A stretch of DNA of 64,000 nt from Myxococcota bacterium (GCA_022710975.1 JAKLGA010000005.1:62001-126000); one strand, 5' to 3'; numbered from the stretch's first letter, positions 1-64,000 are shown. A program made the numbers and translations. The notes: generated from the letters alone by a model not told the origin.

Positions 1-28
1 AGGGCCCTCCACATTCAGACGCGAGGGG

Positions 29-2572
29 TCACTCCGCCGGCTTGCCGGACAACCCAGGCTGGGCCTCGGGCTCCCCGGCGGGCCCACCGGGGCCGGGGCC
101 AACGCCGTTCTGGGCAGGCGCACCACCCGAGGCGTCGCCCGGGACCCGCGCTCCACCGGAGGTGTCACTTGGTACCCGCGCTCCCTCGGCCGAGTCGGTG
201 GGCAAACGCGTGCCCAGGATGGACGAGGCCGGGGCGTGCACCTCGGAGTCGGGGATGCGCAGGCGCTGGCGGATCTCCACCTCGCTGGCCCCGGCCTCCA
301 TGCGCGTCTCGAGCGGCCGGCCGTGGGTGCGGTCCTGGGTGGTCACCTTGAGCACGCACTCCTGATCCAGGGAGAAGGTCAGCTCGAGCTGCACGGCGCC
401 CTTGGGCGCCGGTGGGATGCCCTGGATGACCACCGTGCCGAGGTACTCGTTCTGCAGCACCCGCTGGCTCTCGCCCTGGAAGATGAACAGCTCCAGGCGA
501 GTCTGCCCCTCGCGGAAGGTCGACATGGTGTAGGTGCGGGTCGCGGGCAGGCCCGTGCCGCCCTGCAGCATGACCAGGAAGCCTCCGCCGGGCAGGCCCA
601 GGCCGATGCTCATCGGCAGCACGTCGATCAGCACCACGCTGTCGATGCGGTCGAGGGAGTCGGCCAGCAGCGCCGCGCCGAGCGCCACCGCCTCTTCGGG
701 ATCCACCTCGACGGTGGGCTCCTTGGCGAAGGTCTCGCGGATGCGGCGCCACACCAGCGGCATGCGGCTCTGCCCGCCCACCAGCAGGATGCTGTCGAGG
801 TCGGTGGGCGCGAGCCCGGCCCGGCGCAGCACCTCCTGGGACACCAGGACGGTGCGCTCGACAAGCGTCCCCACCAGCTCCTCGAGCTGCCCGCGGGTGA
901 CCTTGAGCTCGAGGTCCTTGGGGGTGTTCTTGACCGCGGCGAAGAACGGCAGCCGCACGTAGGTCTCGGTCTTCTCGCTGAGCGCGCACTTGGCCGCCTC
1001 GGCCGCGTCCCGCAGCCGCTGCATGGCCGAGCGGTCCAGCTTGGGCACGCCGCCGACCTGCTCGCAGAAGGCCTGCAGCAGGTGATCCACGAGCTGGTTG
1101 TCGAAGTCCACGCCGCCTAGGAAGGTGTCGCCGCCGGTGGCCACCACCTGGTAGACGTTATCCGTCAGCTCCAGGATGGACACGTCGAAGGTCCCGCCGC
1201 CGAGGTCGTACACCATCACCCGCTGGTCCAGGCCGCGGTTGAAGCCGAAGGCCAGCGCGGCGGCGGTCGGCTCGTTGACGATGCGCTCCACGCTCAGGCC
1301 GGCCAGCATGCCCGCTTCCCGTACGGCCTGGCGCTGGTTCTCGTTGTAGTAGGCCGGCACGGTGATCACCGCCCGGCTGACCTCCTCGCCCAGCAGCTCC
1401 CGGCAGATGTCGCGCATCTCGCTCAGGATGAAGGCCGAGATCTGCTGCAGGCTGAAGGTGCGCCCCTGGATCTGCACCGCCGCCTCGTGCTGCGGTCCCT
1501 CGACGATCTTGTAGTGGAACCGGTCGCGCAGCTCGCGCACCGCGGGCGAGTCGAACGGGCGGCCCACCAGGCGCTTGGAGCCGTAGACCGTGTTCGTCGG
1601 GTTGAGCTCGAGCTGCGCCTTGGCCGGGTGTCCGACCAGGAGCTGAGCCTTGCTGTCGTAGGCCACGATGGAGGGGATGGTGCGGTAGCCCTTGCGGGAG
1701 GGGATGACCTGCGGCCGGCCATCCACCAGCACGATCGCGGCGCACGAGGTCGAGGTGCCGAGATCGATGCCGATCACCCGCGACGAGGCGCCGCCCCGGG
1801 CCGGGCCGGCCTGGTGCGCGGCCGTGGGGGCGGGCTTGCCCTGCCCCGCGCCGCCGTCGAAGCCGTCGAGCGCGATGTCCACCTCCACGCCCCCGGCCGG
1901 CTTCTTGTCGAAGGTCACCGCGCCCAGCGAGGCGTCCACCTCGATGGTGGGCTTCGCCTCCTCCCGCGGCGCCTCCACCTCCACGTCCAGCCCCGCGAGA
2001 TCGGCGGCCTGCCGCATGGGCACGCGCGGGCTGGGCGGGACCATGCCCGGCGGCAACCGGGGAGCGGGCGTGGCCGGCACCTCCCGGATCGGGGGCGGCA
2101 CCGGTCGGATCGGCGGCGGCACCGGCCGGATCGGCGGCGGTACCGGCCGGATCGGCGGCACGGGCTGGACCCCCGGGACCGGCGGCGCGGGCAGGGCCTG
2201 AGGGGCCGGCGGCTGCTGCGCGGCGCTGGCCTGGCTGTTGCGGAGCTGGACCATCCGCCGCACCAGGCGCCTGGCGTCCTCGCCCAGCTCGAGGAAGCGG
2301 ATCCCCATGCCGGGGGACGGCGTCTGGTCCGGGGTGCGGCTCCAGACCACCACGCCCTTGCCCTCCAGGACGGTCTCCCCCGTCCTCAGCTTGACCTCGA
2401 AGCGCACCAGGGTCTCGGCGGGGAACGGCTCGCGGCTCTGGATGAACAGGCCGCCCTCGGAGATGTTCGAGGCGTAGCGCTCGACGAACTCGTCCACGTC
2501 GCCGTAGCCGACGCGGACCAGCAGGCCGACGAAGGCCCGTGGGTGCTCCCTGCGCTCGTCACCGTCGGTCAA
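29..2572 (-). CDS. PilZ-Hsp70 (DnaK-like) fusion protein
   Basis: Predicted cytoplasmic protein of 847 residues joining a c-di-GMP-sensing PilZ domain to an Hsp70 ATPase. The PilZ domain (about residues 7-112) keeps both binding motifs: RREHPR (RxxxR) near residue 8 and NISEGG (NxSxxG) at 36-41. A Pro-rich linker (115-265) with PPIRPVP repeats follows. The Hsp70 part starts at VIGIDLGTSTS (about 266) and has NEPTAAALAFG and DLGGGTFDVSIL, the usual ATPase motifs, then a substrate-binding-like part and a low-complexity tail. The TTG at 2572 is chosen because AGGGGAG lies 6 bases before it; an ATG at 2599 lacks such a site. The family of each domain is clear. The regulation of chaperone activity by c-di-GMP is inference. 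No DnaJ or GrpE gene is next to it. Confidence 0.9.
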   Translation of the reverse strand: MTDGDERREHPRAFVGLLVRVGYGDVDEFVERYASNISEGGLFIQSREPFPAETLVRFEVKLRTGETVLEGKGVVVWSRTPDQTPSPGMGIRFLELGEDARRLVRRMVQLRNSQASAAQQPPAPQALPAPPVPGVQPVPPIRPVPPPIRPVPPPIRPVPPPIREVPATPAPRLPPGMVPPSPRVPMRQAADLAGLDVEVEAPREEAKPTIEVDASLGAVTFDKKPAGGVEVDIALDGFDGGAGQGKPAPTAAHQAGPARGGASSRVIGIDLGTSTSCAAIVLVDGRPQVIPSRKGYRTIPSIVAYDSKAQLLVGHPAKAQLELNPTNTVYGSKRLVGRPFDSPAVRELRDRFHYKIVEGPQHEAAVQIQGRTFSLQQISAFILSEMRDICRELLGEEVSRAVITVPAYYNENQRQAVREAGMLAGLSVERIVNEPTAAALAFGFNRGLDQRVMVYDLGGGTFDVSILELTDNVYQVVATGGDTFLGGVDFDNQLVDHLLQAFCEQVGGVPKLDRSAMQRLRDAAEAAKCALSEKTETYVRLPFFAAVKNTPKDLELKVTRGQLEELVGTLVERTVLVSQEVLRRAGLAPTDLDSILLVGGQSRMPLVWRRIRETFAKEPTVEVDPEEAVALGAALLADSLDRIDSVVLIDVLPMSIGLGLPGGGFLVMLQGGTGLPATRTYTMSTFREGQTRLELFIFQGESQRVLQNEYLGTVVIQGIPPAPKGAVQLELTFSLDQECVLKVTTQDRTHGRPLETRMEAGASEVEIRQRLRIPDSEVHAPASSILGTRLPTDSAEGARVPSDTSGGARVPGDASGGAPAQNGVGPGPGGPAGEPEAQPGLSGKPAE
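129..218 (-). repeat. 30-base tandem repeat in Hsp70 tail
   Basis: Two good copies (129-158 and 159-188) and a third diverged copy encode a ten-residue unit of the form ARVPxDxSGG near the C-terminus of the PilZ-Hsp70 protein. The repeat is in frame and probably forms a disordered tail. Confidence 0.7.
2085..2158 (-). repeat. 21-base tandem repeat coding a PPIRPVP linker
   Basis: About three and a half near-identical 21-base units (starting at 2085, 2106, 2127 and 2148) encode PPIRPVP repeats in the linker between the PilZ and Hsp70 domains. Being a multiple of three, copy number could change linker length without breaking the frame. Confidence 0.85.
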
Positions 2573-2578
2573 GGTTCG

Positions 2579-2585
2579 CTCCCCT
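2579..2585 (-). promoter_or_regulatory. Shine-Dalgarno site deciding a TTG start
   Basis: AGGGGAG on the minus strand lies 6 bases before the TTG at 2572. It is the best ribosome-binding site at the 5' end of the PilZ-Hsp70 gene and favours this start over the ATG at 2599. Confidence 0.6.
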
Positions 2586-2736
2586 TGCCGCGCGACCATC
2601 CAACCGGCCCATCTTAGCCGTCGCCCCCCCCGAGAACAAGAAAACAAGTGCCCAAGGCGGTGTTGATCTCGGCCCCGCGTAGGGCTACCATGCCCCCGGC
2701 CTCAACCCCATCCTGGAGCGCCCGAGGAGCCGCGCC

Positions 2737-3372
2737 TTGAAGAAGAAGCGCTTCATCGCCATGGCGGGCAACATCGGCTGCGGCAAGACCACGGCCGCCA
2801 AGCTGATCAGCCAGAACTTCGGCTTCGAGCTGTTCGACGAGCCGGTGATCGACAACCGCTTCCTCAAGGACTACTACCTGGACATGCGGCGCTGGTCGTT
2901 CACCCTGCAGCTCGAGTTCCTCATCCGCCGGGTGGAGCACCACGAGCTCATCCGCAAGGTGCCCAAGAGCTGCATCCAGGACCGCACCCTGTACGAGGAT
3001 CCCGAGATCTTCGCCAAGTACCTGCACGGGCTCGGGTTCATGGACAACCGCGAGCTGGACCTGTACTTCGAGTACTTCAACCGGCTCAACGCGGAGCTCA
3101 AGCAGCCCGATCTCATCGTCATCCTCGAGGTGCCCTCGGTCGAGACGCTCCTCGAGCGCATCAGCGTCCGCGGGCGCGAGGAAGAGAAGGCCATCGACAC
3201 CGCCTTCCTGACGGGCCTGAACGCCTACTACTCGACCTTCCCGCAGGTCTGCAAGCGCAAGTACGGCATCCCCACCCACCGGGTGGACGTGTCGCGCATC
3301 GACATCCGCTCGACCGACGGCAAGAAGAAGTTCCTCGACGACTTCGAGCACATCCTGGGGGAGCTGCCATGA
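2737..3372 (+). CDS. Deoxynucleoside kinase, first of a pair
   Basis: Predicted cytosolic kinase of 211 residues that phosphorylates deoxynucleosides in the salvage pathway. The P-loop GNIGCGKTT is at residues 11-19, DRTLYED (the family's ERS/DRS-like motif) lies near residue 85, and the Arg-rich lid is SVRGREEEK near 150. The length is normal for the bacterial dAK/dGK/dCK family. The start is TTG at 2737, with GAGGAG 7-8 bases upstream; an ATG at 2761 would sit only two residues before the P-loop. It overlaps the next gene, a paralogue, by four bases (ATGA), so the two are translationally coupled. Substrate base cannot be read from sequence alone. Confidence 0.88.
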   Translation: MKKKRFIAMAGNIGCGKTTAAKLISQNFGFELFDEPVIDNRFLKDYYLDMRRWSFTLQLEFLIRRVEHHELIRKVPKSCIQDRTLYEDPEIFAKYLHGLGFMDNRELDLYFEYFNRLNAELKQPDLIVILEVPSVETLLERISVRGREEEKAIDTAFLTGLNAYYSTFPQVCKRKYGIPTHRVDVSRIDIRSTDGKKKFLDDFEHILGELP

Positions 3373-4058
3373 CCACGCCGCGCAGGCGCTCGCGCAACGA
3401 ACAGGCCGAGACGGCGGCGCCGGCCAGGCCGACCTACATCGCCGTGGAGGGCGCCATCGGGGTCGGCAAGACCACCCTGGTGCACCGCCTGGCCAAGCAG
3501 TTCCAGGGCAAGGCGATGCTGGAGATCGTCGAGGAGAACCCGTTCCTGGCGGACTTCTACGCCGACCGGGACAAGTACGCCTTCCAGACCCAGCTCTTCT
3601 TCCTGCTCAGCCGCTACCGGCAGCAGCAGGAGCTGTGGCAGCCGGATCTCTTCAACCGCTACATCTTCGCCGACTACATCTTCTCCAAGGACCGGCTGTT
3701 CGCCGCGCTGACCCTGTCGGACAACGAGATGCTGCTGTACGACCAGGTCTTCCAGATCCTGGACATGCGCGTGCTGAAGCCCGACCTGGTGGTCTACCTG
3801 CAGGCCCGGCTGGACGTGCTGCTCGAGCGCATCAAGCGCCGCGGCCGGGCCTTCGAGAAGAACTTCGACGCCGACTACCTCAAGCGCCTGACGGCCATCT
3901 ACAACGAGTACTTCTTCCACTACGCCGACACACCGCTGCTGGTGGTGGACACCTCCGACATCGACGTGGTCAACAACGAGGCCGACTTCCAGGACCTGTC
4001 CCGCAGCATCCTGCGCCACCGGGGCGGGGTGCAGTTCTACAAGCCCGTCAGCCGCTGA
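3369..4058 (+). CDS. Deoxynucleoside kinase, second of a pair
   Basis: Second deoxynucleoside kinase, 229 residues, with P-loop GAIGVGKTT near residue 29 after a charged N-terminal extension. The stretch FADYIFSKDRLFA resembles deoxyguanosine-kinase-type members, and KRRGRAFEKN is the lid. It is coupled to the first kinase by an ATGA overlap and has GGGGGAG before its ATG. Lactobacillus has a known tandem deoxyadenosine/deoxyguanosine kinase pair that works as a heterodimer; by analogy this pair may form a two-specificity complex, which is inference. Transcription probably ends in the cruciform that begins at its stop codon. Confidence 0.88.
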   Translation: MTTPRRRSRNEQAETAAPARPTYIAVEGAIGVGKTTLVHRLAKQFQGKAMLEIVEENPFLADFYADRDKYAFQTQLFFLLSRYRQQQELWQPDLFNRYIFADYIFSKDRLFAALTLSDNEMLLYDQVFQILDMRVLKPDLVVYLQARLDVLLERIKRRGRAFEKNFDADYLKRLTAIYNEYFFHYADTPLLVVDTSDIDVVNNEADFQDLSRSILRHRGGVQFYKPVSR

Positions 4059-4135
4059 CCTCACCCCCGCCAGTGGCTCGCGATCGAGCTCAGCCTCCCC
4101 CTCTCCCCGCGGGAGAGGGGGTCGGGGGGTGAGGT
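4058..4135. repeat. REP-like cruciform between convergent genes, likely bidirectional terminator
   Basis: An outer inverted repeat (ACCTCACCCCC at 4058-4068 and its complement at 4125-4135) encloses a perfect inner hairpin, CCCCCTCTCCC (4097-4107), loop CGC, GGGAGAGGGGG (4111-4121). This resembles the widespread proteobacterial palindromic repeat that reads as PSPAGRG when translated. It lies exactly between the kinase stop (4058) and the rhomboid gene, and its right half encodes the last residues of the rhomboid (PPTPSPAGRGGG). No T-run follows, so intrinsic termination is plausible but unproven. Confidence 0.75.
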
Positions 4136-5496
4136 CCGTCCTCCGGCTCCGGCTCCGGCTCCGGCTCCGGAAGCGCGGGCACGCCGTCCAGCATGAAGCC
4201 GCACAGGCTGCGCTCCTGGCGCTCGAGCTGGGTGCGCTCGTAGTCGCTCGCGGGCAGCGCCTCGGGCGGGTAGAGGGCGGTCAGCCCCTCGGCCCGGAAC
4301 CTGCGGCACAGGACCTGGCGCTCCGCCAGGCCACGGCAGGTGTCCGCCATGGCGGCCGGCGTGACCAGCGCCTGGCTCTCCTCGTCCACGAACGCGCGCA
4401 GGCGCTCGAGCGCCTCCGCCTGCCGGCCGCGGGCGGCGAGATCGCACGCCTCCAGCATGGGGGCGTAGAGGTTGCCACCCTCGCCGAGCTGCACGCGCCG
4501 CTGGAAGTCCTCGACCGTCTTGCTCTGCGGCGGGACCAGGCACAGCGCCAGGGTCGCCAGCGCGAGCGCCGCGCCGAGCAGGGTCTCCACCACCCGCAGG
4601 CTGGCGTGGGAGGAGCGCTGCAGGTGGGCCGGGCGCATGAGGAAGCCCAGCGCGAAGCCCGCGCCGAAGCCGGTCAGGTGGGCGGCGTGGTCCGCGTTCA
4701 CCAGCAGCCCGAAGATGGTGGTGTACACCGCCCACTTGAACATGAGGTTGCGCACGTTGCGGCCGATGGTGGTGCCGTCGCGCTGGCCCCAGCCCGCGGC
4801 CACCCCGCACAGGCCCATGATGGCGCCCGAGGCGCCGATGCCCACCCCCCGCAGCCCCAGCAGGTAGCTGCCCAGGCTGGCCAGGATGCCGGTCGACATG
4901 AAGAAAAGGAGCATCCGCCCCCGGCCGAAGATGTGCTCGATGGGCGGGCCGATCTGGGTGAGCGCGAACAGGTTGAAGCCCAGGTGCCACAGGCCCGCGT
5001 GCAGGAAGACCGCGCAGGCGAGCCGCCACCACTCCCCCTGCGCCAGGGCCGGGGCGAAGTTGCCGCCGAAGGCGAGCAGGGTGTCCACGCGCAGCGAGAA
5101 CACGCTGTCGGGCCGGCCCTCGCCCAGCACCACCCGCAGGTAGACCAGGACCAGGGCGAAGCCCAGCAGGCTGGAGACCGACAGGAAGGCGGGCAGGCTG
5201 AGCCCGATGCGCCGCAGGACCTGCATGGACCACCAGCCGAGCGCCGCCCCGCAGCCCGAGCAGCGCTTCGCGCCCTCGTCGTTCACCCGCCCGCAGGCCG
5301 GGCAGGTCTTGTGCTTGTAGGTGACGTGATCGACCGAGGTGCGGGCGTCGGCGCGCCGCGCCGCCCAGCCCTGCTGCATCCGCCGCAGCCGCCAGCGCAC
5401 CTGGACCTGGTTCATGCCGACCAGCCCGGCCAGCCGGGTCAGCCTCTCGACCCAGTCCTGCTTCTCGGGCGGCTTGTCCTGGGACTCTCCGGCCAC
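4090..5496 (-). CDS. Rhomboid-family intramembrane serine protease with zinc ribbon
   Basis: Predicted inner-membrane protease of 468 residues that cleaves membrane-spanning substrates. A cytoplasmic zinc ribbon (CPAC...CSGC, residues 65-82) precedes the rhomboid core. The core has HAGLWHLGFN (171-175 region), the catalytic serine in GASG (Ser223) and the catalytic histidine in HAAHLTG (His273), each in membrane helices. A soluble region of about 170 residues follows, ending in an EPEPEP run and a tail encoded by the neighbouring repeat. GTG at 5496 is preferred: GGAGG lies five bases upstream, while the TTG at 5523 has none. The 52 bases between it and the upstream propeller gene suggest possible cotranscription. 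Substrate unknown. Confidence 0.87.
   Translation of the reverse strand: MAGESQDKPPEKQDWVERLTRLAGLVGMNQVQVRWRLRRMQQGWAARRADARTSVDHVTYKHKTCPACGRVNDEGAKRCSGCGAALGWWSMQVLRRIGLSLPAFLSVSSLLGFALVLVYLRVVLGEGRPDSVFSLRVDTLLAFGGNFAPALAQGEWWRLACAVFLHAGLWHLGFNLFALTQIGPPIEHIFGRGRMLLFFMSTGILASLGSYLLGLRGVGIGASGAIMGLCGVAAGWGQRDGTTIGRNVRNLMFKWAVYTTIFGLLVNADHAAHLTGFGAGFALGFLMRPAHLQRSSHASLRVVETLLGAALALATLALCLVPPQSKTVEDFQRRVQLGEGGNLYAPMLEACDLAARGRQAEALERLRAFVDEESQALVTPAAMADTCRGLAERQVLCRRFRAEGLTALYPPEALPASDYERTQLERQERSLCGFMLDGVPALPEPEPEPEPEDGPHPPTPSPAGRGGG
4141..4170 (-). repeat. Five 6-base repeats coding an EPEPEP run
   Basis: Five exact copies of CTCCGG encode alternating Glu-Pro near the C-terminus of the rhomboid protease. 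Such a short perfect repeat can change length by slippage, here without loss of frame. Confidence 0.8.
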
Positions 5497-5501
5497 TCGC
5501 G

Positions 5502-5506
5502 CCTCC
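5502..5506 (-). promoter_or_regulatory. Shine-Dalgarno site deciding the rhomboid GTG start
   Basis: GGAGG on the minus strand, five bases before the GTG at 5496. It supports this start over the longer TTG start. Confidence 0.55.
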
Positions 5507-5576
5507 GCGCAACTCCTCCCCAACCGACGGAAGAGTACGGGAAGTCGCCGGCCGATGCCAGCCCGAGGTCGCCGGC

Positions 5577-8500
5577 TCAGAAGGCGGGGAAGAGACGCTT
5601 GGGATCGAGGATCACCGCGAGGCCGGTCCGGGTCCTCACATGGAGCCAGCCGTTCTCCAGGGAACCGAAGTCCCAGAATTCTTCAGGGAGCTCCACCCGG
5701 CCGAGCTCCTTGCAGGTAGCCTCCTCCCAGAGGCACATCGCCTGACGTTCGCAGGCGCCGACCAACTTACCGCCCAGGCGGACTCCACGAAAGAAGCGTT
5801 CGCCCTCCGGGCAGGCCTTCGGCCTGACGGGGCACTCTCTCGGCGCTCCGTCCTCCACGGCGCGGCAATGCACGGGGCTCGGACCTCCCCGGCCACCGGC
5901 TTCCTGCAGCGAGAGCGTCCCCTGCTCGAGCCGCACGAAGCTGCCCAGGCGCTCCGGGACGCTCCACAGCGCTCTCCCGGTCGCTGGATCGATCCGCTCG
6001 AGCGCGATCGCGCCCTCGGGCTGCCGGAAGGCGACGATGAGATCCTTGCCGAGCAGGGGCGTGCCCGCGCTACCCATCTGGTCGGATCCGAAGACCGACG
6101 CCACCCTCCAGCGCTCCTGGCCCGTAGAAGCCTCGAGGGCCAGGAGCTCGCCCGCCGCCAAGGGGAACACGACCAGATCTCCATACAGGCTCAGCCTGCG
6201 CTGTCTGGAGGACAGCGGGCCCACCCGCCAGCGCTCCTTGCCGGAGGCCGGGTCCAGGGAGTGGAGGTAGAAGTAGCCCGCGGTCTTCCATTGGTGCCTG
6301 TCCCCATCGTTGGCGCTGATCGCCAGCAGGTGATCCCCGACGGACCGCGGGCTTTCGGCGGACCGTTGCCCACTCACCGCACGCCAGACCTCGCGGCCCG
6401 TGCGAGCCTCCAGCGCAATCCAGCTTCCACCCCGGGTGCCGAAGATCAGGCGCTTGCCTAACTCGACGGGCTTGTCAGGAACGAGGCCCGGGTTGGACCA
6501 CTCCCAGGACGGCTTGCCGGTGGCGCCGTCATAGGCCCGGATCACCCCCTGGCTGTCGCCGAGCACGATGTGTCCATCAGCCCACACCGGCCAGAAGGCG
6601 GGCTCCTCCCCGACCTGGGCCGTGAGCACCGCGGGCCAGGGCCGCTCGGCCATCTCGACCGCATGCACCCGTCCGTGCAAGGTGGAGAGCAGCATGCGCT
6701 CGCCCGCGATGTGTGGCGCCCCGTTGATCATCTCGCCGATCTCGTACTTCCACAGCTCGCGGCCCGTGTCTCGCTCGAGCACGTGCAGCACCCCTCGCGT
6801 GTCGGCCACCAGCAGCCGATCCCGGAGAAGCAACGGAGGTGCCATCCAGGGCCTTGGTTCGCCATCGGGCGACCGATCCTGGAGGCCGCCGAACCGCCAC
6901 CGCTCGGCCCCTGTGGCCAGATCGAGAGCCAGGATGCCCTCGCCCTGACCAAGCCACACGAACCCATCCCCGGCGGCCATGGCCGAGCCGGGCCCGGGCA
7001 GGGCCGCCTTCTCCCAGCGGACCTTGCCGGTGCGCGGGTCGATCGCGCGCAGCCTCTCGGCAGGGCTACGCACGATCCAGGCGTCCTGGGCCACGGCGAG
7101 CCCCCTCACGCTTCCGCCCGCGTCGAAGGTGCCCGCGCGCTTCCCGCTCTTCAGGACGAGGGCCACGACCCCGCCCTCGCGCGTGGACACCACGACCCGC
7201 GCGCCCTCCGCCCTCACGATGTCCACCCGCGCACCCGCATCGGCCTTCCACCGGGAACGCCCCGTGGCCGGATCGACGAGCTCCAAGGAACCGCCCGGAC
7301 CGGCCAGGACCACCCCTGCGGGCGTGACGAGCTTGGCCTCCTGATCGGGAGTCCGCCGGCTCCAGAGGGTCTTGCCCTCCACGCACCCGAGGCCGACGCT
7401 CCACCCTTCACCGCTCGCGACGACCGCCCCAGCCGCGGGCAGCAGCCGCCTGACCGGCCCCTCTGCGACCTTGCGCGTCCAGAGCGGCGCGCCGGTGGCC
7501 GCGTTCAGCGCCATCACGGTCCCGTCCTCGCGCCCGGCCAGGACGGCCTCGCCGCAGCCCACCGCGGGGGCGGTCATGCGTCCCCCCGAGGAGAACACTT
7601 TCTCGGCCTGGCCGCTCGCGGGATCGATCGACCACAGCCCACCCAGCCAGCCCCCCAGGATCCGTCCCCCGACGCAGGACACGGGCAGGACCTGCTGGCC
7701 ACCCTTTCGTAGTGGTATCTCCCAGGCCTGCGCGAGATCCGCGCGCCTCAAGCCGCGCAAGCGTGCATCCTCACCGCGCCGGTCGGGGTACTCGATCTTC
7801 ACCACGAAGTCGCCGCACATCGCCGGCTGCTCGAATCCCGAGCGACCTTGCTCGGCCGGCGGTGACTTGGCTCGCACCTCGCCCGTCGCGGCGTCCAGGA
7901 GCGACAGGTCGGTGAAGCTCGCCACGAGCACCCTGTCGCCAGCGAGCTGCAGGCCGGTGGGCGTCCTCACGGCGCGCTGCCAGAGCGGCCTGCCGTCCTC
8001 GGCCGCGAGCGCATGGACCGCCCCCTCGAAGGAGAAGACGAGCCTGTCCCGGCCGGCCCGAAGGAAGTCAGCGCCTGGTCTCCCCGCCAGCGCCTCGAGC
8101 GGCTTGCGCCACAGCACCCTTCCATCCTTGGCGTCCAGGGCGCACACCACCCGGGCCTCGCAAGGTACGAAGACCCGCCCTCCAGCCGTGGCCAGGCAGC
8201 CCCGGCAGATCGACTGCAGAGCTGCGGTCGATCTCCAGCGCAACCGACCATCCAGTGGCTCGAGCGCCTCGAGATTCCCGTCGCGGCCCACGTTGAGCGC
8301 GGCGTCCTCGAGCACCTCGAGCTCCTCCAGACCCGTCCCGTGCGACTCCCGGCGCCAGACCTCGACGCCCGTGCTGGCATCCAGGGCGATCAACTTCCCG
8401 TTGCAGGAGACCAGCACCCGGTCCGCGACCCTGGCAAGCCGCAGCATGTGATCCAGACCCACAGGTTGCTGCCAGACCACGCGGTGGCTGGCGCGGTCGA

Positions 8501-8702
8501 GGGCCAGCACCTGGCCCGAGCTGGTGCCGATATACATGCGCTCCGCGTCCACGGCCGGCTGGCAGATCACGTCGTCGACCAGGGTCGCGCTCCAGGCCTT
8601 CCGCGGCTGCTCCAGCCCCCGGATCTCCAGGGCGAAGGAGGCGACCGGCGACCAGCCCAGCCACACGACCGCCAGCGCGATCACGGCACGACTGATCATC
8701 AT
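5577..8702 (-). CDS. Large exported PQQ-type beta-propeller protein
   Basis: Exported protein of 1041 residues with an N-terminal signal peptide (hydrophobic to about residue 23, ending SFALE). The rest is built of repeated beta-propeller blades of the PQQ-binding-like/BamB type: units such as LDAxTGxxxWRR and ALDLATGAERWRF recur from about residue 30 to the end, enough for more than one propeller. No catalytic quinoprotein dehydrogenase motifs were recognised, so a binding or scaffold role is more likely. Its start overlaps the stop of the upstream gene by four bases (ATGA), so the two are coupled and may act together. Function not recognised beyond the fold. Confidence 0.8.
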   Translation of the reverse strand: MMISRAVIALAVVWLGWSPVASFALEIRGLEQPRKAWSATLVDDVICQPAVDAERMYIGTSSGQVLALDRASHRVVWQQPVGLDHMLRLARVADRVLVSCNGKLIALDASTGVEVWRRESHGTGLEELEVLEDAALNVGRDGNLEALEPLDGRLRWRSTAALQSICRGCLATAGGRVFVPCEARVVCALDAKDGRVLWRKPLEALAGRPGADFLRAGRDRLVFSFEGAVHALAAEDGRPLWQRAVRTPTGLQLAGDRVLVASFTDLSLLDAATGEVRAKSPPAEQGRSGFEQPAMCGDFVVKIEYPDRRGEDARLRGLRRADLAQAWEIPLRKGGQQVLPVSCVGGRILGGWLGGLWSIDPASGQAEKVFSSGGRMTAPAVGCGEAVLAGREDGTVMALNAATGAPLWTRKVAEGPVRRLLPAAGAVVASGEGWSVGLGCVEGKTLWSRRTPDQEAKLVTPAGVVLAGPGGSLELVDPATGRSRWKADAGARVDIVRAEGARVVVSTREGGVVALVLKSGKRAGTFDAGGSVRGLAVAQDAWIVRSPAERLRAIDPRTGKVRWEKAALPGPGSAMAAGDGFVWLGQGEGILALDLATGAERWRFGGLQDRSPDGEPRPWMAPPLLLRDRLLVADTRGVLHVLERDTGRELWKYEIGEMINGAPHIAGERMLLSTLHGRVHAVEMAERPWPAVLTAQVGEEPAFWPVWADGHIVLGDSQGVIRAYDGATGKPSWEWSNPGLVPDKPVELGKRLIFGTRGGSWIALEARTGREVWRAVSGQRSAESPRSVGDHLLAISANDGDRHQWKTAGYFYLHSLDPASGKERWRVGPLSSRQRRLSLYGDLVVFPLAAGELLALEASTGQERWRVASVFGSDQMGSAGTPLLGKDLIVAFRQPEGAIALERIDPATGRALWSVPERLGSFVRLEQGTLSLQEAGGRGGPSPVHCRAVEDGAPRECPVRPKACPEGERFFRGVRLGGKLVGACERQAMCLWEEATCKELGRVELPEEFWDFGSLENGWLHVRTRTGLAVILDPKRLFPAF

Positions 8703-10690
8703 TCACGTCCTCCTGAACCAGGCTCGCCGGTGCTCTCGTCGAGGACCAGGACGAACACGCCCTTGGGAATCTTGCCCAGGTGTTTCAGTGGTCCCTCGCC
8801 GACGGGGTGAAGGCCCCACCACTCGCTCGATGACAGCACCCACGCGCTCCGCCTGTGGATGCCGTGGTCCATCCCGGTGAGCAGGAAGTTTCGAGGGGCA
8901 GCCCGCAAGGCCGCCACCTCCGGGAAGCGGGACGCCTCATCGCGCTCGCGCCGTTCGAGCTCCTCGAGCTGTCGCGGCGAGCCGCCGAGGCACTGCAAGG
9001 GACCTCTGCCCCGCTGGACGAGCAGGGCGAGTTGCCTGCCGGGCAGCGGCGTACGGGAGTTCGCGAAGCGACCGAGCACGATCTCCACCTCCAGATCCCT
9101 GGCGGTGCGCTTGGCAACCCGTGCCTCGGTGATCTTCCATTCTGGGTCGAGCGCCGGCGCGCAGGATTCTGCCGCTCGCCAACGCGCCGGCCCGGAGGGT
9201 CCGAGCCTGACCAGGTGGAACCGTGGGCCAGGCTCGTGGCCCGTGGCACGGCGGCGCGCGCCCCAGGGATCAAGGGAAGAACGGCCCGGGCGGAGCTCCC
9301 CCAGCACCAGCGCCTCGCCCCCTTCGGCAAGCGCGATCGAGATGGGCTCCCAGCCCTCGGGGCAATCGAATCCCTGCAGCCAGCTCACCTCGCCCTCGCC
9401 GGAGAAGCGCGCCACGAAGCCGCACACGGCACCGTGGCAGGTCACCTTGCGGGCGAAAGGCGCACCGGGCGCCAGGATCATCTCCCCCGTGAAGAGGCCA
9501 GCCCCCAGCGCAGCTCCATCGGGCAGGGCGGCTATCGCGGCCAGGGCAGAAGACTCCGCATGGCTCAGGTTGGTGTTCGGCGGCGAGGTCCCTGTGGCCC
9601 CGACCAGCCAGGCGATCTCTCCAGCGGGCGTGAGCTTCATGAGCAGCGCCTGGCTGCCGCCGTGGAACACGAGGTTGGGTGAGAATTCCACGCAGCCCGA
9701 GCTCGCGGACATCAGCGCGCCCTGGCCTGCCAGCCAGATGGACCCATCCGGTCCCACGGCGACCTTCGCCGAGCGGTCCGCGAGGGGGAGATTCACGCGG
9801 ATCCAGCCTGGCAACGATCCCTGCCCTGGCGCAAGCCTGTTCAGTAAACGTGAACCTGAAGCATTCTCGAGAAACGCGATCTTGTCTCCCTGCGAGCTCC
9901 TGAAAGGCGGGTCGTCCCCGGCCAGCGCGAGGAGCTGTCGGCGCGTCTCGATAGCCCCGGCGAAGTCATGGCAGCGCTCCTGGAGCTCGGCCAGCGACAG
10001 CCCCAGCAGCGGATTCGCCTGCCGTGGGTCCCAGACTTTCTGCAGGAACTCCCGTGCATCGGACCAGCGCCCTTCCGAGAGCAACGACCGGGCGAGGTGG
10101 ACATCGGCCTCATCCCGATCGGCAATCCAGGTGGCGTGCTGGCCGTCGACAGCCAGGAGCTGGTCGGAGACTCTCCTCGCCAGACGGGTGAGAGCGCGGT
10201 CGATGGCGAAGCGAGCACACAGGACCTCCTCGGAGGCCACGCTCAGAAGACTCTCACCATGTCCGCGGCTCACCTCGAGCCTGCAGCTGTCCACCCTCAA
10301 GCTATGGAGTCGGACAACCAAAGGCGACGTCACGCCGGCGGCCTTGGAGCACTCGAGCATGCAAGGCGTTCGAGCATACTCACACTTGGGAGGGTCTCGC
10401 CTGGTGGCGCAGCCCTTTCGCTCCAGGCAGTCCGTCACGCAAGCAACGATGGGCTCCTGGTCTGCGAATCGAAGCCTGCCGTCCCGTGCCAGGATGGACT
10501 GGAATGTCCTGGCAACGGTCTCGAGGCCGCCAGGCCCAAGTGGTTCCCGCGCATCGCACAACGCCAGCACGACCGATTGCGGCCCGTCCTGGCCGGCGGC
10601 GACCCGAGGTGCGTCGAGCCCCAGCGACCAGAGCGCGAGGCACAGCCAGGACAATCCCCGCCGGTCCCGAGATCCAGGCTCCCTTCCCAT
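8699..10690 (-). CDS. Exported Cys-containing protein coupled to the propeller gene
   Basis: Exported protein of 663 residues, not recognised. The N-terminus has Arg residues then a hydrophobic stretch (LSWLCLALWSLGL), a likely signal peptide. A Cys-rich patch (CVTDCLERKGC...CEYARTPCMLEC) lies near residues 80-115, a helical TPR-like patch near 195-260, and propeller-like strands (such as GPDGSIWLAGQGAL) further on. ATG at 10690 has GGGAGG six bases upstream; the GTG at 10696 directly abuts that site, so it is disfavoured. The coupled downstream gene encodes a large propeller protein. Possible function: surface or periplasmic assembly, inference only. Confidence 0.72.
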   Translation of the reverse strand: MGREPGSRDRRGLSWLCLALWSLGLDAPRVAAGQDGPQSVVLALCDAREPLGPGGLETVARTFQSILARDGRLRFADQEPIVACVTDCLERKGCATRRDPPKCEYARTPCMLECSKAAGVTSPLVVRLHSLRVDSCRLEVSRGHGESLLSVASEEVLCARFAIDRALTRLARRVSDQLLAVDGQHATWIADRDEADVHLARSLLSEGRWSDAREFLQKVWDPRQANPLLGLSLAELQERCHDFAGAIETRRQLLALAGDDPPFRSSQGDKIAFLENASGSRLLNRLAPGQGSLPGWIRVNLPLADRSAKVAVGPDGSIWLAGQGALMSASSGCVEFSPNLVFHGGSQALLMKLTPAGEIAWLVGATGTSPPNTNLSHAESSALAAIAALPDGAALGAGLFTGEMILAPGAPFARKVTCHGAVCGFVARFSGEGEVSWLQGFDCPEGWEPISIALAEGGEALVLGELRPGRSSLDPWGARRRATGHEPGPRFHLVRLGPSGPARWRAAESCAPALDPEWKITEARVAKRTARDLEVEIVLGRFANSRTPLPGRQLALLVQRGRGPLQCLGGSPRQLEELERRERDEASRFPEVAALRAAPRNFLLTGMDHGIHRRSAWVLSSSEWWGLHPVGEGPLKHLGKIPKGVFVLVLDESTGEPGSGGRE

Positions 10691-10796
10691 GCTCACCCTC
10701 CCGAATGCCCCGGCCCCGCGACGCGCGCACCGACACCCCGGCGTGAACCCGCTCCTCGCCCCACCGATGAGTATAGTCCAGCAGAGAGAACCGCGG

Positions 10797-11390
10797 TCAG
10801 CCCTTCTCGCCGATCTCCAGCCCGGCCGCGAAGGCCTGGCGGTTCTGGGGCAGGGCCTTTTTAGGGACGCTCTCCTCGATCACCTGGAGGAGCGTCTCCC
10901 GCGGGAAGGGCAGCGCGATCGCGCCGGCCAGCACGCCCAGCATCACGGTGTTGACCGCCTGGCCCGAGCCGGCCTTCTGCGCCACCTCCGCGGCGTCCAG
11001 CGCGACGAGCCGCGGGGTGACCTTACGCACCTCGGCCAGGAGATCCTCCACCTGCGGGTACTCGCTGCCCTCCAGCGACACGGTGAAGGGGATGATGCAG
11101 CGGGTGTTCACGATGACCAGCGTCTGCGGCCCGGCCTTGGCCAGAGCCCGGACCGCCTCCACCGGCTCGAAGCCGAGCAGCACGTCCGCGCGGCCGTCCG
11201 AGATGATCGGGCCCCGGGCGCCGCCGATGCGCACGGTGGACTCCACCACCCCGCCGCGCTGGGCCATGCCGTGGATCTCCCCCACCACGACCTCGAGCCC
11301 GGCCCGGGTGGCGGCCTCCCCCAGGATGCGGGAGGCGGTCAGGCTGCCCTGGCCGCCCACGCCGGAGATGCAGATGTCGAGCTTCGGCAT
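10797..11390 (-). CDS. iorB: Indolepyruvate:ferredoxin oxidoreductase beta subunit
   Basis: Gamma-domain-type subunit of a 2-oxoacid:ferredoxin oxidoreductase, 197 residues, the usual length. GVGGQGSLTASRILGEAA near the N-terminus and GEIHGMAQRGGVVES are characteristic of IorB. With IorA it converts indolepyruvate and other aryl pyruvates from amino-acid transamination to the acyl-CoA, CO2 and reduced ferredoxin. The gene begins nine bases after the IorA stop, with AGGAG before its ATG, so the two form an operon. Confidence 0.93.
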   Translation of the reverse strand: MPKLDICISGVGGQGSLTASRILGEAATRAGLEVVVGEIHGMAQRGGVVESTVRIGGARGPIISDGRADVLLGFEPVEAVRALAKAGPQTLVIVNTRCIIPFTVSLEGSEYPQVEDLLAEVRKVTPRLVALDAAEVAQKAGSGQAVNTVMLGVLAGAIALPFPRETLLQVIEESVPKKALPQNRQAFAAGLEIGEKG

Positions 11391-11399
11391 GCCGCGCTC

Positions 11400-14300
11400 C
11401 TACCCTCGCCCGGCCGGCTCGGCCACGGGCTGGATGGCGTCGTTGGGGCAGAGCTGGGCGCAGATGCCGCAGCCCACGCACAGGGCCTCGTCGATGTAGA
11501 TCTTGCCCTCGCGCCGGAAGATGGCCGGGCAGCCGAAGTTGTCGATGCAGTTGTTGCAACGCCCGCACTGGCCGCAGCTCAGGCAGCGCAGCGCCTCCGC
11601 CCGCGCCTGGGCCTCGGTGAGCCCGCCGACCGCCGGCTCGAAGTCGCGGGCGCGCGCGGCGGCCTCCCGCTCGGCGGGCGCGGCCCGGGCCGCGGCCCGC
11701 ACGGCGGCGGGGTGGTAACGCGCCCCGTCCGGACCGAGCTCGTCCGGGCCGTGCAGGACCACGGGCCGCCCGGCGGCCGCGCCGGCGAGCGCCTGATCGA
11801 TGCCCCAGGCCGCCACCCGGCCGGAGGCGATAGCCGCCACCACCGTGACCGGGCCGGTGACCGCGTCGCCGGCGGCGAACACCCGCGGGTGCGAGGTCCG
11901 GCCGGTGCCTGGCTCCACGCGGAGCTCCCCGCGCTCGGTCCGCGCGAGCGCCAGGTCGTCTCGCAGGAGCTCCTGCTCCACGGCCTGGCCCACCGCCAGG
12001 ATGACCTGGTCCGCGGGCTGCTCGGCCTCCGAGCCGGCCACCACGACCGGGCGCCGGCGGCCGCTCGCGTCCACCCCCGCGAGCTCGGTGCGCGCCACGC
12101 GCAGCGCGCGCAGCTTCTCGCCCTCGGCCAGGAACGCGACCGGCACCGCCAGCGGGTGCAGGCGCACGCCCTCGGCCAGGGCCGCGCGCACCTCCTCGGG
12201 CGAGGCGGGCATCTCCTCGGCCGAGCGGCGGTAGAGGATCTCGACCGACTCCGCGCCCAGCCTGCGGGCCGTGCGGGCCGCGTCGAGGGCCGCGTCGCCC
12301 CCGCCCACCACCACCACCCGCCGCCCGACCCGGCGCTCCTCGCCCAGGTTCACCCGGCGCAGGAAGGCGAGCGCGTCGTCGATCCCCCGGGCGTCCTCGC
12401 CGGCCAGCCCCAGGCGCAGCCCGCGCCAGGCGCCCACCGCCAGGCACACGGCCTGGAAGCCCTGCGCGAGCAGCCCCTGGAGCTTGAAGTCGCGCCCCAG
12501 CGCGGCCCCGGTGCGCAGGCGGACGCCGACCGCGAGCAGCGCCTCCAGCTCCTGCGCCAGCACGTCCCGCGGCAGCCGGTAGGCCGGGATGCCGAGGGCC
12601 AGCATCCCGCCGGCGAGCGCCTCGCGCTCGAAGAGCTCGACCTGGTAGCCGCGCAGCTGCAGCTCCCAGGCCGCGCTCAGCCCGGCCGGCCCGGCGCCGA
12701 TCACCGCCACCCGCTCCGCCCGCGGGCGGATGCCCGCCTTCAGCCCCTGCCACCAGGCCTGGCGCTCGGCCGGGCTCTCCTGCTCGGCCACGAAGCGCTT
12801 GATGCCGTTGATGTCCACCGCCCCCTCGTAGTCGCCCCGCACGCAGCGGGCCTCGCACGGGTGGTGGCACACGTGCCCCAGCACGAGCGGCAGCGGCACG
12901 GCCTCGCGGATGAGCGCCAGGGCCTCGCGGTGGCGGCCCGCCCGGGCCAGCGAGATGTAGCCGAAGGCGCACACGTTGGCCGGGCAGGCGAACGAGCAGG
13001 GCGCGGCCGGCATCTTGGCCTCGGCGCCCTGCAGCCCGGGGAACGGGCCGCACCCGGCCGGCATGCGCAGGCTCTCCAGCTTCGTCCGCGCGCGCAGGAT
13101 CTCGTCGTCGTGCAGGACCGGCACGCCGCAGGGCTCGTGGGAGGCGTGCGTGCCGCAGTACTTGCAGCGGGCGGGATCCACGGCGTAGGTCAGGCGCTCG
13201 GCCTTCACCCCGCTCTTTCGCAGGTACAGCGGGCAGGCGTGGCGGCTGATGACCACCCGCACACCCTGGCGACGGTAGGCGCCCTGCAAGGCCGCGATGG
13301 CGGCCTGCAGGTCGCCGTTGTCCACGACGGTCAGATCCTCGACCCCCAGCCCGCGCACCACGCGCTCGAGGTCCAGCTTGCTGCTGCCCTCGAGGCAGCA
13401 CTCGGTGCCCGGGTGGGGCTGGTGCCCGGTCATGGCGGTGGTCGAGTTGTCCAGGATGACCAGCATGAGCTCGTGGCCGTTGTGCACGGCGTTGGCCAGG
13501 CCCGTGAGCCCGCTGTGGAAGAAGGTCGAGTCGCCGATGAAGGCCACGATCTTCTGCGGGTTGTGGATCGAGGCGCCCTGGGCCTGGGTGACGCTCGAGC
13601 CCATGCACAGGAAGGAGTCCACCGTGCTCATGGGCGGCAGGAGCCCCAGGGTGTAGCAGCCGATGTCGCTGGCGAAGTAGGTGTCCGGCTCGGCCACGCT
13701 CTTGATGGCGTAGTAGGTGTTCCTGTGGCTGCAGCCGGCGCACAGCATGGGCGGCCGGCTGGGGAGCCTGGGCAACGCCCTCGCGGGCGCGGGCGGGAGC
13801 TCGCGGCCCAGCAGCCGGGCCACGGCCGGGCGGATGCGATCCGGCGACAGCTCGTACATGCGCGGGATGCCCCGCTCGCCCTTGCCCTCGATGAGCACCG
13901 CGCGGCCGAGCTCCTGGGCCAGGGCGCGCAGCTCGGTCTCGAGGTAGGGCTCGAGCTCCTCGACCACCAGCACCTTCTTGCAGGCGCGCAGCAGCTCCTC
14001 GAGCCTCCGCCGGGGCAGCGGGTGGATGGAGCCGACCACGAGCACCCGCACCTGGTCCGCGGCGCCGAGCTCCTCGAGCACCTCGCGCACGTAGCTCGCG
14101 GACACGCCCGAGGTGACGATGCCGAGCTCGCCCCGGTCGCCCTCCACCCGGTTCCAGGGCAGCTCGTCCACCACCGCGGCCAGGCGCTCGGCCCGCTCGA
14201 GCTGCTTGGGCCGCAGGCGGTACGCCACGGCCGGGACCGGCACCCAGCGGGAGGGCTCCTTGACGAAGTGGCCGGCGAAACGCCGGGGCTCCATGGCGCC

Positions 14301-14852
14301 GAAGGAGACCACCCCGCGGGAGTGGTTGACGCGCGTGGTGGTGCGCAGGAGCACCGCCGTGCCGAAGCGCTCGCTCAGGCGGAAGGCCTCCCGGGTCATC
14401 TCCAGGGCCTCCTGCGGGCTGCCGGGCTCGAGCATGGGCAGCAGGGAGAGCTTCGCGTACCAGCGGTTGTCCTGCTCGTTCTGGCTGGAGTGCAGGCCCG
14501 GGTCGTCGGCGGTGACGATCACGAACCCGGCCCGCACTCCGGTGTAGGCCAGGGTGTTGAGCGGATCGGAGGCCACGTTCAGGCCGACGTGCTTCATGCT
14601 GACCATGGCGCGCATGCCGGCGATGGCCGCCCCGGCCGCCACCTCGAAGGCCACCTTCTCGTTGGTGGAGTACTCGAAGTAGAGATCGCTCTTCTGGCTG
14701 AGCTCGTGGAAGGTGTCGGCGATCTCCGAGGACGGCGTGCCCGGGTAGGCGCAGGCCACGGCGAGCCCCGCCTCGAGCGCGCCCCGCACGATGGCCTCGT
14801 TCCCCAGGAGCAGCGCCCGCGTCCCGGCCTCGCCCTTCAGCAGCAGATCCAT
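11400..14852 (-). CDS. iorA: Indolepyruvate:ferredoxin oxidoreductase alpha subunit fused to GltD-like flavoprotein
   Basis: Fusion of 1150 residues. Residues 1-560 are IorA: an N-terminal TPP pyrimidine domain (AYPGTPSSEIADTF), a middle domain, and the TPP-pyrophosphate domain (CAGCSHRNTYYA near 370; GDST...VILDN at 440-470). A short Cys patch (CKYCGTHASHEPCG, about 563) follows. Residues 615-1075 resemble GltD/NfnB-type small subunits: CSFACPANVC and CHHPCEARC for Fe-S, VAVIGAGPAGLSAA for FAD (about 715), and VVVVGGGDAALDAAR for NAD(P) (about 847). The C-terminus has a ferredoxin-like part with CLSCGQCGRCNNC and CVGCGICAQLCP. ATG 14852 is chosen because GAGGTGA lies five bases upstream; a GTG at 14861 is possible. 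Normal IorA is about 600 residues with a ferredoxin tail. The extra flavoprotein suggests direct electron transfer between ferredoxin and NAD(P), which is inference. Confidence 0.9.
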   Translation of the reverse strand: MDLLLKGEAGTRALLLGNEAIVRGALEAGLAVACAYPGTPSSEIADTFHELSQKSDLYFEYSTNEKVAFEVAAGAAIAGMRAMVSMKHVGLNVASDPLNTLAYTGVRAGFVIVTADDPGLHSSQNEQDNRWYAKLSLLPMLEPGSPQEALEMTREAFRLSERFGTAVLLRTTTRVNHSRGVVSFGAMEPRRFAGHFVKEPSRWVPVPAVAYRLRPKQLERAERLAAVVDELPWNRVEGDRGELGIVTSGVSASYVREVLEELGAADQVRVLVVGSIHPLPRRRLEELLRACKKVLVVEELEPYLETELRALAQELGRAVLIEGKGERGIPRMYELSPDRIRPAVARLLGRELPPAPARALPRLPSRPPMLCAGCSHRNTYYAIKSVAEPDTYFASDIGCYTLGLLPPMSTVDSFLCMGSSVTQAQGASIHNPQKIVAFIGDSTFFHSGLTGLANAVHNGHELMLVILDNSTTAMTGHQPHPGTECCLEGSSKLDLERVVRGLGVEDLTVVDNGDLQAAIAALQGAYRRQGVRVVISRHACPLYLRKSGVKAERLTYAVDPARCKYCGTHASHEPCGVPVLHDDEILRARTKLESLRMPAGCGPFPGLQGAEAKMPAAPCSFACPANVCAFGYISLARAGRHREALALIREAVPLPLVLGHVCHHPCEARCVRGDYEGAVDINGIKRFVAEQESPAERQAWWQGLKAGIRPRAERVAVIGAGPAGLSAAWELQLRGYQVELFEREALAGGMLALGIPAYRLPRDVLAQELEALLAVGVRLRTGAALGRDFKLQGLLAQGFQAVCLAVGAWRGLRLGLAGEDARGIDDALAFLRRVNLGEERRVGRRVVVVGGGDAALDAARTARRLGAESVEILYRRSAEEMPASPEEVRAALAEGVRLHPLAVPVAFLAEGEKLRALRVARTELAGVDASGRRRPVVVAGSEAEQPADQVILAVGQAVEQELLRDDLALARTERGELRVEPGTGRTSHPRVFAAGDAVTGPVTVVAAIASGRVAAWGIDQALAGAAAGRPVVLHGPDELGPDGARYHPAAVRAAARAAPAEREAAARARDFEPAVGGLTEAQARAEALRCLSCGQCGRCNNCIDNFGCPAIFRREGKIYIDEALCVGCGICAQLCPNDAIQPVAEPAGRG

Positions 14853-14857
14853 GCGCC

Positions 14858-14864
14858 TCACCTC
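14858..14864 (-). promoter_or_regulatory. Shine-Dalgarno site for the IorA fusion
   Basis: A full GAGGTGA on the minus strand, five bases before the ATG at 14852; it overlaps the alternative GTG start and so argues against it. Confidence 0.65.
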
Positions 14865-15036
14865 GCCTTCGCCCCGGTCCGGTTATCCCAGCCCACTCCG
14901 GACCTGTCAAGGGCCGCGCCTCGCCCTGGCCAGCCGGGAGAAAACAAAATATTTCCGTCGCGTTAGGGCATCAGGGAACCCCGGGAGGAGCCGGGTGTCC
15001 TTGCTTCCCGCGGGCGGATCCGCAGGAGGTTCTTGC

Positions 15037-15897
15037 ATGCGCTCCGGCGAGCACCTGCCCCTGCTTTTCTCGGTCGCGCTGGTGCTGCTGTTCGGCTGCG
15101 GCATGGATCTGCTGCTGGCCAGCACCGGCCGCGAGGCCTACCCGGTCCTGGCCCTCGAGCCCCAGGACGGCATCGAGGCGCAGTACCGCGGCAACCTGCG
15201 CTACGACCCCGCCCTCGAGCGTGTCCAGGCCGCGCTCCCGGCGCTGCGCGATCGCGCGCTCGAGCGCGCCCAGCGGGCGACCGGGCTCCCGACCGCCGAC
15301 CCGGCCCGCTTCGTGGTGCGCCTGCGGGACTTCGGCTCGCGCACGGTGGGGGCCAGCAGCCAGCCGGTGCGCACGGCGGCGGGCGATCGCCTGCTCATCA
15401 GCGTGTCCAGCGAGCAGGTGCGCCTGGGGCAGATGGACCTCGAGGGCTCGCTGGCCCACGAGCTCACCCACGGGCTGATGCGCGAGCACCTGGGCCCGCG
15501 CTACCGGAGGCTGCCCGCCTGGGTGCGGGAGGGCGTGGCCGTGTGGGCCGCGGGCCAGATCCCCGAGCGCACCCGCATCGCCTTCGGGCTCTACTGGCAG
15601 GAGGGGCTGGATCTCGGGGCGGTGCTGGACGAGCAGCCCATGCTGCCGTCGCTCGGGGACGATTACCTGGAGAACGCGCTGCTCTTCCAGGGCATGCAGG
15701 ACGAGCTGGGGGGGGACTCGGTGCGGGCCTTCCTGCGGGCCCTGGTCGAGGGGGCGGAGGTGCCCGAGGCCTTCGACGAGGCGACCGCGCTCACCTGGCT
15801 GGAGCTCGAGGAGCTGCGCGCCCGCGCCGCCCGCCGGCTGGTCAAGGGCTTCCTGCCCCCGGACCGCCTGCAGGCCATGCTGCTCAGCGTGCCCTGA
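15037..15897 (+). CDS. Lipoprotein metallopeptidase of the MA (gluzincin) clan
   Basis: Predicted exported lipoprotein of 286 residues. The N-terminus MRSGEHLPLLFSV then LLFGC is a lipobox, giving a lipidated Cys near residue 20. The zinc-protease motif HELTH is at residues 141-145, followed by WVREGVAVWAAG, whose Glu is the likely third zinc ligand, as in peptidase-MA-like proteins. AGGAGG lies seven bases before the ATG, which rules out the longer upstream reading. It is divergent from iorA. It may trim envelope proteins; substrate unknown. Some members of this fold lack proven activity. Confidence 0.82.
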   Translation: MRSGEHLPLLFSVALVLLFGCGMDLLLASTGREAYPVLALEPQDGIEAQYRGNLRYDPALERVQAALPALRDRALERAQRATGLPTADPARFVVRLRDFGSRTVGASSQPVRTAAGDRLLISVSSEQVRLGQMDLEGSLAHELTHGLMREHLGPRYRRLPAWVREGVAVWAAGQIPERTRIAFGLYWQEGLDLGAVLDEQPMLPSLGDDYLENALLFQGMQDELGGDSVRAFLRALVEGAEVPEAFDEATALTWLELEELRARAARRLVKGFLPPDRLQAMLLSVP

Positions 15898-15989
15898 GCG
15901 CACCAGGACCGGGTTGATCCGCGCCTCCCGGCGTGCTACCACAAGCCTCGAACGCAGATGCCAACGCTCGATCCCGGGAGGAGAGGGAC

Positions 15990-16940
15990 ATGATCGTCAC
16001 GACCAAGAAGTTGTTCGAGCTGGCCTACGGCAAGTACGCCATCGGCGCCTACAACATCAACAACCTCGAGCAGGCCATGGGCCTGTTCCGCGGCTGCCTG
16101 GACTCCAAGGCGCCCTTCATCATCCAGATCTCCAAGGGCGCGCGCACCTACACCGAGAAGCGCATGCTGGAGGCCATCATCCGGGCCGCCGACCAGGTGT
16201 TCCCCGAGTCCATCTTCGCCGTGCACCTCGACCACGGCGACGAGGCCGCCTGCATGGAGTGCATCGCCTCGGGCATCTACTCCAGCGTGATGATCGACGC
16301 CTCGCACGAACCGTTCGACAAGAACATCGCCACCACCAAGAAGGTGGTGGACGCGGCCCACGCCAAGGGCATCGTGGTCGAGGCCGAGCTGGGGCAGCTG
16401 GGCGGGGTCGAGGAGCACGTCCAGGTGGACGAGAAGAACGCCAACCTGACCGATCCCAAGCAGGCCAAGGAGTTCGTCACCCGCTCGGGCTGCGACAGCC
16501 TGGCGGTGGCCATCGGCACCAGCCACGGCGCCTACAAGTTCACCGGCAGCCAGGGGCTGCACTTCGACGTGCTCACCGAGATCCAGAAGCGCCTGCCGAA
16601 GTTCCCCCTGGTCATGCACGGCTCCTCCAGCGTGCCGCAGGAGGAGGTGGAGCGCATCAACAAGGCCGGCGGAGCGCTCAAGGGCGCCAAGGGGGTGAAC
16701 GAGAACGAGTTCGCCCGCGCCGCCACGCTGGGGGTCACCAAGGTCAACATCGACACCGACGGCCGTCTGGTGTGGACCCGGGTGCACCGCGAGTTCTTCC
16801 GCGACAAGCCGGAGAAGTTCGATCTGCGCGACCCGGGCAAGATCTTCATGGGCGAGTACGCCAAGTTCATCGTGCACAAGAACGAGAAGCTCGGCTCGGC
16901 CGGCAAGCTGGACGAGATCCGCAAGGCCATCGCCAAGTAG
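15990..16940 (+). CDS. fba: Class II fructose-bisphosphate aldolase family
   Basis: Zinc-dependent aldolase of 316 residues in the cytosol, most likely cleaving or forming fructose 1,6-bisphosphate. HLDHGDE at residues 79-85 carries zinc and catalytic residues; EAELGQLGG, GTSHGAYK and MHGSSSVP are further family motifs, and NIDTDGR lies near the C-terminal part. GGAGGAGAGG precedes the ATG. Other ketose-bisphosphate aldolases (such as tagatose type) share these motifs, so the sugar is not certain. It converges with the WD40 kinase gene, only seven bases apart. Confidence 0.9.
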   Translation: MIVTTKKLFELAYGKYAIGAYNINNLEQAMGLFRGCLDSKAPFIIQISKGARTYTEKRMLEAIIRAADQVFPESIFAVHLDHGDEAACMECIASGIYSSVMIDASHEPFDKNIATTKKVVDAAHAKGIVVEAELGQLGGVEEHVQVDEKNANLTDPKQAKEFVTRSGCDSLAVAIGTSHGAYKFTGSQGLHFDVLTEIQKRLPKFPLVMHGSSSVPQEEVERINKAGGALKGAKGVNENEFARAATLGVTKVNIDTDGRLVWTRVHREFFRDKPEKFDLRDPGKIFMGEYAKFIVHKNEKLGSAGKLDEIRKAIAK

Positions 16941-16947
16941 GCCCGCC

Positions 16948-19900
16948 TCAGGGCGCCACGAGCTGCAGCTCGAAGCCCTCCAGCCGCTGCCCCGCCGCCG
17001 CCTCGGCCTCCTCGAGCAGCGCCTCGGGCGCGACTTGCCCCCGCTCCTCCGGCACCGGGTAGAGCACCAGGCGATCGTGATCGCTGACCGCCAGGCGTCT
17101 CCCGTCCGGGCTGAAGGCCACCTTGGCCACGCTGGCCGAGGCGTGGATCTCGAGCACCGGCTGGCCGTCCGCCACCCGCCACAGCATGGCGCGGCCGTCG
17201 TCCGAGGCCGTGGCCAAGAGCCGCCCGTCGGGGGAGAACACCACGCGGTTGACCCACTGCCGGTGGCCGACCAGGCGCCGGAGCTCGCGGCGGCTGGCCA
17301 CGTCCCACAGGATGGCGGTGCCGTCCTTGCTCGAGGTGGCCAGCAGCGCGCCGTCCGGGGAGAAGGCCACCCCGCCCACCCAGTCGCTGTGCCCGGCGAG
17401 CTCGGCGACCTTCCGGCGCTCGGCCACCGACCACAGCCAGGCGCGGCTGTCGGCGCTGCCGCTGGCGAGGAGCCGGCCGTCAGGCGAGAAGGCCACCCCG
17501 TAGATCCAGTCCTGATGGCCCTCGAGCACCGCCACCGGCGCGCCGGAGGGCACGCTCCACAGGCGCAGCGTGCGATCCTTGCCCGCGGTGGCGAGGAGTT
17601 TCCCGTCGGGCGAGAAGGCCGCCTGGTAGATGGCGTCGGTGTGGCCCGAGAGCACCGCCAGCTCGCGCCCCGTGGGCGTGTCCCACAGGCGGGCCGTGCG
17701 GTCGAACCCGGCCGAGGCCAGCACCCGGCCGTCGGGCGACAGCTCCACGCTGTAGACGCCGTCGGTGTGGCCCGCGAGCGTCCGCACCAGCCGGCCCGAG
17801 GGCAGCTCCCACTCCCGCACGCGCTGGTCCCAGCAGCCGGTGTACGCCCGGCCGCCGTCGGCGCGGAAGGCGACGCCGTACACCCAGTCCGGGTGCGCCA
17901 GGCGGGTGAGCCCGTCGTCGGCCCGCAGGCGCCACAGGCGCACCGAGCGGTCGTAGCCGGCCGTGGCGAGCTGCAGGCCGTCCGGGGAGAAGGCCACGCT
18001 CGAGACCGCGTCCCGGCTGGCGTCCAGGCTGGCCAGCGGCGTGAGGCTGCGCGCGTCCCACAGCCGCGCGGTGCCGTCCATGCTGGCGGTGGCGAGCCGC
18101 AGGCCGTCGGCGCTCCAGGCGGCCTCGTAGACCGCGTCGCGGTGACCCTCGAGCGTGTCGAGGAAGGCCCCGTCCGCGGCGTCCCACAGGCGCACCGTCT
18201 TGTCGTAGGCCGCGGTGGCGACCCTCCGCCCGTCGGGGGCGTAGCTCACCCGCAGCACCGCGTCGGTGTGGCCGCGGAGCTCGACCCGCGTCTCGCCGTT
18301 GGCCGCGTCCAGCAGGTAGGCCAGCTTATCCCAGGAGCCGCTCAGCAGGCGGGTGCCGTCCGGGGAGAAGGCCAGCCCCCAGACCTGGTTCGCGTGCACT
18401 GCCCGCGCCCAGCGGAGCTCGCCCGAGGGCAGCTCCCACACCCGCACACCGCCGCCGCCCTCACCCACCGCCACGGCCCGGCCGTCCGGGGAGAAGGCCA
18501 GCGACATGAGCTCGCCCTCGCCCTGGAGGGTGAGCGCGGGTCCGGCCCGACCCGGCTCCCAGAGCTTGACGGTCTTGTCCCGGCTGGCGGTGGCGAGCAG
18601 CCGGCCGTCCGGGGAGAAGGCCAGCGCGTAGATGCGATCCGCGTGCGCCTTGAAGCGCGCGAGCTCGGCGCCGCTCGCGGGGTCGAGCAGGCGCACCTCG
18701 CCGGTGAAGTCGCCCGCGGCCAGGCGCCGCCCGTCGGGTGCGTAGGCGAGATCGGGCACGGCCTCGGCCAGGCGGACGCTGGCCTCGAGCCCGGCCACCA
18801 GGCGGTGGTCGGTCTGGTAGACGATCGAGCGGGCCTCCATGGCCAGGCGCTGGCTCCCCGGCACCCGGGCGGCGAAACCGGCGCTGCCGCTGGCGGGGTT
18901 GTCCCGCAGGGAGGCGGCGGCCAGGATGCGCGCCGCCAGGAACTTGCGCTCCTCGGTCAGGCGTCGGGCCTGCGCGGCGAAGGCCTGGGCCAGGTGGAAG
19001 TCGGCCAGCAGGCGCTGCTCGTGCTCGGCCAGGCGGGCGCGCGACTCATCCCGGTAGGCCAACCCGACCAGCACCAGGGACGCCAGGATGACCGCCAGCA
19101 CCGCGCCGGCGGCGGCCAGCAGCGCCCGGTTCTTGGCCGCGAAGCGCTTGAGCAGCTCCCAGGAGGAGTAGTCGTGCGCCCGCACCCGCCCGCCGGTCAT
19201 GTAGGCCTCGATCTCGCTGGCGACCTCGCGGGCGCTCTGGTAGCGGCCGGCCTTGTCCTTGCAAAGCGCCTTCTCGGCCACCGCGGCCAGCTCCGCCGGG
19301 GCCTCGGGGCAGAGCTCGCGCACCGGCCGCAGCGGCGCCGAGACCACCAGCTCGAGGGTCTGGCGCGGGCTCCGGCCGGCGAAGGGCTTCTGGCCCGTCA
19401 GGATGTGGTAGAGCATCACCCCCAGGGCCCACACGTCCGAGCGCTCGTCGATGGCCTCCACCTCGCCGGTGGCCTGCTCCGGGCTCATCGCCGCCGGGGT
19501 GCCCACGGCCAGGCCGTCCTGGGTGTCGCCGGTGTCCGCCAGGGCGCGCAGGTCCTCCACCTCCCGCACCAGCTCGCCGGCGCGCGGATCGGCGCGCCCG
19601 GCCACCCTGGCGATGCCCCAGTCGATCACCACGGTCTCGCCGAACTCCCCCAGCATCACGTTCTCGGGCTTCACGTCCCGGTGCACCACCCCGCGGGTGT
19701 GGGCGAAGGCCAGCGCGTTGCACACGTCCCAGAACGGGCCCAGCAGCCGCAGGCGCTCCTTGAGCCCGCGCGCCTCGTCCAGCCTGGCGGCCAGGGTGCG
19801 GCCGCGCACGAAGCGCATGGTGTAGTACAGCGTGCCGTCCGCGTGCCGCCCCAGCTCGTGGACCGGGATGATGTTGGGGTGCTCGAGCAGGCCGGTGACC

Positions 19901-20391
19901 CGCGCCTCGCGCAGGAAGCGCGTCACCCCCACGGCGGTGGCCGAGCTGCCCCCGGTGCCCCGGCGGGCTCCCTCCTGGCTGAGCTCCTTGACGGCCACCT
20001 CCCGGCCGATGCGCTCGTCGAGCGCGAGCAGCACCCGGCCCTGGCCGCCCCGGCCCTCCACCCGCACCGTCCGGTAGCGCGGCTCGCGATCCTGCGGGAT
20101 CAGCGCGCCGGTCTCGTCCGACACGGACGCGGGGCCGTCCGCGGGCGCGGCCACGGGCGCGGGCGCGCTCGGGTCGAGGGTGGTCGCCTCGCCCCGCAGC
20201 ACCTGCTGCACGCGGAACTCCAGCCGCTGGCGCTGGGCCGCCCCGAGCAGCCCCAGGCGTTCCAGCCGCTCGCCCAGGGGGGCCGCCTCCGGCTCGGCGC
20301 CGGCCACGGCCTCGAGGAGCTGCTGGCAGGACAGCAGGCCCTGCTCGAGCGCGAGCAGGGCCAGCAGGGTGTCGGCGGCGGCGGGAAGCAT
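16948..20391 (-). CDS. Membrane Ser/Thr protein kinase with 14 WD40 repeats
   Basis: Membrane protein of 1147 residues. The kinase domain (about 105-385) has the Gly loop GRGGQGRVLL, Lys in VAVKEL, HRDVKPENVML and a DWG variant (DWGIARV) in place of DFG. A hydrophobic segment near 425-450 (AVLAVILASLVLVGLAY) puts the C-terminal part in the periplasm. That part has 14 WD40 blades, counted from units like FSPDGRLLATASRDKTVKLW between about 555 and 1120, enough for two seven-bladed propellers. One base separates its ATG from the upstream stop, so it is coupled to the exported-protein gene. This architecture is known from Myxococcota and Planctomycetes. Ligand and target unknown. Confidence 0.92.
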   Translation of the reverse strand: MLPAAADTLLALLALEQGLLSCQQLLEAVAGAEPEAAPLGERLERLGLLGAAQRQRLEFRVQQVLRGEATTLDPSAPAPVAAPADGPASVSDETGALIPQDREPRYRTVRVEGRGGQGRVLLALDERIGREVAVKELSQEGARRGTGGSSATAVGVTRFLREARVTGLLEHPNIIPVHELGRHADGTLYYTMRFVRGRTLAARLDEARGLKERLRLLGPFWDVCNALAFAHTRGVVHRDVKPENVMLGEFGETVVIDWGIARVAGRADPRAGELVREVEDLRALADTGDTQDGLAVGTPAAMSPEQATGEVEAIDERSDVWALGVMLYHILTGQKPFAGRSPRQTLELVVSAPLRPVRELCPEAPAELAAVAEKALCKDKAGRYQSAREVASEIEAYMTGGRVRAHDYSSWELLKRFAAKNRALLAAAGAVLAVILASLVLVGLAYRDESRARLAEHEQRLLADFHLAQAFAAQARRLTEERKFLAARILAAASLRDNPASGSAGFAARVPGSQRLAMEARSIVYQTDHRLVAGLEASVRLAEAVPDLAYAPDGRRLAAGDFTGEVRLLDPASGAELARFKAHADRIYALAFSPDGRLLATASRDKTVKLWEPGRAGPALTLQGEGELMSLAFSPDGRAVAVGEGGGGVRVWELPSGELRWARAVHANQVWGLAFSPDGTRLLSGSWDKLAYLLDAANGETRVELRGHTDAVLRVSYAPDGRRVATAAYDKTVRLWDAADGAFLDTLEGHRDAVYEAAWSADGLRLATASMDGTARLWDARSLTPLASLDASRDAVSSVAFSPDGLQLATAGYDRSVRLWRLRADDGLTRLAHPDWVYGVAFRADGGRAYTGCWDQRVREWELPSGRLVRTLAGHTDGVYSVELSPDGRVLASAGFDRTARLWDTPTGRELAVLSGHTDAIYQAAFSPDGKLLATAGKDRTLRLWSVPSGAPVAVLEGHQDWIYGVAFSPDGRLLASGSADSRAWLWSVAERRKVAELAGHSDWVGGVAFSPDGALLATSSKDGTAILWDVASRRELRRLVGHRQWVNRVVFSPDGRLLATASDDGRAMLWRVADGQPVLEIHASASVAKVAFSPDGRRLAVSDHDRLVLYPVPEERGQVAPEALLEEAEAAAGQRLEGFELQLVAP

Positions 20392-20392
20392 G

Positions 20393-21187
20393 TCAGGGTC
20401 CGGGCGGGCTCAGCGGGCCGGGCGCCGGGGCGGCCGGCGGTCCAGCCGGACGGGCGGGATCCCCTGGTTCGAGCTCCGCCCAGCTCGGGGGCAGCAGCCA
20501 GTGGCGCGCGGGGCCGCGCCCGGTGCGCAGCTCGGCGTCCAGCACCCACGGGCCGGCGAGCGCCCGCACCAGCCCCTCGGGCGTGGGCGGCGGGCCTCCC
20601 GCGAGCTCCAGGGTGACGCCCAGCCGGTGCGGGTAGCGGCGGACGCTCACCACCTTCATCCCCTCGAGCGTCAGCGTCTCCGGCAGGGCCAGGTCGGCCT
20701 GCGCCGCGGGCCCGAGCGCCAGGGCGGCCTCGACCAGGCCGGCCGTCTCTCCGCGCAGCGCGAGCCAGGCGCGGTCGGTGACCGGCGCCTGGGCGGCCTT
20801 GAAGACCATGGCCTCCGCCGTCACCCCCAGCAGCTCCGCCGGCTCGGCGGGTGGCGGCGCCCCGGGCTCGGGCGGCTCGGCCTCCTCGGCCGGCCGGGCG
20901 AACAGCGGCTGCCAGGGCGCCAGGGCGTACACCGCGAACGGCTCCGCCTCCCCGCGCCGGTGGAAGCGCAGGTGGAGCGCGCCGGCGTCCGCGGAGGTGA
21001 GCCAGCCGAGCGCGTCCAGGTAGTCCCAGGCGGCCCGCAGCTCCACCCGCTCGCCCAGCCGCGCGCGCGCGGCCTGGGCCACGCGCGCGGCCAGCTCCTC
21101 CACCCGCTCCCGCGGGGTCACGGACCCGGCCAGGGCCGGACCCGCGAGGCAGCCCAGCAGGACCAGGATCCCCGCGAGGTTCTTCAC
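20393..21187 (-). CDS. Small exported protein of unknown function
   Basis: Exported protein of 264 residues starting at GTG. The leader MKNLAGILVLLGCLAGPALAGS could be cut by signal peptidase I after ALA or lipidated at the Cys of LLGC. The mature part is alpha/beta in character with a Pro/Glu-rich segment (EPPEPGAPPPAEPAE) around 145-160 of the translation and no recognised domain. It lies between an outer-membrane-like barrel (nine bases upstream) and the WD40 kinase (one base downstream), so it may link the two, which is inference. Confidence 0.65.
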   Translation of the reverse strand: MKNLAGILVLLGCLAGPALAGSVTPRERVEELAARVAQAARARLGERVELRAAWDYLDALGWLTSADAGALHLRFHRRGEAEPFAVYALAPWQPLFARPAEEAEPPEPGAPPPAEPAELLGVTAEAMVFKAAQAPVTDRAWLALRGETAGLVEAALALGPAAQADLALPETLTLEGMKVVSVRRYPHRLGVTLELAGGPPPTPEGLVRALAGPWVLDAELRTGRGPARHWLLPPSWAELEPGDPARPAGPPAAPAPGPLSPPGP

Positions 21188-21196
21188 GGCCTCAGC

Positions 21197-22156
21197 TCAG
21201 AACCCGAAGCGGTAGGCCACTCCGCCCATGATCTGCATCCAGAAGCCCTGGTAGTGACCGTCCTTGTCGTAGTTGAGGTCGGGGAAGCCCAACTCGACGA
21301 AGATGTCGAGCTCTGGGATGGGAGTAAATGCCGAGCGCAGGGTGAGCGGAAGGTAGAGAGCGCTGTGATCTCCGATCCAGCCGTCCAGCCCGAACAGCAG
21401 CTCGATCACCACCCAGTCGATGGGCTGGATCATGCCGCCCACCTCGAGCCCGAGCAGGAAGAAGCTGGGATCATTCACCGCAAAACCGAGGTTCAGCTTG
21501 GCGGTCATGCCCACCATCTCGTGGAACTTGTACTTGAAGGGGGTGCCGATGTTCATCCCGAACTTGCGGCCCCAGAGGTAGTTGTAGGACTTCGAGGTGC
21601 GGATGTTCATGTCCAGATCCACGCCCAGGCGCATGCCGTCCACGCCCAGGAGATCGGACAGTTCGTAGATGCCGTAGATCTGGAAGTCACCGCCACGCAC
21701 GCTGGGCGAGAGCCCCAGCGGGAAGGAGATGCCGGCTTCGAGGTTGTCGATGATGCCGAAGCCCGCGCCGAGCTTGAGCGCCACCCAGTTGTCCTCGTTG
21801 CCCCCATCCGGTTCGCCGAGGTGGCCGTCGAAGATGAACCAGAAGCGCGGCTCGAGCACCAGGGGTAGGAGCGCGAGCGGGCGATCGATCTCCGCCTTGG
21901 GGTAGGCGTCCGGGGGCACCACGATGGAGTTGTCGGCCGGCGCGTCGGCCGGCTTGTCGGCCGGCTTGTCCTCGGCGGCCTTGGGGGCCTTCCACGGATC
22001 GGCCGCGGCGCCGCTGTCGGTCCCGCCGCTCCCTTCCCCGGAGCCCTCGCCGCCACCCTCCCCGCCCTTGTCGTCCCCGCCCTCTTGCGCCAGGGCGCCC
22101 TGGAGCGGAACGAACACCAGGCCCAACGTCAGCACGAGCGCTGCGAGCGTCTTCAT
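21197..22156 (-). CDS. Outer-membrane beta-barrel-like protein with acidic linker
   Basis: Exported protein of 319 residues: signal peptide MKTLAALVLTLGLVFV...ALAQ, then a Gly/Asp/Glu-rich linker with DKPADKPADAPAD repeats, then about 210 residues of alternating strands ending in a C-terminal Phe (AYRFGF), the usual outer-membrane barrel signature. GGAGG lies six bases before the ATG. It begins 29 bases after tRNA-Gln on the same strand and heads the barrel, exported-protein, WD40-kinase set. Function unknown. Confidence 0.75.
   Translation of the reverse strand: MKTLAALVLTLGLVFVPLQGALAQEGGDDKGGEGGGEGSGEGSGGTDSGAAADPWKAPKAAEDKPADKPADAPADNSIVVPPDAYPKAEIDRPLALLPLVLEPRFWFIFDGHLGEPDGGNEDNWVALKLGAGFGIIDNLEAGISFPLGLSPSVRGGDFQIYGIYELSDLLGVDGMRLGVDLDMNIRTSKSYNYLWGRKFGMNIGTPFKYKFHEMVGMTAKLNLGFAVNDPSFFLLGLEVGGMIQPIDWVVIELLFGLDGWIGDHSALYLPLTLRSAFTPIPELDIFVELGFPDLNYDKDGHYQGFWMQIMGGVAYRFGF
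21932..21970 (-). repeat. 12-base tandem repeat coding DKPADKPADAPAD
   Basis: Three 12-base units beginning GTCGGCCGGC encode the acidic Pro/Ala linker after the signal peptide of the outer-membrane-like protein. Confidence 0.8.
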
Positions 22157-22185
22157 ATCTTGCCTCCACGCCTTGAGGAACTGCA

Positions 22186-22256
22186 CTGAGGCGCTAGGAT
22201 TCGAACCTAGATAATCAGCTCCAAAGGCTGACGTCCTACCCTTAGACGACGCCTCA
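22186..22256 (-). tRNA. tRNA-Gln(TTG)
   Basis: 71 bases on the minus strand fold as a tRNA: acceptor arms TGAGGCG and CGCCTCA, anticodon stem TCAGC/GCTGA around loop CTTTGGA with anticodon TTG (reads CAA), and a T arm CTAGG/TTCGAAT/CCTAG. U1-A72 and discriminator G73 are typical of bacterial tRNA-Gln. CCA is not encoded. It is 29 bases upstream of a protein gene on the same strand with no visible terminator, so the two may share a transcript. Confidence 0.95.
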
Positions 22257-22330
22257 CCAACCCGCCCCGGAGGTACCCGGGGACGGCCCATGGTTAACCA
22301 CCCCCCGCGCGGGAGTCAAGCGGCCCAGGC

Positions 22331-24529
22331 TCAGTAGGCGCCCTCGAGGTAGACCGACAGCACCCGCCCGAGCGGCTCGCCGCCGTAGCCCCGGCCCTCG
22401 GGGGTCACCCCGCCGGCCCGCTCGTACACCACCCAGTACGGCGCCTCGAAGGAGATGGGCAGGAAAATCCGCAGGCCGGTCTCCAGGTCCACGGCGTCCC
22501 AGGCTCGCAGCCTGTAGCCCAGCCGGCCGAGCAGCATGACCGAGCTGGGGTTCTGCCGCACCAGGTAGGGCGCCAGCAGCCCGGCCGGGTTGTCCACGGC
22601 CTCGTCCCTGAACTCCGAGCGGAAGAAGGCGTACAGGCTGCCCAGCAGCCCGTAGGTCGTGTGGAAGCGCCCGCCCAGGGTGAACAGGTTGCGCGGGCTC
22701 TTGCCCTGGGACTGGCCGGCCTCGAAGCGCTCGCCATGGGACAGGCCGGCCTCGCGGTACCAGATCTCCCGGTAGCACCAGCCCGCGAGCAGGGACACGC
22801 CCTCCACGGGCAGGTAGCGCAGCGAAAGCTCCGAGCCGAAGATGTCGAGGTCGGCCCCGATGTTCTCGAAGCGGAAGGAGGAGTGCTCCAGGTCCCCGAA
22901 GTCCACCCGGGAGGACAGCTCGCTCATGTCCTCGTAGAAGCCGTAGTACAGATCGACGGTCAGGCGCAGCTTGCCGTCCAGCAACACCGCCAGGTAGCCG
23001 AGCTCGGCCGTGGTCAGCTTCTCGTACCCCAGGTCCTCGTTGCCCAGCACCCGCGTCATCAGCTCGCGCATCGCCTGCCGCTCCGGCTCGGCCAGCGGGC
23101 TGTCCTCGGGGAAGGTCAGGTCGAGGTGCAGCCGGGTCTCCAGGAACGCGGGCTTGCGGTGGCTGCGGCCCGCGCCCAGGCGCAGGAAGTGGCCGTCCGC
23201 GGGCTCGAACACCGCGGCCAGCCGCGGGCTCAGCGCGCCGCCCACCACCGAGTTGTAGTCGTACCGCGCACCGGCGGTGAGCGTGACCCACTCCGCCGGG
23301 GCGTACTCCGCCTGCAAGAAGCCGCCCGCCCGCCAGTCCCAGAACTCGCCCCCGGCCTGGTGGTAGCGGTCGCTGGTCGGATCGAGGAATGTGTCCGGGA
23401 CCAGGAACTGGTCCGAGGAGGCCTGGTTCACCCGCGCGGCCGCGCCCAGGATGAGCGACAGCGGCTCGTAGAAGCTGGGCAGGGTCCACTGCACCTGGGC
23501 GTCGACCGCGTTCATCTCCGAGGCCACCGGGGCGAATTCCGCCAACGTCACGCCGAGCAGCGAGAGCGGCTGGTCCAGCTCGCCGGAGGTGGGGGTGTGG
23601 GCGTAGTAGAGGTGCGCGCGCACGTCCGGGGACTGGAACACCAGGCGGAGGAACTGCGCCTTGTAGTTGCCCAGGATGTTACCGGCGCCGGTGGAGAACT
23701 TGCCCTGGGCCCCGTCGGCCGACACGTCGAGCTGCAGCCGGGTGTCCTCGCTGAAGCGGTACTCGCCGAGCGCGCGCACCTTCCAGGAGCGGAAGGCCTC
23801 CAGGTCCCGGTCGGCGAACGAGCGGGCGAACTCGCCGCCCGCGCTGACGAGCAGGCCGAAGTCGCCGATGCGGCCCGAGCCGAGGGCGGACGCGCCCATG
23901 GTGCCGAACTCACCCGCCCGGATACGGGCCTCGACCCGGGGCTTCGCCCCGATCCCCCGGGTGGTGATGCTGACCACACCGGCGAAGGCGTTGGCGCCGT
24001 ACAGCGCGCCCAGCGCCCCGCGGATGACCTCGATGCGCTCGATGTCCTCCACGCTCACCGGCTGGGCCTGGTAGGCGGTCTGCCCCAGCAGCTCGTCGTT
24101 GATCTCCCGCCCGTCGATCAGCACCAGGTAGACGTTGTTCTCGTAGGTCCAGGCCGAGCGCGAGGTCACCCCGAGGTTGAACGGGGTGACCACCACCACG
24201 TCCATGCCCGGCACCAGGCGCATGAGATCGGGGATGGTGGTGGCGCCGGAGGTGGCGATGTCCTCCCGGGTGATGACGGTGATCGAGGACGGGCTCTGGC
24301 CCAGCTCCTGGCGGTGGCGGGCCGCGCCCTCCACCACCAGCTCGTCCGCCAGCAGCGCGAACTCGTCGTCCAGGCTGAGGCCGTCGTCCTCCCCGCCCTC
24401 CAGCTCCTCGTCGGCCTCGCCGCCGTCACCCGCCCGCGCGGCCTGCGGGCCGGTCAGCAGGAGCAGGGCGGCCAGGACGGCGGACCAGCCGACCGGGGCG
24501 CGCCTCCGGATCTGGGTGCGCGGGGTCAT
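22331..24529 (-). CDS. TonB-dependent outer-membrane receptor
   Basis: Outer-membrane receptor of 732 residues. A signal peptide (RRRAPVGWSAVLAALLLLTG...ARAG) is followed by an acidic segment and a plug domain with ITVITREDIATSGA, YLVLIDGREIND and IERIEVIRGALGALYGANAFAGVV, then a 22-strand-type barrel ending in an aromatic residue. These receptors import iron chelates, cobalamin or other large ligands using TonB/ExbBD energy; the ligand here is not evident and no TonB genes are adjacent. ATG 24529 is chosen for the signal peptide; its ribosome-binding site is weak. Confidence 0.93.
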   Translation of the reverse strand: MTPRTQIRRRAPVGWSAVLAALLLLTGPQAARAGDGGEADEELEGGEDDGLSLDDEFALLADELVVEGAARHRQELGQSPSSITVITREDIATSGATTIPDLMRLVPGMDVVVVTPFNLGVTSRSAWTYENNVYLVLIDGREINDELLGQTAYQAQPVSVEDIERIEVIRGALGALYGANAFAGVVSITTRGIGAKPRVEARIRAGEFGTMGASALGSGRIGDFGLLVSAGGEFARSFADRDLEAFRSWKVRALGEYRFSEDTRLQLDVSADGAQGKFSTGAGNILGNYKAQFLRLVFQSPDVRAHLYYAHTPTSGELDQPLSLLGVTLAEFAPVASEMNAVDAQVQWTLPSFYEPLSLILGAAARVNQASSDQFLVPDTFLDPTSDRYHQAGGEFWDWRAGGFLQAEYAPAEWVTLTAGARYDYNSVVGGALSPRLAAVFEPADGHFLRLGAGRSHRKPAFLETRLHLDLTFPEDSPLAEPERQAMRELMTRVLGNEDLGYEKLTTAELGYLAVLLDGKLRLTVDLYYGFYEDMSELSSRVDFGDLEHSSFRFENIGADLDIFGSELSLRYLPVEGVSLLAGWCYREIWYREAGLSHGERFEAGQSQGKSPRNLFTLGGRFHTTYGLLGSLYAFFRSEFRDEAVDNPAGLLAPYLVRQNPSSVMLLGRLGYRLRAWDAVDLETGLRIFLPISFEAPYWVVYERAGGVTPEGRGYGGEPLGRVLSVYLEGAY

Positions 24530-24593
24530 GATCGCGACCGAGTGTACCAGCCCGGGCGCGGGGGGTGCAAACAACAGTCCGGCGGCGGGGGGC

Positions 24594-25004
24594 TCAGGCC
24601 TGCGCGGCCTGGTCCGCGGCGGCCCGGGCCGCCTGCTTCTCGGCGCGCTTCGCCTCCTTGGCGCGCTTCTTGTCCCACTTCTTGAGGTAGCCCTCCAGCA
24701 TCCTGGCGTAGCCCACCTTGGGGCGGGCGCCGACCGCCACGTCCACCACCTCGTTCCCGTCGAACAGCGCCACCGTGGGGATGCTCTTGATGCCCAGCAT
24801 CATGGCCACCTGCTGGCTCTCCTGGGTGTTCAGCTTGACCAGCTTGACCCGGCCCTCGTACTCCTGGGCGAGCTCCTCGAGCAGCGGGCCCACCATCTTG
24901 CACGGCCCGCACCAGGGCGCCCAGAAGTCCACCAGCACCGGGATGGGGGACTCGATCACCTCGTGGTCGAAGCTCTTGTCGTTCACCTGGACGATGGCGG
25001 CCAT
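24594..25004 (-). CDS. trxA: Thioredoxin with charged C-terminal tail
   Basis: Cytosolic disulfide reductase of 136 residues. The active site WCGPC has Cys32 and Cys35, the cis-Pro is in SIPTV, and the fold runs to about residue 108. A Lys/Arg/Ala-rich tail of about 25 residues (KKWDKKRAKEAKRAEKQAA) extends it beyond the usual 105-110. AGGAGG lies seven bases before the ATG. The tail could bind a partner or nucleic acid; that is inference. Confidence 0.95.
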   Translation of the reverse strand: MAAIVQVNDKSFDHEVIESPIPVLVDFWAPWCGPCKMVGPLLEELAQEYEGRVKLVKLNTQESQQVAMMLGIKSIPTVALFDGNEVVDVAVGARPKVGYARMLEGYLKKWDKKRAKEAKRAEKQAARAAADQAAQA

Positions 25005-25077
25005 GCTCGTTCCTCCTGGCGAGTGCGTTTCAGGTCACGCAGCCAGGACAGAGCACACGGAGTGCCAGGGCCCCGCC

Positions 25078-25120
25078 AAATAAATAACTGATTGTTCAAT
25101 AATGACTATCTTAATTCCTG
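25078..25120 (-). promoter_or_regulatory. AT-rich island upstream of thioredoxin
   Basis: The most AT-rich short stretch noticed in the window (for example AAATAAATAACTG and TCAATAATGACTATCTTAATT), 75-115 bases upstream of the thioredoxin start. It is a candidate promoter or regulator-binding region. No -35/-10 pair with good spacing was found. Confidence 0.35.
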
Positions 25121-25198
25121 GGAGCAGTCACGACGGGGCTCGAACGCCATGCAACGTGACGATACGCAACACTTCAGAGCGAATGCAACACGAATGCA

Positions 25199-27295
25199 TC
25201 AGGAGCTGGCAGGGGCGAGCGCGATGCGGGCGTCCACGGCCAGGGCCCCCTGGCCCTCGGCCCCGAGCAGGAGCGGGTTCACGTCCAGCTCGGCGATCTC
25301 GGGGCAGGCCTGGACCAGCCCGGCCAGCGCCAGCACGCACTGGCGGAGCGCCGCCAGATCGCGGGGCGCCTGGCCGCGAATGCCCGTGAGCACCGGGTAG
25401 GCCTTGAGGGAGCGCAGCATCTCGTCCACCTCGGCCGCGTCGAAGGGCACCACCCGCATGCTCACGTCGCGCAGCACCTCGACGAACACCCCGCCCAGGC
25501 CGACCAGCACCACGTGCCCGAAGGAGGGATCGCGCCTGGCGCCCAGGATGAGCTCCCGCCCGCCCGGGGGCGCCATGCGCTGCACCTCGACCCGCGGCGC
25601 GCCGCGCACGCCGGCGCGGTCCGCGGCGGCCACGAGGGCCGCGAACCCCTCCCGCACCGCCTCGGGCCCCAGGCAGCCGAGCCGCACCCCGCCCACGTCC
25701 GACTTGTGCGAGGCCTCGGCCGCGTCGAGCTTGAGCGCCACCGGCCCGCCCAGGCTGGCCGCCGCGGCCACGGCCTCCTCCGCGCTGGTCGCCGGGCGCG
25801 ACTCGGCCACCGGCAGGCCCGCGGCCCGCAGCGCCTCCAGGGCCTCCCCCAGCCCCGGGGCCCTGCCCTCGGCCCGGCAGCGCCCGAAGAGGGCCTGCGC
25901 CCGGGCCAGGTCCGGCCCGACCGGCATGGCCGCGGGCGCGGGCCGGGCGTGGTGGCGGAAGTCGCGCACCATCTTCAGCGAGCGGATGGCGTCGTCCGGC
26001 TCGGTGTACACCGGGTGCGGCAGCGTGCGCCGCAGGATGGCCATCTCCTCGAAGTCGGTGGCCACGCAGATGGCCAGCGGCTTGCCGTGCTTGAAACCCA
26101 GCTCCTCGATGCGCCGGAACAGCGCGCGCGAGCGCTCGCTTTCGAGCGCGGCGATGTAGGTGTGCAGGAACACCACCCCGTCCACGTCCGGCAGCTTGAG
26201 GGTCTCCTCGAGGATGTGCAGGTACACGTCGAAGTCGAACAGGTCCCCGAGGTCCAGGGGGTTGGTCAGGTGGATCACGCTGGCCCGGAAGTGCCGCTCG
26301 ATCTCGCGCAGGAAGCTGTCCGGGAAACGGGCCAGGCGGAAGCCCTGCTGCTCGCAGGCGTCCGCGGCGATCACCGCGTGCCCGCCCGAGCGGGACACGA
26401 TGGCCAGCCGGTCGCCCCGCAGGCGCGGCAGCGGCAGCATCTTGAGGTAGTTCACCAGGGTGGTGGCGTCGTCGAAGCGCGCCATGCCCACCTGCGCCAG
26501 GGCGGCCGAGACCACCGCGTCGTCGCCCGACAGCGAGGCGGTGTGGGAGGCGGCGATCTCGCGCGCGAGCTTTCCGGTGTTGGACTTGTGCACCAGGATG
26601 GGCTTGGCCGTGCGCCGCGCGATGTCCATCAGCCGCCGGCCGTCGCTGATGCCCTCCAGGTACAGCACGATGATGTCCGTGTCCGGGTCGTCCACCAGGA
26701 CCTCGAGCAGATCGCACTCGTCCACGTCGAGCTTGTTGCCCAGGCTGGCGAACTTGGACAGCCCCAGGTTCTCGCTGGCCAGCACGTTCAGGTAGGACAG
26801 GCCCACCCCGCCGCTCTGGGACAGGATGCTCACCCGCCCGCGGGCGAACACGTCCTTCAGCCGCGGGAAGGGCACCACCAGGCCGTTCCTGAGGTTGACC
26901 ACCCCGATGCCGTTCGGGCCCAGGAAGCGGATGCCGTGCTTGCGGGCCACCGCCACCACCTGGTCCTGGACGGCCTTGCCCTCGGGGCCGAACTCCTCGA
27001 AGCCGGCGGTCTCGACGATCGCCCGCCGGATGCCCTTCTGCCCGCACTCCTCCAGCACCCCCGGCACGTTCTTGGCGGGCACCAGGATGACCGCCAGGTC
27101 CACCTGGTCGGGCAGGTCGGCCACCGACTTGAAGATGCGCCGCCCGAAGGCGTGCCCGCCGCGGTGGCCCACCTGGTAGATGATGCCGTCGAAGGCGAAC
27201 TCCTGCAGGTTGACCACGATGCTGCGGGCCATGTTCTCGGGCGCGTCGGACACGCCCACCACGACCACGCTGCGCGCGTCGAAGAAACCCCGCAT
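25199..27295 (-). CDS. ADP-forming acyl-CoA synthetase (fused alpha-beta)
   Basis: Enzyme of 698 residues in the NDP-forming acyl-CoA synthetase family, which interconverts acyl-CoA, ADP and phosphate with the acid, CoA and ATP. Order: CoA-binding Rossmann domain (1-130, VVVVGVSD and LGPNGIGVV), ligase domains with the phosphorylated His in SHTASLSG (His251), and an ATP-grasp domain (about 460-690) with ASHKSDVGGV and ELILGARRDPSFGHVVLVGLGG. Such enzymes make ATP from acyl-CoA, so this one could use the products of the indolepyruvate oxidoreductase encoded 10 kb away. It starts three bases after the Sua5-like stop. Substrate is inference. Confidence 0.9.
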   Translation of the reverse strand: MRGFFDARSVVVVGVSDAPENMARSIVVNLQEFAFDGIIYQVGHRGGHAFGRRIFKSVADLPDQVDLAVILVPAKNVPGVLEECGQKGIRRAIVETAGFEEFGPEGKAVQDQVVAVARKHGIRFLGPNGIGVVNLRNGLVVPFPRLKDVFARGRVSILSQSGGVGLSYLNVLASENLGLSKFASLGNKLDVDECDLLEVLVDDPDTDIIVLYLEGISDGRRLMDIARRTAKPILVHKSNTGKLAREIAASHTASLSGDDAVVSAALAQVGMARFDDATTLVNYLKMLPLPRLRGDRLAIVSRSGGHAVIAADACEQQGFRLARFPDSFLREIERHFRASVIHLTNPLDLGDLFDFDVYLHILEETLKLPDVDGVVFLHTYIAALESERSRALFRRIEELGFKHGKPLAICVATDFEEMAILRRTLPHPVYTEPDDAIRSLKMVRDFRHHARPAPAAMPVGPDLARAQALFGRCRAEGRAPGLGEALEALRAAGLPVAESRPATSAEEAVAAAASLGGPVALKLDAAEASHKSDVGGVRLGCLGPEAVREGFAALVAAADRAGVRGAPRVEVQRMAPPGGRELILGARRDPSFGHVVLVGLGGVFVEVLRDVSMRVVPFDAAEVDEMLRSLKAYPVLTGIRGQAPRDLAALRQCVLALAGLVQACPEIAELDVNPLLLGAEGQGALAVDARIALAPASS

Positions 27296-27298
27296 GGC

Positions 27299-27943
27299 TC
27301 AGCCCCTGGCGGCCTGCTGGATGTCGGCCTCGCTCACGGCACCCGGGCGGGTGACCACCGGCTGCCCGTCCACCAGGTCCACGACCGTGGAGGCGGGGCT
27401 GGACTTGAGGTCCCCCGCGTCCACGAACAGGTCCACCCTCCCCAGGAAGTTCTTGCGCACCTGGGCCGCCGAGCCGGCGCCGGCCTTCTTCTCGCGGTTG
27501 GCGGAGGAGACCAGGACCGGGCGGCACAGGCCGCGCACGAGGGCCTGGGCCAGCGGGTCGGCCGGCACGCGCACCCCGATCTTGCCGCTCGACTTGCACA
27601 GCTGCTTGACCACGGCGGCGGGCAGCTCGGCGTGGGGCTCGAACAGGATGGTCAGCGGTCCGGGCCACATGGCCTTGACCAGGCGCCGCGCCAGCGGCGA
27701 GATCTCGGCCGCCACCTGGCCCAGCATGGCCGCGTCGGCCACGAACACCAGGGAAGGTGCGCGGCCGGTGCGGCGCTTGGACTGCAGCAGCCGGCTCACC
27801 GCGTCCTCGTTGTTCAGATCCGCCAGGATGCGGTAGGCGCCGGTGCACGGCGCGCACACCAGGCCGCCCTGCTCGATCACCCGGGCCACCTCGGCCAGGG
27901 CGCTCGCGTCCTCGAGGACCAGCTTCAGCGGGAGGGTCTTCAT
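27299..27943 (-). CDS. Sua5/YciO/YrdC-family protein, divergent
   Basis: Protein of 214 residues with the YrdC fold. Conserved features include MWPGPLTILF, GVRVPADPLAQAL, VLVSSANR and RPGAVSE. In true threonylcarbamoyl-AMP synthases the first motif reads PTDTVYGL; here it is PCTGAYRI, so this may be a YciO-like paralogue and not the essential tRNA t6A enzyme. Start MKTLPLKLVLED is chosen because it opens the fold; the ribosome-binding site is weak. It lies 16 bases after bioY and three before the acyl-CoA synthetase, so cotranscription is likely. Confidence 0.82.
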   Translation of the reverse strand: MKTLPLKLVLEDASALAEVARVIEQGGLVCAPCTGAYRILADLNNEDAVSRLLQSKRRTGRAPSLVFVADAAMLGQVAAEISPLARRLVKAMWPGPLTILFEPHAELPAAVVKQLCKSSGKIGVRVPADPLAQALVRGLCRPVLVSSANREKKAGAGSAAQVRKNFLGRVDLFVDAGDLKSSPASTVVDLVDGQPVVTRPGAVSEADIQQAARG

Positions 27944-27959
27944 GCGCGGCGCCCCCGCT

Positions 27960-28520
27960 TCAGGCGGCCGGGAAGCGGTGGCGGAGCGGCGCGGCCGAGA
28001 GCACCGCGAGCCCGGCCTTGAGCGCGTCGAAGGGCAGGAACGGCAGGCTGCCGGCCCACAGCACCCAGGCACCCGAGGCCGGCGCGTCCGTGGCGAGCGC
28101 CCAGCCGCAGAGCCACAGGCTGCCGAGCGCGTGGATGGCGAGGACGGCCAGCCCGGCCCCGAGCCAGCGGCCGAGGCGCCCGGCCCACAGCCCGGCCAGC
28201 AGCGCCGCCAGCGGGAAGGCCAGCAGGTAGCCGAGGGTGGCCCCGCCCGTGACGGCGGCGAACACCGGCAGCCCGGTCAGGCCGAGCAGCAGGTACAGGA
28301 GCTGGGACAGGAGCCCGCGCCGGGGGCCGAAGGCCGCCCCGGCGAACACCACCGCCGCGACCTGCAGGGTGGCCGGCACCGGGGTCCAGGGCAGCGGGAT
28401 GGTCACCTGGGCCGAGAGCGCCGTGAGCCCCGCCAGCCCCACCACCAGGCCCGCCTCCCGGGCCCACACCCCCGCCCTGCCCGCCGCCGCCCTGTCCTGG
28501 ATCGCCGTCGTCGCGCTCAT
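27960..28520 (-). CDS. bioY: BioY, biotin transporter substrate-binding subunit
   Basis: Integral membrane protein of 186 residues, about six helices, the S component that captures biotin. The BioY hallmark IPLPWTPVPATLQ is near residue 43, and GLPVFAAVTGGATLGYLLAFP near 84-104. Length is normal. No EcfA or EcfT genes are nearby, so it may work alone or with distant ATPase subunits. GAGGTGAGGC precedes the ATG. Confidence 0.92.
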   Translation of the reverse strand: MSATTAIQDRAAAGRAGVWAREAGLVVGLAGLTALSAQVTIPLPWTPVPATLQVAAVVFAGAAFGPRRGLLSQLLYLLLGLTGLPVFAAVTGGATLGYLLAFPLAALLAGLWAGRLGRWLGAGLAVLAIHALGSLWLCGWALATDAPASGAWVLWAGSLPFLPFDALKAGLAVLSAAPLRHRFPAA

Positions 28521-28593
28521 GCCTCACCTCGTGTCGAACCCTGGGACTGGGAGCATACCTGCAATGCGGCGGGCGTCAACCCCGGGGATTCGC

Positions 28594-30078
28594 TCACAGG
28601 GTGCGCACTGGGGGGACAGGATCGGCGCCCGGGGTGGCGGGCTGGCCGGAGGGCTGGGTCGCGGCCTCGGCCGCGGCGGCCAGGCGGCCGAGGAGCTGGA
28701 CGAACATCACCACCAGTGCGATGACCGCGATGAGCGCCGCGCCCACCAGCACCAGCCCGAGCTGGAGCGGCAGCCCCCCGGCCTGCAGCCCGACCCGCAG
28801 CCCGAGCGCGGCGACCACCAGGATCACCGCCAGGCCCATGAGCGCGCCCGCCCGGCGCTCCAGGGCGTCGGCGTGCAGGTGGCAGGCCAGCTTCTGGAAG
28901 GAGGACAGCAGGCACAGCAGCCCCACCAGCCCCAGCACCTGGGTCGCCCCGGTGAACCACGGCGAGAGCTCCTGCGCCTGGCGGGCGGCCGCGTAGTCGG
29001 CCCCCAGGAGCCGGGCCGCCAGCCACAGCCCGATCCCGTCGGCCAGGAGGCCGAGCAGGGCCACGACCAGCGCCGCCCGGGCGCCGGCCCGGGCGCCGCT
29101 CTCCTCGGGCACCCCGAGGTACTGCCACAGCCCCCACAGCATGCCGAAGGCCGGCACGAGCCCGAGGATGGCCACGCCGAACAGCACCCCGCCGGCCGAC
29201 TCGCGGGCCTCCCCAAAGGCGAGCGCCAGCACGAGGCCGTAGCCCAGCAGCAGCACCACCAGCTTGACCAGCAGCCAGGCCCGGTAGGCGCGCAGACCCT
29301 CCACCACCCGGCCGGCCTGGGAGCCGAGATCCACCTGCGGGCCCGCGGCCCCGGCGCCATCCGGCCACGCCAGGGGCAGGAGCTTCTTCAGATCGAGCAC
29401 CAGCCAGATCACCGCTCCGGCCTGGGCCAGGCTCAGCGCCGCGCGCAGCCCGAGCTGCGCCCAGGGGTGTTCGTGCAGCAGCCCGCCCAGCGCGGGGATC
29501 ACCATCAAGACCAGCCAGTGGAGCAGGTACAGGGCTGTGGCCCCGGCCGCGAGCGCCAGCCGGCCGGTCGCGTCTCCGCCCGGCAGGCCCGCGTACAGCG
29601 CGGAGGCGGTGAGGAAGAAGAGCACCCAGGCCGCGCAGTCCGCGATCAGGCCGAGGCCGGACAGCCCGGTGAAGATCCAGCGGAGCACCTGGGGGTCGAG
29701 CTCCAACCCCGCCTGCAGGGCGAGCGAGAACAGGTACTGCAGGAGATCCAGGGCCAGGCCGATCAGGAAGGCCTGGAAGGCCAGCCGGGCCTGCCTCCGG
29801 GCCAGGCCCGAGCCGATCCCGCCGAGGGCGTGCACGCCCACGACCAGCATCACGCCCGCCACCATCACGCCCAGGTAGAGGACCTGGGACAGCGGGCCGA
29901 GCAGGCCCGCCGGGCCCGAGTCGCCGCCGTCGCGCAGGCTGGCCAGGAGCCAGGCGTGCAGCGCGCTGTTCGTGCAGCCGAACCCCGCGCGCAGCGCGAG
30001 CGCCACCGCCATGAGCCCGAGCCCCGCGACCGCCCGCCGGGTGGACTCGCTGTCCGCCGTGTGCTCCACGGGCATGTT
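28594..30078 (-). CDS. Multi-pass membrane protein, unknown
   Basis: Inner-membrane protein of 494 residues with about ten or more hydrophobic helices spread over the whole length (for example QVLYLGVMVAGVMLVVGVHA and LLVKLVVLLLGYGLVLALAF). No transporter motif was recognised. The tail is a short hydrophilic AEAATQPSGQPATPG. GGAGGGAAC sits before the ATG. It follows another membrane-anchored protein by 23 bases and precedes bioY by 73, so these genes may form one unit. Confidence 0.7.
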   Translation of the reverse strand, partial: NMPVEHTADSESTRRAVAGLGLMAVALALRAGFGCTNSALHAWLLASLRDGGDSGPAGLLGPLSQVLYLGVMVAGVMLVVGVHALGGIGSGLARRQARLAFQAFLIGLALDLLQYLFSLALQAGLELDPQVLRWIFTGLSGLGLIADCAAWVLFFLTASALYAGLPGGDATGRLALAAGATALYLLHWLVLMVIPALGGLLHEHPWAQLGLRAALSLAQAGAVIWLVLDLKKLLPLAWPDGAGAAGPQVDLGSQAGRVVEGLRAYRAWLLVKLVVLLLGYGLVLALAFGEARESAGGVLFGVAILGLVPAFGMLWGLWQYLGVPEESGARAGARAALVVALLGLLADGIGLWLAARLLGADYAAARQAQELSPWFTGATQVLGLVGLLCLLSSFQKLACHLHADALERRAGALMGLAVILVVAALGLRVGLQAGGLPLQLGLVLVGAALIAVIALVVMFVQLLGRLAAAAEAATQPSGQPATPGADPVPPVRTL

Positions 30079-30101
30079 CCCTCCTGGCCGCTGCCCCGGG
30101 G

Positions 30102-31157
30102 TCAGAGCCGGGTCAGCCAGCGCCTGGCCCCATCCTGCAGACGGAAGGACAGGGCCGAGTTCCCCGGATCCCCGACCACCAGCACCATGCGCTCCTCGCC
30201 CGCCGCCTCCAGGCGCTCGGCCGCGAGCAGGCGCCCGCGCGGGAGCTCGGCCGTCCACGCGATCCGCCCGCGCTCGTCCACGCGCGACAGCAGGCGCGTG
30301 GCCTCCTCGTCGGCCAGCGAGCTCGCGTGCACCACCAGGAACCCGGGCGGCCCGGCCAGCGCCACGGGGGCGCGCGCCGGCCCCTCCACGAGCCTCACGA
30401 AGCTCGCCTTGAGGAAGGTGTCCGCGCCGGCCTCGGCCGCGGCGCCGGCCGCCTCGGCCGCGACCGGCAGCGGCGCCTCCTCGCCCCGCTCGAGATCGTA
30501 CCGCTTCAGCCGCAGCCGGTCGGTGCTCGCGTCGCCCTCAAAGTAGTAGCGGAACCCGCCCTGCTCGAGGGAGGCCTCCTCGCCCCCGCCGTCGTCGTCC
30601 AGCTCCAGGGCCTCCTCGCGGGCTGGCTCTGCCACCTGGCTCGCCTCCAGCGTGGTCGGGTCGAGGCGCACCTTGAGCCCGGCGTTGGAGCCCACCACCA
30701 GGCCGCGCCCGGCGCGCTCGAGCACCGGCTCGAAGCCCGACAGGCCGCTCCCGAGCAGCGGGCTGCGGCCGAGCAGGACGGCCTGGTCCGCCACCACGGC
30801 CAGCGAGCGCGAGTCGAGCAGGTAGATGCCCAGCACGTCGTCCCGGCACCACAGCCGCCCGTCCACGGCCGGCTGGCAGGCCGGCTCGCGATCGTCGCGC
30901 ACCAGGCGCGCCAGGCGCTGGCCGCTCGCGGCGTCCAGCAGGCTGAGCCGGCAGGTGGTGGAGTCGCCCTCCGTGCACTCGGCGGAGAGCAGGCGCACGT
31001 CCCCGCCGTCGCGCAGGAAGCGCACCCGCTTCACCTCGTCGGCCTCGCCGTAGTTGGCCGCGTGCCAGCCGCAGTAGAACGGGAACCCGATGCCCAGGCC
31101 CACGGCGCCCAGGACCACGGCGGTCGCGATCCAGCCGGTTTTGTTCGACCCAGCCAT
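30102..31157 (-). CDS. Membrane-anchored propeller-like protein, unknown
   Basis: Protein of 351 residues: one N-terminal helix (TGWIATAVVLGAVGLGIGFPF) then a periplasmic part with repeats such as LSLLDAASGQRLARL that suggest a beta-propeller, and an acidic patch (LELDDDGGGEEAS). ATG 31157 is preferred over GTG 31163 because GGGGG lies seven bases before it. The PAP2 gene lies 30 bases upstream. Function unknown. Confidence 0.65.
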   Translation of the reverse strand: MAGSNKTGWIATAVVLGAVGLGIGFPFYCGWHAANYGEADEVKRVRFLRDGGDVRLLSAECTEGDSTTCRLSLLDAASGQRLARLVRDDREPACQPAVDGRLWCRDDVLGIYLLDSRSLAVVADQAVLLGRSPLLGSGLSGFEPVLERAGRGLVVGSNAGLKVRLDPTTLEASQVAEPAREEALELDDDGGGEEASLEQGGFRYYFEGDASTDRLRLKRYDLERGEEAPLPVAAEAAGAAAEAGADTFLKASFVRLVEGPARAPVALAGPPGFLVVHASSLADEEATRLLSRVDERGRIAWTAELPRGRLLAAERLEAAGEERMVLVVGDPGNSALSFRLQDGARRWLTRL

Positions 31158-31187
31158 GCGCACACCCCCTTCGCGCCGCGGCCCCGC

Positions 31188-32078
31188 TCAGCGCAGGCCG
31201 AGCACCAGCCCACCGCCGCCCGGCAGGAGCAGCGGGGCGATCTCGAGGCGGAGCCCGGGCTCCGCGTCCCCTTCCGGAGCCGCCGCCTGGGCGCCCCCGG
31301 ACCGCCGGTGCACCAGCGGGATCAGCGCGCCCACGCCGCTGCCCAGGAGCGCGCCGGCGATCACGTCGGTCCAGAAGTGCTTGCCCGCGTGCACCCGGAG
31401 GTAGGCCGTGGAGGCGGCCAGGGCGTGGGTCGCGAGCCACACCGGCACCACCCAGCCCGAGTCCGGGTGCCGCAGGCTGAAGAGCGTGGAGTAGGCCGTG
31501 GCCGCGCAGAAGGCCAGGCTGGTGTGCGCGGAGTAGAAGGACAGGCCGGCGTCGTCCTCCGTCCGCTCCTCCTCCGTCAGCGACAGGTCGTAGGCGTACG
31601 GGCGCGGCCGGCGCACGGCCAGCTTCACCGCCTGGTTGAGCGCCCCCTGGACGGCCAGGGCCTCGGCCAGGACCAGCGCGTCCACGCCGAAACCGGCCAG
31701 GCCGTCCGTCGTGTCGCTCACCAGCACGTCCAGCAGATCGAGCGCGAAGGGCAGCGCCACGCCGACCCCGACGAAGGCGTTCGAGAGGCTGTCCGCCAGG
31801 GGCGAGCGGTTGCCCACCACCGTCCGGTCGAGGGCGTTGAGCCCGGCGGGATCGCAGTGTGCGCCGCAGCTGGCCCGGCTCCAGTCGCCGCTGAGCGCGT
31901 AGGGCACGGCCCAGGCCGCCCCGGCCACGCCCAGCAGGGAGAGATCGAGCGCGAGGTCGAGCTCGAATGGGCTCCGCCCGGGCGGCTCGGGCGGGTCCGC
32001 CGCGGCGGGGCAGCGGCCCGCCAGGAGCGCCAGGCCGAGCGCGAGCGGGAGCCAACCGGGGTTGCGGCCAGGTCGCAT
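31188..32078 (-). CDS. PAP2-family phosphatase
   Basis: Membrane phosphatase of 296 residues with a signal-like N-terminus. All three PAP2 motifs are visible: KLAVRRPRP (KxxxxxxRP), SFYSAHTS (the PSGH-type motif, with SAH), and RVHAGKHFWTDV (SRxxxxxHxxxD-type). The family removes phosphate from lipid phosphates such as undecaprenyl or phosphatidic acid, at the periplasmic side. It heads a run of minus-strand genes and is divergent from the next exported protein (69 bases between starts). Confidence 0.86.
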   Translation of the reverse strand: MRPGRNPGWLPLALGLALLAGRCPAAADPPEPPGRSPFELDLALDLSLLGVAGAAWAVPYALSGDWSRASCGAHCDPAGLNALDRTVVGNRSPLADSLSNAFVGVGVALPFALDLLDVLVSDTTDGLAGFGVDALVLAEALAVQGALNQAVKLAVRRPRPYAYDLSLTEEERTEDDAGLSFYSAHTSLAFCAATAYSTLFSLRHPDSGWVVPVWLATHALAASTAYLRVHAGKHFWTDVIAGALLGSGVGALIPLVHRRSGGAQAAAPEGDAEPGLRLEIAPLLLPGGGGLVLGLR

Positions 32079-32147
32079 GCACCAGACTTTACACGGCTCC
32101 GCGGCCTGGGTACACTCGCGCGCACCGTCCGGGGGAGGAGGTCGTCG

Positions 32148-32696
32148 ATGCGTTGCCTTCGCCTGAGCCCGCTGTGCGCCCTGCTGACGCTCGGACTGCT
32201 GGCCCCCGGGCTGGCGGCCCTGGCCGCGGACCCCGCGCCCACGCCCGGAGCCCCGGCTGCGGCCGCGCCGGCCAAGCCGGTCCGGCCCAAGCTGGTGGCC
32301 GCCAAGCAGGTCAAGGGCCAGCCCACCCTCGAGGAGGGCAAGCGGGTGGCCGTCTACCTGTGGTCCGACGACGCCGGCTTCCACCTGCGCTGGGTGAACG
32401 CCGGCCAGCCCACCCTGTTCGCGGGCCGGCTCGACCTGGACAAGCCGCTCAAGGAGAAGACCCGCCTGCTCGGGGACGTGGGCAGCGGCTGGGTGGAGCT
32501 GTCCGGCGATCGCATCGTGATGTTCTCCACCACGCTCCGGCAGGGCGTGGACGGACTCGACCTGGTGGCGCCGGGCGGCTCCAAGGTGCAGATCGATCTC
32601 AAGATCGACGGCCAGGACGCGACCCCGGAGCAGGTCTTCCTGGGAGCCCAGGGCGGGCACCCCGAGGGCATGCCCCTGCTCATCACCTACCGCTGA
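32148..32696 (+). CDS. Small exported protein, unknown
   Basis: Exported protein of 182 residues with a signal peptide (CLRLSPLCALLTLGLLAPGLAALAAD), an Ala/Pro linker and a mature domain of about 130 residues with strand-like character. GGGAGGAGG lies before the ATG. No family recognised. It converges with the next gene, seven bases apart. Confidence 0.7.
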   Translation: MRCLRLSPLCALLTLGLLAPGLAALAADPAPTPGAPAAAAPAKPVRPKLVAAKQVKGQPTLEEGKRVAVYLWSDDAGFHLRWVNAGQPTLFAGRLDLDKPLKEKTRLLGDVGSGWVELSGDRIVMFSTTLRQGVDGLDLVAPGGSKVQIDLKIDGQDATPEQVFLGAQGGHPEGMPLLITYR

Positions 32697-32703
32697 AGGC
32701 GGA

Positions 32704-33546
32704 TCACCTCAGCTCGCGCCGGCAGGACAACCCCAGCACGTAGATCGGCCCCCGCTGTAGGAAGCCCAGCGCCTCCAGCTCGCGCTCGGCGCGCTTGAGG
32801 GAGGCCGGCGCCCGCCCGGCCGGGCGCTCCAGCCGCTCGCCCAGCCGCCCGTCGGCCACCACCAGCACGCCGAGGTCGAGGGTGCCGAGCTCGAAACCCA
32901 CCGCCAGGGAGAGCAGGGCCGGGTAGAGCTCCTCGGCCAGCAGGACCGGGTGCAGCTGGGCGTTGTTGCGCCGCAGGCCGCCGTCGAGCAGCAGCCCACC
33001 ACCCACCGAGGGGTTCGGGATCCAGCCCGCCTGCTCCAGCCCGCCGGCCAGGCTGGCGCGCACCGCGCCCACGCTGGGCGGCTCGGGCAGCACCAGGGCG
33101 CCCAGGCGCGCGTCCAGGTCGAGCATGGCCGGGTGCAGCACCACCCGTGGCCGGGCCCCCTGCAGGTAGACCCGGCCGGCGGGCAGGAACACCTCCACCT
33201 CGGCCTCGCTCAGGGTCTCCGGGACCAGCCGGAACTGGTCCGGACCCTCCGGGCGGATCTCCAGCACCCCGCGCGGCCCCCGCCCCTTGCGGGGGCGGAA
33301 GTGCCGCCTCAGCCAGGCCCGCAGCGCCGCCCCGGCCTGGCCGGTGAAGGCCAGCTTGAGGCGCGCCTCGGCGCCGCGGGCGCGCAGCAGCCGGGCCGGG
33401 CAGGGCGCGATCTCGTCGGTCAGCAGCCACAGCGTGCGCTCCGCGTCGCCCGGGTCCGGCCCGAAGAAGGCCTCGTCGGCCGTGCGCAGCAACAGGTAGC
33501 CCGACAGCACGGTCTGACCCACGGGGTAGCGGATGGCAGCGCCCAT
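32704..33546 (-). CDS. Hypothetical soluble protein
   Basis: Protein of 280 residues with no signal peptide or membrane helix. Starts MGAAIRYPVGQTVLSGYLLLRTADEAFFGPD and ends in ...YVLGLSCRRELR. It has an Arg/Lys patch (RRHFRPRKGRGPRG) and a likely alpha/beta C-terminal part. No family recognised. The codon pattern fits its neighbours. Confidence 0.6.
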   Translation of the reverse strand: MGAAIRYPVGQTVLSGYLLLRTADEAFFGPDPGDAERTLWLLTDEIAPCPARLLRARGAEARLKLAFTGQAGAALRAWLRRHFRPRKGRGPRGVLEIRPEGPDQFRLVPETLSEAEVEVFLPAGRVYLQGARPRVVLHPAMLDLDARLGALVLPEPPSVGAVRASLAGGLEQAGWIPNPSVGGGLLLDGGLRRNNAQLHPVLLAEELYPALLSLAVGFELGTLDLGVLVVADGRLGERLERPAGRAPASLKRAERELEALGFLQRGPIYVLGLSCRRELR

Positions 33547-33642
33547 CGACCCAAACTGTAGCGTGCGTCCCCGCTCTGCGCAAAAAAACGGCCCGCGTTG
33601 CGATCCTTGAGCCCCGGGGGGCGCGAGGCTACAGTGGACCGC

Positions 33643-35712
33643 ATGCCGTCTCGCCTCCTCGCCCTGACCCTGCTGCTCGCACTCACCGGCCCGGCGCGGG
33701 CCGGCCAGGGGCCCGGCGCCGCGCTGGGGAAGGCGGTCGCGGACTACCGCCAGGGCCGCTTCGCGGACTGCGCGAGCCTTGCGGCCTCCGCGCGCGACCA
33801 GCTCGCCAACCCCGACGTGGCCGCGTTCCTCGAGGGCCAGTGCCTGTTCTACGCCGGCCAGCCCGAGCAGGCCCTGGCGCGCTTCGCGGCCGTGCCCGCG
33901 GCCCGCCCCGACAGCCGGCTCGCCACCCTGGCCGCCGCCCGCCGGGCCGATTGCCTGTGGGAGCTCGGGCGCGCACCCGAGGCGGCCGAGGCCTACCAGG
34001 CCGCCGCGGCGCTCCCCCCGGACCCGCGCGTGGACGGGGCCGTGGGCCTGGCCCGCCGGGCGGAGCTGGCGCTCTCCCTGGGCCACGAGGGCGAGGCCCG
34101 CGCGCTGTGGCTCGAGCTCCGGCGGCGCCACCCCGAGCACCCGCTGGCGAGCCCGGCCCCGCCCGGGCTCGAGGAGCGACCGCTCACCCCCGAGGGGTCG
34201 CTGGCGCTCGCCCGCGCGCTGTTCGCGGCCCGGCGCTGGGAGGAGGCGCTGCGGGTGCTCGACGTGAGCCCCGATCCCCGGACGCCGGAGGCTCGCTGGG
34301 AGATGGCCTTCCTGTCCGGGCGCAGCCTGTTCGACATGCGCGGGCACTACCTGGAGGCCCACCGGCTGCTGCGGTCCGCGCGCGAGCACGCGCCGCAGCC
34401 CGCGCTCGAGGAGGAGGCCTGGTTCTGGTCCTCGCGCGCGCTCAGCCGGGCGGATCTCGACGACGCCGCCATCCGCAGCCACCTGGACATGGCCGCCCGC
34501 TTCCCCAGGGGCCGCTTCCGGGATCAGGCACTCTACTACGCGGGCTGGCTGGAGCAGAACGAGGGCCGCTGCGAGCGGGCCCTGCCCCTGCTGGAGCGGG
34601 TGGTGCGGGAGCACCCCCGCAGCCGCTTCGCCGACGACGCGGGCTGGTTCCAGGCCTGGTGCCGGCTCGGCGCGGGCGACTGGGCGGCGGCGCGGCGGGC
34701 GCTCGCGCCCCAGCGCGATCGCGCGGAATGGCAGGTGGGCGCCCGGGCGCTCTACTGGACCGGGGTGGCCGCGGCCGCCGCGGGCGAACCGGCCGCGGCG
34801 CGGGAGAGCTTCGCCCGGGTGCTCAGCGCCCACCCGCTCACCTGGTACGCGCTCCTGGCCCACGCCTGGCTCCGGCCCGGGCCGCTGGAGCTGCCGCCGC
34901 CGCCGCCCGCTCCAACCGGGCCACCCCCGCCGAGGGACGAGGAGCTCCTGGTGCGCGCGCGCGAGCTCTCCGGCGCCGGCCTGGGCGCGCTGGCGAGCGA
35001 TCTGCTGCGGGCCGGCGAGAAGGACTTCCTGGCCAGGCACCCGGGCCGCCCCGGCCTGCTGCTGCTCCTGGACGCCTACGAGGAGGCCGGGGACGCGAAC
35101 CGGCCCTGGATGCTGACCGGCGCCCGCGAGGGGGCGGCGCTGCGCGCGCTGCCCGGCCCGGCTACCCGCCGGGTGTGGGCACACGCCTATCCGGCCTTCG
35201 CCCGGGAGCTGCTCGAGCGGGGCGCGGGCGGCGATCAGGAGCTGGCGCGCATGCTGCAGGCCGTCATGCGCAGCGAGAGCGGCTTCGACCCGCTGGCGCG
35301 CTCGATCGCGGACGCCCGCGGGCTGCTGCAGATGATCCCGCCCACGGCCGCGCCCGCGGCCGCCGCCCTCGGGCTCGCGGACTACGAGCCGGCCCGCCTG
35401 TTCGAGCCCGAGGTCAACACGGCGGTGGCCGCCTGGCACATCGGCGCCCTGGCCGTGAAGTTCAAGCGCCAGTGGCCGCTGGTGGCCGCGGCCTACAACG
35501 GCGGGGTGCCGGCCGTGGCGCGCTGGCTGGCGGCGTCCCGCGGGCAGGGTCTGGACTGGTTCGTCGAGGGCATCCCCTACGCCGAGACCCGCGCCTACGT
35601 GAAGGGTGTGATGACCGGGCTGGCGCGCTACGCCTACCTGGAGGGGAGGCCGCTCCCCCGGATCGATCTCACGCTCGACCCGCAGGTCCTGCCGGGTCCA
35701 CCCGCGCAGTGA
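33643..35712 (+). CDS. Soluble lytic transglycosylase with TPR region
   Basis: Exported enzyme of 689 residues that cleaves peptidoglycan to anhydromuropeptides. A signal peptide (RLLALTLLLALTGPARA) is followed by about 480 residues of TPR-like helices and then an SLT domain. The catalytic Glu is Glu545 in MRSESGF, with GLLQMIPPTA and AAYNGG as the later motifs. The layout matches Slt70-type enzymes, though the helical part here is TPR-like. It converges with the alcohol dehydrogenase gene. Confidence 0.92.
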   Translation: MPSRLLALTLLLALTGPARAGQGPGAALGKAVADYRQGRFADCASLAASARDQLANPDVAAFLEGQCLFYAGQPEQALARFAAVPAARPDSRLATLAAARRADCLWELGRAPEAAEAYQAAAALPPDPRVDGAVGLARRAELALSLGHEGEARALWLELRRRHPEHPLASPAPPGLEERPLTPEGSLALARALFAARRWEEALRVLDVSPDPRTPEARWEMAFLSGRSLFDMRGHYLEAHRLLRSAREHAPQPALEEEAWFWSSRALSRADLDDAAIRSHLDMAARFPRGRFRDQALYYAGWLEQNEGRCERALPLLERVVREHPRSRFADDAGWFQAWCRLGAGDWAAARRALAPQRDRAEWQVGARALYWTGVAAAAAGEPAAARESFARVLSAHPLTWYALLAHAWLRPGPLELPPPPPAPTGPPPPRDEELLVRARELSGAGLGALASDLLRAGEKDFLARHPGRPGLLLLLDAYEEAGDANRPWMLTGAREGAALRALPGPATRRVWAHAYPAFARELLERGAGGDQELARMLQAVMRSESGFDPLARSIADARGLLQMIPPTAAPAAAALGLADYEPARLFEPEVNTAVAAWHIGALAVKFKRQWPLVAAAYNGGVPAVARWLAASRGQGLDWFVEGIPYAETRAYVKGVMTGLARYAYLEGRPLPRIDLTLDPQVLPGPPAQ

Positions 35713-35719
35713 CGCGGGC

Positions 35720-36841
35720 CTACAGGCTCAGCCGGTAGATGTCCGCGAGGGCCTCGGGGCCCCACTCGCCCGGGGTGGGCTCCAGCATGGGTTTGGTGCG
35801 GGCGCGCTCGACGAACAGGGGGATCTCCTTCTCGTGCATCCCGTAGGCCCCCAGGCGCGGGGCCACGCCCAGGCTCTCGATGAACGTCCGCAGGGCGGCG
35901 GACGGATCCTGCTCGCCCCCCAGGACCCGGCCCACAAACGCCACCCGGTCCGGGAGCAGCTCGCGAACGCGCGTCAGGAAGGCAGCCAGCAGGATGGCCG
36001 CGGCCCGCCCGTGCGGCAGGTCGTAGCGCACGGTGACCGGGTAGGCGAGCGCGTGGGGCACCAGCGTGGCCGCGTCCGCCATGGCCAGGCCGGCCAGGGT
36101 GGCGCCGAGCTGCATCTCGGCCCGCGCGCCCAGATCGTCGCCCTGGGCGCGCACCCTGGGCAGGTTGTGGACGATGCGGTCCAGGGCCGAGCGGGCCAGC
36201 AGATCGCTGAACACCGAGCGCCGCTTGGAGCACAGCGCCTCGATGGCGTGGCACAGCGCGTCCAGGCCCGAGGAGACGGTGACGGCCTCGGGCAAGGTCG
36301 CGGTCACGGCCGGATCCAGGATGGCCAGGCGCGGGAAGAGCAGCGGGCTCGACAGCCGCACCTGATCGCCCTGCCCGAGGTGCGTGATGAAGGCGTCCGG
36401 CGAGACCTCGGAGCCCGAGCCGGCCGTGGTGGGGATGGTCAGCACCGGCAGCGGCGGCCGCTCCGGCCGCTGGTCCCCCAGCAGGTCCTCGAACTTGACC
36501 TGGTTGGTGGCCGCCAGCGAGATGGCCTTGGCGGCGTCCAGCGCGCTGCCGCCGCCCACCGCCAGGATCCAGGCGGCGGACTTCTCGCGGGCGAAGCGCG
36601 CGCCCTCCTCCACGGTAGCCACGGTGGGGTTCGGCTCGACCTGGTCGAACAGCACGGACTCGATGCGCGCCTCGAGCAACCCGTCCTGCACCCGCTCGAG
36701 CAGGCCGTTCAGGCGGATCGCGCGCCGGCCGGTGACCAGCATGCAGCGGCGCTGGATCCGCGCGACCTCCTCGGCCAGACGGGCCACGCTCCCCACGCCC
36801 TGGACGAGGCGGGTGGGGTTATGGTGTGTGAATATCTCCAC
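35720..36841 (-). CDS. Iron-type alcohol dehydrogenase
   Basis: NAD(P)-dependent Fe-type dehydrogenase of about 373 residues. It has GGGSALDAAKAI for nucleotide binding, TIPTTAGSGSEVS, and the metal ligands in GLDALCHAIEA and HALAYPVTVRYDLPHG. These enzymes reduce aldehydes or oxidise small alcohols such as 1,3-propanediol or 1-butanol; the substrate is not clear. The GTG at 36841 opens the family's usual N-terminus but has no clear ribosome-binding site, so the start is uncertain. Divergent from the next gene. Confidence 0.9.
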   Translation of the reverse strand: MEIFTHHNPTRLVQGVGSVARLAEEVARIQRRCMLVTGRRAIRLNGLLERVQDGLLEARIESVLFDQVEPNPTVATVEEGARFAREKSAAWILAVGGGSALDAAKAISLAATNQVKFEDLLGDQRPERPPLPVLTIPTTAGSGSEVSPDAFITHLGQGDQVRLSSPLLFPRLAILDPAVTATLPEAVTVSSGLDALCHAIEALCSKRRSVFSDLLARSALDRIVHNLPRVRAQGDDLGARAEMQLGATLAGLAMADAATLVPHALAYPVTVRYDLPHGRAAAILLAAFLTRVRELLPDRVAFVGRVLGGEQDPSAALRTFIESLGVAPRLGAYGMHEKEIPLFVERARTKPMLEPTPGEWGPEALADIYRLSL

Positions 36842-36975
36842 CGGGTCGAAGATACCGGCTTCCCCGCGCGGGATCAAACTCCGTGGCCTGGCGGGTTGCC
36901 CGCCTCCTCGCCTGAGACTACACTGCACGCGGACAGCCAGCCCCGGTCCCCGCACCGGAGAAGGACGACCGCCGC

Positions 36976-38097
36976 ATGACCCGTCGCCGCGCTTGGCCCC
37001 TCGCGATGCTCGCCGCGCTCCTGCTGATCGCCGGCCTGGTGGCCGCCGTGCTGCTGCACCGCCCGGCCGGGCCCGGGGACGCGCCCCGGCCGACCGCGCC
37101 GGACGGCCCGCCCGAGGCCGGCCCCCCGGTCCAGGACCTCGCCCCGATCGCCCGCGCCGCGGACGGCGGGCCGCAGTCGCCGGCCCCTGCCGACGCGCCC
37201 CCCGCGCGCGCGGCCGGCCGGGAGGAGATCGCGTTCCAGTCCGCCTGGGGCAGCCAGCCCGGCCAGCTGGGGCGCAACCCCGCCCAGGAGAGCAACCCCG
37301 AGGGGCCGATGAGCCTCGTGGTGGACGGCGACGGCCGGATCCTGGTGCTCGACCAGGTGAACATGCGGGTCCAGGTCTTCGAGGACGGCAAGGCCTCGCG
37401 CACCGTGCCCCTGCCCAACGACACCATCCAGGAGCTCGCCCTGGACAAGGACGGCGACCTGCTGCTCATGGATCGGCTGGCCGAGCAGTCGGTGCTCGAG
37501 GTGGACGCCAGCGGCAAGATCAAGAACGAGGTGGCCCTGGTCGGGGCCGGGGTGCCCGAGGGCGGGGGCGTGACCGGGATGTTCTGGCGGGAGGATGGCC
37601 TGTGGGTCGAAGTCGAGCACCGCTACCTGGTGCGCATCATGGACGCCGCCGGCAACCCGGATCCGACCCGCCCGATCCTGGAGGGCCGGCTCTCGGCCGA
37701 CGGACAGTTCCTGCTGCACGCCGCCCTCGAGGGGCCGTTCTCGGTGGTGGTCCTGGCCCGGCCCATGGCCGAGCAGGGCGAGCTGCGCGCGCTGGCGCGG
37801 GTGGCCCTCCCGCTCCAGGTGCTGCAGATCCTGTCGCTCGACACGGACATGCTGGGGCGCATCTACCTGGCCTGCCACCTGGTCCGCTGGCGCGCCGTGG
37901 ACCCCTTCGACGCCGAGGAGGAGGCCGTGCTGATGGTGGTCCTCGGCCCGGATGGCGGCGAGCTCGGGCGCATCCCGATGCACGTGTCCCAGACCCCCGA
38001 CGAGCAGATGCGCTCCATCTTCGTGACCCCGGACGGGGTGATCTACCAGCTCGTCTTCACGGAGCAGGGGGCGATCGCCTACCGCTACACCCTCTGA
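36976..38097 (+). CDS. Membrane-anchored NHL/propeller-like protein
   Basis: Protein of 373 residues with an N-terminal helix (PLAMLAALLLIAGLVAAVLL), a Pro/Ala/Asp linker (to about 95), and repeats such as DGDGRILVLDQVNMRVQVF and LDKDGDLLLMDRL that suggest an NHL or six-bladed propeller. The layout suggests periplasmic sensing or scaffolding, which is inference. Ends just before a perfect 18-base palindrome. Confidence 0.68.
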   Translation: MTRRRAWPLAMLAALLLIAGLVAAVLLHRPAGPGDAPRPTAPDGPPEAGPPVQDLAPIARAADGGPQSPAPADAPPARAAGREEIAFQSAWGSQPGQLGRNPAQESNPEGPMSLVVDGDGRILVLDQVNMRVQVFEDGKASRTVPLPNDTIQELALDKDGDLLLMDRLAEQSVLEVDASGKIKNEVALVGAGVPEGGGVTGMFWREDGLWVEVEHRYLVRIMDAAGNPDPTRPILEGRLSADGQFLLHAALEGPFSVVVLARPMAEQGELRALARVALPLQVLQILSLDTDMLGRIYLACHLVRWRAVDPFDAEEEAVLMVVLGPDGGELGRIPMHVSQTPDEQMRSIFVTPDGVIYQLVFTEQGAIAYRYTL

Positions 38098-38100
38098 GCC

Positions 38101-38118
38101 ATCGGTCAGCTGACCGAT
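38101..38118. repeat. Perfect 18-base palindrome
   Basis: ATCGGTCAGCTGACCGAT equals its own reverse complement. It lies three bases after the stop codon of the propeller-like gene and 272 bases before the next. It could be a dimer operator or part of a terminator; there is no loop and no T-run. The remaining intergenic space to 38389 shows no gene and no convincing promoter. Confidence 0.8.
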
Positions 38119-38389
38119 AACTCCAGGATCCAACCCCTTCCGTTCCGTCACTCCGTGCCCAGCATTCTGTTTTGAAAGTGGAAACCGAACACCGGGGGGT
38201 TGCGCGCTCGGACCCGGTACGCGCCACCATGTCACATGCCCCCGTGGCCTTGGCCCTCCCCTCCTCCCAGAAAGAAGACTTTTCACCTTGTTTCCTGGCT
38301 GGTTAGAATATTTCCACGCAACGCGCCAACCGTGGCACGTCGGTTGCTCTACCAGGGAGGGCGAACGAACCAAAGCCCAGGAGGCGCCC

Positions 38390-39865
38390 ATGAACCGGAC
38401 CCTGATCAGCATCCTCGCCGCGCTGGCCCTGGTGACCCTGGCCGCGAGCACCGTCCAGGCCGCGCCCGCGACCATGAGCCGCGAGGCCATCGCGGATCTC
38501 GCCAACGCCTCGGTCGGCTACTCCTACTGGTGGGGCCACGGCCGCTGGCGGCTGGACGGCGCCAGCCACGGCTCCTGCTCGGGCGGCGGCTGCCCCAGCT
38601 GCACCCACTCCGGCTCCTACGGCGCGGACTGCTCCGGCATGGTCGGCAAGGCCTGGCAGGTCCCCAGCCCCTCGCCCGTGACCAGCGACGCGCACCCCTA
38701 CTCGACCTACAACTTCCGCAACGAGCAGACCCACTGGACCCGCATCAACCGCGACAACAGCGAGCGGGCCGACGCCCTGGTGTACAACTCCGGCGGCAGC
38801 GGCCACGTCGTGCTCTACGACCGCCGCGACAGCTGGGGCTCCGTGAGCGCCTGGGAGTGCAAGGGCTGCTCCTACGGCTGCGTCCACAACGTGCGCAGCA
38901 TCAGCGCGAGCTACATCGCCATCCGGCGCAACGCCCTGGGCGACAGCCCGGGCGGGGACGACACCGGCGGCGACCCCGGCGACGGCGGCTCCGGCCTGCT
39001 CCAGGGCGTGGTGTACCAGGACGTGGGGGTCGGCACCGCGGACATGAGCCGCCGCATCCCCGGCGCGACCGTGCGCGTCTCCAACGTCTCCCTGACGACG
39101 GACTCCCCGGACGCCTACTGGTCGACCCACATGCCCTCGGGCACCTACACCGTGACCGCCTCGGCCTCCGGCTACCAGACGAACTCCCGCTCCTGCGCCG
39201 TGTCCAGCGGCAGCGAGACCTGGTGCTCGGTGGGCCTGTACCCGGTCGGCGGGGGTGGCGGCGGCGAGGGCGACGACACGCCCCCGGACACCAGCGGCGA
39301 CAGCGACGGCATGGGCACCAGCCCTGGCGGGGACGCGGGCGAGGACGGCGCGACCGGCGACGACGCCGACACCGGCGGCGACGACGGCACCGGCGGCGGT
39401 GGCGACGGCACGGGCGACGTGATCATCGACCCGGACTCCCCGCACGGCACGGTCAAGGGCTACGTGATCGAGATGACCCTGGAGGCCGACACCCTCGAGG
39501 GCTGCGATGGCCCGCACGTCCCCGGCGCCAAGGTGGAGGCCGAGAACACCGAGAGCACGATGGCGGACGGCGACGGCTACTTCGAGTTCCTGGTGCTGGA
39601 GGGCGACCACGTGCTGGGCGCGAGCAAGGAGGGCTACCTGACCGGCGCGGCCGAGTGCACCGTGGTCGCGGGCGGAGAGGTCACCTGCTGCATCCCCATC
39701 GTGAAGGATCCCAACGTCACCACGCCGGACGAGGACGACATCGGGGCCGAGGCCGTGATCGTGGTGGGCTGCGCCTCCTCGGGCGAGGCCGGCGGCCTGC
39801 TGCTCGTCCCGACCTTCGTCATCCTGTGCGCCCTGGCGCTGCGCCGTCGCAGCGCCGCCCGCTGA
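38390..39865 (+). CDS. NlpC/P60- or CHAP-like hydrolase with surface-sorting tail
   Basis: Exported protein of 491 residues. After the signal peptide (MNRTLISILAALALVTLAAS...AA) comes a cysteine-hydrolase-like domain with Cys81 in GADCSGMVGKAW and His139 in GSGHVVLYD, fitting NlpC/P60 or CHAP peptidoglycan hydrolases. Two carboxypeptidase-regulatory-like beta domains (about 205-290 and 345-440) are joined by a Gly/Asp-rich linker. The end VVGCASSGEAGG, hydrophobic helix, RRR resembles MYXO-CTERM, the signal cut by a myxosortase. CAGGAGG precedes the ATG. It may act on cell walls of self or prey, which is inference. Confidence 0.85.
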   Translation: MNRTLISILAALALVTLAASTVQAAPATMSREAIADLANASVGYSYWWGHGRWRLDGASHGSCSGGGCPSCTHSGSYGADCSGMVGKAWQVPSPSPVTSDAHPYSTYNFRNEQTHWTRINRDNSERADALVYNSGGSGHVVLYDRRDSWGSVSAWECKGCSYGCVHNVRSISASYIAIRRNALGDSPGGDDTGGDPGDGGSGLLQGVVYQDVGVGTADMSRRIPGATVRVSNVSLTTDSPDAYWSTHMPSGTYTVTASASGYQTNSRSCAVSSGSETWCSVGLYPVGGGGGGEGDDTPPDTSGDSDGMGTSPGGDAGEDGATGDDADTGGDDGTGGGGDGTGDVIIDPDSPHGTVKGYVIEMTLEADTLEGCDGPHVPGAKVEAENTESTMADGDGYFEFLVLEGDHVLGASKEGYLTGAAECTVVAGGEVTCCIPIVKDPNVTTPDEDDIGAEAVIVVGCASSGEAGGLLLVPTFVILCALALRRRSAAR

Positions 39866-39917
39866 CAGCCGGCCATCCTCCCCTTTCTCTCCGATCACGT
39901 CCGGATTCCCTGGGGGG

Positions 39918-39936
39918 CTGGGGGCGAAGCCCCCAG
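39918..39936. terminator. Hairpin terminator candidate
   Basis: CTGGGGGC, loop GAA, GCCCCCAG: a perfect 8-bp stem, 52 bases after the hydrolase stop and between convergent genes. It lacks a T-run. Confidence 0.5.
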
Positions 39937-40106
39937 AGAGGCGCCGTCAGGCGCCGCGGCGTCCTTCAGTGCGGCTGCCAGGCTCCTGGTATGCATGGCG
40001 CGAAGCCCACCGGCGAGCCCCTCCAGCCCCTCGCCCCCTTCACAGCGCATGTCACCTCGCGGGGACACCCCGGAGGGCCGAGCCGCAGAGGCGGGTTGTC
40101 CGGCCT

Positions 40107-41144
40107 TCAGGTCGCGGGCTTGGCGGCGGGGGCCGCTGCGGCCGGAGCCGCGGGGGCGCCGGGATCCGCCGGGGCGTTCGGATCCGCCGGCGGCGGCGGC
40201 TCGCACACCTTCTTGTACTGGTCGAGCACGATCTGGGCCGAGCGCACGCCGAGCTCGTGGGAGCGGTCGAAGTGCTCCTTCGACCACTTGCAGATCCCCA
40301 TGCCCATCAGCACCACCGCCAAGTTGTGGTGGGCCTGGGGGAAGTCCTCCTTGAGCGCCAGCGCCTGCACGTAGGCGCGCGCCGCCAGCTCCAGGTCGTC
40401 CGCCCGGGTGTACACCAGCCCCAGGTTGTAGTGGGCCGTGGCGTTTCCGGCGTCCAGCTCCACCGCCTTGGCGAGCTGCTCGATGGCCTCGGGCAGCCTG
40501 TCGGCGCTGCTGAGGAACAGCCCCAGGTTGGAGCGCGCGTTGGCGTCCTGGGGCTGGAGCTCGACGGCCTTCTGCCCGGCCTCGATGCCCTCCGCCAGGC
40601 GGTTGGCCTGCGCCAGGGTGAGCGAGAGCTGGGCCCAGGCCGCGGCGGACTTCGGGTCGCGCTGGACCGCCGTGCTCAGCTCGGCCACGGCCTCGTCCTT
40701 GAGCTTCAGCTTGCGCAGCAGCACCGCCAGCTCGAGGCGCAGGTCGGTGCGGTCGGGCAGCTTCGCCAGGGCGCTGCGGTAGGCCTGCGCCGCGGACTCC
40801 TTGTCGCCGCGCTGGTCCAGGGCCTCGGCCAGGGTCACCAGGGTCTGGGGCTGATCGGGCAGGCGCTGCAGCGACCGGTTCAGGTGCGCGATGCCCTCGG
40901 GGAGCTGGCCGGCCTTCACCAGCAGGGCGCCGAGCTGGGCCTCGGCCTCGGCGTCTTCGGGCTTGGCCCGCACCACCCGGCGGCAGGCCTCGATGCGGCC
41001 GTCGCCCTCGTTCGCCAGGCAGGTCTGACGCATCAACCCGAGCACCGCTCCCTCGACGGAGTCTTCCTCGCGCACCTCGGCGCCCGCGCAGGCCGCCAGG
41101 GCCAGGGCCACGCTCACCAGGATCCATGGGGTGGTCTTGCTCAT
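40107..41144 (-). CDS. TPR-repeat lipoprotein
   Basis: Lipoprotein of 345 residues. MSKTTPWILVSVALALAAC is a signal peptide with lipobox LAAC. Tandem TPRs run from about residue 55 to 300 (for example AVLLRKLKLKDEAVAELSTAVQRDP and NLGLVYTRADDLELAARAYVQAL), then an Ala/Pro tail. Such proteins scaffold outer-membrane or gliding and secretion complexes in this group; no specific partner is evident. Divergent from the Ig-like protein gene. Confidence 0.85.
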   Translation of the reverse strand: MSKTTPWILVSVALALAACAGAEVREEDSVEGAVLGLMRQTCLANEGDGRIEACRRVVRAKPEDAEAEAQLGALLVKAGQLPEGIAHLNRSLQRLPDQPQTLVTLAEALDQRGDKESAAQAYRSALAKLPDRTDLRLELAVLLRKLKLKDEAVAELSTAVQRDPKSAAAWAQLSLTLAQANRLAEGIEAGQKAVELQPQDANARSNLGLFLSSADRLPEAIEQLAKAVELDAGNATAHYNLGLVYTRADDLELAARAYVQALALKEDFPQAHHNLAVVLMGMGICKWSKEHFDRSHELGVRSAQIVLDQYKKVCEPPPPADPNAPADPGAPAAPAAAAPAAKPAT

Positions 41145-41232
41145 GGGCGGGACATTAGGGCATGGGCCGGGGGAGAGTCAACGCCGGCCGACAACTTGAC
41201 CTGCCGGGACGGCCAGGCTTACTCAGTAAGGT

Positions 41233-43254
41233 ATGGAACTCCGCACTGCAGGCACGGGGATGCTCCCGGGGCTGGTCCTGGCCCTGCTCCTCTCCTCTCT
41301 CCCCGGGCCCGTCCGCGCCGGGGACGCGACCCGCACGCTGGAGCTCGTCTTGCCCGCGCTCGAGCTGCCCGCCAAGGCCGGCGAGCCCGTGGCGGTCCTG
41401 GTGCGCGCGAGGAACCTGGACGGCAGCCCGGCGCCCGGGCTCGCGCTGCGCCTGGACGCCACGCGCGGGACGTTCGGCCAGGTGGAGGACGGGGGCGACG
41501 GCACCTACCGGGTGACCTACCGCCTGCCCAAGGAGGCCCACCCCCAGGCGGTGCTGCTGGCGGTGGTGGCCGAGGGAGCCCGTCCGGCCAGCGCGGTGCT
41601 GAAGCTGCTCGCCAAGGTGGACCTGCCGGTGCGCACGGACAAGCCCCGGGTGAAGGTCAGCCTGCTGCTGCGCGGCCACACCTTCGGGCCGGTCCAGGCG
41701 GACGCCCAGGGCCGGGCCAAGGTGCCCATCGAGGTCGGCCCCGGCGACACCGAGGCCACGGCGGTGGCGGTCGACGAGTTCGGCAACCAGACCCGCCGCG
41801 CGGTGCAGATCCCCATCCCGCCCGCGCCGCGCCTGGTCGGCTTCAGCGCCCGCGGCGGGCTGGCAGCCGACGGCAAGGACTCCGCCGAGATCTTCCTGCT
41901 GGCCATCGAGCCGGACGGCAGCCCCGCCAAGGAGCTGAAGCTCGTGGCGCAGCGGCCGGCGGGCAAGCTCGGCTCCATCGAGCCGCTCGGGCCCGGCCTG
42001 GTGCGGGTGCGCTTCTTCTCGCCGGCCCGGCTGGACCGGCCCAAGCTGACGCTGGGCCTGCTGCTCAAGGGCGACGAGCAGCGCAGCCACCGCGAGTTCA
42101 CCTTCGCGCTCTCGGCCGGCCGGCCCAGCAAGCTGGTGGCCAAGGCCACGCCCGCGCGCCTGGTCGCGGACGGCCACGCCAAGGCCGTGCTGGAGCTCCA
42201 GCTCACCGACCAGGCCGGCAACCCGCTGGACGGCCACCCGCTCGCGCTGCGCTGCAGCCCGGGCTCGGTCACCGGCCTGGAGGTCCGGCCCGAGGGGCGC
42301 GCGCAGGCGGAGTACACCGCCCCGCTGGGGCTCAGCGGAGAGGCGGTGTGCGTCGCGGAGCTCTCCGCGGAGCCCACGCTCAGGGCCGAGGTGCGCCTGA
42401 GCCTGGAGGCGCCGGTCCCCGCCAGGCTGAGCCTGCAGCCGAGCGCGCAGAAGCTGCCCATGGACGGGGTGAGCCAGAGCCGCATCGCGATCGAGGTGTT
42501 CGACGCGGGCGGCCAGCCGCTGCCCGGGGTCCAGCTCCGCATCCGGGCGCCGCTGGGCGGCCTGGACCAGGTCAGCGAGGACGGCCAGGGGCGGTACCAC
42601 GCCACCTTCACCGCGCCGCAGGGCGAGCAGAGCACCAAGGTGCGCCTGGACGTGGAGGCCGGCGTCGGGCCGGCCCCGCTGAAGGACAGCCTGGTCCTGG
42701 AGCTCGAGGGCGTGGAGCCACCCCCTCCGCCCGCGCCCTGGGTCAGCCTGGGCCCGTCGGCCGCCTACATGACCAACTTCGGGCTGCTCGACTGGGCCGG
42801 CGCCTCGCTGGAGCTCGACGTGCGCCTGCCCGGCGCGGCCGACGTGCTCTACCTGGGCCTGGAGCTCGGCTACCGGCGGGGCTGGTCGCGCGACACGCTG
42901 GCGGGCGGGGGCGAGACCGCGGTGGACCTGGATTCGTTCCCGGTGCACCTGCTGTTGCTGTGCAAGCCGCTGCCCCACGCCCCGGCCACCCCGGTGATCG
43001 GGCTGGGGGGCGGCGGGGCCTTCGTGCGCTGGGCGGTGAGCGGGCCCGAGGGCGCCGTGGAGCGCGGCCACGCCGAGTTGTGGTCGTCGCTCGCGGTCCT
43101 CGGCGTCGAGATCCGCGCCGGGCGGGGGGCCTTCTCCGTCCTGGCGCGCTACCTGTACGCCTACCTGAACGAGCGGGCCGCCGAGGGCGGCTCGCACGTG
43201 CGGGGCAGCGTGGGCGGCCTGGACGTGAGCCTGGGCTACAGGCTCTTCTTCTGA
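41233..43254 (+). CDS. Exported multi-domain Ig-like protein with C-terminal barrel
   Basis: Exported protein of 673 residues. After the signal peptide (GMLPGLVLALLLSSLPGPVRA), bacterial Ig-like (invasin/Big-type) domains repeat, each with phrases such as GDGTYRVTYRL or EDGQGRYHATFTAPQG, to about residue 490. The last 170 residues (SLGPSAAYMTNFGLLDWAG...LGYRLFF) alternate in barrel fashion and end in FF, so the protein is probably outer-membrane anchored with its Ig part exposed. It leads a set with a lipoprotein 13 bases downstream. Ligand unknown. Confidence 0.8.
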   Translation: MELRTAGTGMLPGLVLALLLSSLPGPVRAGDATRTLELVLPALELPAKAGEPVAVLVRARNLDGSPAPGLALRLDATRGTFGQVEDGGDGTYRVTYRLPKEAHPQAVLLAVVAEGARPASAVLKLLAKVDLPVRTDKPRVKVSLLLRGHTFGPVQADAQGRAKVPIEVGPGDTEATAVAVDEFGNQTRRAVQIPIPPAPRLVGFSARGGLAADGKDSAEIFLLAIEPDGSPAKELKLVAQRPAGKLGSIEPLGPGLVRVRFFSPARLDRPKLTLGLLLKGDEQRSHREFTFALSAGRPSKLVAKATPARLVADGHAKAVLELQLTDQAGNPLDGHPLALRCSPGSVTGLEVRPEGRAQAEYTAPLGLSGEAVCVAELSAEPTLRAEVRLSLEAPVPARLSLQPSAQKLPMDGVSQSRIAIEVFDAGGQPLPGVQLRIRAPLGGLDQVSEDGQGRYHATFTAPQGEQSTKVRLDVEAGVGPAPLKDSLVLELEGVEPPPPPAPWVSLGPSAAYMTNFGLLDWAGASLELDVRLPGAADVLYLGLELGYRRGWSRDTLAGGGETAVDLDSFPVHLLLLCKPLPHAPATPVIGLGGGGAFVRWAVSGPEGAVERGHAELWSSLAVLGVEIRAGRGAFSVLARYLYAYLNERAAEGGSHVRGSVGGLDVSLGYRLFF

Positions 43255-43267
43255 AGGGAGGGCGAGC

Positions 43268-44020
43268 ATGGCATCGCACCGAACGCACCGCGTGCCCGCG
43301 TACCTCCTGGGCCTGGCCTGGCTGTGCGGCTGCGGCACCGAGCCGCTGCCCGAGCCCGGCCTGCAGCAGGCCTGCCAGGCCCGCTTCCCGGACGCCTGCC
43401 TGGGCTGGGTGTACGCCGGGGAGCAGGTCCCCGTGCGCGTGCAGGGCAGCGGCCTGCTGCAGACCCTGGACGTGGATCTCGGCGGGGACAGCGTGACCTT
43501 CGACGAGGCCTTCGAGCTCGAGCTGGGCGGCGTCGCGCTGCGGCGGGTGGAGCTGGTGCCGGGCTCGCGCCCGCAGGCTGGCACGCTGTTCGCCGTGATC
43601 CCGCCGACCCTGCCCGTGGGCCGCCACGCCCTGTGGGTGCGCACCCCGGTCGGCCTGGAGGCCGAGCTGCCGGAGGCGTTCGAGGTGCGCGACCCGCTGC
43701 GCGTGCGGGCCAGCCTGGACCGGAGCCTGCTCGCGCCGGGCGAGCGCGCCCTGCTCAGCGTCCACGTGGACCAGCTCGGCCTGGGCAGCCTGGAGTCGCT
43801 CGCGCTCACGCTCGAGGCGACCGGGACTGGCGCGCTCGGCCTGCCGCCCGCCCCGCCTGCCTTCGCCCTCGGCCCCCAGGCCGCGCGCACCCTCGTCCTG
43901 CCGATCGAGGGCCTGGCGCCGGGCGAGTTCCAGCTCTCGCTGCGGGTGGCGGGCCGCACCGCCGAGGACGTCGCGGTGGCGGCCGACCTCCCGCGCCCGC
44001 TGTCCCTCGAGATCCGCTGA
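43268..44020 (+). CDS. Lipoprotein with IPT/Ig-like domain
   Basis: Lipoprotein of 250 residues: MASHRTHRVPAYLLGLAWLCGC has a lipobox-like end (LCGC). The mature part has strand-rich sequence (VPVRVQGSGLLQTLDVDL, LFAVIPPTLPVGRHALWVRTP) like an IPT/TIG domain and a second Ig-like part. It follows the Ig-like protein by 13 bases, so the two are probably made together. Confidence 0.75.
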   Translation: MASHRTHRVPAYLLGLAWLCGCGTEPLPEPGLQQACQARFPDACLGWVYAGEQVPVRVQGSGLLQTLDVDLGGDSVTFDEAFELELGGVALRRVELVPGSRPQAGTLFAVIPPTLPVGRHALWVRTPVGLEAELPEAFEVRDPLRVRASLDRSLLAPGERALLSVHVDQLGLGSLESLALTLEATGTGALGLPPAPPAFALGPQAARTLVLPIEGLAPGEFQLSLRVAGRTAEDVAVAADLPRPLSLEIR

Positions 44021-44117
44021 GCCCCCGAGCGGTTGGCGACTCCCGGCCCCGGTGCTGCGCACACTTGATCGACCCGTGGGGTTGTGTTTTCATCGGACGC
44101 CGGAGGAAGAGGAGCGC

Positions 44118-44768
44118 ATGGCGGCCAGCGAGGCAAGCACGGGGAGCTCGACCCCGATCCTGATCATCGACGACGAGGAGGTGGTCCGCCTCCTGTTCCA
44201 GAGCCTGCTGGAGCCCGAGGGCTACCGGGTGCTGCTGGCCGAGACCGGCCGGCAGGGCGCCCAGCTCCTCGACCAGCACCGCCCGCCGCTGGCGCTGGTG
44301 GACAAGAACCTGCCCGACGTGTCCGGCCTGGAGCTGATCGCCCAGCAGAAGACGCGCCACCCGGACACCGAGTTCATCGTCATCACCGGCTACGCCTCGC
44401 TGGACTCGGCGGTCAAGGCGCTGGAGATGGGCGCCTTCTCCTACCTGACCAAGCCTTTCTCCGACATGGACATGGTCATGGATCGCATCCGGGCGGCGCT
44501 GGAGGTGAACCACCTGCGGTTCGAGACCAGCCAGCTGCGCGATCGGCTGACCACGCTCAGCGCGGGCCCGCCACAGCCCGAGGCGGTCGCGCAGGGCGCG
44601 GGCGCCCAGATCGGCGCCCAGATCCAGCACACCATCGAGTTCCTGCAGTCCTTCCTGGACAAGCGCGACCTGCCGCCCTCCGCCTCCCTGTGGGCGCGCA
44701 CGGTGGACATGGCCGAGGAGGAGATCCGCCGCCTCAAGGGCCTGCTCCCGCCGCGCGGCCAGGGCTGA
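44118..44768 (+). CDS. Response regulator with short C-terminal helical region
   Basis: Cytoplasmic two-component receiver of 216 residues. Acidic pocket IIDDEE, phospho-acceptor Asp62 in LVDKNLPD, Thr/Ser site VITGYAS and Lys112 in YLTKPFSD. Past residue 120 comes a linker and a helical end ([17 protein letters not shown]...[11 protein letters not shown]), not a known output domain. GGAAGAGGAG lies before the ATG at 44118. Glycerol kinase follows seven bases downstream. The partner kinase is not in the window. Confidence 0.9.
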
Positions 44769-44775
44769 GGTGGTT

Positions 44776-46254
44776 ATGGGCCCGCTCATCCTCGCCATCG
44801 ACCAGGGGACCACCGGGACCAACGTCGCCCTGTACGACCAGGATTGCCGGCTGCGCGCGATCGTCAAGACCGAGTTCCGCCAGATCTTCCCCCAGCCCGG
44901 CTGGGTCGAGCACGACCTCGACGACATCTGGGCCTCCGTGGAGGCCAGCATCCGCGGCGCGCTCGAGCGCGCCGGGGCACGCGGGGACGAGGTGCGCGCC
45001 ATCGGCATCACCAACCAGCGCGAGACCACCGCGCTGTGGGAGCGCCAGGGCGGGCGGCCCCTCCACCACGCCATCGTGTGGCAGTGCCGGCGCACGGCCC
45101 CGCAGTGCCAGGCCCTCAAGGAGGCCGGCCACGAGGCGCTGTTCCGCGAGCGCACCGGCCTGGTGCTGGACGCCTACTTCTCCGGCACCAAGCTGGCCTG
45201 GCTGCTCGAGCACGTGCCCCAGGCCCGCCGCCGGGCCGAGCGCGGCGAGCTCGCCTTCGGCACCATCGACACCTACCTGGTCCACCGGCTGACGGCCGGC
45301 CAGGCCCACGTGACCGACGTGTCCAACGCCTCGCGTACCCTGCTGATGAACCTGGAGACGCTCGCCTGGGACGACGAGCTGCTGCGGCTCCTGCGCGTCC
45401 CGCGCGAGGTGCTGCCGGCCATCCGGCCGTCCTCCGAGGTGTACGGCACCACCCGCGGCCTGGGCGTGCTGCCCGACGGCATCCCCATCTGCGGCCTGGC
45501 CGGCGACCAGCAGGCGGCGCTCTTCGGCCAGGCCTGCTTCGACCCCGGCCAGGTGAAGTGCACCTACGGCACCGGCGCGTTCGTGCTGATGAACACCGGC
45601 CGGCGCCTGGTGCGCTCGACCCAGGGCCTGCTGACCACGGTGGGATGGAAGGTGGGCGACGAGGTGGTGTACGCGCTGGAGGGCAGCGTGTTCATCGCCG
45701 GCGCGGCGGTGCAGTGGCTACGCGACGGGCTCGGGGTGATCCGCTCCTCCGCGGACGTGGAGGCCCTGGCCGCCTCGGTGCCCTCCTCCGACGGGGTGGT
45801 GTTCGTGCCCGCGCTGGTGGGCCTGGGGGCCCCGCGCTGGAACCCGGACGCGCGCGGCACCATCGTGGGGCTCACCCGCGGCACCACCGCCGCCCACCTG
45901 GCGCGGGCCACGCTCGAGGGCATCGCCTTCCAGGTGCGCGACGTGGTGGTGGCCATGCGCCAGGACCTGGGCGCACCGCTCGGCTTCCTGCGGGTGGACG
46001 GCGGCGCCAGCCAGAACGACCTGCTGGTGCAGTTCCAGTCCGATCTCCTGGAGGTCGAGATCCACCGTCCGCGCATCACCGAGACCACCTCCCTGGGGGC
46101 GGCCCTGCTGGCAGGGCTGGCGGCCGGGGTGTGGCGCGATCGCGAAGACATCCGGCGGCGCTGGGCCATCGAGAAGACCTTCCGGCCCGCCATGGCGCCG
46201 GAGGTCTGCCGCGCGCACCTGGCGCGCTGGGAAGCAGCGGTGGCCAAGGCCTGA
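44776..46254 (+). CDS. glpK: Glycerol kinase
   Basis: Cytosolic FGGY-family kinase of about 492 residues that makes glycerol 3-phosphate. Motifs: [10 protein letters not shown] at the N-terminus, [35 protein letters not shown] and [15 protein letters not shown], and [16 protein letters not shown]. The length is normal. No glpF or glpD gene is next to it; instead it lies between a response regulator and a Ser/Thr kinase. The start could also be GTG 44770. Confidence 0.95.
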
Positions 46255-46275
46255 GCCGGCCCGGCCGGGGCGGCA

Positions 46276-48045
46276 ATGACGAACGGCTTCGAGCCCCAGA
46301 CCTTCGGCAAGTACGTGCTCACCGAGCGCATCGGCGCCGGGGGGATGGCCGAGATCTTCCGCGCCACGGCCTACGGCGTGGAGGGTTTCACCAAGGACGT
46401 GTGCATCAAGCGCATCCTGCCGACGCTGACCAGCGACGAGACCTTCGTCAAGATGTTCATCGACGAGGCCAAGATCGCGGTCGCCCTGCACCACCCCAAC
46501 GTGGTGCAGGTGTTCGACCTCGGGCGCATCGGCGAGCACTACTTCATCGCCATGGAGCTGGTGCGCGGCCGGGATCTGCTGCAGCTCATCAACCGCTGCC
46601 GCGCCCAGAAGACCCGCCTGCCCGTCCACCTGGCGCTCTACCTGATCTCGGAGGTGTGCAAGGGCCTGGACTACGCCCACAAGGTGCGCGCCGAGGGGCG
46701 CCCGCTGGGCATCATCCACCGGGACGTGAGCCCCTCGAACATCCTCATCTCCTGGGACGGCATCGTGAAGGTGGCCGACTTCGGCATCGCCAAGGCGGTG
46801 CTCAAGGACGAGAAGACCGTCACCGGCACGATGAAGGGCAAGTACGGCTACATGTCCCCGGAGCAGGTCAAGGGCGAGCACACCGACCACCGCTCCGACA
46901 TCTTCGCCGCCGGGGTGCTGATGTGGGAGGCGCTGGCCTGCAAGCGCCTGTTCAAGGGCGAGACGGATCTGGAGACGCTCGAGCGGGTGCGGGTCGCGGA
47001 CGTGCCCAAGGCCCCCTCCGCCCACCACCGCGAGGTCAGCCCCGAGGTCGACCGGCTGGTGCTCAAGGCGCTGGCGGCCGACCCGCGCGCGCGCTACCAG
47101 ACCGCCGGGGAGTTCCACGCGGCCATCGCCGATCAGCTCTTCGCCATGGGCAAGCGCGTGGACGCCGAGGACCTGTCCCGGCACCTGGGGGTGCTGTTCG
47201 AGGCCGACATCCGCGACGAGGAGGCCCGCATCCAGGCCCAGCGGGTCCGGCTGGCCAGCCTGCCGCAGCCGGTCAGCCAGCCGCCGCTCGCCGCGGGCCC
47301 GACCCCGACGCCCTCCCCGCTGCCCCCGGGCATGTCCTCGCCGCCCACCCGGCCGGACCTGCCGTCCTACCGCAGCGCCCCGCCGGGCCGGCGCGGCCTG
47401 TCGCCGCTCGTGCTGGGGCTGCTGGGGGTGGCCACCATCCTGGCGGTGGGGGCCGGCGTGGTGCTGGCGGTGTGGTTCGCCTACGAGCCAGCCCCGCGCC
47501 CGCAGCCCGGGCCGCCGCCCGACGCCGGCCCGGCCCCGATCGCCGCGCCGCGGCTCGGCAGCCTGATGCTGGAGTCCCGCCCCGGCGGGGCGGACATCGA
47601 GCTGGACGGCCTCCCGACCGGCCAGCGCACGCCGGCCGTGCTGCGCGGGCTGGAGCGCACCCGGGCCCACCAGCTCCGCCTGCGCCTCGAGGGGCACCAG
47701 CCCTGGGACAAGCTCGTCGAGTTCGGCGAGGCGGAGAGCGTGGCGGTCTCGGCCGAGCTGCAGGCCGTGCCGAAACCCGAGCCTCCCCCCAAGCGCCCCC
47801 CCGTGCGCCCGCCGCCGCCCGAGGCGCCGGCCATGGGCACGCTCAACGTGAACGTCTCGCCCGGCTGGGCCTACGTGTACGTGGACGGGGTCAAGCAGGA
47901 GCGCCCCACCCCGCTGCTGGGGCTCCGGCTCAAGGCCGGACCCCACACCATCCGCCTGGTCAACCCCAAGCAGGGCAAGGAGGCCGTGCGCAAGGTGACC
48001 CTCGCCAAGGACAAGACCGAGGATCTGCTGGTCGAGCTGCGGTAG
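46276..48045 (+). CDS. Membrane Ser/Thr kinase with two PEGA domains
   Basis: Protein of 589 residues. Kinase domain about 10-275: IGAGGMAEIFRA loop, HRDVSPSNILI catalytic loop (Ser in place of the usual Lys), DFGIAKA, and GYMSPEQVKGE. A Pro-rich segment, then a helix (374-402, VLGLLGVATILAVGAGVVLAV) and two PEGA domains outside the membrane: one from about 427 (ESRPGGADIELDG) and one from about 520 (VSPGWAYVYVDG). This layout is known from myxobacteria. It follows glycerol kinase by 21 bases and ends at a hairpin. Confidence 0.93.
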   Translation: MTNGFEPQTFGKYVLTERIGAGGMAEIFRATAYGVEGFTKDVCIKRILPTLTSDETFVKMFIDEAKIAVALHHPNVVQVFDLGRIGEHYFIAMELVRGRDLLQLINRCRAQKTRLPVHLALYLISEVCKGLDYAHKVRAEGRPLGIIHRDVSPSNILISWDGIVKVADFGIAKAVLKDEKTVTGTMKGKYGYMSPEQVKGEHTDHRSDIFAAGVLMWEALACKRLFKGETDLETLERVRVADVPKAPSAHHREVSPEVDRLVLKALAADPRARYQTAGEFHAAIADQLFAMGKRVDAEDLSRHLGVLFEADIRDEEARIQAQRVRLASLPQPVSQPPLAAGPTPTPSPLPPGMSSPPTRPDLPSYRSAPPGRRGLSPLVLGLLGVATILAVGAGVVLAVWFAYEPAPRPQPGPPPDAGPAPIAAPRLGSLMLESRPGGADIELDGLPTGQRTPAVLRGLERTRAHQLRLRLEGHQPWDKLVEFGEAESVAVSAELQAVPKPEPPPKRPPVRPPPPEAPAMGTLNVNVSPGWAYVYVDGVKQERPTPLLGLRLKAGPHTIRLVNPKQGKEAVRKVTLAKDKTEDLLVELR

Positions 48046-48046
48046 G

Positions 48047-48067
48047 GGGCAGGTCTCCGACCTGCCC
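48047..48067. terminator. Bidirectional hairpin between convergent genes
   Basis: GGGCAGGTC, loop TCC, GACCTGCCC: a perfect 9-bp stem in the 25 bases between two stop codons, that of the PEGA kinase (+) and that of the PEGA membrane protein (-). Confidence 0.6.
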
Positions 48068-48070
48068 ACC

Positions 48071-49333
48071 CTAGCGGTAGACCGACAGGTCGATGCCGCT
48101 GTCGCCCTGCAGGAGCACCACGGTGGTGGCCGTGGCCGCGCCGACCACCGCCACGCCGACGAGCGTCCACACCCACCACTGCTCGTACCAGGCGGTCTCC
48201 TCGGGCGGCGGGGGCAGCGGCTCCCCGCCCGGCAAGAACCCGGTCGGGCCGGGCGCGGCCAGGGCCGTGCGGTCCCCGGCCAGCCAGCGCCCCAGGCGCT
48301 CCCCCAGCGCGGCCAGCGCCTCGGCCTCACCGCTGAACACCCCGGCGGCCAGCACCTCGCGCTCCCCGGCCCGGAAGGCGGACACCCGCAGCATGCTCTG
48401 CCCGGCCGGGTGCTCGAAGGACACGAGCACCAGCCAGCCGACCCCCAGCCCCTGGGCCAGCGCCTCGGCGTCGGCCGCGCGCGGCCCCGCCTCCAGCCGC
48501 TGGCGCAGGCGCACGCGCTCGATGCGCTCGCCCTCCACCAGGAACACCTCCTGGCGCTCGACCCCGCCGGGCCGCACCTCCAGCACCCCGGACCAGGTGC
48601 GGTGGCCGTCCAGGCGCAGGCTGAAGTAGTGCGCGCCGGGCCGCACGTCCGGGATGGTGATCGGCGTGGCGCCCACCGGCCGGCCGTCCATGCGCACGTC
48701 GGCGCCGGGGGGCTGGGACAGCAGCGAGACGGAGCCCTTGAGCGACGTCGCCAGCTGCTGGCGCGCGCGCTCGAAGCGCTCCAGCACCAGCGGGCTGTAG
48801 ACGGCCTCGTCGAGCTGGCGCTCCGGCTGCAGCAGCAGCACGCGCTGGAACTCGCGCTCGGCCTGGGCGTCCTGGCCCTGGGCCTGGTAGGTCACCCCCA
48901 GCCCCAGGTGGGCCTCCGCCAGGTCGTCGAGCCGCTCGAGATCGGCGAAGGCGGCCTCGAGCAGCCGGAGCGCGCCCTGGAACTCGACGATGGCGAGCTC
49001 CGCTTTCAGGCGCACGAACAGCTCCTGGCCCTTGGCGATCTGAGCCCGCGCGCGCGCGGCCAGGGGCTCGGCCTGGGGATCGCGCGGCGCGCGGAAGAAC
49101 TCCGCCAGCGCCTCGGCCGGGAGCACCTCCACGCCCGGCCGGCCGGCCAGGTCCGCGGCCAGAGCGTCGCGCAGCGCCTGATCGCGGCTGCGGTACCCGG
49201 GCTCCGCCCCCGGGGAGAGGTCCACCAGGGCCACGCGGGCCCTGGCGTCCGGGGCGGGCGGGGCCGCCAGGGCGCCCGCGGGCGCCAGGGCGGCGACGCA
49301 CCAGAGTCCGAGCCTCGTCCACGCGCCGGGCAC
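48071..49333 (-). CDS. Exported PEGA-domain membrane protein
   Basis: Protein of 420 residues from a GTG start. A signal peptide (LGLWCVAALAPAGALAAPP) precedes an N-terminal domain (VALVDLSPGAEPGYRSRDQALRDAL) with TPR-like helices to about 200, a PEGA domain near 210-275 (SQPPGADVRMDGRPVGATPITI), a further domain, and a C-terminal helix (WWVWTLVGVAVVGAATATTVVLL). GAGGAG lies seven bases before GTG and overlaps the upstream stop codon, coupling it to the lipoprotein gene. Function unknown; the layout resembles myxobacterial surface adaptor proteins. Confidence 0.78.
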   Translation of the reverse strand: MPGAWTRLGLWCVAALAPAGALAAPPAPDARARVALVDLSPGAEPGYRSRDQALRDALAADLAGRPGVEVLPAEALAEFFRAPRDPQAEPLAARARAQIAKGQELFVRLKAELAIVEFQGALRLLEAAFADLERLDDLAEAHLGLGVTYQAQGQDAQAEREFQRVLLLQPERQLDEAVYSPLVLERFERARQQLATSLKGSVSLLSQPPGADVRMDGRPVGATPITIPDVRPGAHYFSLRLDGHRTWSGVLEVRPGGVERQEVFLVEGERIERVRLRQRLEAGPRAADAEALAQGLGVGWLVLVSFEHPAGQSMLRVSAFRAGEREVLAAGVFSGEAEALAALGERLGRWLAGDRTALAAPGPTGFLPGGEPLPPPPEETAWYEQWWVWTLVGVAVVGAATATTVVLLQGDSGIDLSVYR

Positions 49334-49340
49334 GCCGCGC

Positions 49341-49346
49341 CTCCTC
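49341..49346 (-). promoter_or_regulatory. Shine-Dalgarno site overlapping a stop codon
   Basis: GAGGAG seven bases before the GTG at 49333. The stop codon of the upstream lipoprotein gene (49345-49347) falls within it, which suggests translational coupling. Confidence 0.6.
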
Positions 49347-50826
49347 ACTCCAGGTCGAACAGGCGGAGCTCGTTCCACAGCTCGGGCCGCGCGGGGTCCG
49401 CCGACCAGCCCGCGCCCTGCGCCCCGCCCGGGTCCTCGTCCTGCACCAGCACCTCGAGCCCCAGGAACCAGTCGCGCTGGGCGCCCGCCTCCAGCCCCAG
49501 ATCGGCCCAGGGCAGGTAGGCCTCGATCAGGTAGCCGCCCGCGTGGGCCGCGCCCACGACCTGCCCGGTGAAGGCCACCCCGCCGGTGTCGATCGCCCCG
49601 GGCGCGGGTCCGGCCGCGAGCACGGCCTGGCCGCCGGCGCTCGCCAGCAGGCGCACGAAGCGGTGGCGCTCCAGGGCCGGCGGCAGGCCGTTGGCGAGGT
49701 CGAGCCACAGCTCCACCCGATCCGCGCCGGTGAGCTCCTCGCCGCCGCCCGCGGTCTGGACCGCGTCGTCCGGCACGTCCACCGCGAGGGTCAGGCCCAG
49801 CTCGTCCCAGGCGCCGTCGAGCGCGACCAGCCCGTCGCGGCCCGCCAGCGACGCCCGGGCCGAGGGGCCCTGCCCGCGGGGCAGGAGATCCAGCAGCGCC
49901 GGTGCCAGCACCAGGCGGCCGTACCCGGCCGGCGAGGGCTCGGCGCCCGGCGTGCGCGGATCGAACACCCAGGTCAGCACGCTCGGCGCCCCGCCGGCGT
50001 CGAGATCCCACACGCGCACGTCGAAGCCCACCCCGCCGTTCTTGGCGGGCGCCGGCAGCGGCAGCGACAGGCTCACCTCGTAGCCGCCCGCCCAGGGCAC
50101 GATCGCGGCCTGGGCGCCCGCGGCCGGCTCCACCCGCCCGTCCGCGCCCACGCTGATCACCAGGTCGTCGGCGCCGCCCGCCAGGCCGTCGGCCAGCCCA
50201 TCCAGGTACACCCGCAGGCCGTCGCCGGCGGAGATGGCCTGGTCCGCCGGGGCGGCCTGCACCTGGTCGTCGCGCACGCGGAGCTTGAGGCGGAGGCCGT
50301 CCGGGCCCCACAGGGCCCAGACCAGGGCACCCGCGTCATCGTCGGAATCCAGCGCGCCCGACTCGAGCTGCTGCTCGCCCAGCCGCAGCGCCGGGGCCTG
50401 ACCCGCGAACGGATCGGCCAGCTCGCCGGCCACCGGGCCGAGCGGCCTGGCCACGGCGTGGTCCAGGCGCACCAGGGCCACGCTGCGGCTCTCGTCCTGG
50501 CCGGTCCGCAGCGCGACCGGCAGCCCGAAGCCCAGGGACACCTCCCGGCCACGCTCGTTGTAGCCCAGCAGGGTGGGGGCGCCCTGCGCGCCCGGGGACA
50601 GCAGCCCGGGGCCGAAGCGGTGCAGCGGCGCGCCCTCGCCCAGCGGCCGGAAGACGCCGTCCTCGCCCGTCAGGCCCACCTCGACGCGCTCCACCAGCGC
50701 GAACGGATCCTGGACCGGGTTGCGCCCCTGGTGGTGGGGCACCACCAGCAGCCTGAGCTGCCCCTGCACGTCGTCCCCGCAGCCCGCCAGCAGGGCCAGG
50801 CCGAGCAGCGCCGCGACCCGCCTCAT
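49345..50826 (-). CDS. CBM9-like lipoprotein
   Basis: Lipoprotein of 493 residues: MRRVAALLGLALLAGCGDD contains lipobox LAGC. Two domains resemble carbohydrate-binding module family 9: one near 145-270 (LKLRVRDDQVQ...DGLRVYLDG) and one near 325-490 (LTLAVDVPDDAVQ...DRVELWLDL...WNELRLFDLE). Its ATG overlaps the upstream stop (ATGA). It may bind surface polysaccharide or prey glycans; inference. Confidence 0.78.
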   Translation of the reverse strand: MRRVAALLGLALLAGCGDDVQGQLRLLVVPHHQGRNPVQDPFALVERVEVGLTGEDGVFRPLGEGAPLHRFGPGLLSPGAQGAPTLLGYNERGREVSLGFGLPVALRTGQDESRSVALVRLDHAVARPLGPVAGELADPFAGQAPALRLGEQQLESGALDSDDDAGALVWALWGPDGLRLKLRVRDDQVQAAPADQAISAGDGLRVYLDGLADGLAGGADDLVISVGADGRVEPAAGAQAAIVPWAGGYEVSLSLPLPAPAKNGGVGFDVRVWDLDAGGAPSVLTWVFDPRTPGAEPSPAGYGRLVLAPALLDLLPRGQGPSARASLAGRDGLVALDGAWDELGLTLAVDVPDDAVQTAGGGEELTGADRVELWLDLANGLPPALERHRFVRLLASAGGQAVLAAGPAPGAIDTGGVAFTGQVVGAAHAGGYLIEAYLPWADLGLEAGAQRDWFLGLEVLVQDEDPGGAQGAGWSADPARPELWNELRLFDLE

Positions 50827-53800
50827 GGCGGCCTCCGGCGTCCGCGCAGGCGGGCGAGCGCGAGCAGCCCGAACGCGAGCAACCCGGGCGCGCCGGCCGG
50901 CGCGCCCAGCCCGGAGCAGCCGCAGCCGTCCTCCGCGCTCTCCACCCGCACCGAGACCAGATCGGGCAGGCTGTCCAGCTCGCCGTCCGAGACGACGAGC
51001 TCGAAGGTGTACACGCCGAGCACGACCGGGGTGAAGCTGGGTCGCGGGGTGGTGCTGCCCGTCAGTGTCACCTGGACCGGGCCCGAGCTCTGGGTCCAGG
51101 CGTGCGCGAGCGGCTCGCCCTCGGGATCCCAGCTCTGGCTGCCGTCGAGGGTGACAGGCGTCCCTGGCGCCACCGGCGCCACCTGGCCGGCCTCGGCCCG
51201 CGGCGGCTGGTTGCCGCCGCCGTCGTCGCCGCCGTCGCCGCCGTCGTCCGTGCCCCCGTCGGCCTGGCCCGCCGCGCACTGGTCGCCCTCGCAGGCGCCC
51301 GAGGGGCAGGGGTGCTCCAGGCCCGGGGCGCACTGGCCGCTGCCGTCGCAGAAGCCCGGCGAGGTGCGCACGCCTGCCGCGCAGCTCGCGGGCGCGCACT
51401 CGCTGCCGGCCGCCTGCAGGGCGCAGGCGCCCTGGTCGTCGCACAGCCCGGTCGTCCCGCAGGCCTCGGCGCCCGGCGCGCAGTCGTCGCCCGGATCGGT
51501 GCCGGCCTGGGCGAACAGGCACACGCCGCGCGCCAGCGGATCGTCGCACAGCTGGCAGCCCGCGTCGCAGGCCAGGTTGCAGCACACCCCGTCCGCGCAG
51601 CTGCCGTAGGCGCAGTCGGCGGTGGTGGCGCAGCCCTCGCCCAGCCCCGCGCGCCGCACGCACACCTCGCTCTCGCAGGTGAGCCCGGGCCAGCACTCCC
51701 CGTCCCCGGTGCAGCGCGCCAGGCACACGCCCGGGGCGGAGGCCAGGTAGGGGTAGCAGGACTGGCAGGCCGCCTGGCAGCCGCCCAGCGGGCCCGAGCT
51801 GCAGGTGGCCTGCGGGCGCACGCCGCTGCCCTGGCCCCCGCCCGCGTTGCACACCGTGGCGCCCGGGCAGGCGCTGAGCGCGCTCCAGCCCTCGGCGCCG
51901 CCCAGGCACACCCGGTAGCCCGCCTGGCCTTCGCACAGGCGGTAGCCGGGCGGGTAGGCCTGGCCCAGCGCTGCGCAGGTGTCCACGCCCGAGATGCAGA
52001 TCCAGCTCCCGCCCAGGGCGTCCTCGGCGCAGCGCCCGGACAGGCAGGCCGGATCGCGCGGCTGCCCGGGCAGGACCACGTCCGCGCACGCGGCCAGATC
52101 GGCCAGATCCGGCTGGCAGGTGCCCGCCAGGCCACAGAAGCCGGCTGCATCGCACTCGGCGTGGCTGCTGCAGTCCGTGCGGCAGGCGAGCCCCTCGCAG
52201 CGTCCCGGGGCGCACTCCGTGCCGGCGCCCGGGGCGCAGGCGCCCTGGCCGTCGCACTGGGAGGGGCCGAGCAGCGTCGAGCCCTCGCAGCGGCCCGGGG
52301 CGCACACCTGGGCCGCGGGCCAGTGGGCGCAGGCGCCCTGGCCGTCGCACACGCCGGTGGTCCCGCAGCTGTCGGCCGGTTGGGTCGGGCAGTCCCCGTC
52401 CGGATCGCTGTCCGCGGCCACCGGGGTGCACAGGCCCTCGCGGTCCGGCAGGTTGCAGGCCCGGCAGTCACCGGTGCAGTCCTCGGCGCAGCAGCGGTTG
52501 TCCACGCACACGCCCGAGCGGCAGTCGGCCTGGGTGTCGCACAGGTCGCCGATGCCCTCGGGCAGCTGGCACAGCCCGTCGCGGCAGTCGTAGTCCGGCC
52601 AGCAGTGCTCGGGCCCGGTGCAGGCCGAGCGGCAGGAGAACTCGCTCTCGGCCAGGTAGGGCTCGCAGGAGGTGCAGGCGGTCGCGCAGCCGCCGCCCGG
52701 CCCGCTCAGGCAGGCGCCCGGCTCGCGGTGGCCCGAGCCGGCCCCGCCGCCCGCGTCGCAGAAGCCTGGGGCGCAGCTCACCTCGTCGCCCCAGCCCAGG
52801 GCGCCGCCGCGGCACAGCCGGTAGGCGTCGTCGCCGGCGCACAGCGCGTCGCCGGCCGCGAACTCCACCCCGTCGTGCACGCAGCGGGTCGGGCCCGAGG
52901 CGCAGAACTCGCCCGCAGCGTCGAAGTTGTCCGGGAAGCAGTACCCGCTGGTGCAGGCGGCCGAGGTCACCTGGCCGGCGAACACCAGGCCGGCGCAGCT
53001 CTCGCCGGCCTCGCGGTCCGGCTGGCAGGAGCCGTCGGCCGCGCAGAAGGCGGCGGACACGCAGCTCGCGTGCGTGCTGCAGGCCGTGGCGCAGCGCTCG
53101 GCGTCGGCGCAGCGGTACAGGCCGCAGGCCCGGCTGCCCCGATTCACGCACAGGCCCTGGCCGTCGCAGGAGTCGGGCAGCTGCTCCACCCCGCCGGCGC
53201 AGCTCGAGGCGCCGCAGGGCGTGCCCTCGAGCCAGGCGCGGCAGGCGCCCTCGCCGTTGCAGGCGCCGTCCAGGCCGCAGCCGTCGGCCGGGCTCTCGCC
53301 GCAGTCGCCCAGCGGGTCCTGCCCGTCCGCGGCCGCGGCGCAGCCGCCCGGGCCGCCCGAGCAGGCCTGGCAGGCCGGGCACTCGTCGGCCGGGTCCGTG
53401 CCCGCCTCGACGTAGGCGGCGCAGGCCCCGCGACCGTCGCAGCGCGCGCAGGCGTCGCACACCGTGCTGCCGGGCGGGAACTGGCAGCCGCCCGCGCCGT
53501 TGCAGGCCCCGCCGCACAGCCCGTCCCCGGCGCACTCACCGTCCGGATCGCCGCCGGCCAGGATCGGCTTGCACACCCCGCTCCCGTCGAGGTCGCAGCG
53601 GTGGCAGGGGGCGGAGCAGACGTCCTGGCAGCAGCGCCCGTCCACGCACTGGTCGCTGGCGCACTGGGTGCCGAGCTGGCAGGTGGAGCCGAGCGGCAGG
53701 TCGCCCACGCACACGTTGGCCTGGCACAGGATGCCCGTCTTGCAGTCCTCGTTCCCGTCGCACGAGGTGGCGCACTGGGCGCACACCCCGCCCGCGCAGG

Positions 53801-54974
53801 TGTCCACGTCGTCGTAGAAGCCGCAGTTGCGGTAGCAGTCCTGAGGCTGCCAGCCCCCGGCCTGGCACACGTAGCGGTCGCTCCCCTGGCAGGTGGCCGC
53901 GCCGAGCCCCACCGGGCTGCCGTCGGCCGCGGCGCACGGGGTGCCCGCGGGCTCGCAGAAACGCGCGCCGCCCGGCGAGGGCACGCAGTTGTCCGACAGG
54001 CACATGTAGGCCCCGTCGCAGGCCTGGCCGCTGGGCTGCTTCGCGCGGCACTCGAGGATGGGGGGGAAGAACTGGAAGAAGCAGTAGCCCTCGGCAGAGC
54101 AGCCCTCGTCGGTGAACGGATCGCACTCCTCGACGCAGCCGACGCACTGGCCGAGCACGCAGGCGTCCTGGTCCACGTAGGCGCCGCACTCGCGGAAGCA
54201 GTCCGCGCTCGACCAGGTGTCCGTGCCCGAGCAGGTGGCCTGGTCCGGGCCGTGGCAGGTGACCGTGCCCTGGGCCACCCCCACCCGGTTGCCGTCCACG
54301 CAGGCCGACCCGACCGGCCGGCAGTAGCGGCTCCCGGCCGGATCGTGGCCGCACTGGCCCGAATCGCAGTCCGCGTCCGAGGCGCAGGCCTTGCCGTCAG
54401 CCCGGGGGTCCAGGGTGTCCTTGAGCACGCGCAGGTCGTCCACGAAGATGTTGTTGCCGTAGGCGCTGTCCCCGAGCAGCCCGATGCGGAACTGGGCCCG
54501 GCCGGCGAAGTAGCCGATCGGCACCACCTTCTCCTCCCAGCCCGGGGTGGCGCTGTAGCGGGTCCACTGGGCCCAGGGGTAGAAGGTGTTCCCGTCCGTG
54601 CTGTAGAGCAGCTGCAGCGTGTCGGCGGCGCCCGAGGAGCCGGAGTTCCGGTACATCCACAGGCGCACCTCGGCCACCTCGGCCCCGGACAGATCGAGGT
54701 TCCCGGAGTAGATCCAGGCGTAGTCCCCGCTGGAGGCGTTGTAGGAGTTGAACCAGGCCATCTTGGCCCCCTCGTGGGGGCTGCAGGCCGGGTTCGAGCC
54801 GCTCGAGGTCGTGTCCCAGTCCGCCGTGGTGTCCGTCGGCAGCACCTCGGTCCAGGGGCTGAGCGAGGAGTTGAAACCCTGGGAGTGGACCGTGGTCTGC
54901 GCCCGGGCCGGAGCCGCCAGGCACAGCAGCACGGCCAGCGCGAGGAGGGCCGGGAGGCGGACGCGGTCCAGCAT
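50823..54974 (-). CDS. Giant Cys-rich exported protein with MYXO-CTERM-like tail
   Basis: Exported protein of 1383 residues. Signal peptide MLDRVRLPALLALAVLLCLAAPARAQ; then a jelly-roll/MAM-like domain (about 25-175, with GDYAWIYSGNLDLSGAEVAEV); then about 1000 residues dense in Cys, made of three long diverged super-repeats (see findings) with knots such as DCRSGVCVDNRCCAEDC. A PKD-like domain (PVTLDGSQSWDPEGEPLAHAW) follows near the C-terminus. The end is CGCSGLGAPAGAP, a hydrophobic stretch and RLRGRRRPP: a clear MYXO-CTERM-type sorting signal. It heads a coupled operon with the CBM9-like lipoprotein and the PEGA protein. Probably disulfide-bonded on the surface. Confidence 0.88.
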   Translation of the reverse strand: MLDRVRLPALLALAVLLCLAAPARAQTTVHSQGFNSSLSPWTEVLPTDTTADWDTTSSGSNPACSPHEGAKMAWFNSYNASSGDYAWIYSGNLDLSGAEVAEVRLWMYRNSGSSGAADTLQLLYSTDGNTFYPWAQWTRYSATPGWEEKVVPIGYFAGRAQFRIGLLGDSAYGNNIFVDDLRVLKDTLDPRADGKACASDADCDSGQCGHDPAGSRYCRPVGSACVDGNRVGVAQGTVTCHGPDQATCSGTDTWSSADCFRECGAYVDQDACVLGQCVGCVEECDPFTDEGCSAEGYCFFQFFPPILECRAKQPSGQACDGAYMCLSDNCVPSPGGARFCEPAGTPCAAADGSPVGLGAATCQGSDRYVCQAGGWQPQDCYRNCGFYDDVDTCAGGVCAQCATSCDGNEDCKTGILCQANVCVGDLPLGSTCQLGTQCASDQCVDGRCCQDVCSAPCHRCDLDGSGVCKPILAGGDPDGECAGDGLCGGACNGAGGCQFPPGSTVCDACARCDGRGACAAYVEAGTDPADECPACQACSGGPGGCAAAADGQDPLGDCGESPADGCGLDGACNGEGACRAWLEGTPCGASSCAGGVEQLPDSCDGQGLCVNRGSRACGLYRCADAERCATACSTHASCVSAAFCAADGSCQPDREAGESCAGLVFAGQVTSAACTSGYCFPDNFDAAGEFCASGPTRCVHDGVEFAAGDALCAGDDAYRLCRGGALGWGDEVSCAPGFCDAGGGAGSGHREPGACLSGPGGGCATACTSCEPYLAESEFSCRSACTGPEHCWPDYDCRDGLCQLPEGIGDLCDTQADCRSGVCVDNRCCAEDCTGDCRACNLPDREGLCTPVAADSDPDGDCPTQPADSCGTTGVCDGQGACAHWPAAQVCAPGRCEGSTLLGPSQCDGQGACAPGAGTECAPGRCEGLACRTDCSSHAECDAAGFCGLAGTCQPDLADLAACADVVLPGQPRDPACLSGRCAEDALGGSWICISGVDTCAALGQAYPPGYRLCEGQAGYRVCLGGAEGWSALSACPGATVCNAGGGQGSGVRPQATCSSGPLGGCQAACQSCYPYLASAPGVCLARCTGDGECWPGLTCESEVCVRRAGLGEGCATTADCAYGSCADGVCCNLACDAGCQLCDDPLARGVCLFAQAGTDPGDDCAPGAEACGTTGLCDDQGACALQAAGSECAPASCAAGVRTSPGFCDGSGQCAPGLEHPCPSGACEGDQCAAGQADGGTDDGGDGGDDGGGNQPPRAEAGQVAPVAPGTPVTLDGSQSWDPEGEPLAHAWTQSSGPVQVTLTGSTTPRPSFTPVVLGVYTFELVVSDGELDSLPDLVSVRVESAEDGCGCSGLGAPAGAPGLLAFGLLALARLRGRRRPP

Positions 54975-55080
54975 GCCCCAAGGCTCCCCCAACCCCCGCG
55001 GGACGTCAAGTACACGTCCCCTCCGGGACCTCACCCGGCAGGTCGATTCTGGTAGGATGCTTCCCGGAGGAGGTCGAACC

Positions 55081-56343
55081 ATGCGCGCGCGCACCCTGGC
55101 CTGCCTGCTCGGCGTGTTGTCCCTGTCCGCACCCGCCCTGGCGGGCCCGCCCAGGCTGGTCAAGCAGCTCCCCGTGCCCACCGACCGGGAGTACCACCTG
55201 CTCAACCCGGATCGCTACGTCCAGGTCCGCGTGGAGCGCCTGCTGGCCGAGCCGCCGAACCGCTGCCTGGACGGCCTGGCGGTGACCGTGGTGGACCTCG
55301 CCAAGCTGGAGGCCGTGGAGCTGCGGATCGACCTGAAGCCGCTGGTGGCCGAGCGCGCCGAGATGTTCCTGGACGGCCAGCCCACCTGGCAAAACCAGGC
55401 GGGCGACACCCACGCCAGCTTCCAGGTGAAGCTGCTGCGCTACGATCCGGAACGCGGCCGGAGCGGGCTGCTCGTGGACAACCGGCCGCCCGACGAGGGC
55501 GGCGCCTGGAGGCGGCGCCTGCTGTACGTGCCCTGGGACCCCCGGGAGAACCGCCTGGGCAAGGAGATCGTGCTGCACGAGGTCGAGGGCGACCGGTCCT
55601 CGCCCGACGCGAGGCGCTTCACCGAGCTGGGCCCCGATCCCACCGGCCGCTACGAGTACTTCCTGGCGACGGAGAAACTCCCCGAGGACGACTCCGGCAG
55701 GAGCGCGACCCGGCTGCTCGCGCTGCGGCTGGACCTCGACACCCGGCAGGTGGACTGGCGCTACAGCCTGGAGACCGCGCCCGCCAGCCGTCCCGCCTTC
55801 GGCTCCTTCGGCACCTTCCTGGGCGGCCTCAGCCGGGACGGCGGCCTGCTGCTCCTGGCCGAGTACACCGAGACGTGGGACACACCCCTCGAGCCGCCGC
55901 CGGAGGTGCGGATCATCGACGTCGCCAAGCAGAGCCACTTCGGTTTGCCCATCCTGCACACGCCCTACGGGCTGGTGGTGGGCCCGCAGGCCCAGCTCCT
56001 GGTGGTGGCCAACAGCCAGGACCGTAAGCTGGTGGCCTACGACCTGGACAAGCGCGCCCGCCTGCGGGACGCGGCCGCCCCGGGCCAGGTCCACAAGGCG
56101 GTGCTCAGCCGCGACGGGAAGGGCGTGTGGCTCTTCGCGCGCGGCCGGACGCTCGAGCTGCGCGCGCTCCCCACGCTGAAGCTCCAGGCGAGCTTCCCCA
56201 TCGGCAAGCTGCTGCCCGGCACCCCGGCCCTGGACGCAGAGCGGAGCGCCGTCACCCTGGACGGGCGCTTCCTGGTGGCGCCCGAGGCGGACCCGCACGG
56301 CTTCGGCAAGGACCAGGGCCTGTTCGTGCTCGAGCTGCCCTGA
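55081..56343 (+). CDS. Exported propeller-like protein
   Basis: Exported protein of 420 residues: signal peptide MRARTLACLLGVLSLSAPALAG; strand-rich mature part with propeller-like phrases (LLVVANSQDRKLVAYDLDKRAR, AVLSRDGKGVWLFARGRTLEL). GGAGGAGG lies before the ATG. It is divergent from the Cys-rich gene (106 bases between starts). No family assigned. Confidence 0.7.
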   Translation: MRARTLACLLGVLSLSAPALAGPPRLVKQLPVPTDREYHLLNPDRYVQVRVERLLAEPPNRCLDGLAVTVVDLAKLEAVELRIDLKPLVAERAEMFLDGQPTWQNQAGDTHASFQVKLLRYDPERGRSGLLVDNRPPDEGGAWRRRLLYVPWDPRENRLGKEIVLHEVEGDRSSPDARRFTELGPDPTGRYEYFLATEKLPEDDSGRSATRLLALRLDLDTRQVDWRYSLETAPASRPAFGSFGTFLGGLSRDGGLLLLAEYTETWDTPLEPPPEVRIIDVAKQSHFGLPILHTPYGLVVGPQAQLLVVANSQDRKLVAYDLDKRARLRDAAAPGQVHKAVLSRDGKGVWLFARGRTLELRALPTLKLQASFPIGKLLPGTPALDAERSAVTLDGRFLVAPEADPHGFGKDQGLFVLELP

Positions 56344-56378
56344 GAGGCACCGGCATCCACGACCGAATGCGAAGAAGC

Positions 56379-56405
56379 TTTGCGTTTGGTATGACCAAAC
56401 GCAAA
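56379..56405. terminator. Perfect 12-bp inverted repeat between convergent genes
   Basis: TTTGCGTTTGGT (56379-56390), spacer ATG, ACCAAACGCAAA (56394-56405). It lies 36 bases after the propeller stop and before the convergent lipoprotein gene. It is AT-rich for this genome. It may end both transcripts or be an operator; no T-run. The rest of the 205-base gap shows no gene. Confidence 0.6.
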
Positions 56406-56548
56406 TTGGCCCACAGGCCGCGTAACCGATTGTTCCTCTGGGAGATAATGGAATCGAAAGGACTGGTTTTCCCCTTCCCCGCCCTCCCCACCGCGCTCCC
56501 TGCGCCAGGCTGATCCCGGCCGCCTTGCTGTGTCGTGGACGGTCCAGG

Positions 56549-58735
56549 TCAGTTCTGCGGCAGCTCCCAGACCTCCGGTTGCCTCTGGTTGAAGGTCACC
56601 ACGAGTTGACAGCCCTCGGCCAAGAAGTCGAGGGAGGAGACCGTGTTTTCAATTTCCTCGACCATCAACCGCGTCCGGCCCGATGAGACATCGCAGATCC
56701 TGAGCCGCTCGACAGGCCTCGACCCATGCTCCTCTCCTGGGCAAGACTCTGGGTAGCCCGGCCGAGTCGACCACATCGCGAATACCTTTCCATCCGGACT
56801 GAAGGCCACCTTTCTCAGGATTTCGCCGCACAGGAGCTTGCGGGTGATCAAGTCCTTCGTCTCCCGATCGATAATGAGCAACCCTTCCCTGGTGAAGAAG
56901 TAAAGGTCGTCACTGGCGGTCAGGCCCGCTCCTCGTACATCGTCGAAGTTCAGCAACGAGACATCCCATTCCTCGACGACCTCCTTGGCCAGGTCGACGG
57001 ACATGTAGCAGAGCCCTGGCATCTTTCCGCCGATGTCCTTCGCCAAGCTGATCGCTCGCCCTCCATCCCGGCTGAGCTCTGCGAAACCGAAATGGCACGG
57101 AGAGGATGCATCGCGCATGAAGCTGGACTGCCTACTGAAGCGCAGCAATTGAAGGTCTCCGCCGAAAGGTCGGCGCTCGATGGCCGCTCCCAATCGGAGC
57201 GCATGTGCCGAGTCGACAGATTCCTCTGCACACACTGCGTCAGAGGCCAACTGCAGTTCCTCCGACCATCCTGCATCGGCAACTCCACGCAACGACAGAA
57301 AGCGCGCACCGAACTCCTGCCGGTCCTCTGCCCTGCACAGGTTGCGCGCCAAGCCAGCGAGGATGTGCCTGGATTCTCGGCCGAGATGCTGAGCATGATC
57401 GGACAGCAGCCTGGCGGGTCTCGGGATCACGCAAGGAGGTGCATCAGGGTTTCGCTCGAGGCGTGTGAGGATCCCGTCCAGCAGGGCAGGTACGATCTCG
57501 ACGGGAGCGGTCGGGATCAACCCCGTCGCAAGCGACAGCACTCTATCCGGATGAGGCTGCCGCAGGGTCGCACCGTCATCGTCGCAGAACAACTGGTTAC
57601 AAATCGCACGCTCTACGGGCAAGACCGCCTTCACGCCAAGCCGCAGAAGCCTCACCCGAGCCATTGCCTCGGCGTGATCATCGCTGGAGCCGAGGAGCTC
57701 CAGTGCTTCTTCCGCGCTGCCGCGATAGACCTCGACCCTGGCATCAGGTGGGACTCCACGGCATGGTTTTCCATCCGCTTTCGCATCATGCCATCCCCGC
57801 TCGGTCGCGACAGCATGTCGCTGGCCGAGCCCAGCCAGGACCTCCGGCAGAAAGTCCAAGGGAAGCCTCATCTTCAGCAGCTCGTCGCAGTTGGCCGTCC
57901 GGTAGTGACAGCGTCGTCTCGCGCTAGGCCCGGTGTCTTTATCGAGGAGCAGGATCTCCGCATCCCATGGCAACAAGTCCTCGCCTTGAGCAGGGACTCT
58001 CCAGAGGACCCTGGTGCCATCGTTCAGGCAGAAGCTCTCTCCAGCGCGGGGCGGCTCACCCAAAAGAGTTCGGTTGACCATCACGAGAGGACGACCTTCT
58101 TCCTCCGCAGGCTCCCATCGGCCAAGGACCACACGGGATGATCCAAACACCTCGCAGGTTCTCGCAGCCCTCCACAGCGCCTCGACAGCCCTGGTCTCTC
58201 CCACAGGCTGCCACTCCAGAAGTTCGAAGTCCGTCGCGCGACGCCTGGCGGTGCTCGAGAGTTCGAATATCCCAGTGACGCCCTCTGGCTCGTCGCTCAG
58301 TGGATGGCCGGAATAGACCGAGACGCTGACCCGCTGGGAGGGTGGTACTCCAGCGAGGACTCTTTGCACGTCGACCTCCAGGATCAGGTCCCGAGGTCCA
58401 AGCAACGAGCCAAACTGGGAGGTCCGGCGCGCGATCCCGCCAAGAACCACGAGATCCGGCAGATCCACATCACCGACGCTGCAATCCCTCGCACTTGTGT
58501 AATTGGGTCGCGGGCCGGTCGCCGGGCACTGGAGACAGAGCTCCGGCACGTGTGAGCTTTGCGGCAGAAGATCCAACATCGCTCGGGTCAGCACGAGAAG
58601 CAGCCCCGGGGACTCTTCCCTCGTGCAACCCTGGAATTCACAGCCGAGGGACTGAAGCAGACAGACTGCGGCAAAGCTCAGTCCCGCCACCCGTACCCGA
58701 AGAGACCTTCCAGACACGGGATTGACCTGTGCCAT
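56549..58735 (-). CDS. Large lipoprotein with propeller-like C-terminus, low GC
   Basis: Lipoprotein of about 728 residues: lipobox LQSLGC after a hydrophobic leader (VAGLSFAAVCLL). The N-terminal part (CSVGDVDLPDLVVLGGI...VYSGHPLSDE) has the strand pattern of a netrin/TIMP-like domain, low confidence. The C-terminal 170 residues have propeller-like blades (VAFSPDGKVFAMWSTRPG). The ribosome-binding site at the ATG is poor and a GTG twelve bases further upstream is possible. GC is visibly lower than its neighbours (see findings). It follows the next gene by 28 bases. Confidence 0.62.
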   Translation of the reverse strand: MAQVNPVSGRSLRVRVAGLSFAAVCLLQSLGCEFQGCTREESPGLLLVLTRAMLDLLPQSSHVPELCLQCPATGPRPNYTSARDCSVGDVDLPDLVVLGGIARRTSQFGSLLGPRDLILEVDVQRVLAGVPPSQRVSVSVYSGHPLSDEPEGVTGIFELSSTARRRATDFELLEWQPVGETRAVEALWRAARTCEVFGSSRVVLGRWEPAEEEGRPLVMVNRTLLGEPPRAGESFCLNDGTRVLWRVPAQGEDLLPWDAEILLLDKDTGPSARRRCHYRTANCDELLKMRLPLDFLPEVLAGLGQRHAVATERGWHDAKADGKPCRGVPPDARVEVYRGSAEEALELLGSSDDHAEAMARVRLLRLGVKAVLPVERAICNQLFCDDDGATLRQPHPDRVLSLATGLIPTAPVEIVPALLDGILTRLERNPDAPPCVIPRPARLLSDHAQHLGRESRHILAGLARNLCRAEDRQEFGARFLSLRGVADAGWSEELQLASDAVCAEESVDSAHALRLGAAIERRPFGGDLQLLRFSRQSSFMRDASSPCHFGFAELSRDGGRAISLAKDIGGKMPGLCYMSVDLAKEVVEEWDVSLLNFDDVRGAGLTASDDLYFFTREGLLIIDRETKDLITRKLLCGEILRKVAFSPDGKVFAMWSTRPGYPESCPGEEHGSRPVERLRICDVSSGRTRLMVEEIENTVSSLDFLAEGCQLVVTFNQRQPEVWELPQN

Positions 58736-58763
58736 TCGTATGCGCACCGAGTCGGGATCAGCC

Positions 58764-59468
58764 TTACCGCTGCGGCGGAAGGAACCCGTCCGAGCCTTTG
58801 GAGTCCTGCGAGCCAGGGCTGGAGCCGACGATGGCAGGGACCACGAGCTTGCGGCTGCGGCGGTCCGTGTAGAGCCTGCGAACGCCCAGCCCAAGCCCCA
58901 CCATGCCGGCCATCAGGCACGCCATCGCGAACCTCGCGTCAGGGCGATCACCTTCGCTGAGGATGACGAAGTCCTCGCTCAGCTCCTGCCCGATCCTGGC
59001 GATGTCCTGGCGCACTTGCCCCGTCGGGCTGAGAGATCCACCGATCATGCCCTCCACATCACGGCTCACGAGCATCTCGGCGAGGTGCTCCTCGATGAAC
59101 GCATCGCGCTTGTATTCATCGACGGCCGCGATCCTGGCCTGGAGCTGCTGGTAGAGGCCGATCAGCGCCGGATCCCTGGTGGCGAGCAGCAGCGGGGTCT
59201 TGGCGTCCGCGGGCTCCGTCGGTACGCGAACTGGCAAATAGAGCCGGATGAGCCCGTGGGGATATTTGCGATCCTGCTCCGCGATGGCCTCGGGGATGAA
59301 CAAGGTGCAGCCTGTCAGGCGCAGCCAGCCTGCGCTGGGCCTGTCCTTGACGTACCTGTCGCAGGGCATGTCGAGCGGGTTCGGGTTCTGGGAGTGCAAG
59401 TAGAGGCCATGGACGCCACCACCCAGCAACGCCAGGATCACCAACCCAGCACAGATCTTCACCTTCAT
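58764..59468 (-). CDS. Membrane protein, unknown, low GC
   Basis: Protein of 234 residues with an N-terminal helix (ICAGLVILALLGGGVHGLYL) and a second near 180-198 (ACLMAGMVGLGLGV) followed by RRLYTDRRSRK, so the loop between them (about 160 residues) is probably periplasmic. Cys in CDRYVKDRPSAGWLRLTGC could pair. GGAGG lies before the ATG. It probably forms an operon with the lipoprotein gene downstream. Confidence 0.65.
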   Translation of the reverse strand: MKVKICAGLVILALLGGGVHGLYLHSQNPNPLDMPCDRYVKDRPSAGWLRLTGCTLFIPEAIAEQDRKYPHGLIRLYLPVRVPTEPADAKTPLLLATRDPALIGLYQQLQARIAAVDEYKRDAFIEEHLAEMLVSRDVEGMIGGSLSPTGQVRQDIARIGQELSEDFVILSEGDRPDARFAMACLMAGMVGLGLGVRRLYTDRRSRKLVVPAIVGSSPGSQDSKGSDGFLPPQR

Positions 59469-59720
59469 AGACCAATCCTCCAGACGCCAAGTCCCGCTCT
59501 GATCGCTCGCACCCAGGGTGATTCTGGATTCTTATCAACTTCCGCCCAGGACAGCAACCGGCCGTTTGGGAGCACCTGTGTGCTCGCCGACCAGCCCTGG
59601 ACCGAGAGCAGAAAGGACCAAGGGTCGATCACCTCTAGAGGTTCTTGCTCGCTCGAAGGTCCGGCCGATTGAGTTGCTGGGAGCCATGGGCAGAGCCTGG
59701 ATGCAGCAAGTTTGAATTAT
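59469..59720. other. Gene-free, lower-GC stretch
   Basis: About 250 bases with no convincing coding sequence, repeat or RNA. It lies upstream of the 59468 gene and may carry its promoter, but no clear -35/-10 pair was found. Confidence 0.5.
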
Positions 59721-59751
59721 CCAGTACGTCCAGGAATATTGGACATACTGG
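59721..59751. repeat. Inverted repeat, operator-like
   Basis: CCAGTACGTCCA (59721-59732), a 7-base AT-rich loop, TGGACATACTGG (59740-59751): 12-base arms with one mismatch (C/T, G-U in RNA). It sits just before the degraded gene at 59763, as an operator or promoter element would. Confidence 0.65.
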
Positions 59752-59762
59752 AGCGAAAACGA

Positions 59763-59963
59763 GCGACCTCCCGCTCGACCTCCGGCAAGCCATCCCTCGA
59801 CCTGCCCGCCCTGCTCGAGCTCCTGGACGCGCGCCTGTAGGCGCTGGACGTCGCGGCCGCGCGGGCCGACGTGGAGCCCTTCGTCTCCGACGCGGACAGC
59901 CTTCGGCTGTGGTCCCGGGAGTTCTTCTCCACCCTCCTGCGAACGCACCTGCAGGCCGTCTGA
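59763..59963 (+). pseudogene. Remnant of a degraded gene, possibly AbiEii-like
   Basis: One frame reads SLDLPALLELLDARL, a stop at 59838-59840, then ALDVAAARADVEPFVSDADSL and RLWSREFFSTLLRTHLQAV to a stop at 59961. The helical, well-formed sequence on both sides of the stop suggests a decayed C-terminal fragment. The ...ADVEPFV...W...FF...L pattern recalls the end of AbiEii-type nucleotidyltransferase toxins, a weak resemblance. Confidence 0.35.
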
Positions 59964-59974
59964 GCACGGGAGGG

Positions 59975-60805
59975 TCAGCGCAGCGACCAGCCGAGCACCA
60001 CGCGCAGCATGAAGCCCCAGGAGTCCGGGAGCGGGCGGCCCGCGACCAGGCTCTGGTTGGCGGTGTGGGCGTAGATCGCGGCCGCGTTCAGCCGCACCAG
60101 CATCCCGCCGGCGAGATCGAGCGCCGCGGTCGGGCCGAACAGCAGCTTGGCCCCGCCCTCGGCCTCCTCGGCCTCGAACAGCCCCTCGAGATCTTCGCCC
60201 GCGAGCTCGAAGCCCTGGCGGTACCAGGGGGTCACCGCGTAGCTCGCGGCCAGCGCCACCATCACGTCCGCCTCGTCCCGGCCGGCCGAGCCCACCGGGA
60301 TCTCCAGCAGGCCGCCCAGGCTGAGATCGAGGTCGCCGAAGGAGCGCCCCAGGGTGAGCCGGGCGCGCGGGATGTGGTCCCCGCGGTAGTCGAAGAGGTA
60401 CCCCAGGCCCAGGTCCAGGTTGACCGCGTGGAGGTCCTGGCGGAGCGCCCGGGCGAGCGCCTCGAGGCCGGCTGCGTACGAGCCCAGCCCGCCCCCGCGG
60501 CCGGGATCGAGCAGCAGGCCGGCGAAGCCCTCGAGCCCCAGCCAGCCGAGCGGCTGTCCGCGCAGCCGCAGCCCAAGCTCCACCCCGTCGGGCGCGAAGT
60601 TGCGGCTCTCGCGGGTGCCGTAGGCGGTCTCTAGCATGACCGCGAAGGCGCCCTCCGTCCCCTGACCGGTGCGCTGGTAGACGTAGGGGCTGCCAGGGTC
60701 GGCGGCGCGCACCGACCCGGCCAGGACGAAGGTGACCAGGATCACGCCGGCAGCGATCGCGGCGCGCGGGCGAAGGTGGATTTCCGTGGCAAAGCCGATC
60801 CTCAT
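59975..60805 (-). CDS. Outer-membrane-like barrel protein
   Basis: Exported protein of 276 residues with a leader (RAAIAAGVILVTFVLAGSVRAAD) and alternating strands to the C-terminus (LRVVLGWSLR). Phrases such as LDLGLGYLFDYRGDHIPRARLTLGR are typical of transmembrane strands. Weak ribosome-binding site. Divergent from the EF-hand lipoprotein (141 bases between starts). Function unknown. Confidence 0.7.
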   Translation of the reverse strand: MRIGFATEIHLRPRAAIAAGVILVTFVLAGSVRAADPGSPYVYQRTGQGTEGAFAVMLETAYGTRESRNFAPDGVELGLRLRGQPLGWLGLEGFAGLLLDPGRGGGLGSYAAGLEALARALRQDLHAVNLDLGLGYLFDYRGDHIPRARLTLGRSFGDLDLSLGGLLEIPVGSAGRDEADVMVALAASYAVTPWYRQGFELAGEDLEGLFEAEEAEGGAKLLFGPTAALDLAGGMLVRLNAAAIYAHTANQSLVAGRPLPDSWGFMLRVVLGWSLR

Positions 60806-60946
60806 CGTGGCGAGGTTATCGGTTTCCAGCTTGGGGATCAACCGGTTGGAGAAAAGCACGCGGGCCGCGCAACTCGCCCGGGCGGGCCGGGTTGAACCAG
60901 TCGAATGCGGATCGCAAACCAGACCAACCAGGCAGGAGGACGAGTC

Positions 60947-61768
60947 ATGAAGAAGCTGTACGCACTGCTGGGGATCGCGGCGCTGGCGCTGTGGAGCCTG
61001 ACCGGCTGCGGCACGAACATGGACACGGAGGCGCTGATCGAGGAGGCCACCTACACCGAGGCGCTCTCCGAGGGCGACGGCGAGGGGCTGGACGGCGTGC
61101 CCGAGGGCGACGAGGACGGCGTGGTGGACGAGGAGGCCGAGGCCAGCGTGGACGACGAGGCCCAGCTCTCGGAGACCTGCTCCCTGGAGGCCCTGCGCGC
61201 CCGGGTCATGGCCCGCTACGACCGCAACGGAGACGGCCGGCTCGGGCCGGCCGAGCGCGCGGCCCTGGCCGAGGACCTCGGCCCCTACCCCCGGGCCCGC
61301 TACCGCTGGGCGCGTCACTTCCGCCTGCAGCGCATGAAGTGGGTGTACGATGCGAACGAGGACGGGGTGCTGGACGAGGCCGAGCGCGCGGCGCTGCGCG
61401 GGGACCTCGAGGCGCGCTGCGAGGCCCGCCGGGCCGCGCTGCTCGAGCACTTCGACGCGGACCAGAGCGGCGCCCTGGAGGCGAGCGAGTGGGCCGCGGC
61501 CCGCGAGGCGCTGCGGGCGCGCATCCAGGCCCGGGTGCAGGCGGTGCTGGCGGAGTTCGACGCGAACCAGAACGGCGTGCTCGACGAGGGCGAGCGGCTC
61601 CAGCTCGTGGCCGCCGTCCGCGCCCGGCTGCAGGCCCTGCGCGCGGAGCTCAAGGCCCAGTTCGACGTCGACGGGAACGGGGTGCTGGACGAGGCCGAGC
61701 GCGCCCAGCTCCGCGAGTTCCTCCGCAGCCACGTCCGCGGTGAGCACTTCGGCGAGCAGGGCGTCTGA
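60947..61768 (+). CDS. Lipoprotein with five EF-hand calcium loops
   Basis: Lipoprotein of 273 residues: MKKLYALLGIAALALWSLTGC (lipobox LTGC), an acidic linker (Glu/Asp/Gly-rich, to about residue 65), then five canonical 12-residue calcium loops starting at residues 92 (DRNGDGRLGPAE), 135 (DANEDGVLDEAE), 170 (DADQSGALEASE), 205 (DANQNGVLDEGE) and 240 (DVDGNGVLDEAE). The last four are 35 residues apart. Each keeps acidic positions 1, 3 or 5, Gly 6 and Glu 12. It probably binds calcium at the cell surface. AGGAGG precedes the ATG. Confidence 0.88.
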   Translation: MKKLYALLGIAALALWSLTGCGTNMDTEALIEEATYTEALSEGDGEGLDGVPEGDEDGVVDEEAEASVDDEAQLSETCSLEALRARVMARYDRNGDGRLGPAERAALAEDLGPYPRARYRWARHFRLQRMKWVYDANEDGVLDEAERAALRGDLEARCEARRAALLEHFDADQSGALEASEWAAAREALRARIQARVQAVLAEFDANQNGVLDEGERLQLVAAVRARLQALRAELKAQFDVDGNGVLDEAERAQLREFLRSHVRGEHFGEQGV

Positions 61769-61846
61769 CGGAGCGCCGACCGGCCCGTCGCCTCTCCTTC
61801 CCCTCCCGCTTTCCCGCGAGACCCCACAGAGCCCTGGCCGGGCGAG

Positions 61847-62224
61847 CTACTTCTTGAGCTTGGCCCCGAGCGCGCCGAGCAGGATCTTGGCCTGGATGGG
61901 TTTCTGGAAGACGCCCGCGAGGCCCAGCGCCCCGGTGTCGACCTGGCCCGAGAGCTCGTCGCCCACCGCGCTGAGCAGGTAGACGGGCACCTGGCTGCCC
62001 AGCCGCTTCAGCTCCTTCACGAAGCCCGTGCCGGAGTCGACCTCCTCCATCATGAGATCGGCGAGGATCAGATCCGGCCTGGCCCGCTGGAAGACCTTCA
62101 ACCCCTCGGCGGCCGTGGGCGCCGACACGAAGGTGTAACCGGCCGCCTCGAGCACCACCTTGAGCGACTCGAGGATGTCGGGGTCGTCGTCCACGCACAG
62201 GATCACGTGCTTGCCGTTCTTCAT
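61847..62224 (-). CDS. Single-domain response regulator
   Basis: Stand-alone receiver of 125 residues: acidic pocket CVDDDPD, phospho-acceptor Asp56 in LILADLMMEE, Ser85 in LLSAVGD and Lys108 in FQKP. There is no output domain, so it acts by protein contact or as a phosphate shuttle. Divergent from the NuoE-NuoF gene (220 bases between starts); that gap shows no clear promoter. Confidence 0.93.
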   Translation of the reverse strand: MKNGKHVILCVDDDPDILESLKVVLEAAGYTFVSAPTAAEGLKVFQRARPDLILADLMMEEVDSGTGFVKELKRLGSQVPVYLLSAVGDELSGQVDTGALGLAGVFQKPIQAKILLGALGAKLKK

Positions 62225-62444
62225 GGCGTCTCGCTCCTTGGTCCAGGTCCGCAGGCCCTCCTACCACGCCCCGGACGGCGCGTCGAGGGTTTCGTGGGCC
62301 CCCCGCTGAATCCCGTCCGGAGGCCAGTTGACCTGCGGGTCGACATCGGCTATTGGGGGGGGCGGGCAAGATGTTGGCCGGTTTCTGGTCACCAAGGCGT
62401 GCGGCGGGCGCGGCCCGGCGCGCGCGAATCCAGGGAGGTGGCGC

Positions 62445-64000
62445 ATGATCCTCGCACCCGAGCTCCGCGCACAGATCGAGGAGATCGCCGGGCGCTACCC
62501 GGACCGGCGCTCCGCGCTCCTGCCCGCGCTGCACCTGGCCCAGCGCTCGCTGGGCGGCTGCGTGCAGGCCGACGGCGTGGCCGAGGTCGCATCGATCCTG
62601 GGCTTGCCGCTGGCGGCCGCCTTCGGCGTCCAGAGCTACTACACCATGTTCAACAGGCAGCCCATCGGCCGCTACCACCTGCAGCTGGACGTGAACGTGC
62701 CCGCCATGCTGGCCGGGGCCGACGCGCTGCTCGCCCACCTCGAGCAGGTCCTCGGCATCCGCGCCGGCCAGACCACGCCCGACGGCCTGTTCACCCTGTC
62801 CACGGTCCAGGATCTGGGCAGCTGCGGCACCTGCCCGGTGCTGCAGGTCAACGATCGCTACTACGAGAACCTGACCCCGGCCCGGGCCGACGAGCTGCTT
62901 ACCCACCTGCGCCGCGGGCAGATGCCGGACTGGCAACCCGAGGCCGCCTGGGGCTCGAGCTGCAACATCCTGCTCAGGCGCCGCGGCAACCCGAAGGCCC
63001 GCGAGCTCGCCGAGTACCGCAAGACCGGCGGCTACCAGGCCCTGGAGAAGGCGCTGGGCATGACCCCCGAGGCGCTGGTGGCCGAGGTCAAGGCGGCGGC
63101 GCTGCGCGGCCGTGGCGGGGCTGGCTTCCCCGCGGGCATGAAGTGGGGCTTCCTGCCCAAGGAGGGCAACCGGCCGGTCTACATGATCTGCAACGCCGAC
63201 GAGGGCGAGCCGGGCACGTTCAAGGACCGGCAGATCATGGAGTTCGACCCCCACCTGCTGCTCGAGGGCTTGACCATCGCCGGCCTGGCCGTCGGCTCCA
63301 GGCTCGGCTTCATCTACATCCGCGGCGAGTTCGCCTGGATCGCCGAGATCCTGGAGCGGGCGGCGGAGCAGGCCCGCCAGGCCAAGCTGCTGGGGAACGA
63401 CATCCTCGGCCGGGGCAAGGAGTTCGAGGTGCTGGTGCACCTGGGAGCCGGCGCCTACGTGTGCGGGGAGGAGACCGCGCTCATCGAGTCGCTGGAGGGC
63501 AAGCGCGGCTGCCCGCGGGTCAAGCCACCGTTCCCGGCCAGCGCGGGGCTGTACGGCTGCCCGACCATCGTCAACAACGTGGAGACCCTGGCCTGCGTCC
63601 CGACCATCGTGCAGCACGGCGCGGAGGCCTTCAAGAAGCTGGGCACGCCCAACAACCACGGGCCCAAGATCTTCGGCATCTCCGGCCACGTGAAGCGGCC
63701 GGGCACCTACGAGCACCCGCTGGGCACCTCGCTGGACGCGCTGCTCGCGGAGGCGGGCGGGGTCCAGGGCAAGCTGAAGGCGATCATCGTGGGCGGGCTC
63801 TCCGTGCCCATCCTGACCGCCGCGGAGGCCGCTGGGCTGAAGATGGACTACGACTCCTGCCTGAAGGCCGGCACCATGCTGGGCTCGGGCGGCGTCATCG
63901 TGATGAACGAGACGACCTCGATCCCCGCGGTGGCCTTGCGCGCCATGGAGTTCTACGCGCACGAGTCCTGCGGCCAGTGCGCGCCGTGCAGCCGGGGTTC
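62445..64000 (+). CDS. nuoF: NuoE-NuoF fusion (NADH-binding complex I type), cut by window end
   Basis: At least 518 residues; the C-terminus lies beyond the window. Residues 1-165 are NuoE-like (LGIRAGQTTPDGLFTL, LGSCGTCPVLQVND); from about 185 it is NuoF: ALRGRGGAGFPAGMKWGF for NADH, NADEGEPGTFKDRQ for FMN, AYVCGEETALIESLEG, and SCGQCAPCS, the start of the N3 4Fe-4S site. GGGAGG precedes the ATG. In the NuoE part, three of the four 2Fe-2S ligands are replaced (Asp82, Ala87, Asp123; only Cys127 kept). It could belong to complex I, a bifurcating hydrogenase or a formate dehydrogenase; neighbours beyond the window would decide. Confidence 0.9.
   Translation, partial: MILAPELRAQIEEIAGRYPDRRSALLPALHLAQRSLGGCVQADGVAEVASILGLPLAAAFGVQSYYTMFNRQPIGRYHLQLDVNVPAMLAGADALLAHLEQVLGIRAGQTTPDGLFTLSTVQDLGSCGTCPVLQVNDRYYENLTPARADELLTHLRRGQMPDWQPEAAWGSSCNILLRRRGNPKARELAEYRKTGGYQALEKALGMTPEALVAEVKAAALRGRGGAGFPAGMKWGFLPKEGNRPVYMICNADEGEPGTFKDRQIMEFDPHLLLEGLTIAGLAVGSRLGFIYIRGEFAWIAEILERAAEQARQAKLLGNDILGRGKEFEVLVHLGAGAYVCGEETALIESLEGKRGCPRVKPPFPASAGLYGCPTIVNNVETLACVPTIVQHGAEAFKKLGTPNNHGPKIFGISGHVKRPGTYEHPLGTSLDALLAEAGGVQGKLKAIIVGGLSVPILTAAEAAGLKMDYDSCLKAGTMLGSGGVIVMNETTSIPAVALRAMEFYAHESCGQCAPCSRG

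What the first reader, a model, noticed from the sequence alone, without database searches (positions are those of the whole stretch)
11400..14852. IorA fused to a GltD/NfnB-like flavoprotein and an extra ferredoxin domain
One 1150-residue chain holds a complete TPP-dependent IorA, then a GltD-type module with FAD and NAD(P) Rossmann motifs and two N-terminal Cys clusters, then a C-terminal 8-Cys ferredoxin-like part. Usual IorA is about 600 residues and passes electrons to free ferredoxin. A built-in flavoprotein could hand them to NAD(P)+, making the enzyme an indolepyruvate:NAD(P) oxidoreductase or a bifurcating one. IorB follows directly.
Basis: partly seen in the sequence, partly recalled or inferred. 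Interest (0 to 1): 0.75.

Follow-up and report, generated by a model that had tools for sequence, protein, structure and literature searches.

The report
NADP-reductase domain nested inside IorA
An anaerobic bacterium's enzyme for breaking down aromatic amino-acid derivatives, which normally hands its electrons to a separate ferredoxin, carries inside its own ferredoxin part an inserted NADP-reducing flavoprotein, so one protein chain can probably make NADPH directly; the same insertion is conserved in related and unrelated bacteria.

Summary
It is conserved full length (43-69% identity) in 8 of 9 genomes of its class and occurs in scattered Acidobacteriota, Planctomycetota and Chloroflexota assemblies, so it is not an assembly join.

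The anatomy differs from the finding. The C-terminal 8-Cys part is not an extra ferredoxin. It scores as IorA's own ferredoxin domain (45-75 bits against 3-22 for the GltD/DsrL-type tail). The GltD-like flavoprotein is inserted at the first Cys motif of that native domain. In one Bipolaricaulota (Acetothermia) assembly the same parts occur as two genes.

The module is of the NfnB/StnC/DsrL type. It has all [4Fe-4S] ligands, YRR (residues 877-879, NADP(H) specificity) and Lys688, which aligns with StnC Lys170, a non-bifurcating flavin site. Three relatives carry CLE/CIE/CPE instead of YRR, a likely switch to NAD(H). Best reading: arylpyruvate + CoA + NADP+ -> arylacetyl-CoA + CO2 + NADPH without free ferredoxin. 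Bifurcation is disfavoured. No activity is shown.

It is a new variant of a known kind, analogous to eukaryotic pyruvate:NADP+ oxidoreductase, but built from different parts in a different way.

The parts
11400..14852 (-). iorA with nested GltD-like flavoprotein module, one ORF (1150 aa from ATG 14852; GTG 14861 gives 1153 aa)
   Evidence: stop codon at 11400-11402
13182..14819 (-). IorA TPP-dependent core (residues 15-560 of the GTG-numbered chain; POR_N 27-187, TPP_enzyme_C 399-534)
   Evidence: TIGR03336 738.8 bits, cut-off 650.9
13128..13178 (-). Junction: start of IorA's native ferredoxin motif (VDPARC, C566, 17/17) plus C569 and C578 (15/17); insertion point of the flavoprotein
   Evidence: Dehalococcoidia homologues L033/L034 have VDPDKC directly followed by the GltD module
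11778..13007 (-). GltD/NfnB/StnC-like FAD and NAD(P) module with N-terminal 2x[4Fe-4S] ligands C622, C626, C665, C669, C673 (residues 619-1028)
12798..12800 (-). Lys688, equivalent of StnC K170 and of T. maritima NfnB Glu117 (ligand position of the FAD-proximal cluster)
   Evidence: mapping; PMC10482914, PMC7596348; K in 17/17 homologues
12225..12233 (-). Y877-R878-R879, NADP(H)-specificity motif (YRR)
   Evidence: PMC7596348
11574..11675 (-). Permuted N-terminal helix of NfnB/GltD type ending in R-C1093-LS-C1096, expected to complete the distal cluster of the flavoprotein
   Evidence: (weak alignment to residues 9-42 of 4ylf_B)
11424..11567 (-). IorA's native 2x[4Fe-4S] ferredoxin domain (C1099...GCPAI...C1138)
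10797..11390 (-). iorB, POR/gamma-type subunit, 197 aa, 9 bp downstream
   Evidence: (TIGR03334 205.2 bits, cut-off 205.8)

Best explanation
The gene pair encodes a soluble arylpyruvate (2-oxoacid):NADP+ oxidoreductase, CoA-acylating. The IorAB core with TPP decarboxylates arylpyruvates (indole-, phenyl- or hydroxyphenylpyruvate) to arylacetyl-CoA. The low-potential electrons enter IorA's native 2x[4Fe-4S] ferredoxin domain. Instead of going to free ferredoxin they pass through the two [4Fe-4S] clusters and the FAD of a GltD/StnC/DsrL-type module inserted in that domain, and reduce NADP+. A subclade of relatives has probably switched to NAD+. In this anaerobic genome the thioester can be cashed in as ATP by ADP-forming acyl-CoA synthetases. 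Shown by sequence: the architecture, conservation, native ferredoxin, cluster ligands, nucleotide motif and genomic context. Inferred: substrate, electron order, NADP+ as the physiological acceptor, catabolic direction.
For: IOR_alpha equivalog cut-off exceeded. Fusion conserved in 8/9 genomes of the class and present in several phyla. The native ferredoxin domain is kept and the ligands are conserved: 14 of the 16 proposed cluster Cys are present in 17/17 homologues, C631 and C1099 in 15/17. The module's nearest solved relatives all bind NAD(P)(H): NfnABC, StnC, NfnB, GltD, DPD. YRR in 14/17; CLE/CIE/CPE in L018, L038, L035, matching the experimentally supported NADP/NAD determinant of DsrL and NfnB (PMC7596348). 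K688 = StnC K170 and R762 = StnC R239, the non-bifurcating NADPH-linked flavin site (PMC10482914). Class I/II aminotransferase next to the fusion in L031 and L035, acyl-CoA dehydrogenase in L035, L038, L113, L117, pointing to amino-acid catabolism in clade B. Own genome: no COX1, several ADP-forming acyl-CoA synthetase-like proteins over cut-off, one at window 25202-27295, and a separate canonical IorA with IorB, so the fused copy is not the only IOR.
Against: No biochemical data. Clade A (the window's own) has no catabolic neighbour genes. The native ferredoxin domain is still present and could also reduce free ferredoxin. The pTM of 0.71 leaves domain orientation uncertain. C569/C578 at the junction have no assigned role.
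Confidence: 0.72

Rival explanations
1. Flavin-based electron bifurcating or confurcating IOR: the GltD module's FAD splits or joins electrons between the IorA ferredoxin/free ferredoxin and NAD(P).
For: The GltD/NfnB fold hosts the bifurcating FAD in NfnAB, and relatives of the module sit in bifurcating complexes (9bov, 9n5u, 8oh5). Arg762 equivalent to NfnB R201 is kept.
Against: Lys688 replaces the Glu ligand of bifurcating NfnB, as in StnC, whose FAD is non-bifurcating (PMC10482914). No second flavin or NfnA-like subunit is encoded at the locus; the neighbours are iorB and unrelated genes. From general knowledge, oxoacid oxidation to NADP+ is already strongly exergonic and needs no bifurcation.
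Confidence: 0.08
2. The enzyme runs mainly in reverse or as an NADPH-driven reductase: NADPH feeds electrons via the module to the IorA ferredoxin domain, for reductive carboxylation of arylacetyl-CoA or for reducing free ferredoxin.
For: GltD-type modules are reversible; DsrL-2 type YRR enzymes use NADPH as electron donor (PMC7596348).
Against: NADPH is too weak to drive reductive carboxylation unaided (general thermodynamics). Aminotransferase and acyl-CoA dehydrogenase neighbours in clade B point to catabolism. No phenylacetate-CoA ligase over cut-off in the own genome.
Confidence: 0.1
3. The fused protein still uses free ferredoxin as main acceptor and the GltD module is an accessory ferredoxin:NADP+ reductase joined for channeling or for optional routing.
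For: The native ferredoxin domain is intact, and the organism keeps a canonical IorAB as well.
Against: The module is inserted into the ferredoxin motif itself rather than appended, and the whole ligand chain is conserved, suggesting a direct intramolecular path.
Confidence: 0.1

Closest known systems
Indolepyruvate:ferredoxin oxidoreductase IorAB (TIGR03336/TIGR03334)
   Same: TPP core, native C-terminal 2x[4Fe-4S] ferredoxin domain, adjacent iorB; score over the IOR_alpha cut-off
   Different: About 500-residue FAD/NAD(P) module inserted at the first Cys motif of the ferredoxin domain
Pyruvate:NADP+ oxidoreductase (PNO) of Euglena, Cryptosporidium and ciliates (PMC6993867)
   Same: A 2-oxoacid:ferredoxin oxidoreductase fused to a flavoprotein that lets it use NADP+ directly
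   Different: PNO carries a NADPH-cytochrome P450 reductase module fused to PFO; here a GltD/StnC-type Fe-S flavoprotein is nested inside IorA
Phenylglyoxylate:NAD+ oxidoreductase PadEFGHI
   Same: Prokaryotic 2-oxoacid oxidoreductase that reduces NAD+ (Hirsch et al. 1998, cited in PMC5109826); role of PadH as its flavoprotein subunit is from general knowledge
   Different: The PadH model (NF045765) does not match this locus; separate subunits, different oxoacid enzyme subfamily
StnC / NfnA(BC) / NfnB and DsrL GltD-like modules (8oh5, 9bov, 9n5u, 4ylf; PMC10482914, PMC7596348)
   Same: FAD plus NAD(P) Rossmann domains, two N-terminal [4Fe-4S] clusters, YRR motif; with StnC also the Lys ligand position; RCLxC ligands placed after the module as in the solved NfnABC/StnC chains
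   Different: Partner is IorA's own ferredoxin and TPP core, not NuoG-like, DsrAB or NfnA

Membership tests
IorA (IOR alpha, TIGR03336) | Score over the curated equivalog cut-off (650.9) | tested here: met
   738.8 bits
IorA (IOR alpha, TIGR03336) | Native C-terminal 2x[4Fe-4S] ferredoxin domain | tested here: met
   68.8 bits with HMM of 48 canonical IorA ferredoxin domains, 13.9 with PRK12771 tails; controls
IorA (IOR alpha, TIGR03336) | Adjacent iorB subunit | tested here: met
   iorB 9 bp downstream
IorA (IOR alpha, TIGR03336) | Arylpyruvate oxidation with ferredoxin as acceptor | not testable with these tools
   needs assay
GltD-like NAD(P)H Fe-S flavoprotein module (NfnB/StnC/DsrL type) | FAD and NAD(P) glycine motifs, Fer4_20, two [4Fe-4S] ligand sets | tested here: met
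GltD-like NAD(P)H Fe-S flavoprotein module (NfnB/StnC/DsrL type) | YRR motif of NADP(H)-specific members | tested here: met
   Y877 R878 R879
Bifurcating NfnAB | Glu ligand of FAD-proximal cluster | tested here: not met
   Lys688, invariant in 17/17
Bifurcating NfnAB | NfnA-type partner with second flavin at the locus | tested here: not met
   flanking ORFs have no such domain
DsrL / PRK12771 | Score over cut-off and DsrL-type C-terminal ferredoxin | tested here: not met
   470.2 of 516 bits; tail scores 13.9
PadH (phenylglyoxylate dehydrogenase) | Match to NF045765 | tested here: not met
   locus absent from the hits in its own genome
Pyruvate:NADP+ oxidoreductase (PNO) | Flavodoxin/P450-reductase module | tested here: not met
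   no such Pfam domain

The most novel reading that the evidence does not exclude
The same kind of NAD(P) flavoprotein was inserted at the same point of IorA's ferredoxin more than once (window clade A plus clade B, and separately in Dehalococcoidia), a recurrent evolutionary route that converts a ferredoxin-linked oxoacid oxidoreductase into a direct NADP+/NAD+ enzyme, with later switches of nucleotide specificity.
Probability: 0.3. Interest if true: 0.68.

Novelty: new variant of a known kind. Interest (0 to 1): 0.55.

Why it matters
If it reduces NADP+ directly, this is a prokaryotic, single-chain counterpart of eukaryotic pyruvate:NADP+ oxidoreductase, built by nesting a reductase inside a ferredoxin domain. 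It would change predictions of the energy budget for these anaerobes (electrons of about -500 mV are spent on NADPH rather than on ferredoxin-linked ATP or H2). Automated annotation as 'indolepyruvate ferredoxin oxidoreductase' would mis-state the acceptor. It also gives a natural series of YRR and non-YRR versions for testing nucleotide choice, and a fused versus two-gene pair for testing electron transfer.

Tried and rejected
Assembly or frame error: rejected, full-length homologues in independent assemblies. Extra appended ferredoxin: rejected by the HMM test. DsrL/PRK12771-type tail: rejected by the same test. PadH homology: rejected. Multiple origins of the insertion: the IorA-core tree puts the fusions in separate places, but one clade is not rejected (p-AU 0.157 all fusions, 0.306 A+B). 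The module tree joins A and B (98 SH-aLRT) and leaves Dehalococcoidia apart without rejecting one clade (p-AU 0.356). So the number of origins is unresolved. A first search of solved structures with the module used a wrong frame and found nothing; repeated correctly. Literature searches found no description of an IorA-GltD fusion in the held open-access library; subscription papers were not searched. IorA genes without any ferredoxin domain (L073, L077, L087, L091, L096, L098) were checked for a separate GltD gene downstream: none was found.

Full report
WHAT IS THERE. The minus-strand ORF at 11400-14861 (GTG; ATG at 14852 gives the 1150 aa described) is uninterrupted. Residue numbers below count from the GTG; subtract 3 for the ATG. 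Pfam finds POR_N 27-187, TPP_enzyme_C 399-534, Fer4_20 620-696, Pyr_redox_2 717-1014 and Fer4 1121-1144. NCBIfam gives IOR_alpha TIGR03336 at 738.8 bits, above its equivalog cut-off of 650.9, and PRK12771 470 bits, below 516. iorB (POR, 197 aa) starts 9 bp after the stop.

NOT AN ARTEFACT. Searching 58 related genomes found full-length matches of 43-69% identity in 9 further genomes. The class holds 9 genomes and 8 carry exactly one such fusion. The genome collection adds fusions in Acidobacteriota (L031, L038), Planctomycetota (L032, L035) and Chloroflexota/Dehalococcoidia (L033, L034). In L058 (Candidatus Acetothermia, Bipolaricaulota) the same parts are two overlapping genes, 7884-9650 (IorA core) and 9628-11400 (Cys motif, GltD module, IorA ferredoxin), followed by iorB. 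This could be the unfused state, a fission, or less likely an error of that assembly.

THE FERREDOXIN IS NATIVE AND THE FLAVOPROTEIN IS AN INSERT. In the genome scan, ordinary ~620-aa IorAs matched the query both in the core and up to residue 1140-1153. An HMM of 48 canonical IorA ferredoxin domains scores the tails of 17 fusions at 45-75 bits (window 68.8), while an HMM of PRK12771-type tails scores them at 3-22. Controls: the PRK12771 tails score 6-7 bits with the IorA HMM, other ferredoxin-bearing non-IorA ORFs at most 33 (the three higher-scoring rows printed are themselves canonical IorAs that my filter missed), and canonical IorAs score 65-109 against themselves. The PRK12771 HMM rests on 4 close sequences, so its low scores alone are weak evidence; the IorA scores carry the point. 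In Dehalococcoidia the insertion point is visible: VDPDKC, then the module, then DCKICIDLLGCPA, where canonical IorA reads VDxxKCxxCxxCIxxxGCPA. C566 before the insertion is kept in 17/17. I infer that the module is nested in the ferredoxin, or directly in front of it.

LIGANDS. Of the Cys in the module and tail, C622, C626, C665, C669, C673, C1093, C1096, C1102, C1105, C1111, C1128, C1131, C1134 and C1138 are conserved in 17/17; C631 and C1099 in 15/17 (the two Dehalococcoidia differ). C622, C626, C665, C669, C673 align with T. maritima NfnB C47, C51, C90, C96, C100, known cluster ligands (PMC7596348). NfnB's remaining ligands C39/C42 (RCLQC) match C1093/C1096, after the module, by a weak alignment (5.6 bits). 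The NfnABC and StnC chains have RCxxCG at the same place after their module, so this permuted layout is known. This accounts for four [4Fe-4S] clusters; the pairing of Cys into clusters is inference.

NUCLEOTIDE AND FLAVIN SITE. NfnB binds the NADP phosphate with a YRR motif, and its presence separates NADP(H)- from NAD(H)-using DsrL enzymes, with kinetics for three of them (PMC7596348). The window protein has Y877 R878 R879, as do 14 of 17 homologues in all. L018, L038 and L035 have CLE, CIE and CPE, which predicts NAD(H). Lys688 (17/17) aligns with StnC K170 and with NfnB Glu117; Arg762 with StnC R239. StnC's FAD is NADPH-linked and non-bifurcating (PMC10482914). StnC's auxiliary C114 aligns one residue off C631, so I do not claim it as equivalent.

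STRUCTURE MODEL. AlphaFold2 gave mean pLDDT 86.2 and pTM 0.71. The best PDB matches are NfnABC, StnC, NfnI, NfnB, Xfn and GltD (TM-scores normalised by the shorter, single-module chains about 0.8). No coordinates were available, so distances were not measured.

CONTEXT. The window's own clade has only iorAB; neighbours are unrelated or without Pfam match. In clade B the fusion sits with hydantoinase A and B (L031, L035, L038, L117), acyl-CoA dehydrogenase (L035, L038, L113, L117), class I/II aminotransferase (L031, L035) and a methylmalonyl-CoA mutase (L038) (hydantoinase and acyl-CoA dehydrogenase of L035 and L038 were identified by eye from the translations, the others by Pfam). Tested clade B members score just under the IOR_alpha cut-off (592-647 bits), so their substrate may differ. 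The own genome has no COX1, no phenylacetate-CoA ligase over cut-off, seven PF13607 hits over cut-off, one of them at window 25202-27295 with the CoA-binding and ATP-grasp domains of an ADP-forming acyl-CoA synthetase, and a second, canonical IorA with IorB at C1:572580-574990. This fits an anaerobe that ferments amino acids, as known for Pyrococcus IOR plus ADP-forming synthetase (general knowledge).

EVOLUTION. In the module tree clades A and B form one side of a starred branch (98), Dehalococcoidia lie elsewhere, but one clade is not rejected. In the IorA-core tree A, B and D fall apart, again without rejection (p-AU 0.157). At least one insertion with horizontal spread; more than one is possible.

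CONCLUSION. A conserved IorA with a nested NADP-type Fe-S flavoprotein, most likely an arylpyruvate:NADP+ oxidoreductase. It works like PNO and PadEFGHI but belongs to neither. Bifurcation is disfavoured, not excluded. Nothing enzymatic has been shown.

Noticed in passing
L031, L035, L038, L117: Recurrent operon with the clade-B fusion: aminotransferase, IorAB fusion, hydantoinase A and B, acyl-CoA dehydrogenase, in L038 also methylmalonyl-CoA mutase. Pathway unknown; an arylacetyl-CoA is not an obvious acyl-CoA dehydrogenase substrate, so this may be a different 2-oxoacid.
   Followed up: partly
window 13128-13178: Junction Cys C566, C569, C578: C566 in 17/17, the other two in 15/17 fusions; could bind a metal or be remains of the native ferredoxin motif.
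   Followed up: partly
L058:7884-12022: Two-gene version (IorA core, then flavoprotein plus IorA ferredoxin) with iorB in a Bipolaricaulota assembly.
   Followed up: partly
window 25202-27295: ADP-forming acyl-CoA synthetase-like protein (PF13607, ATP-grasp_5) about 10 kb from the fusion; possible partner for arylacetyl-CoA.
   Followed up: partly
L109:7171-9846: Second, canonical IorA of the same genome (522.7 bits, below the IOR_alpha cut-off) in an 892-residue open frame, with its IorB at C1:572580-573128.
   Followed up: partly
window 4093-5523 and L111:4808-6118: A rhomboid protease-like gene lies near the fusion in two genomes of the family.
   Followed up: no
L073, L077, L087, L091, L096, L098: IorA proteins of about 570 aa that lack the C-terminal ferredoxin domain altogether; in most of them iorB follows directly.
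   Followed up: partly
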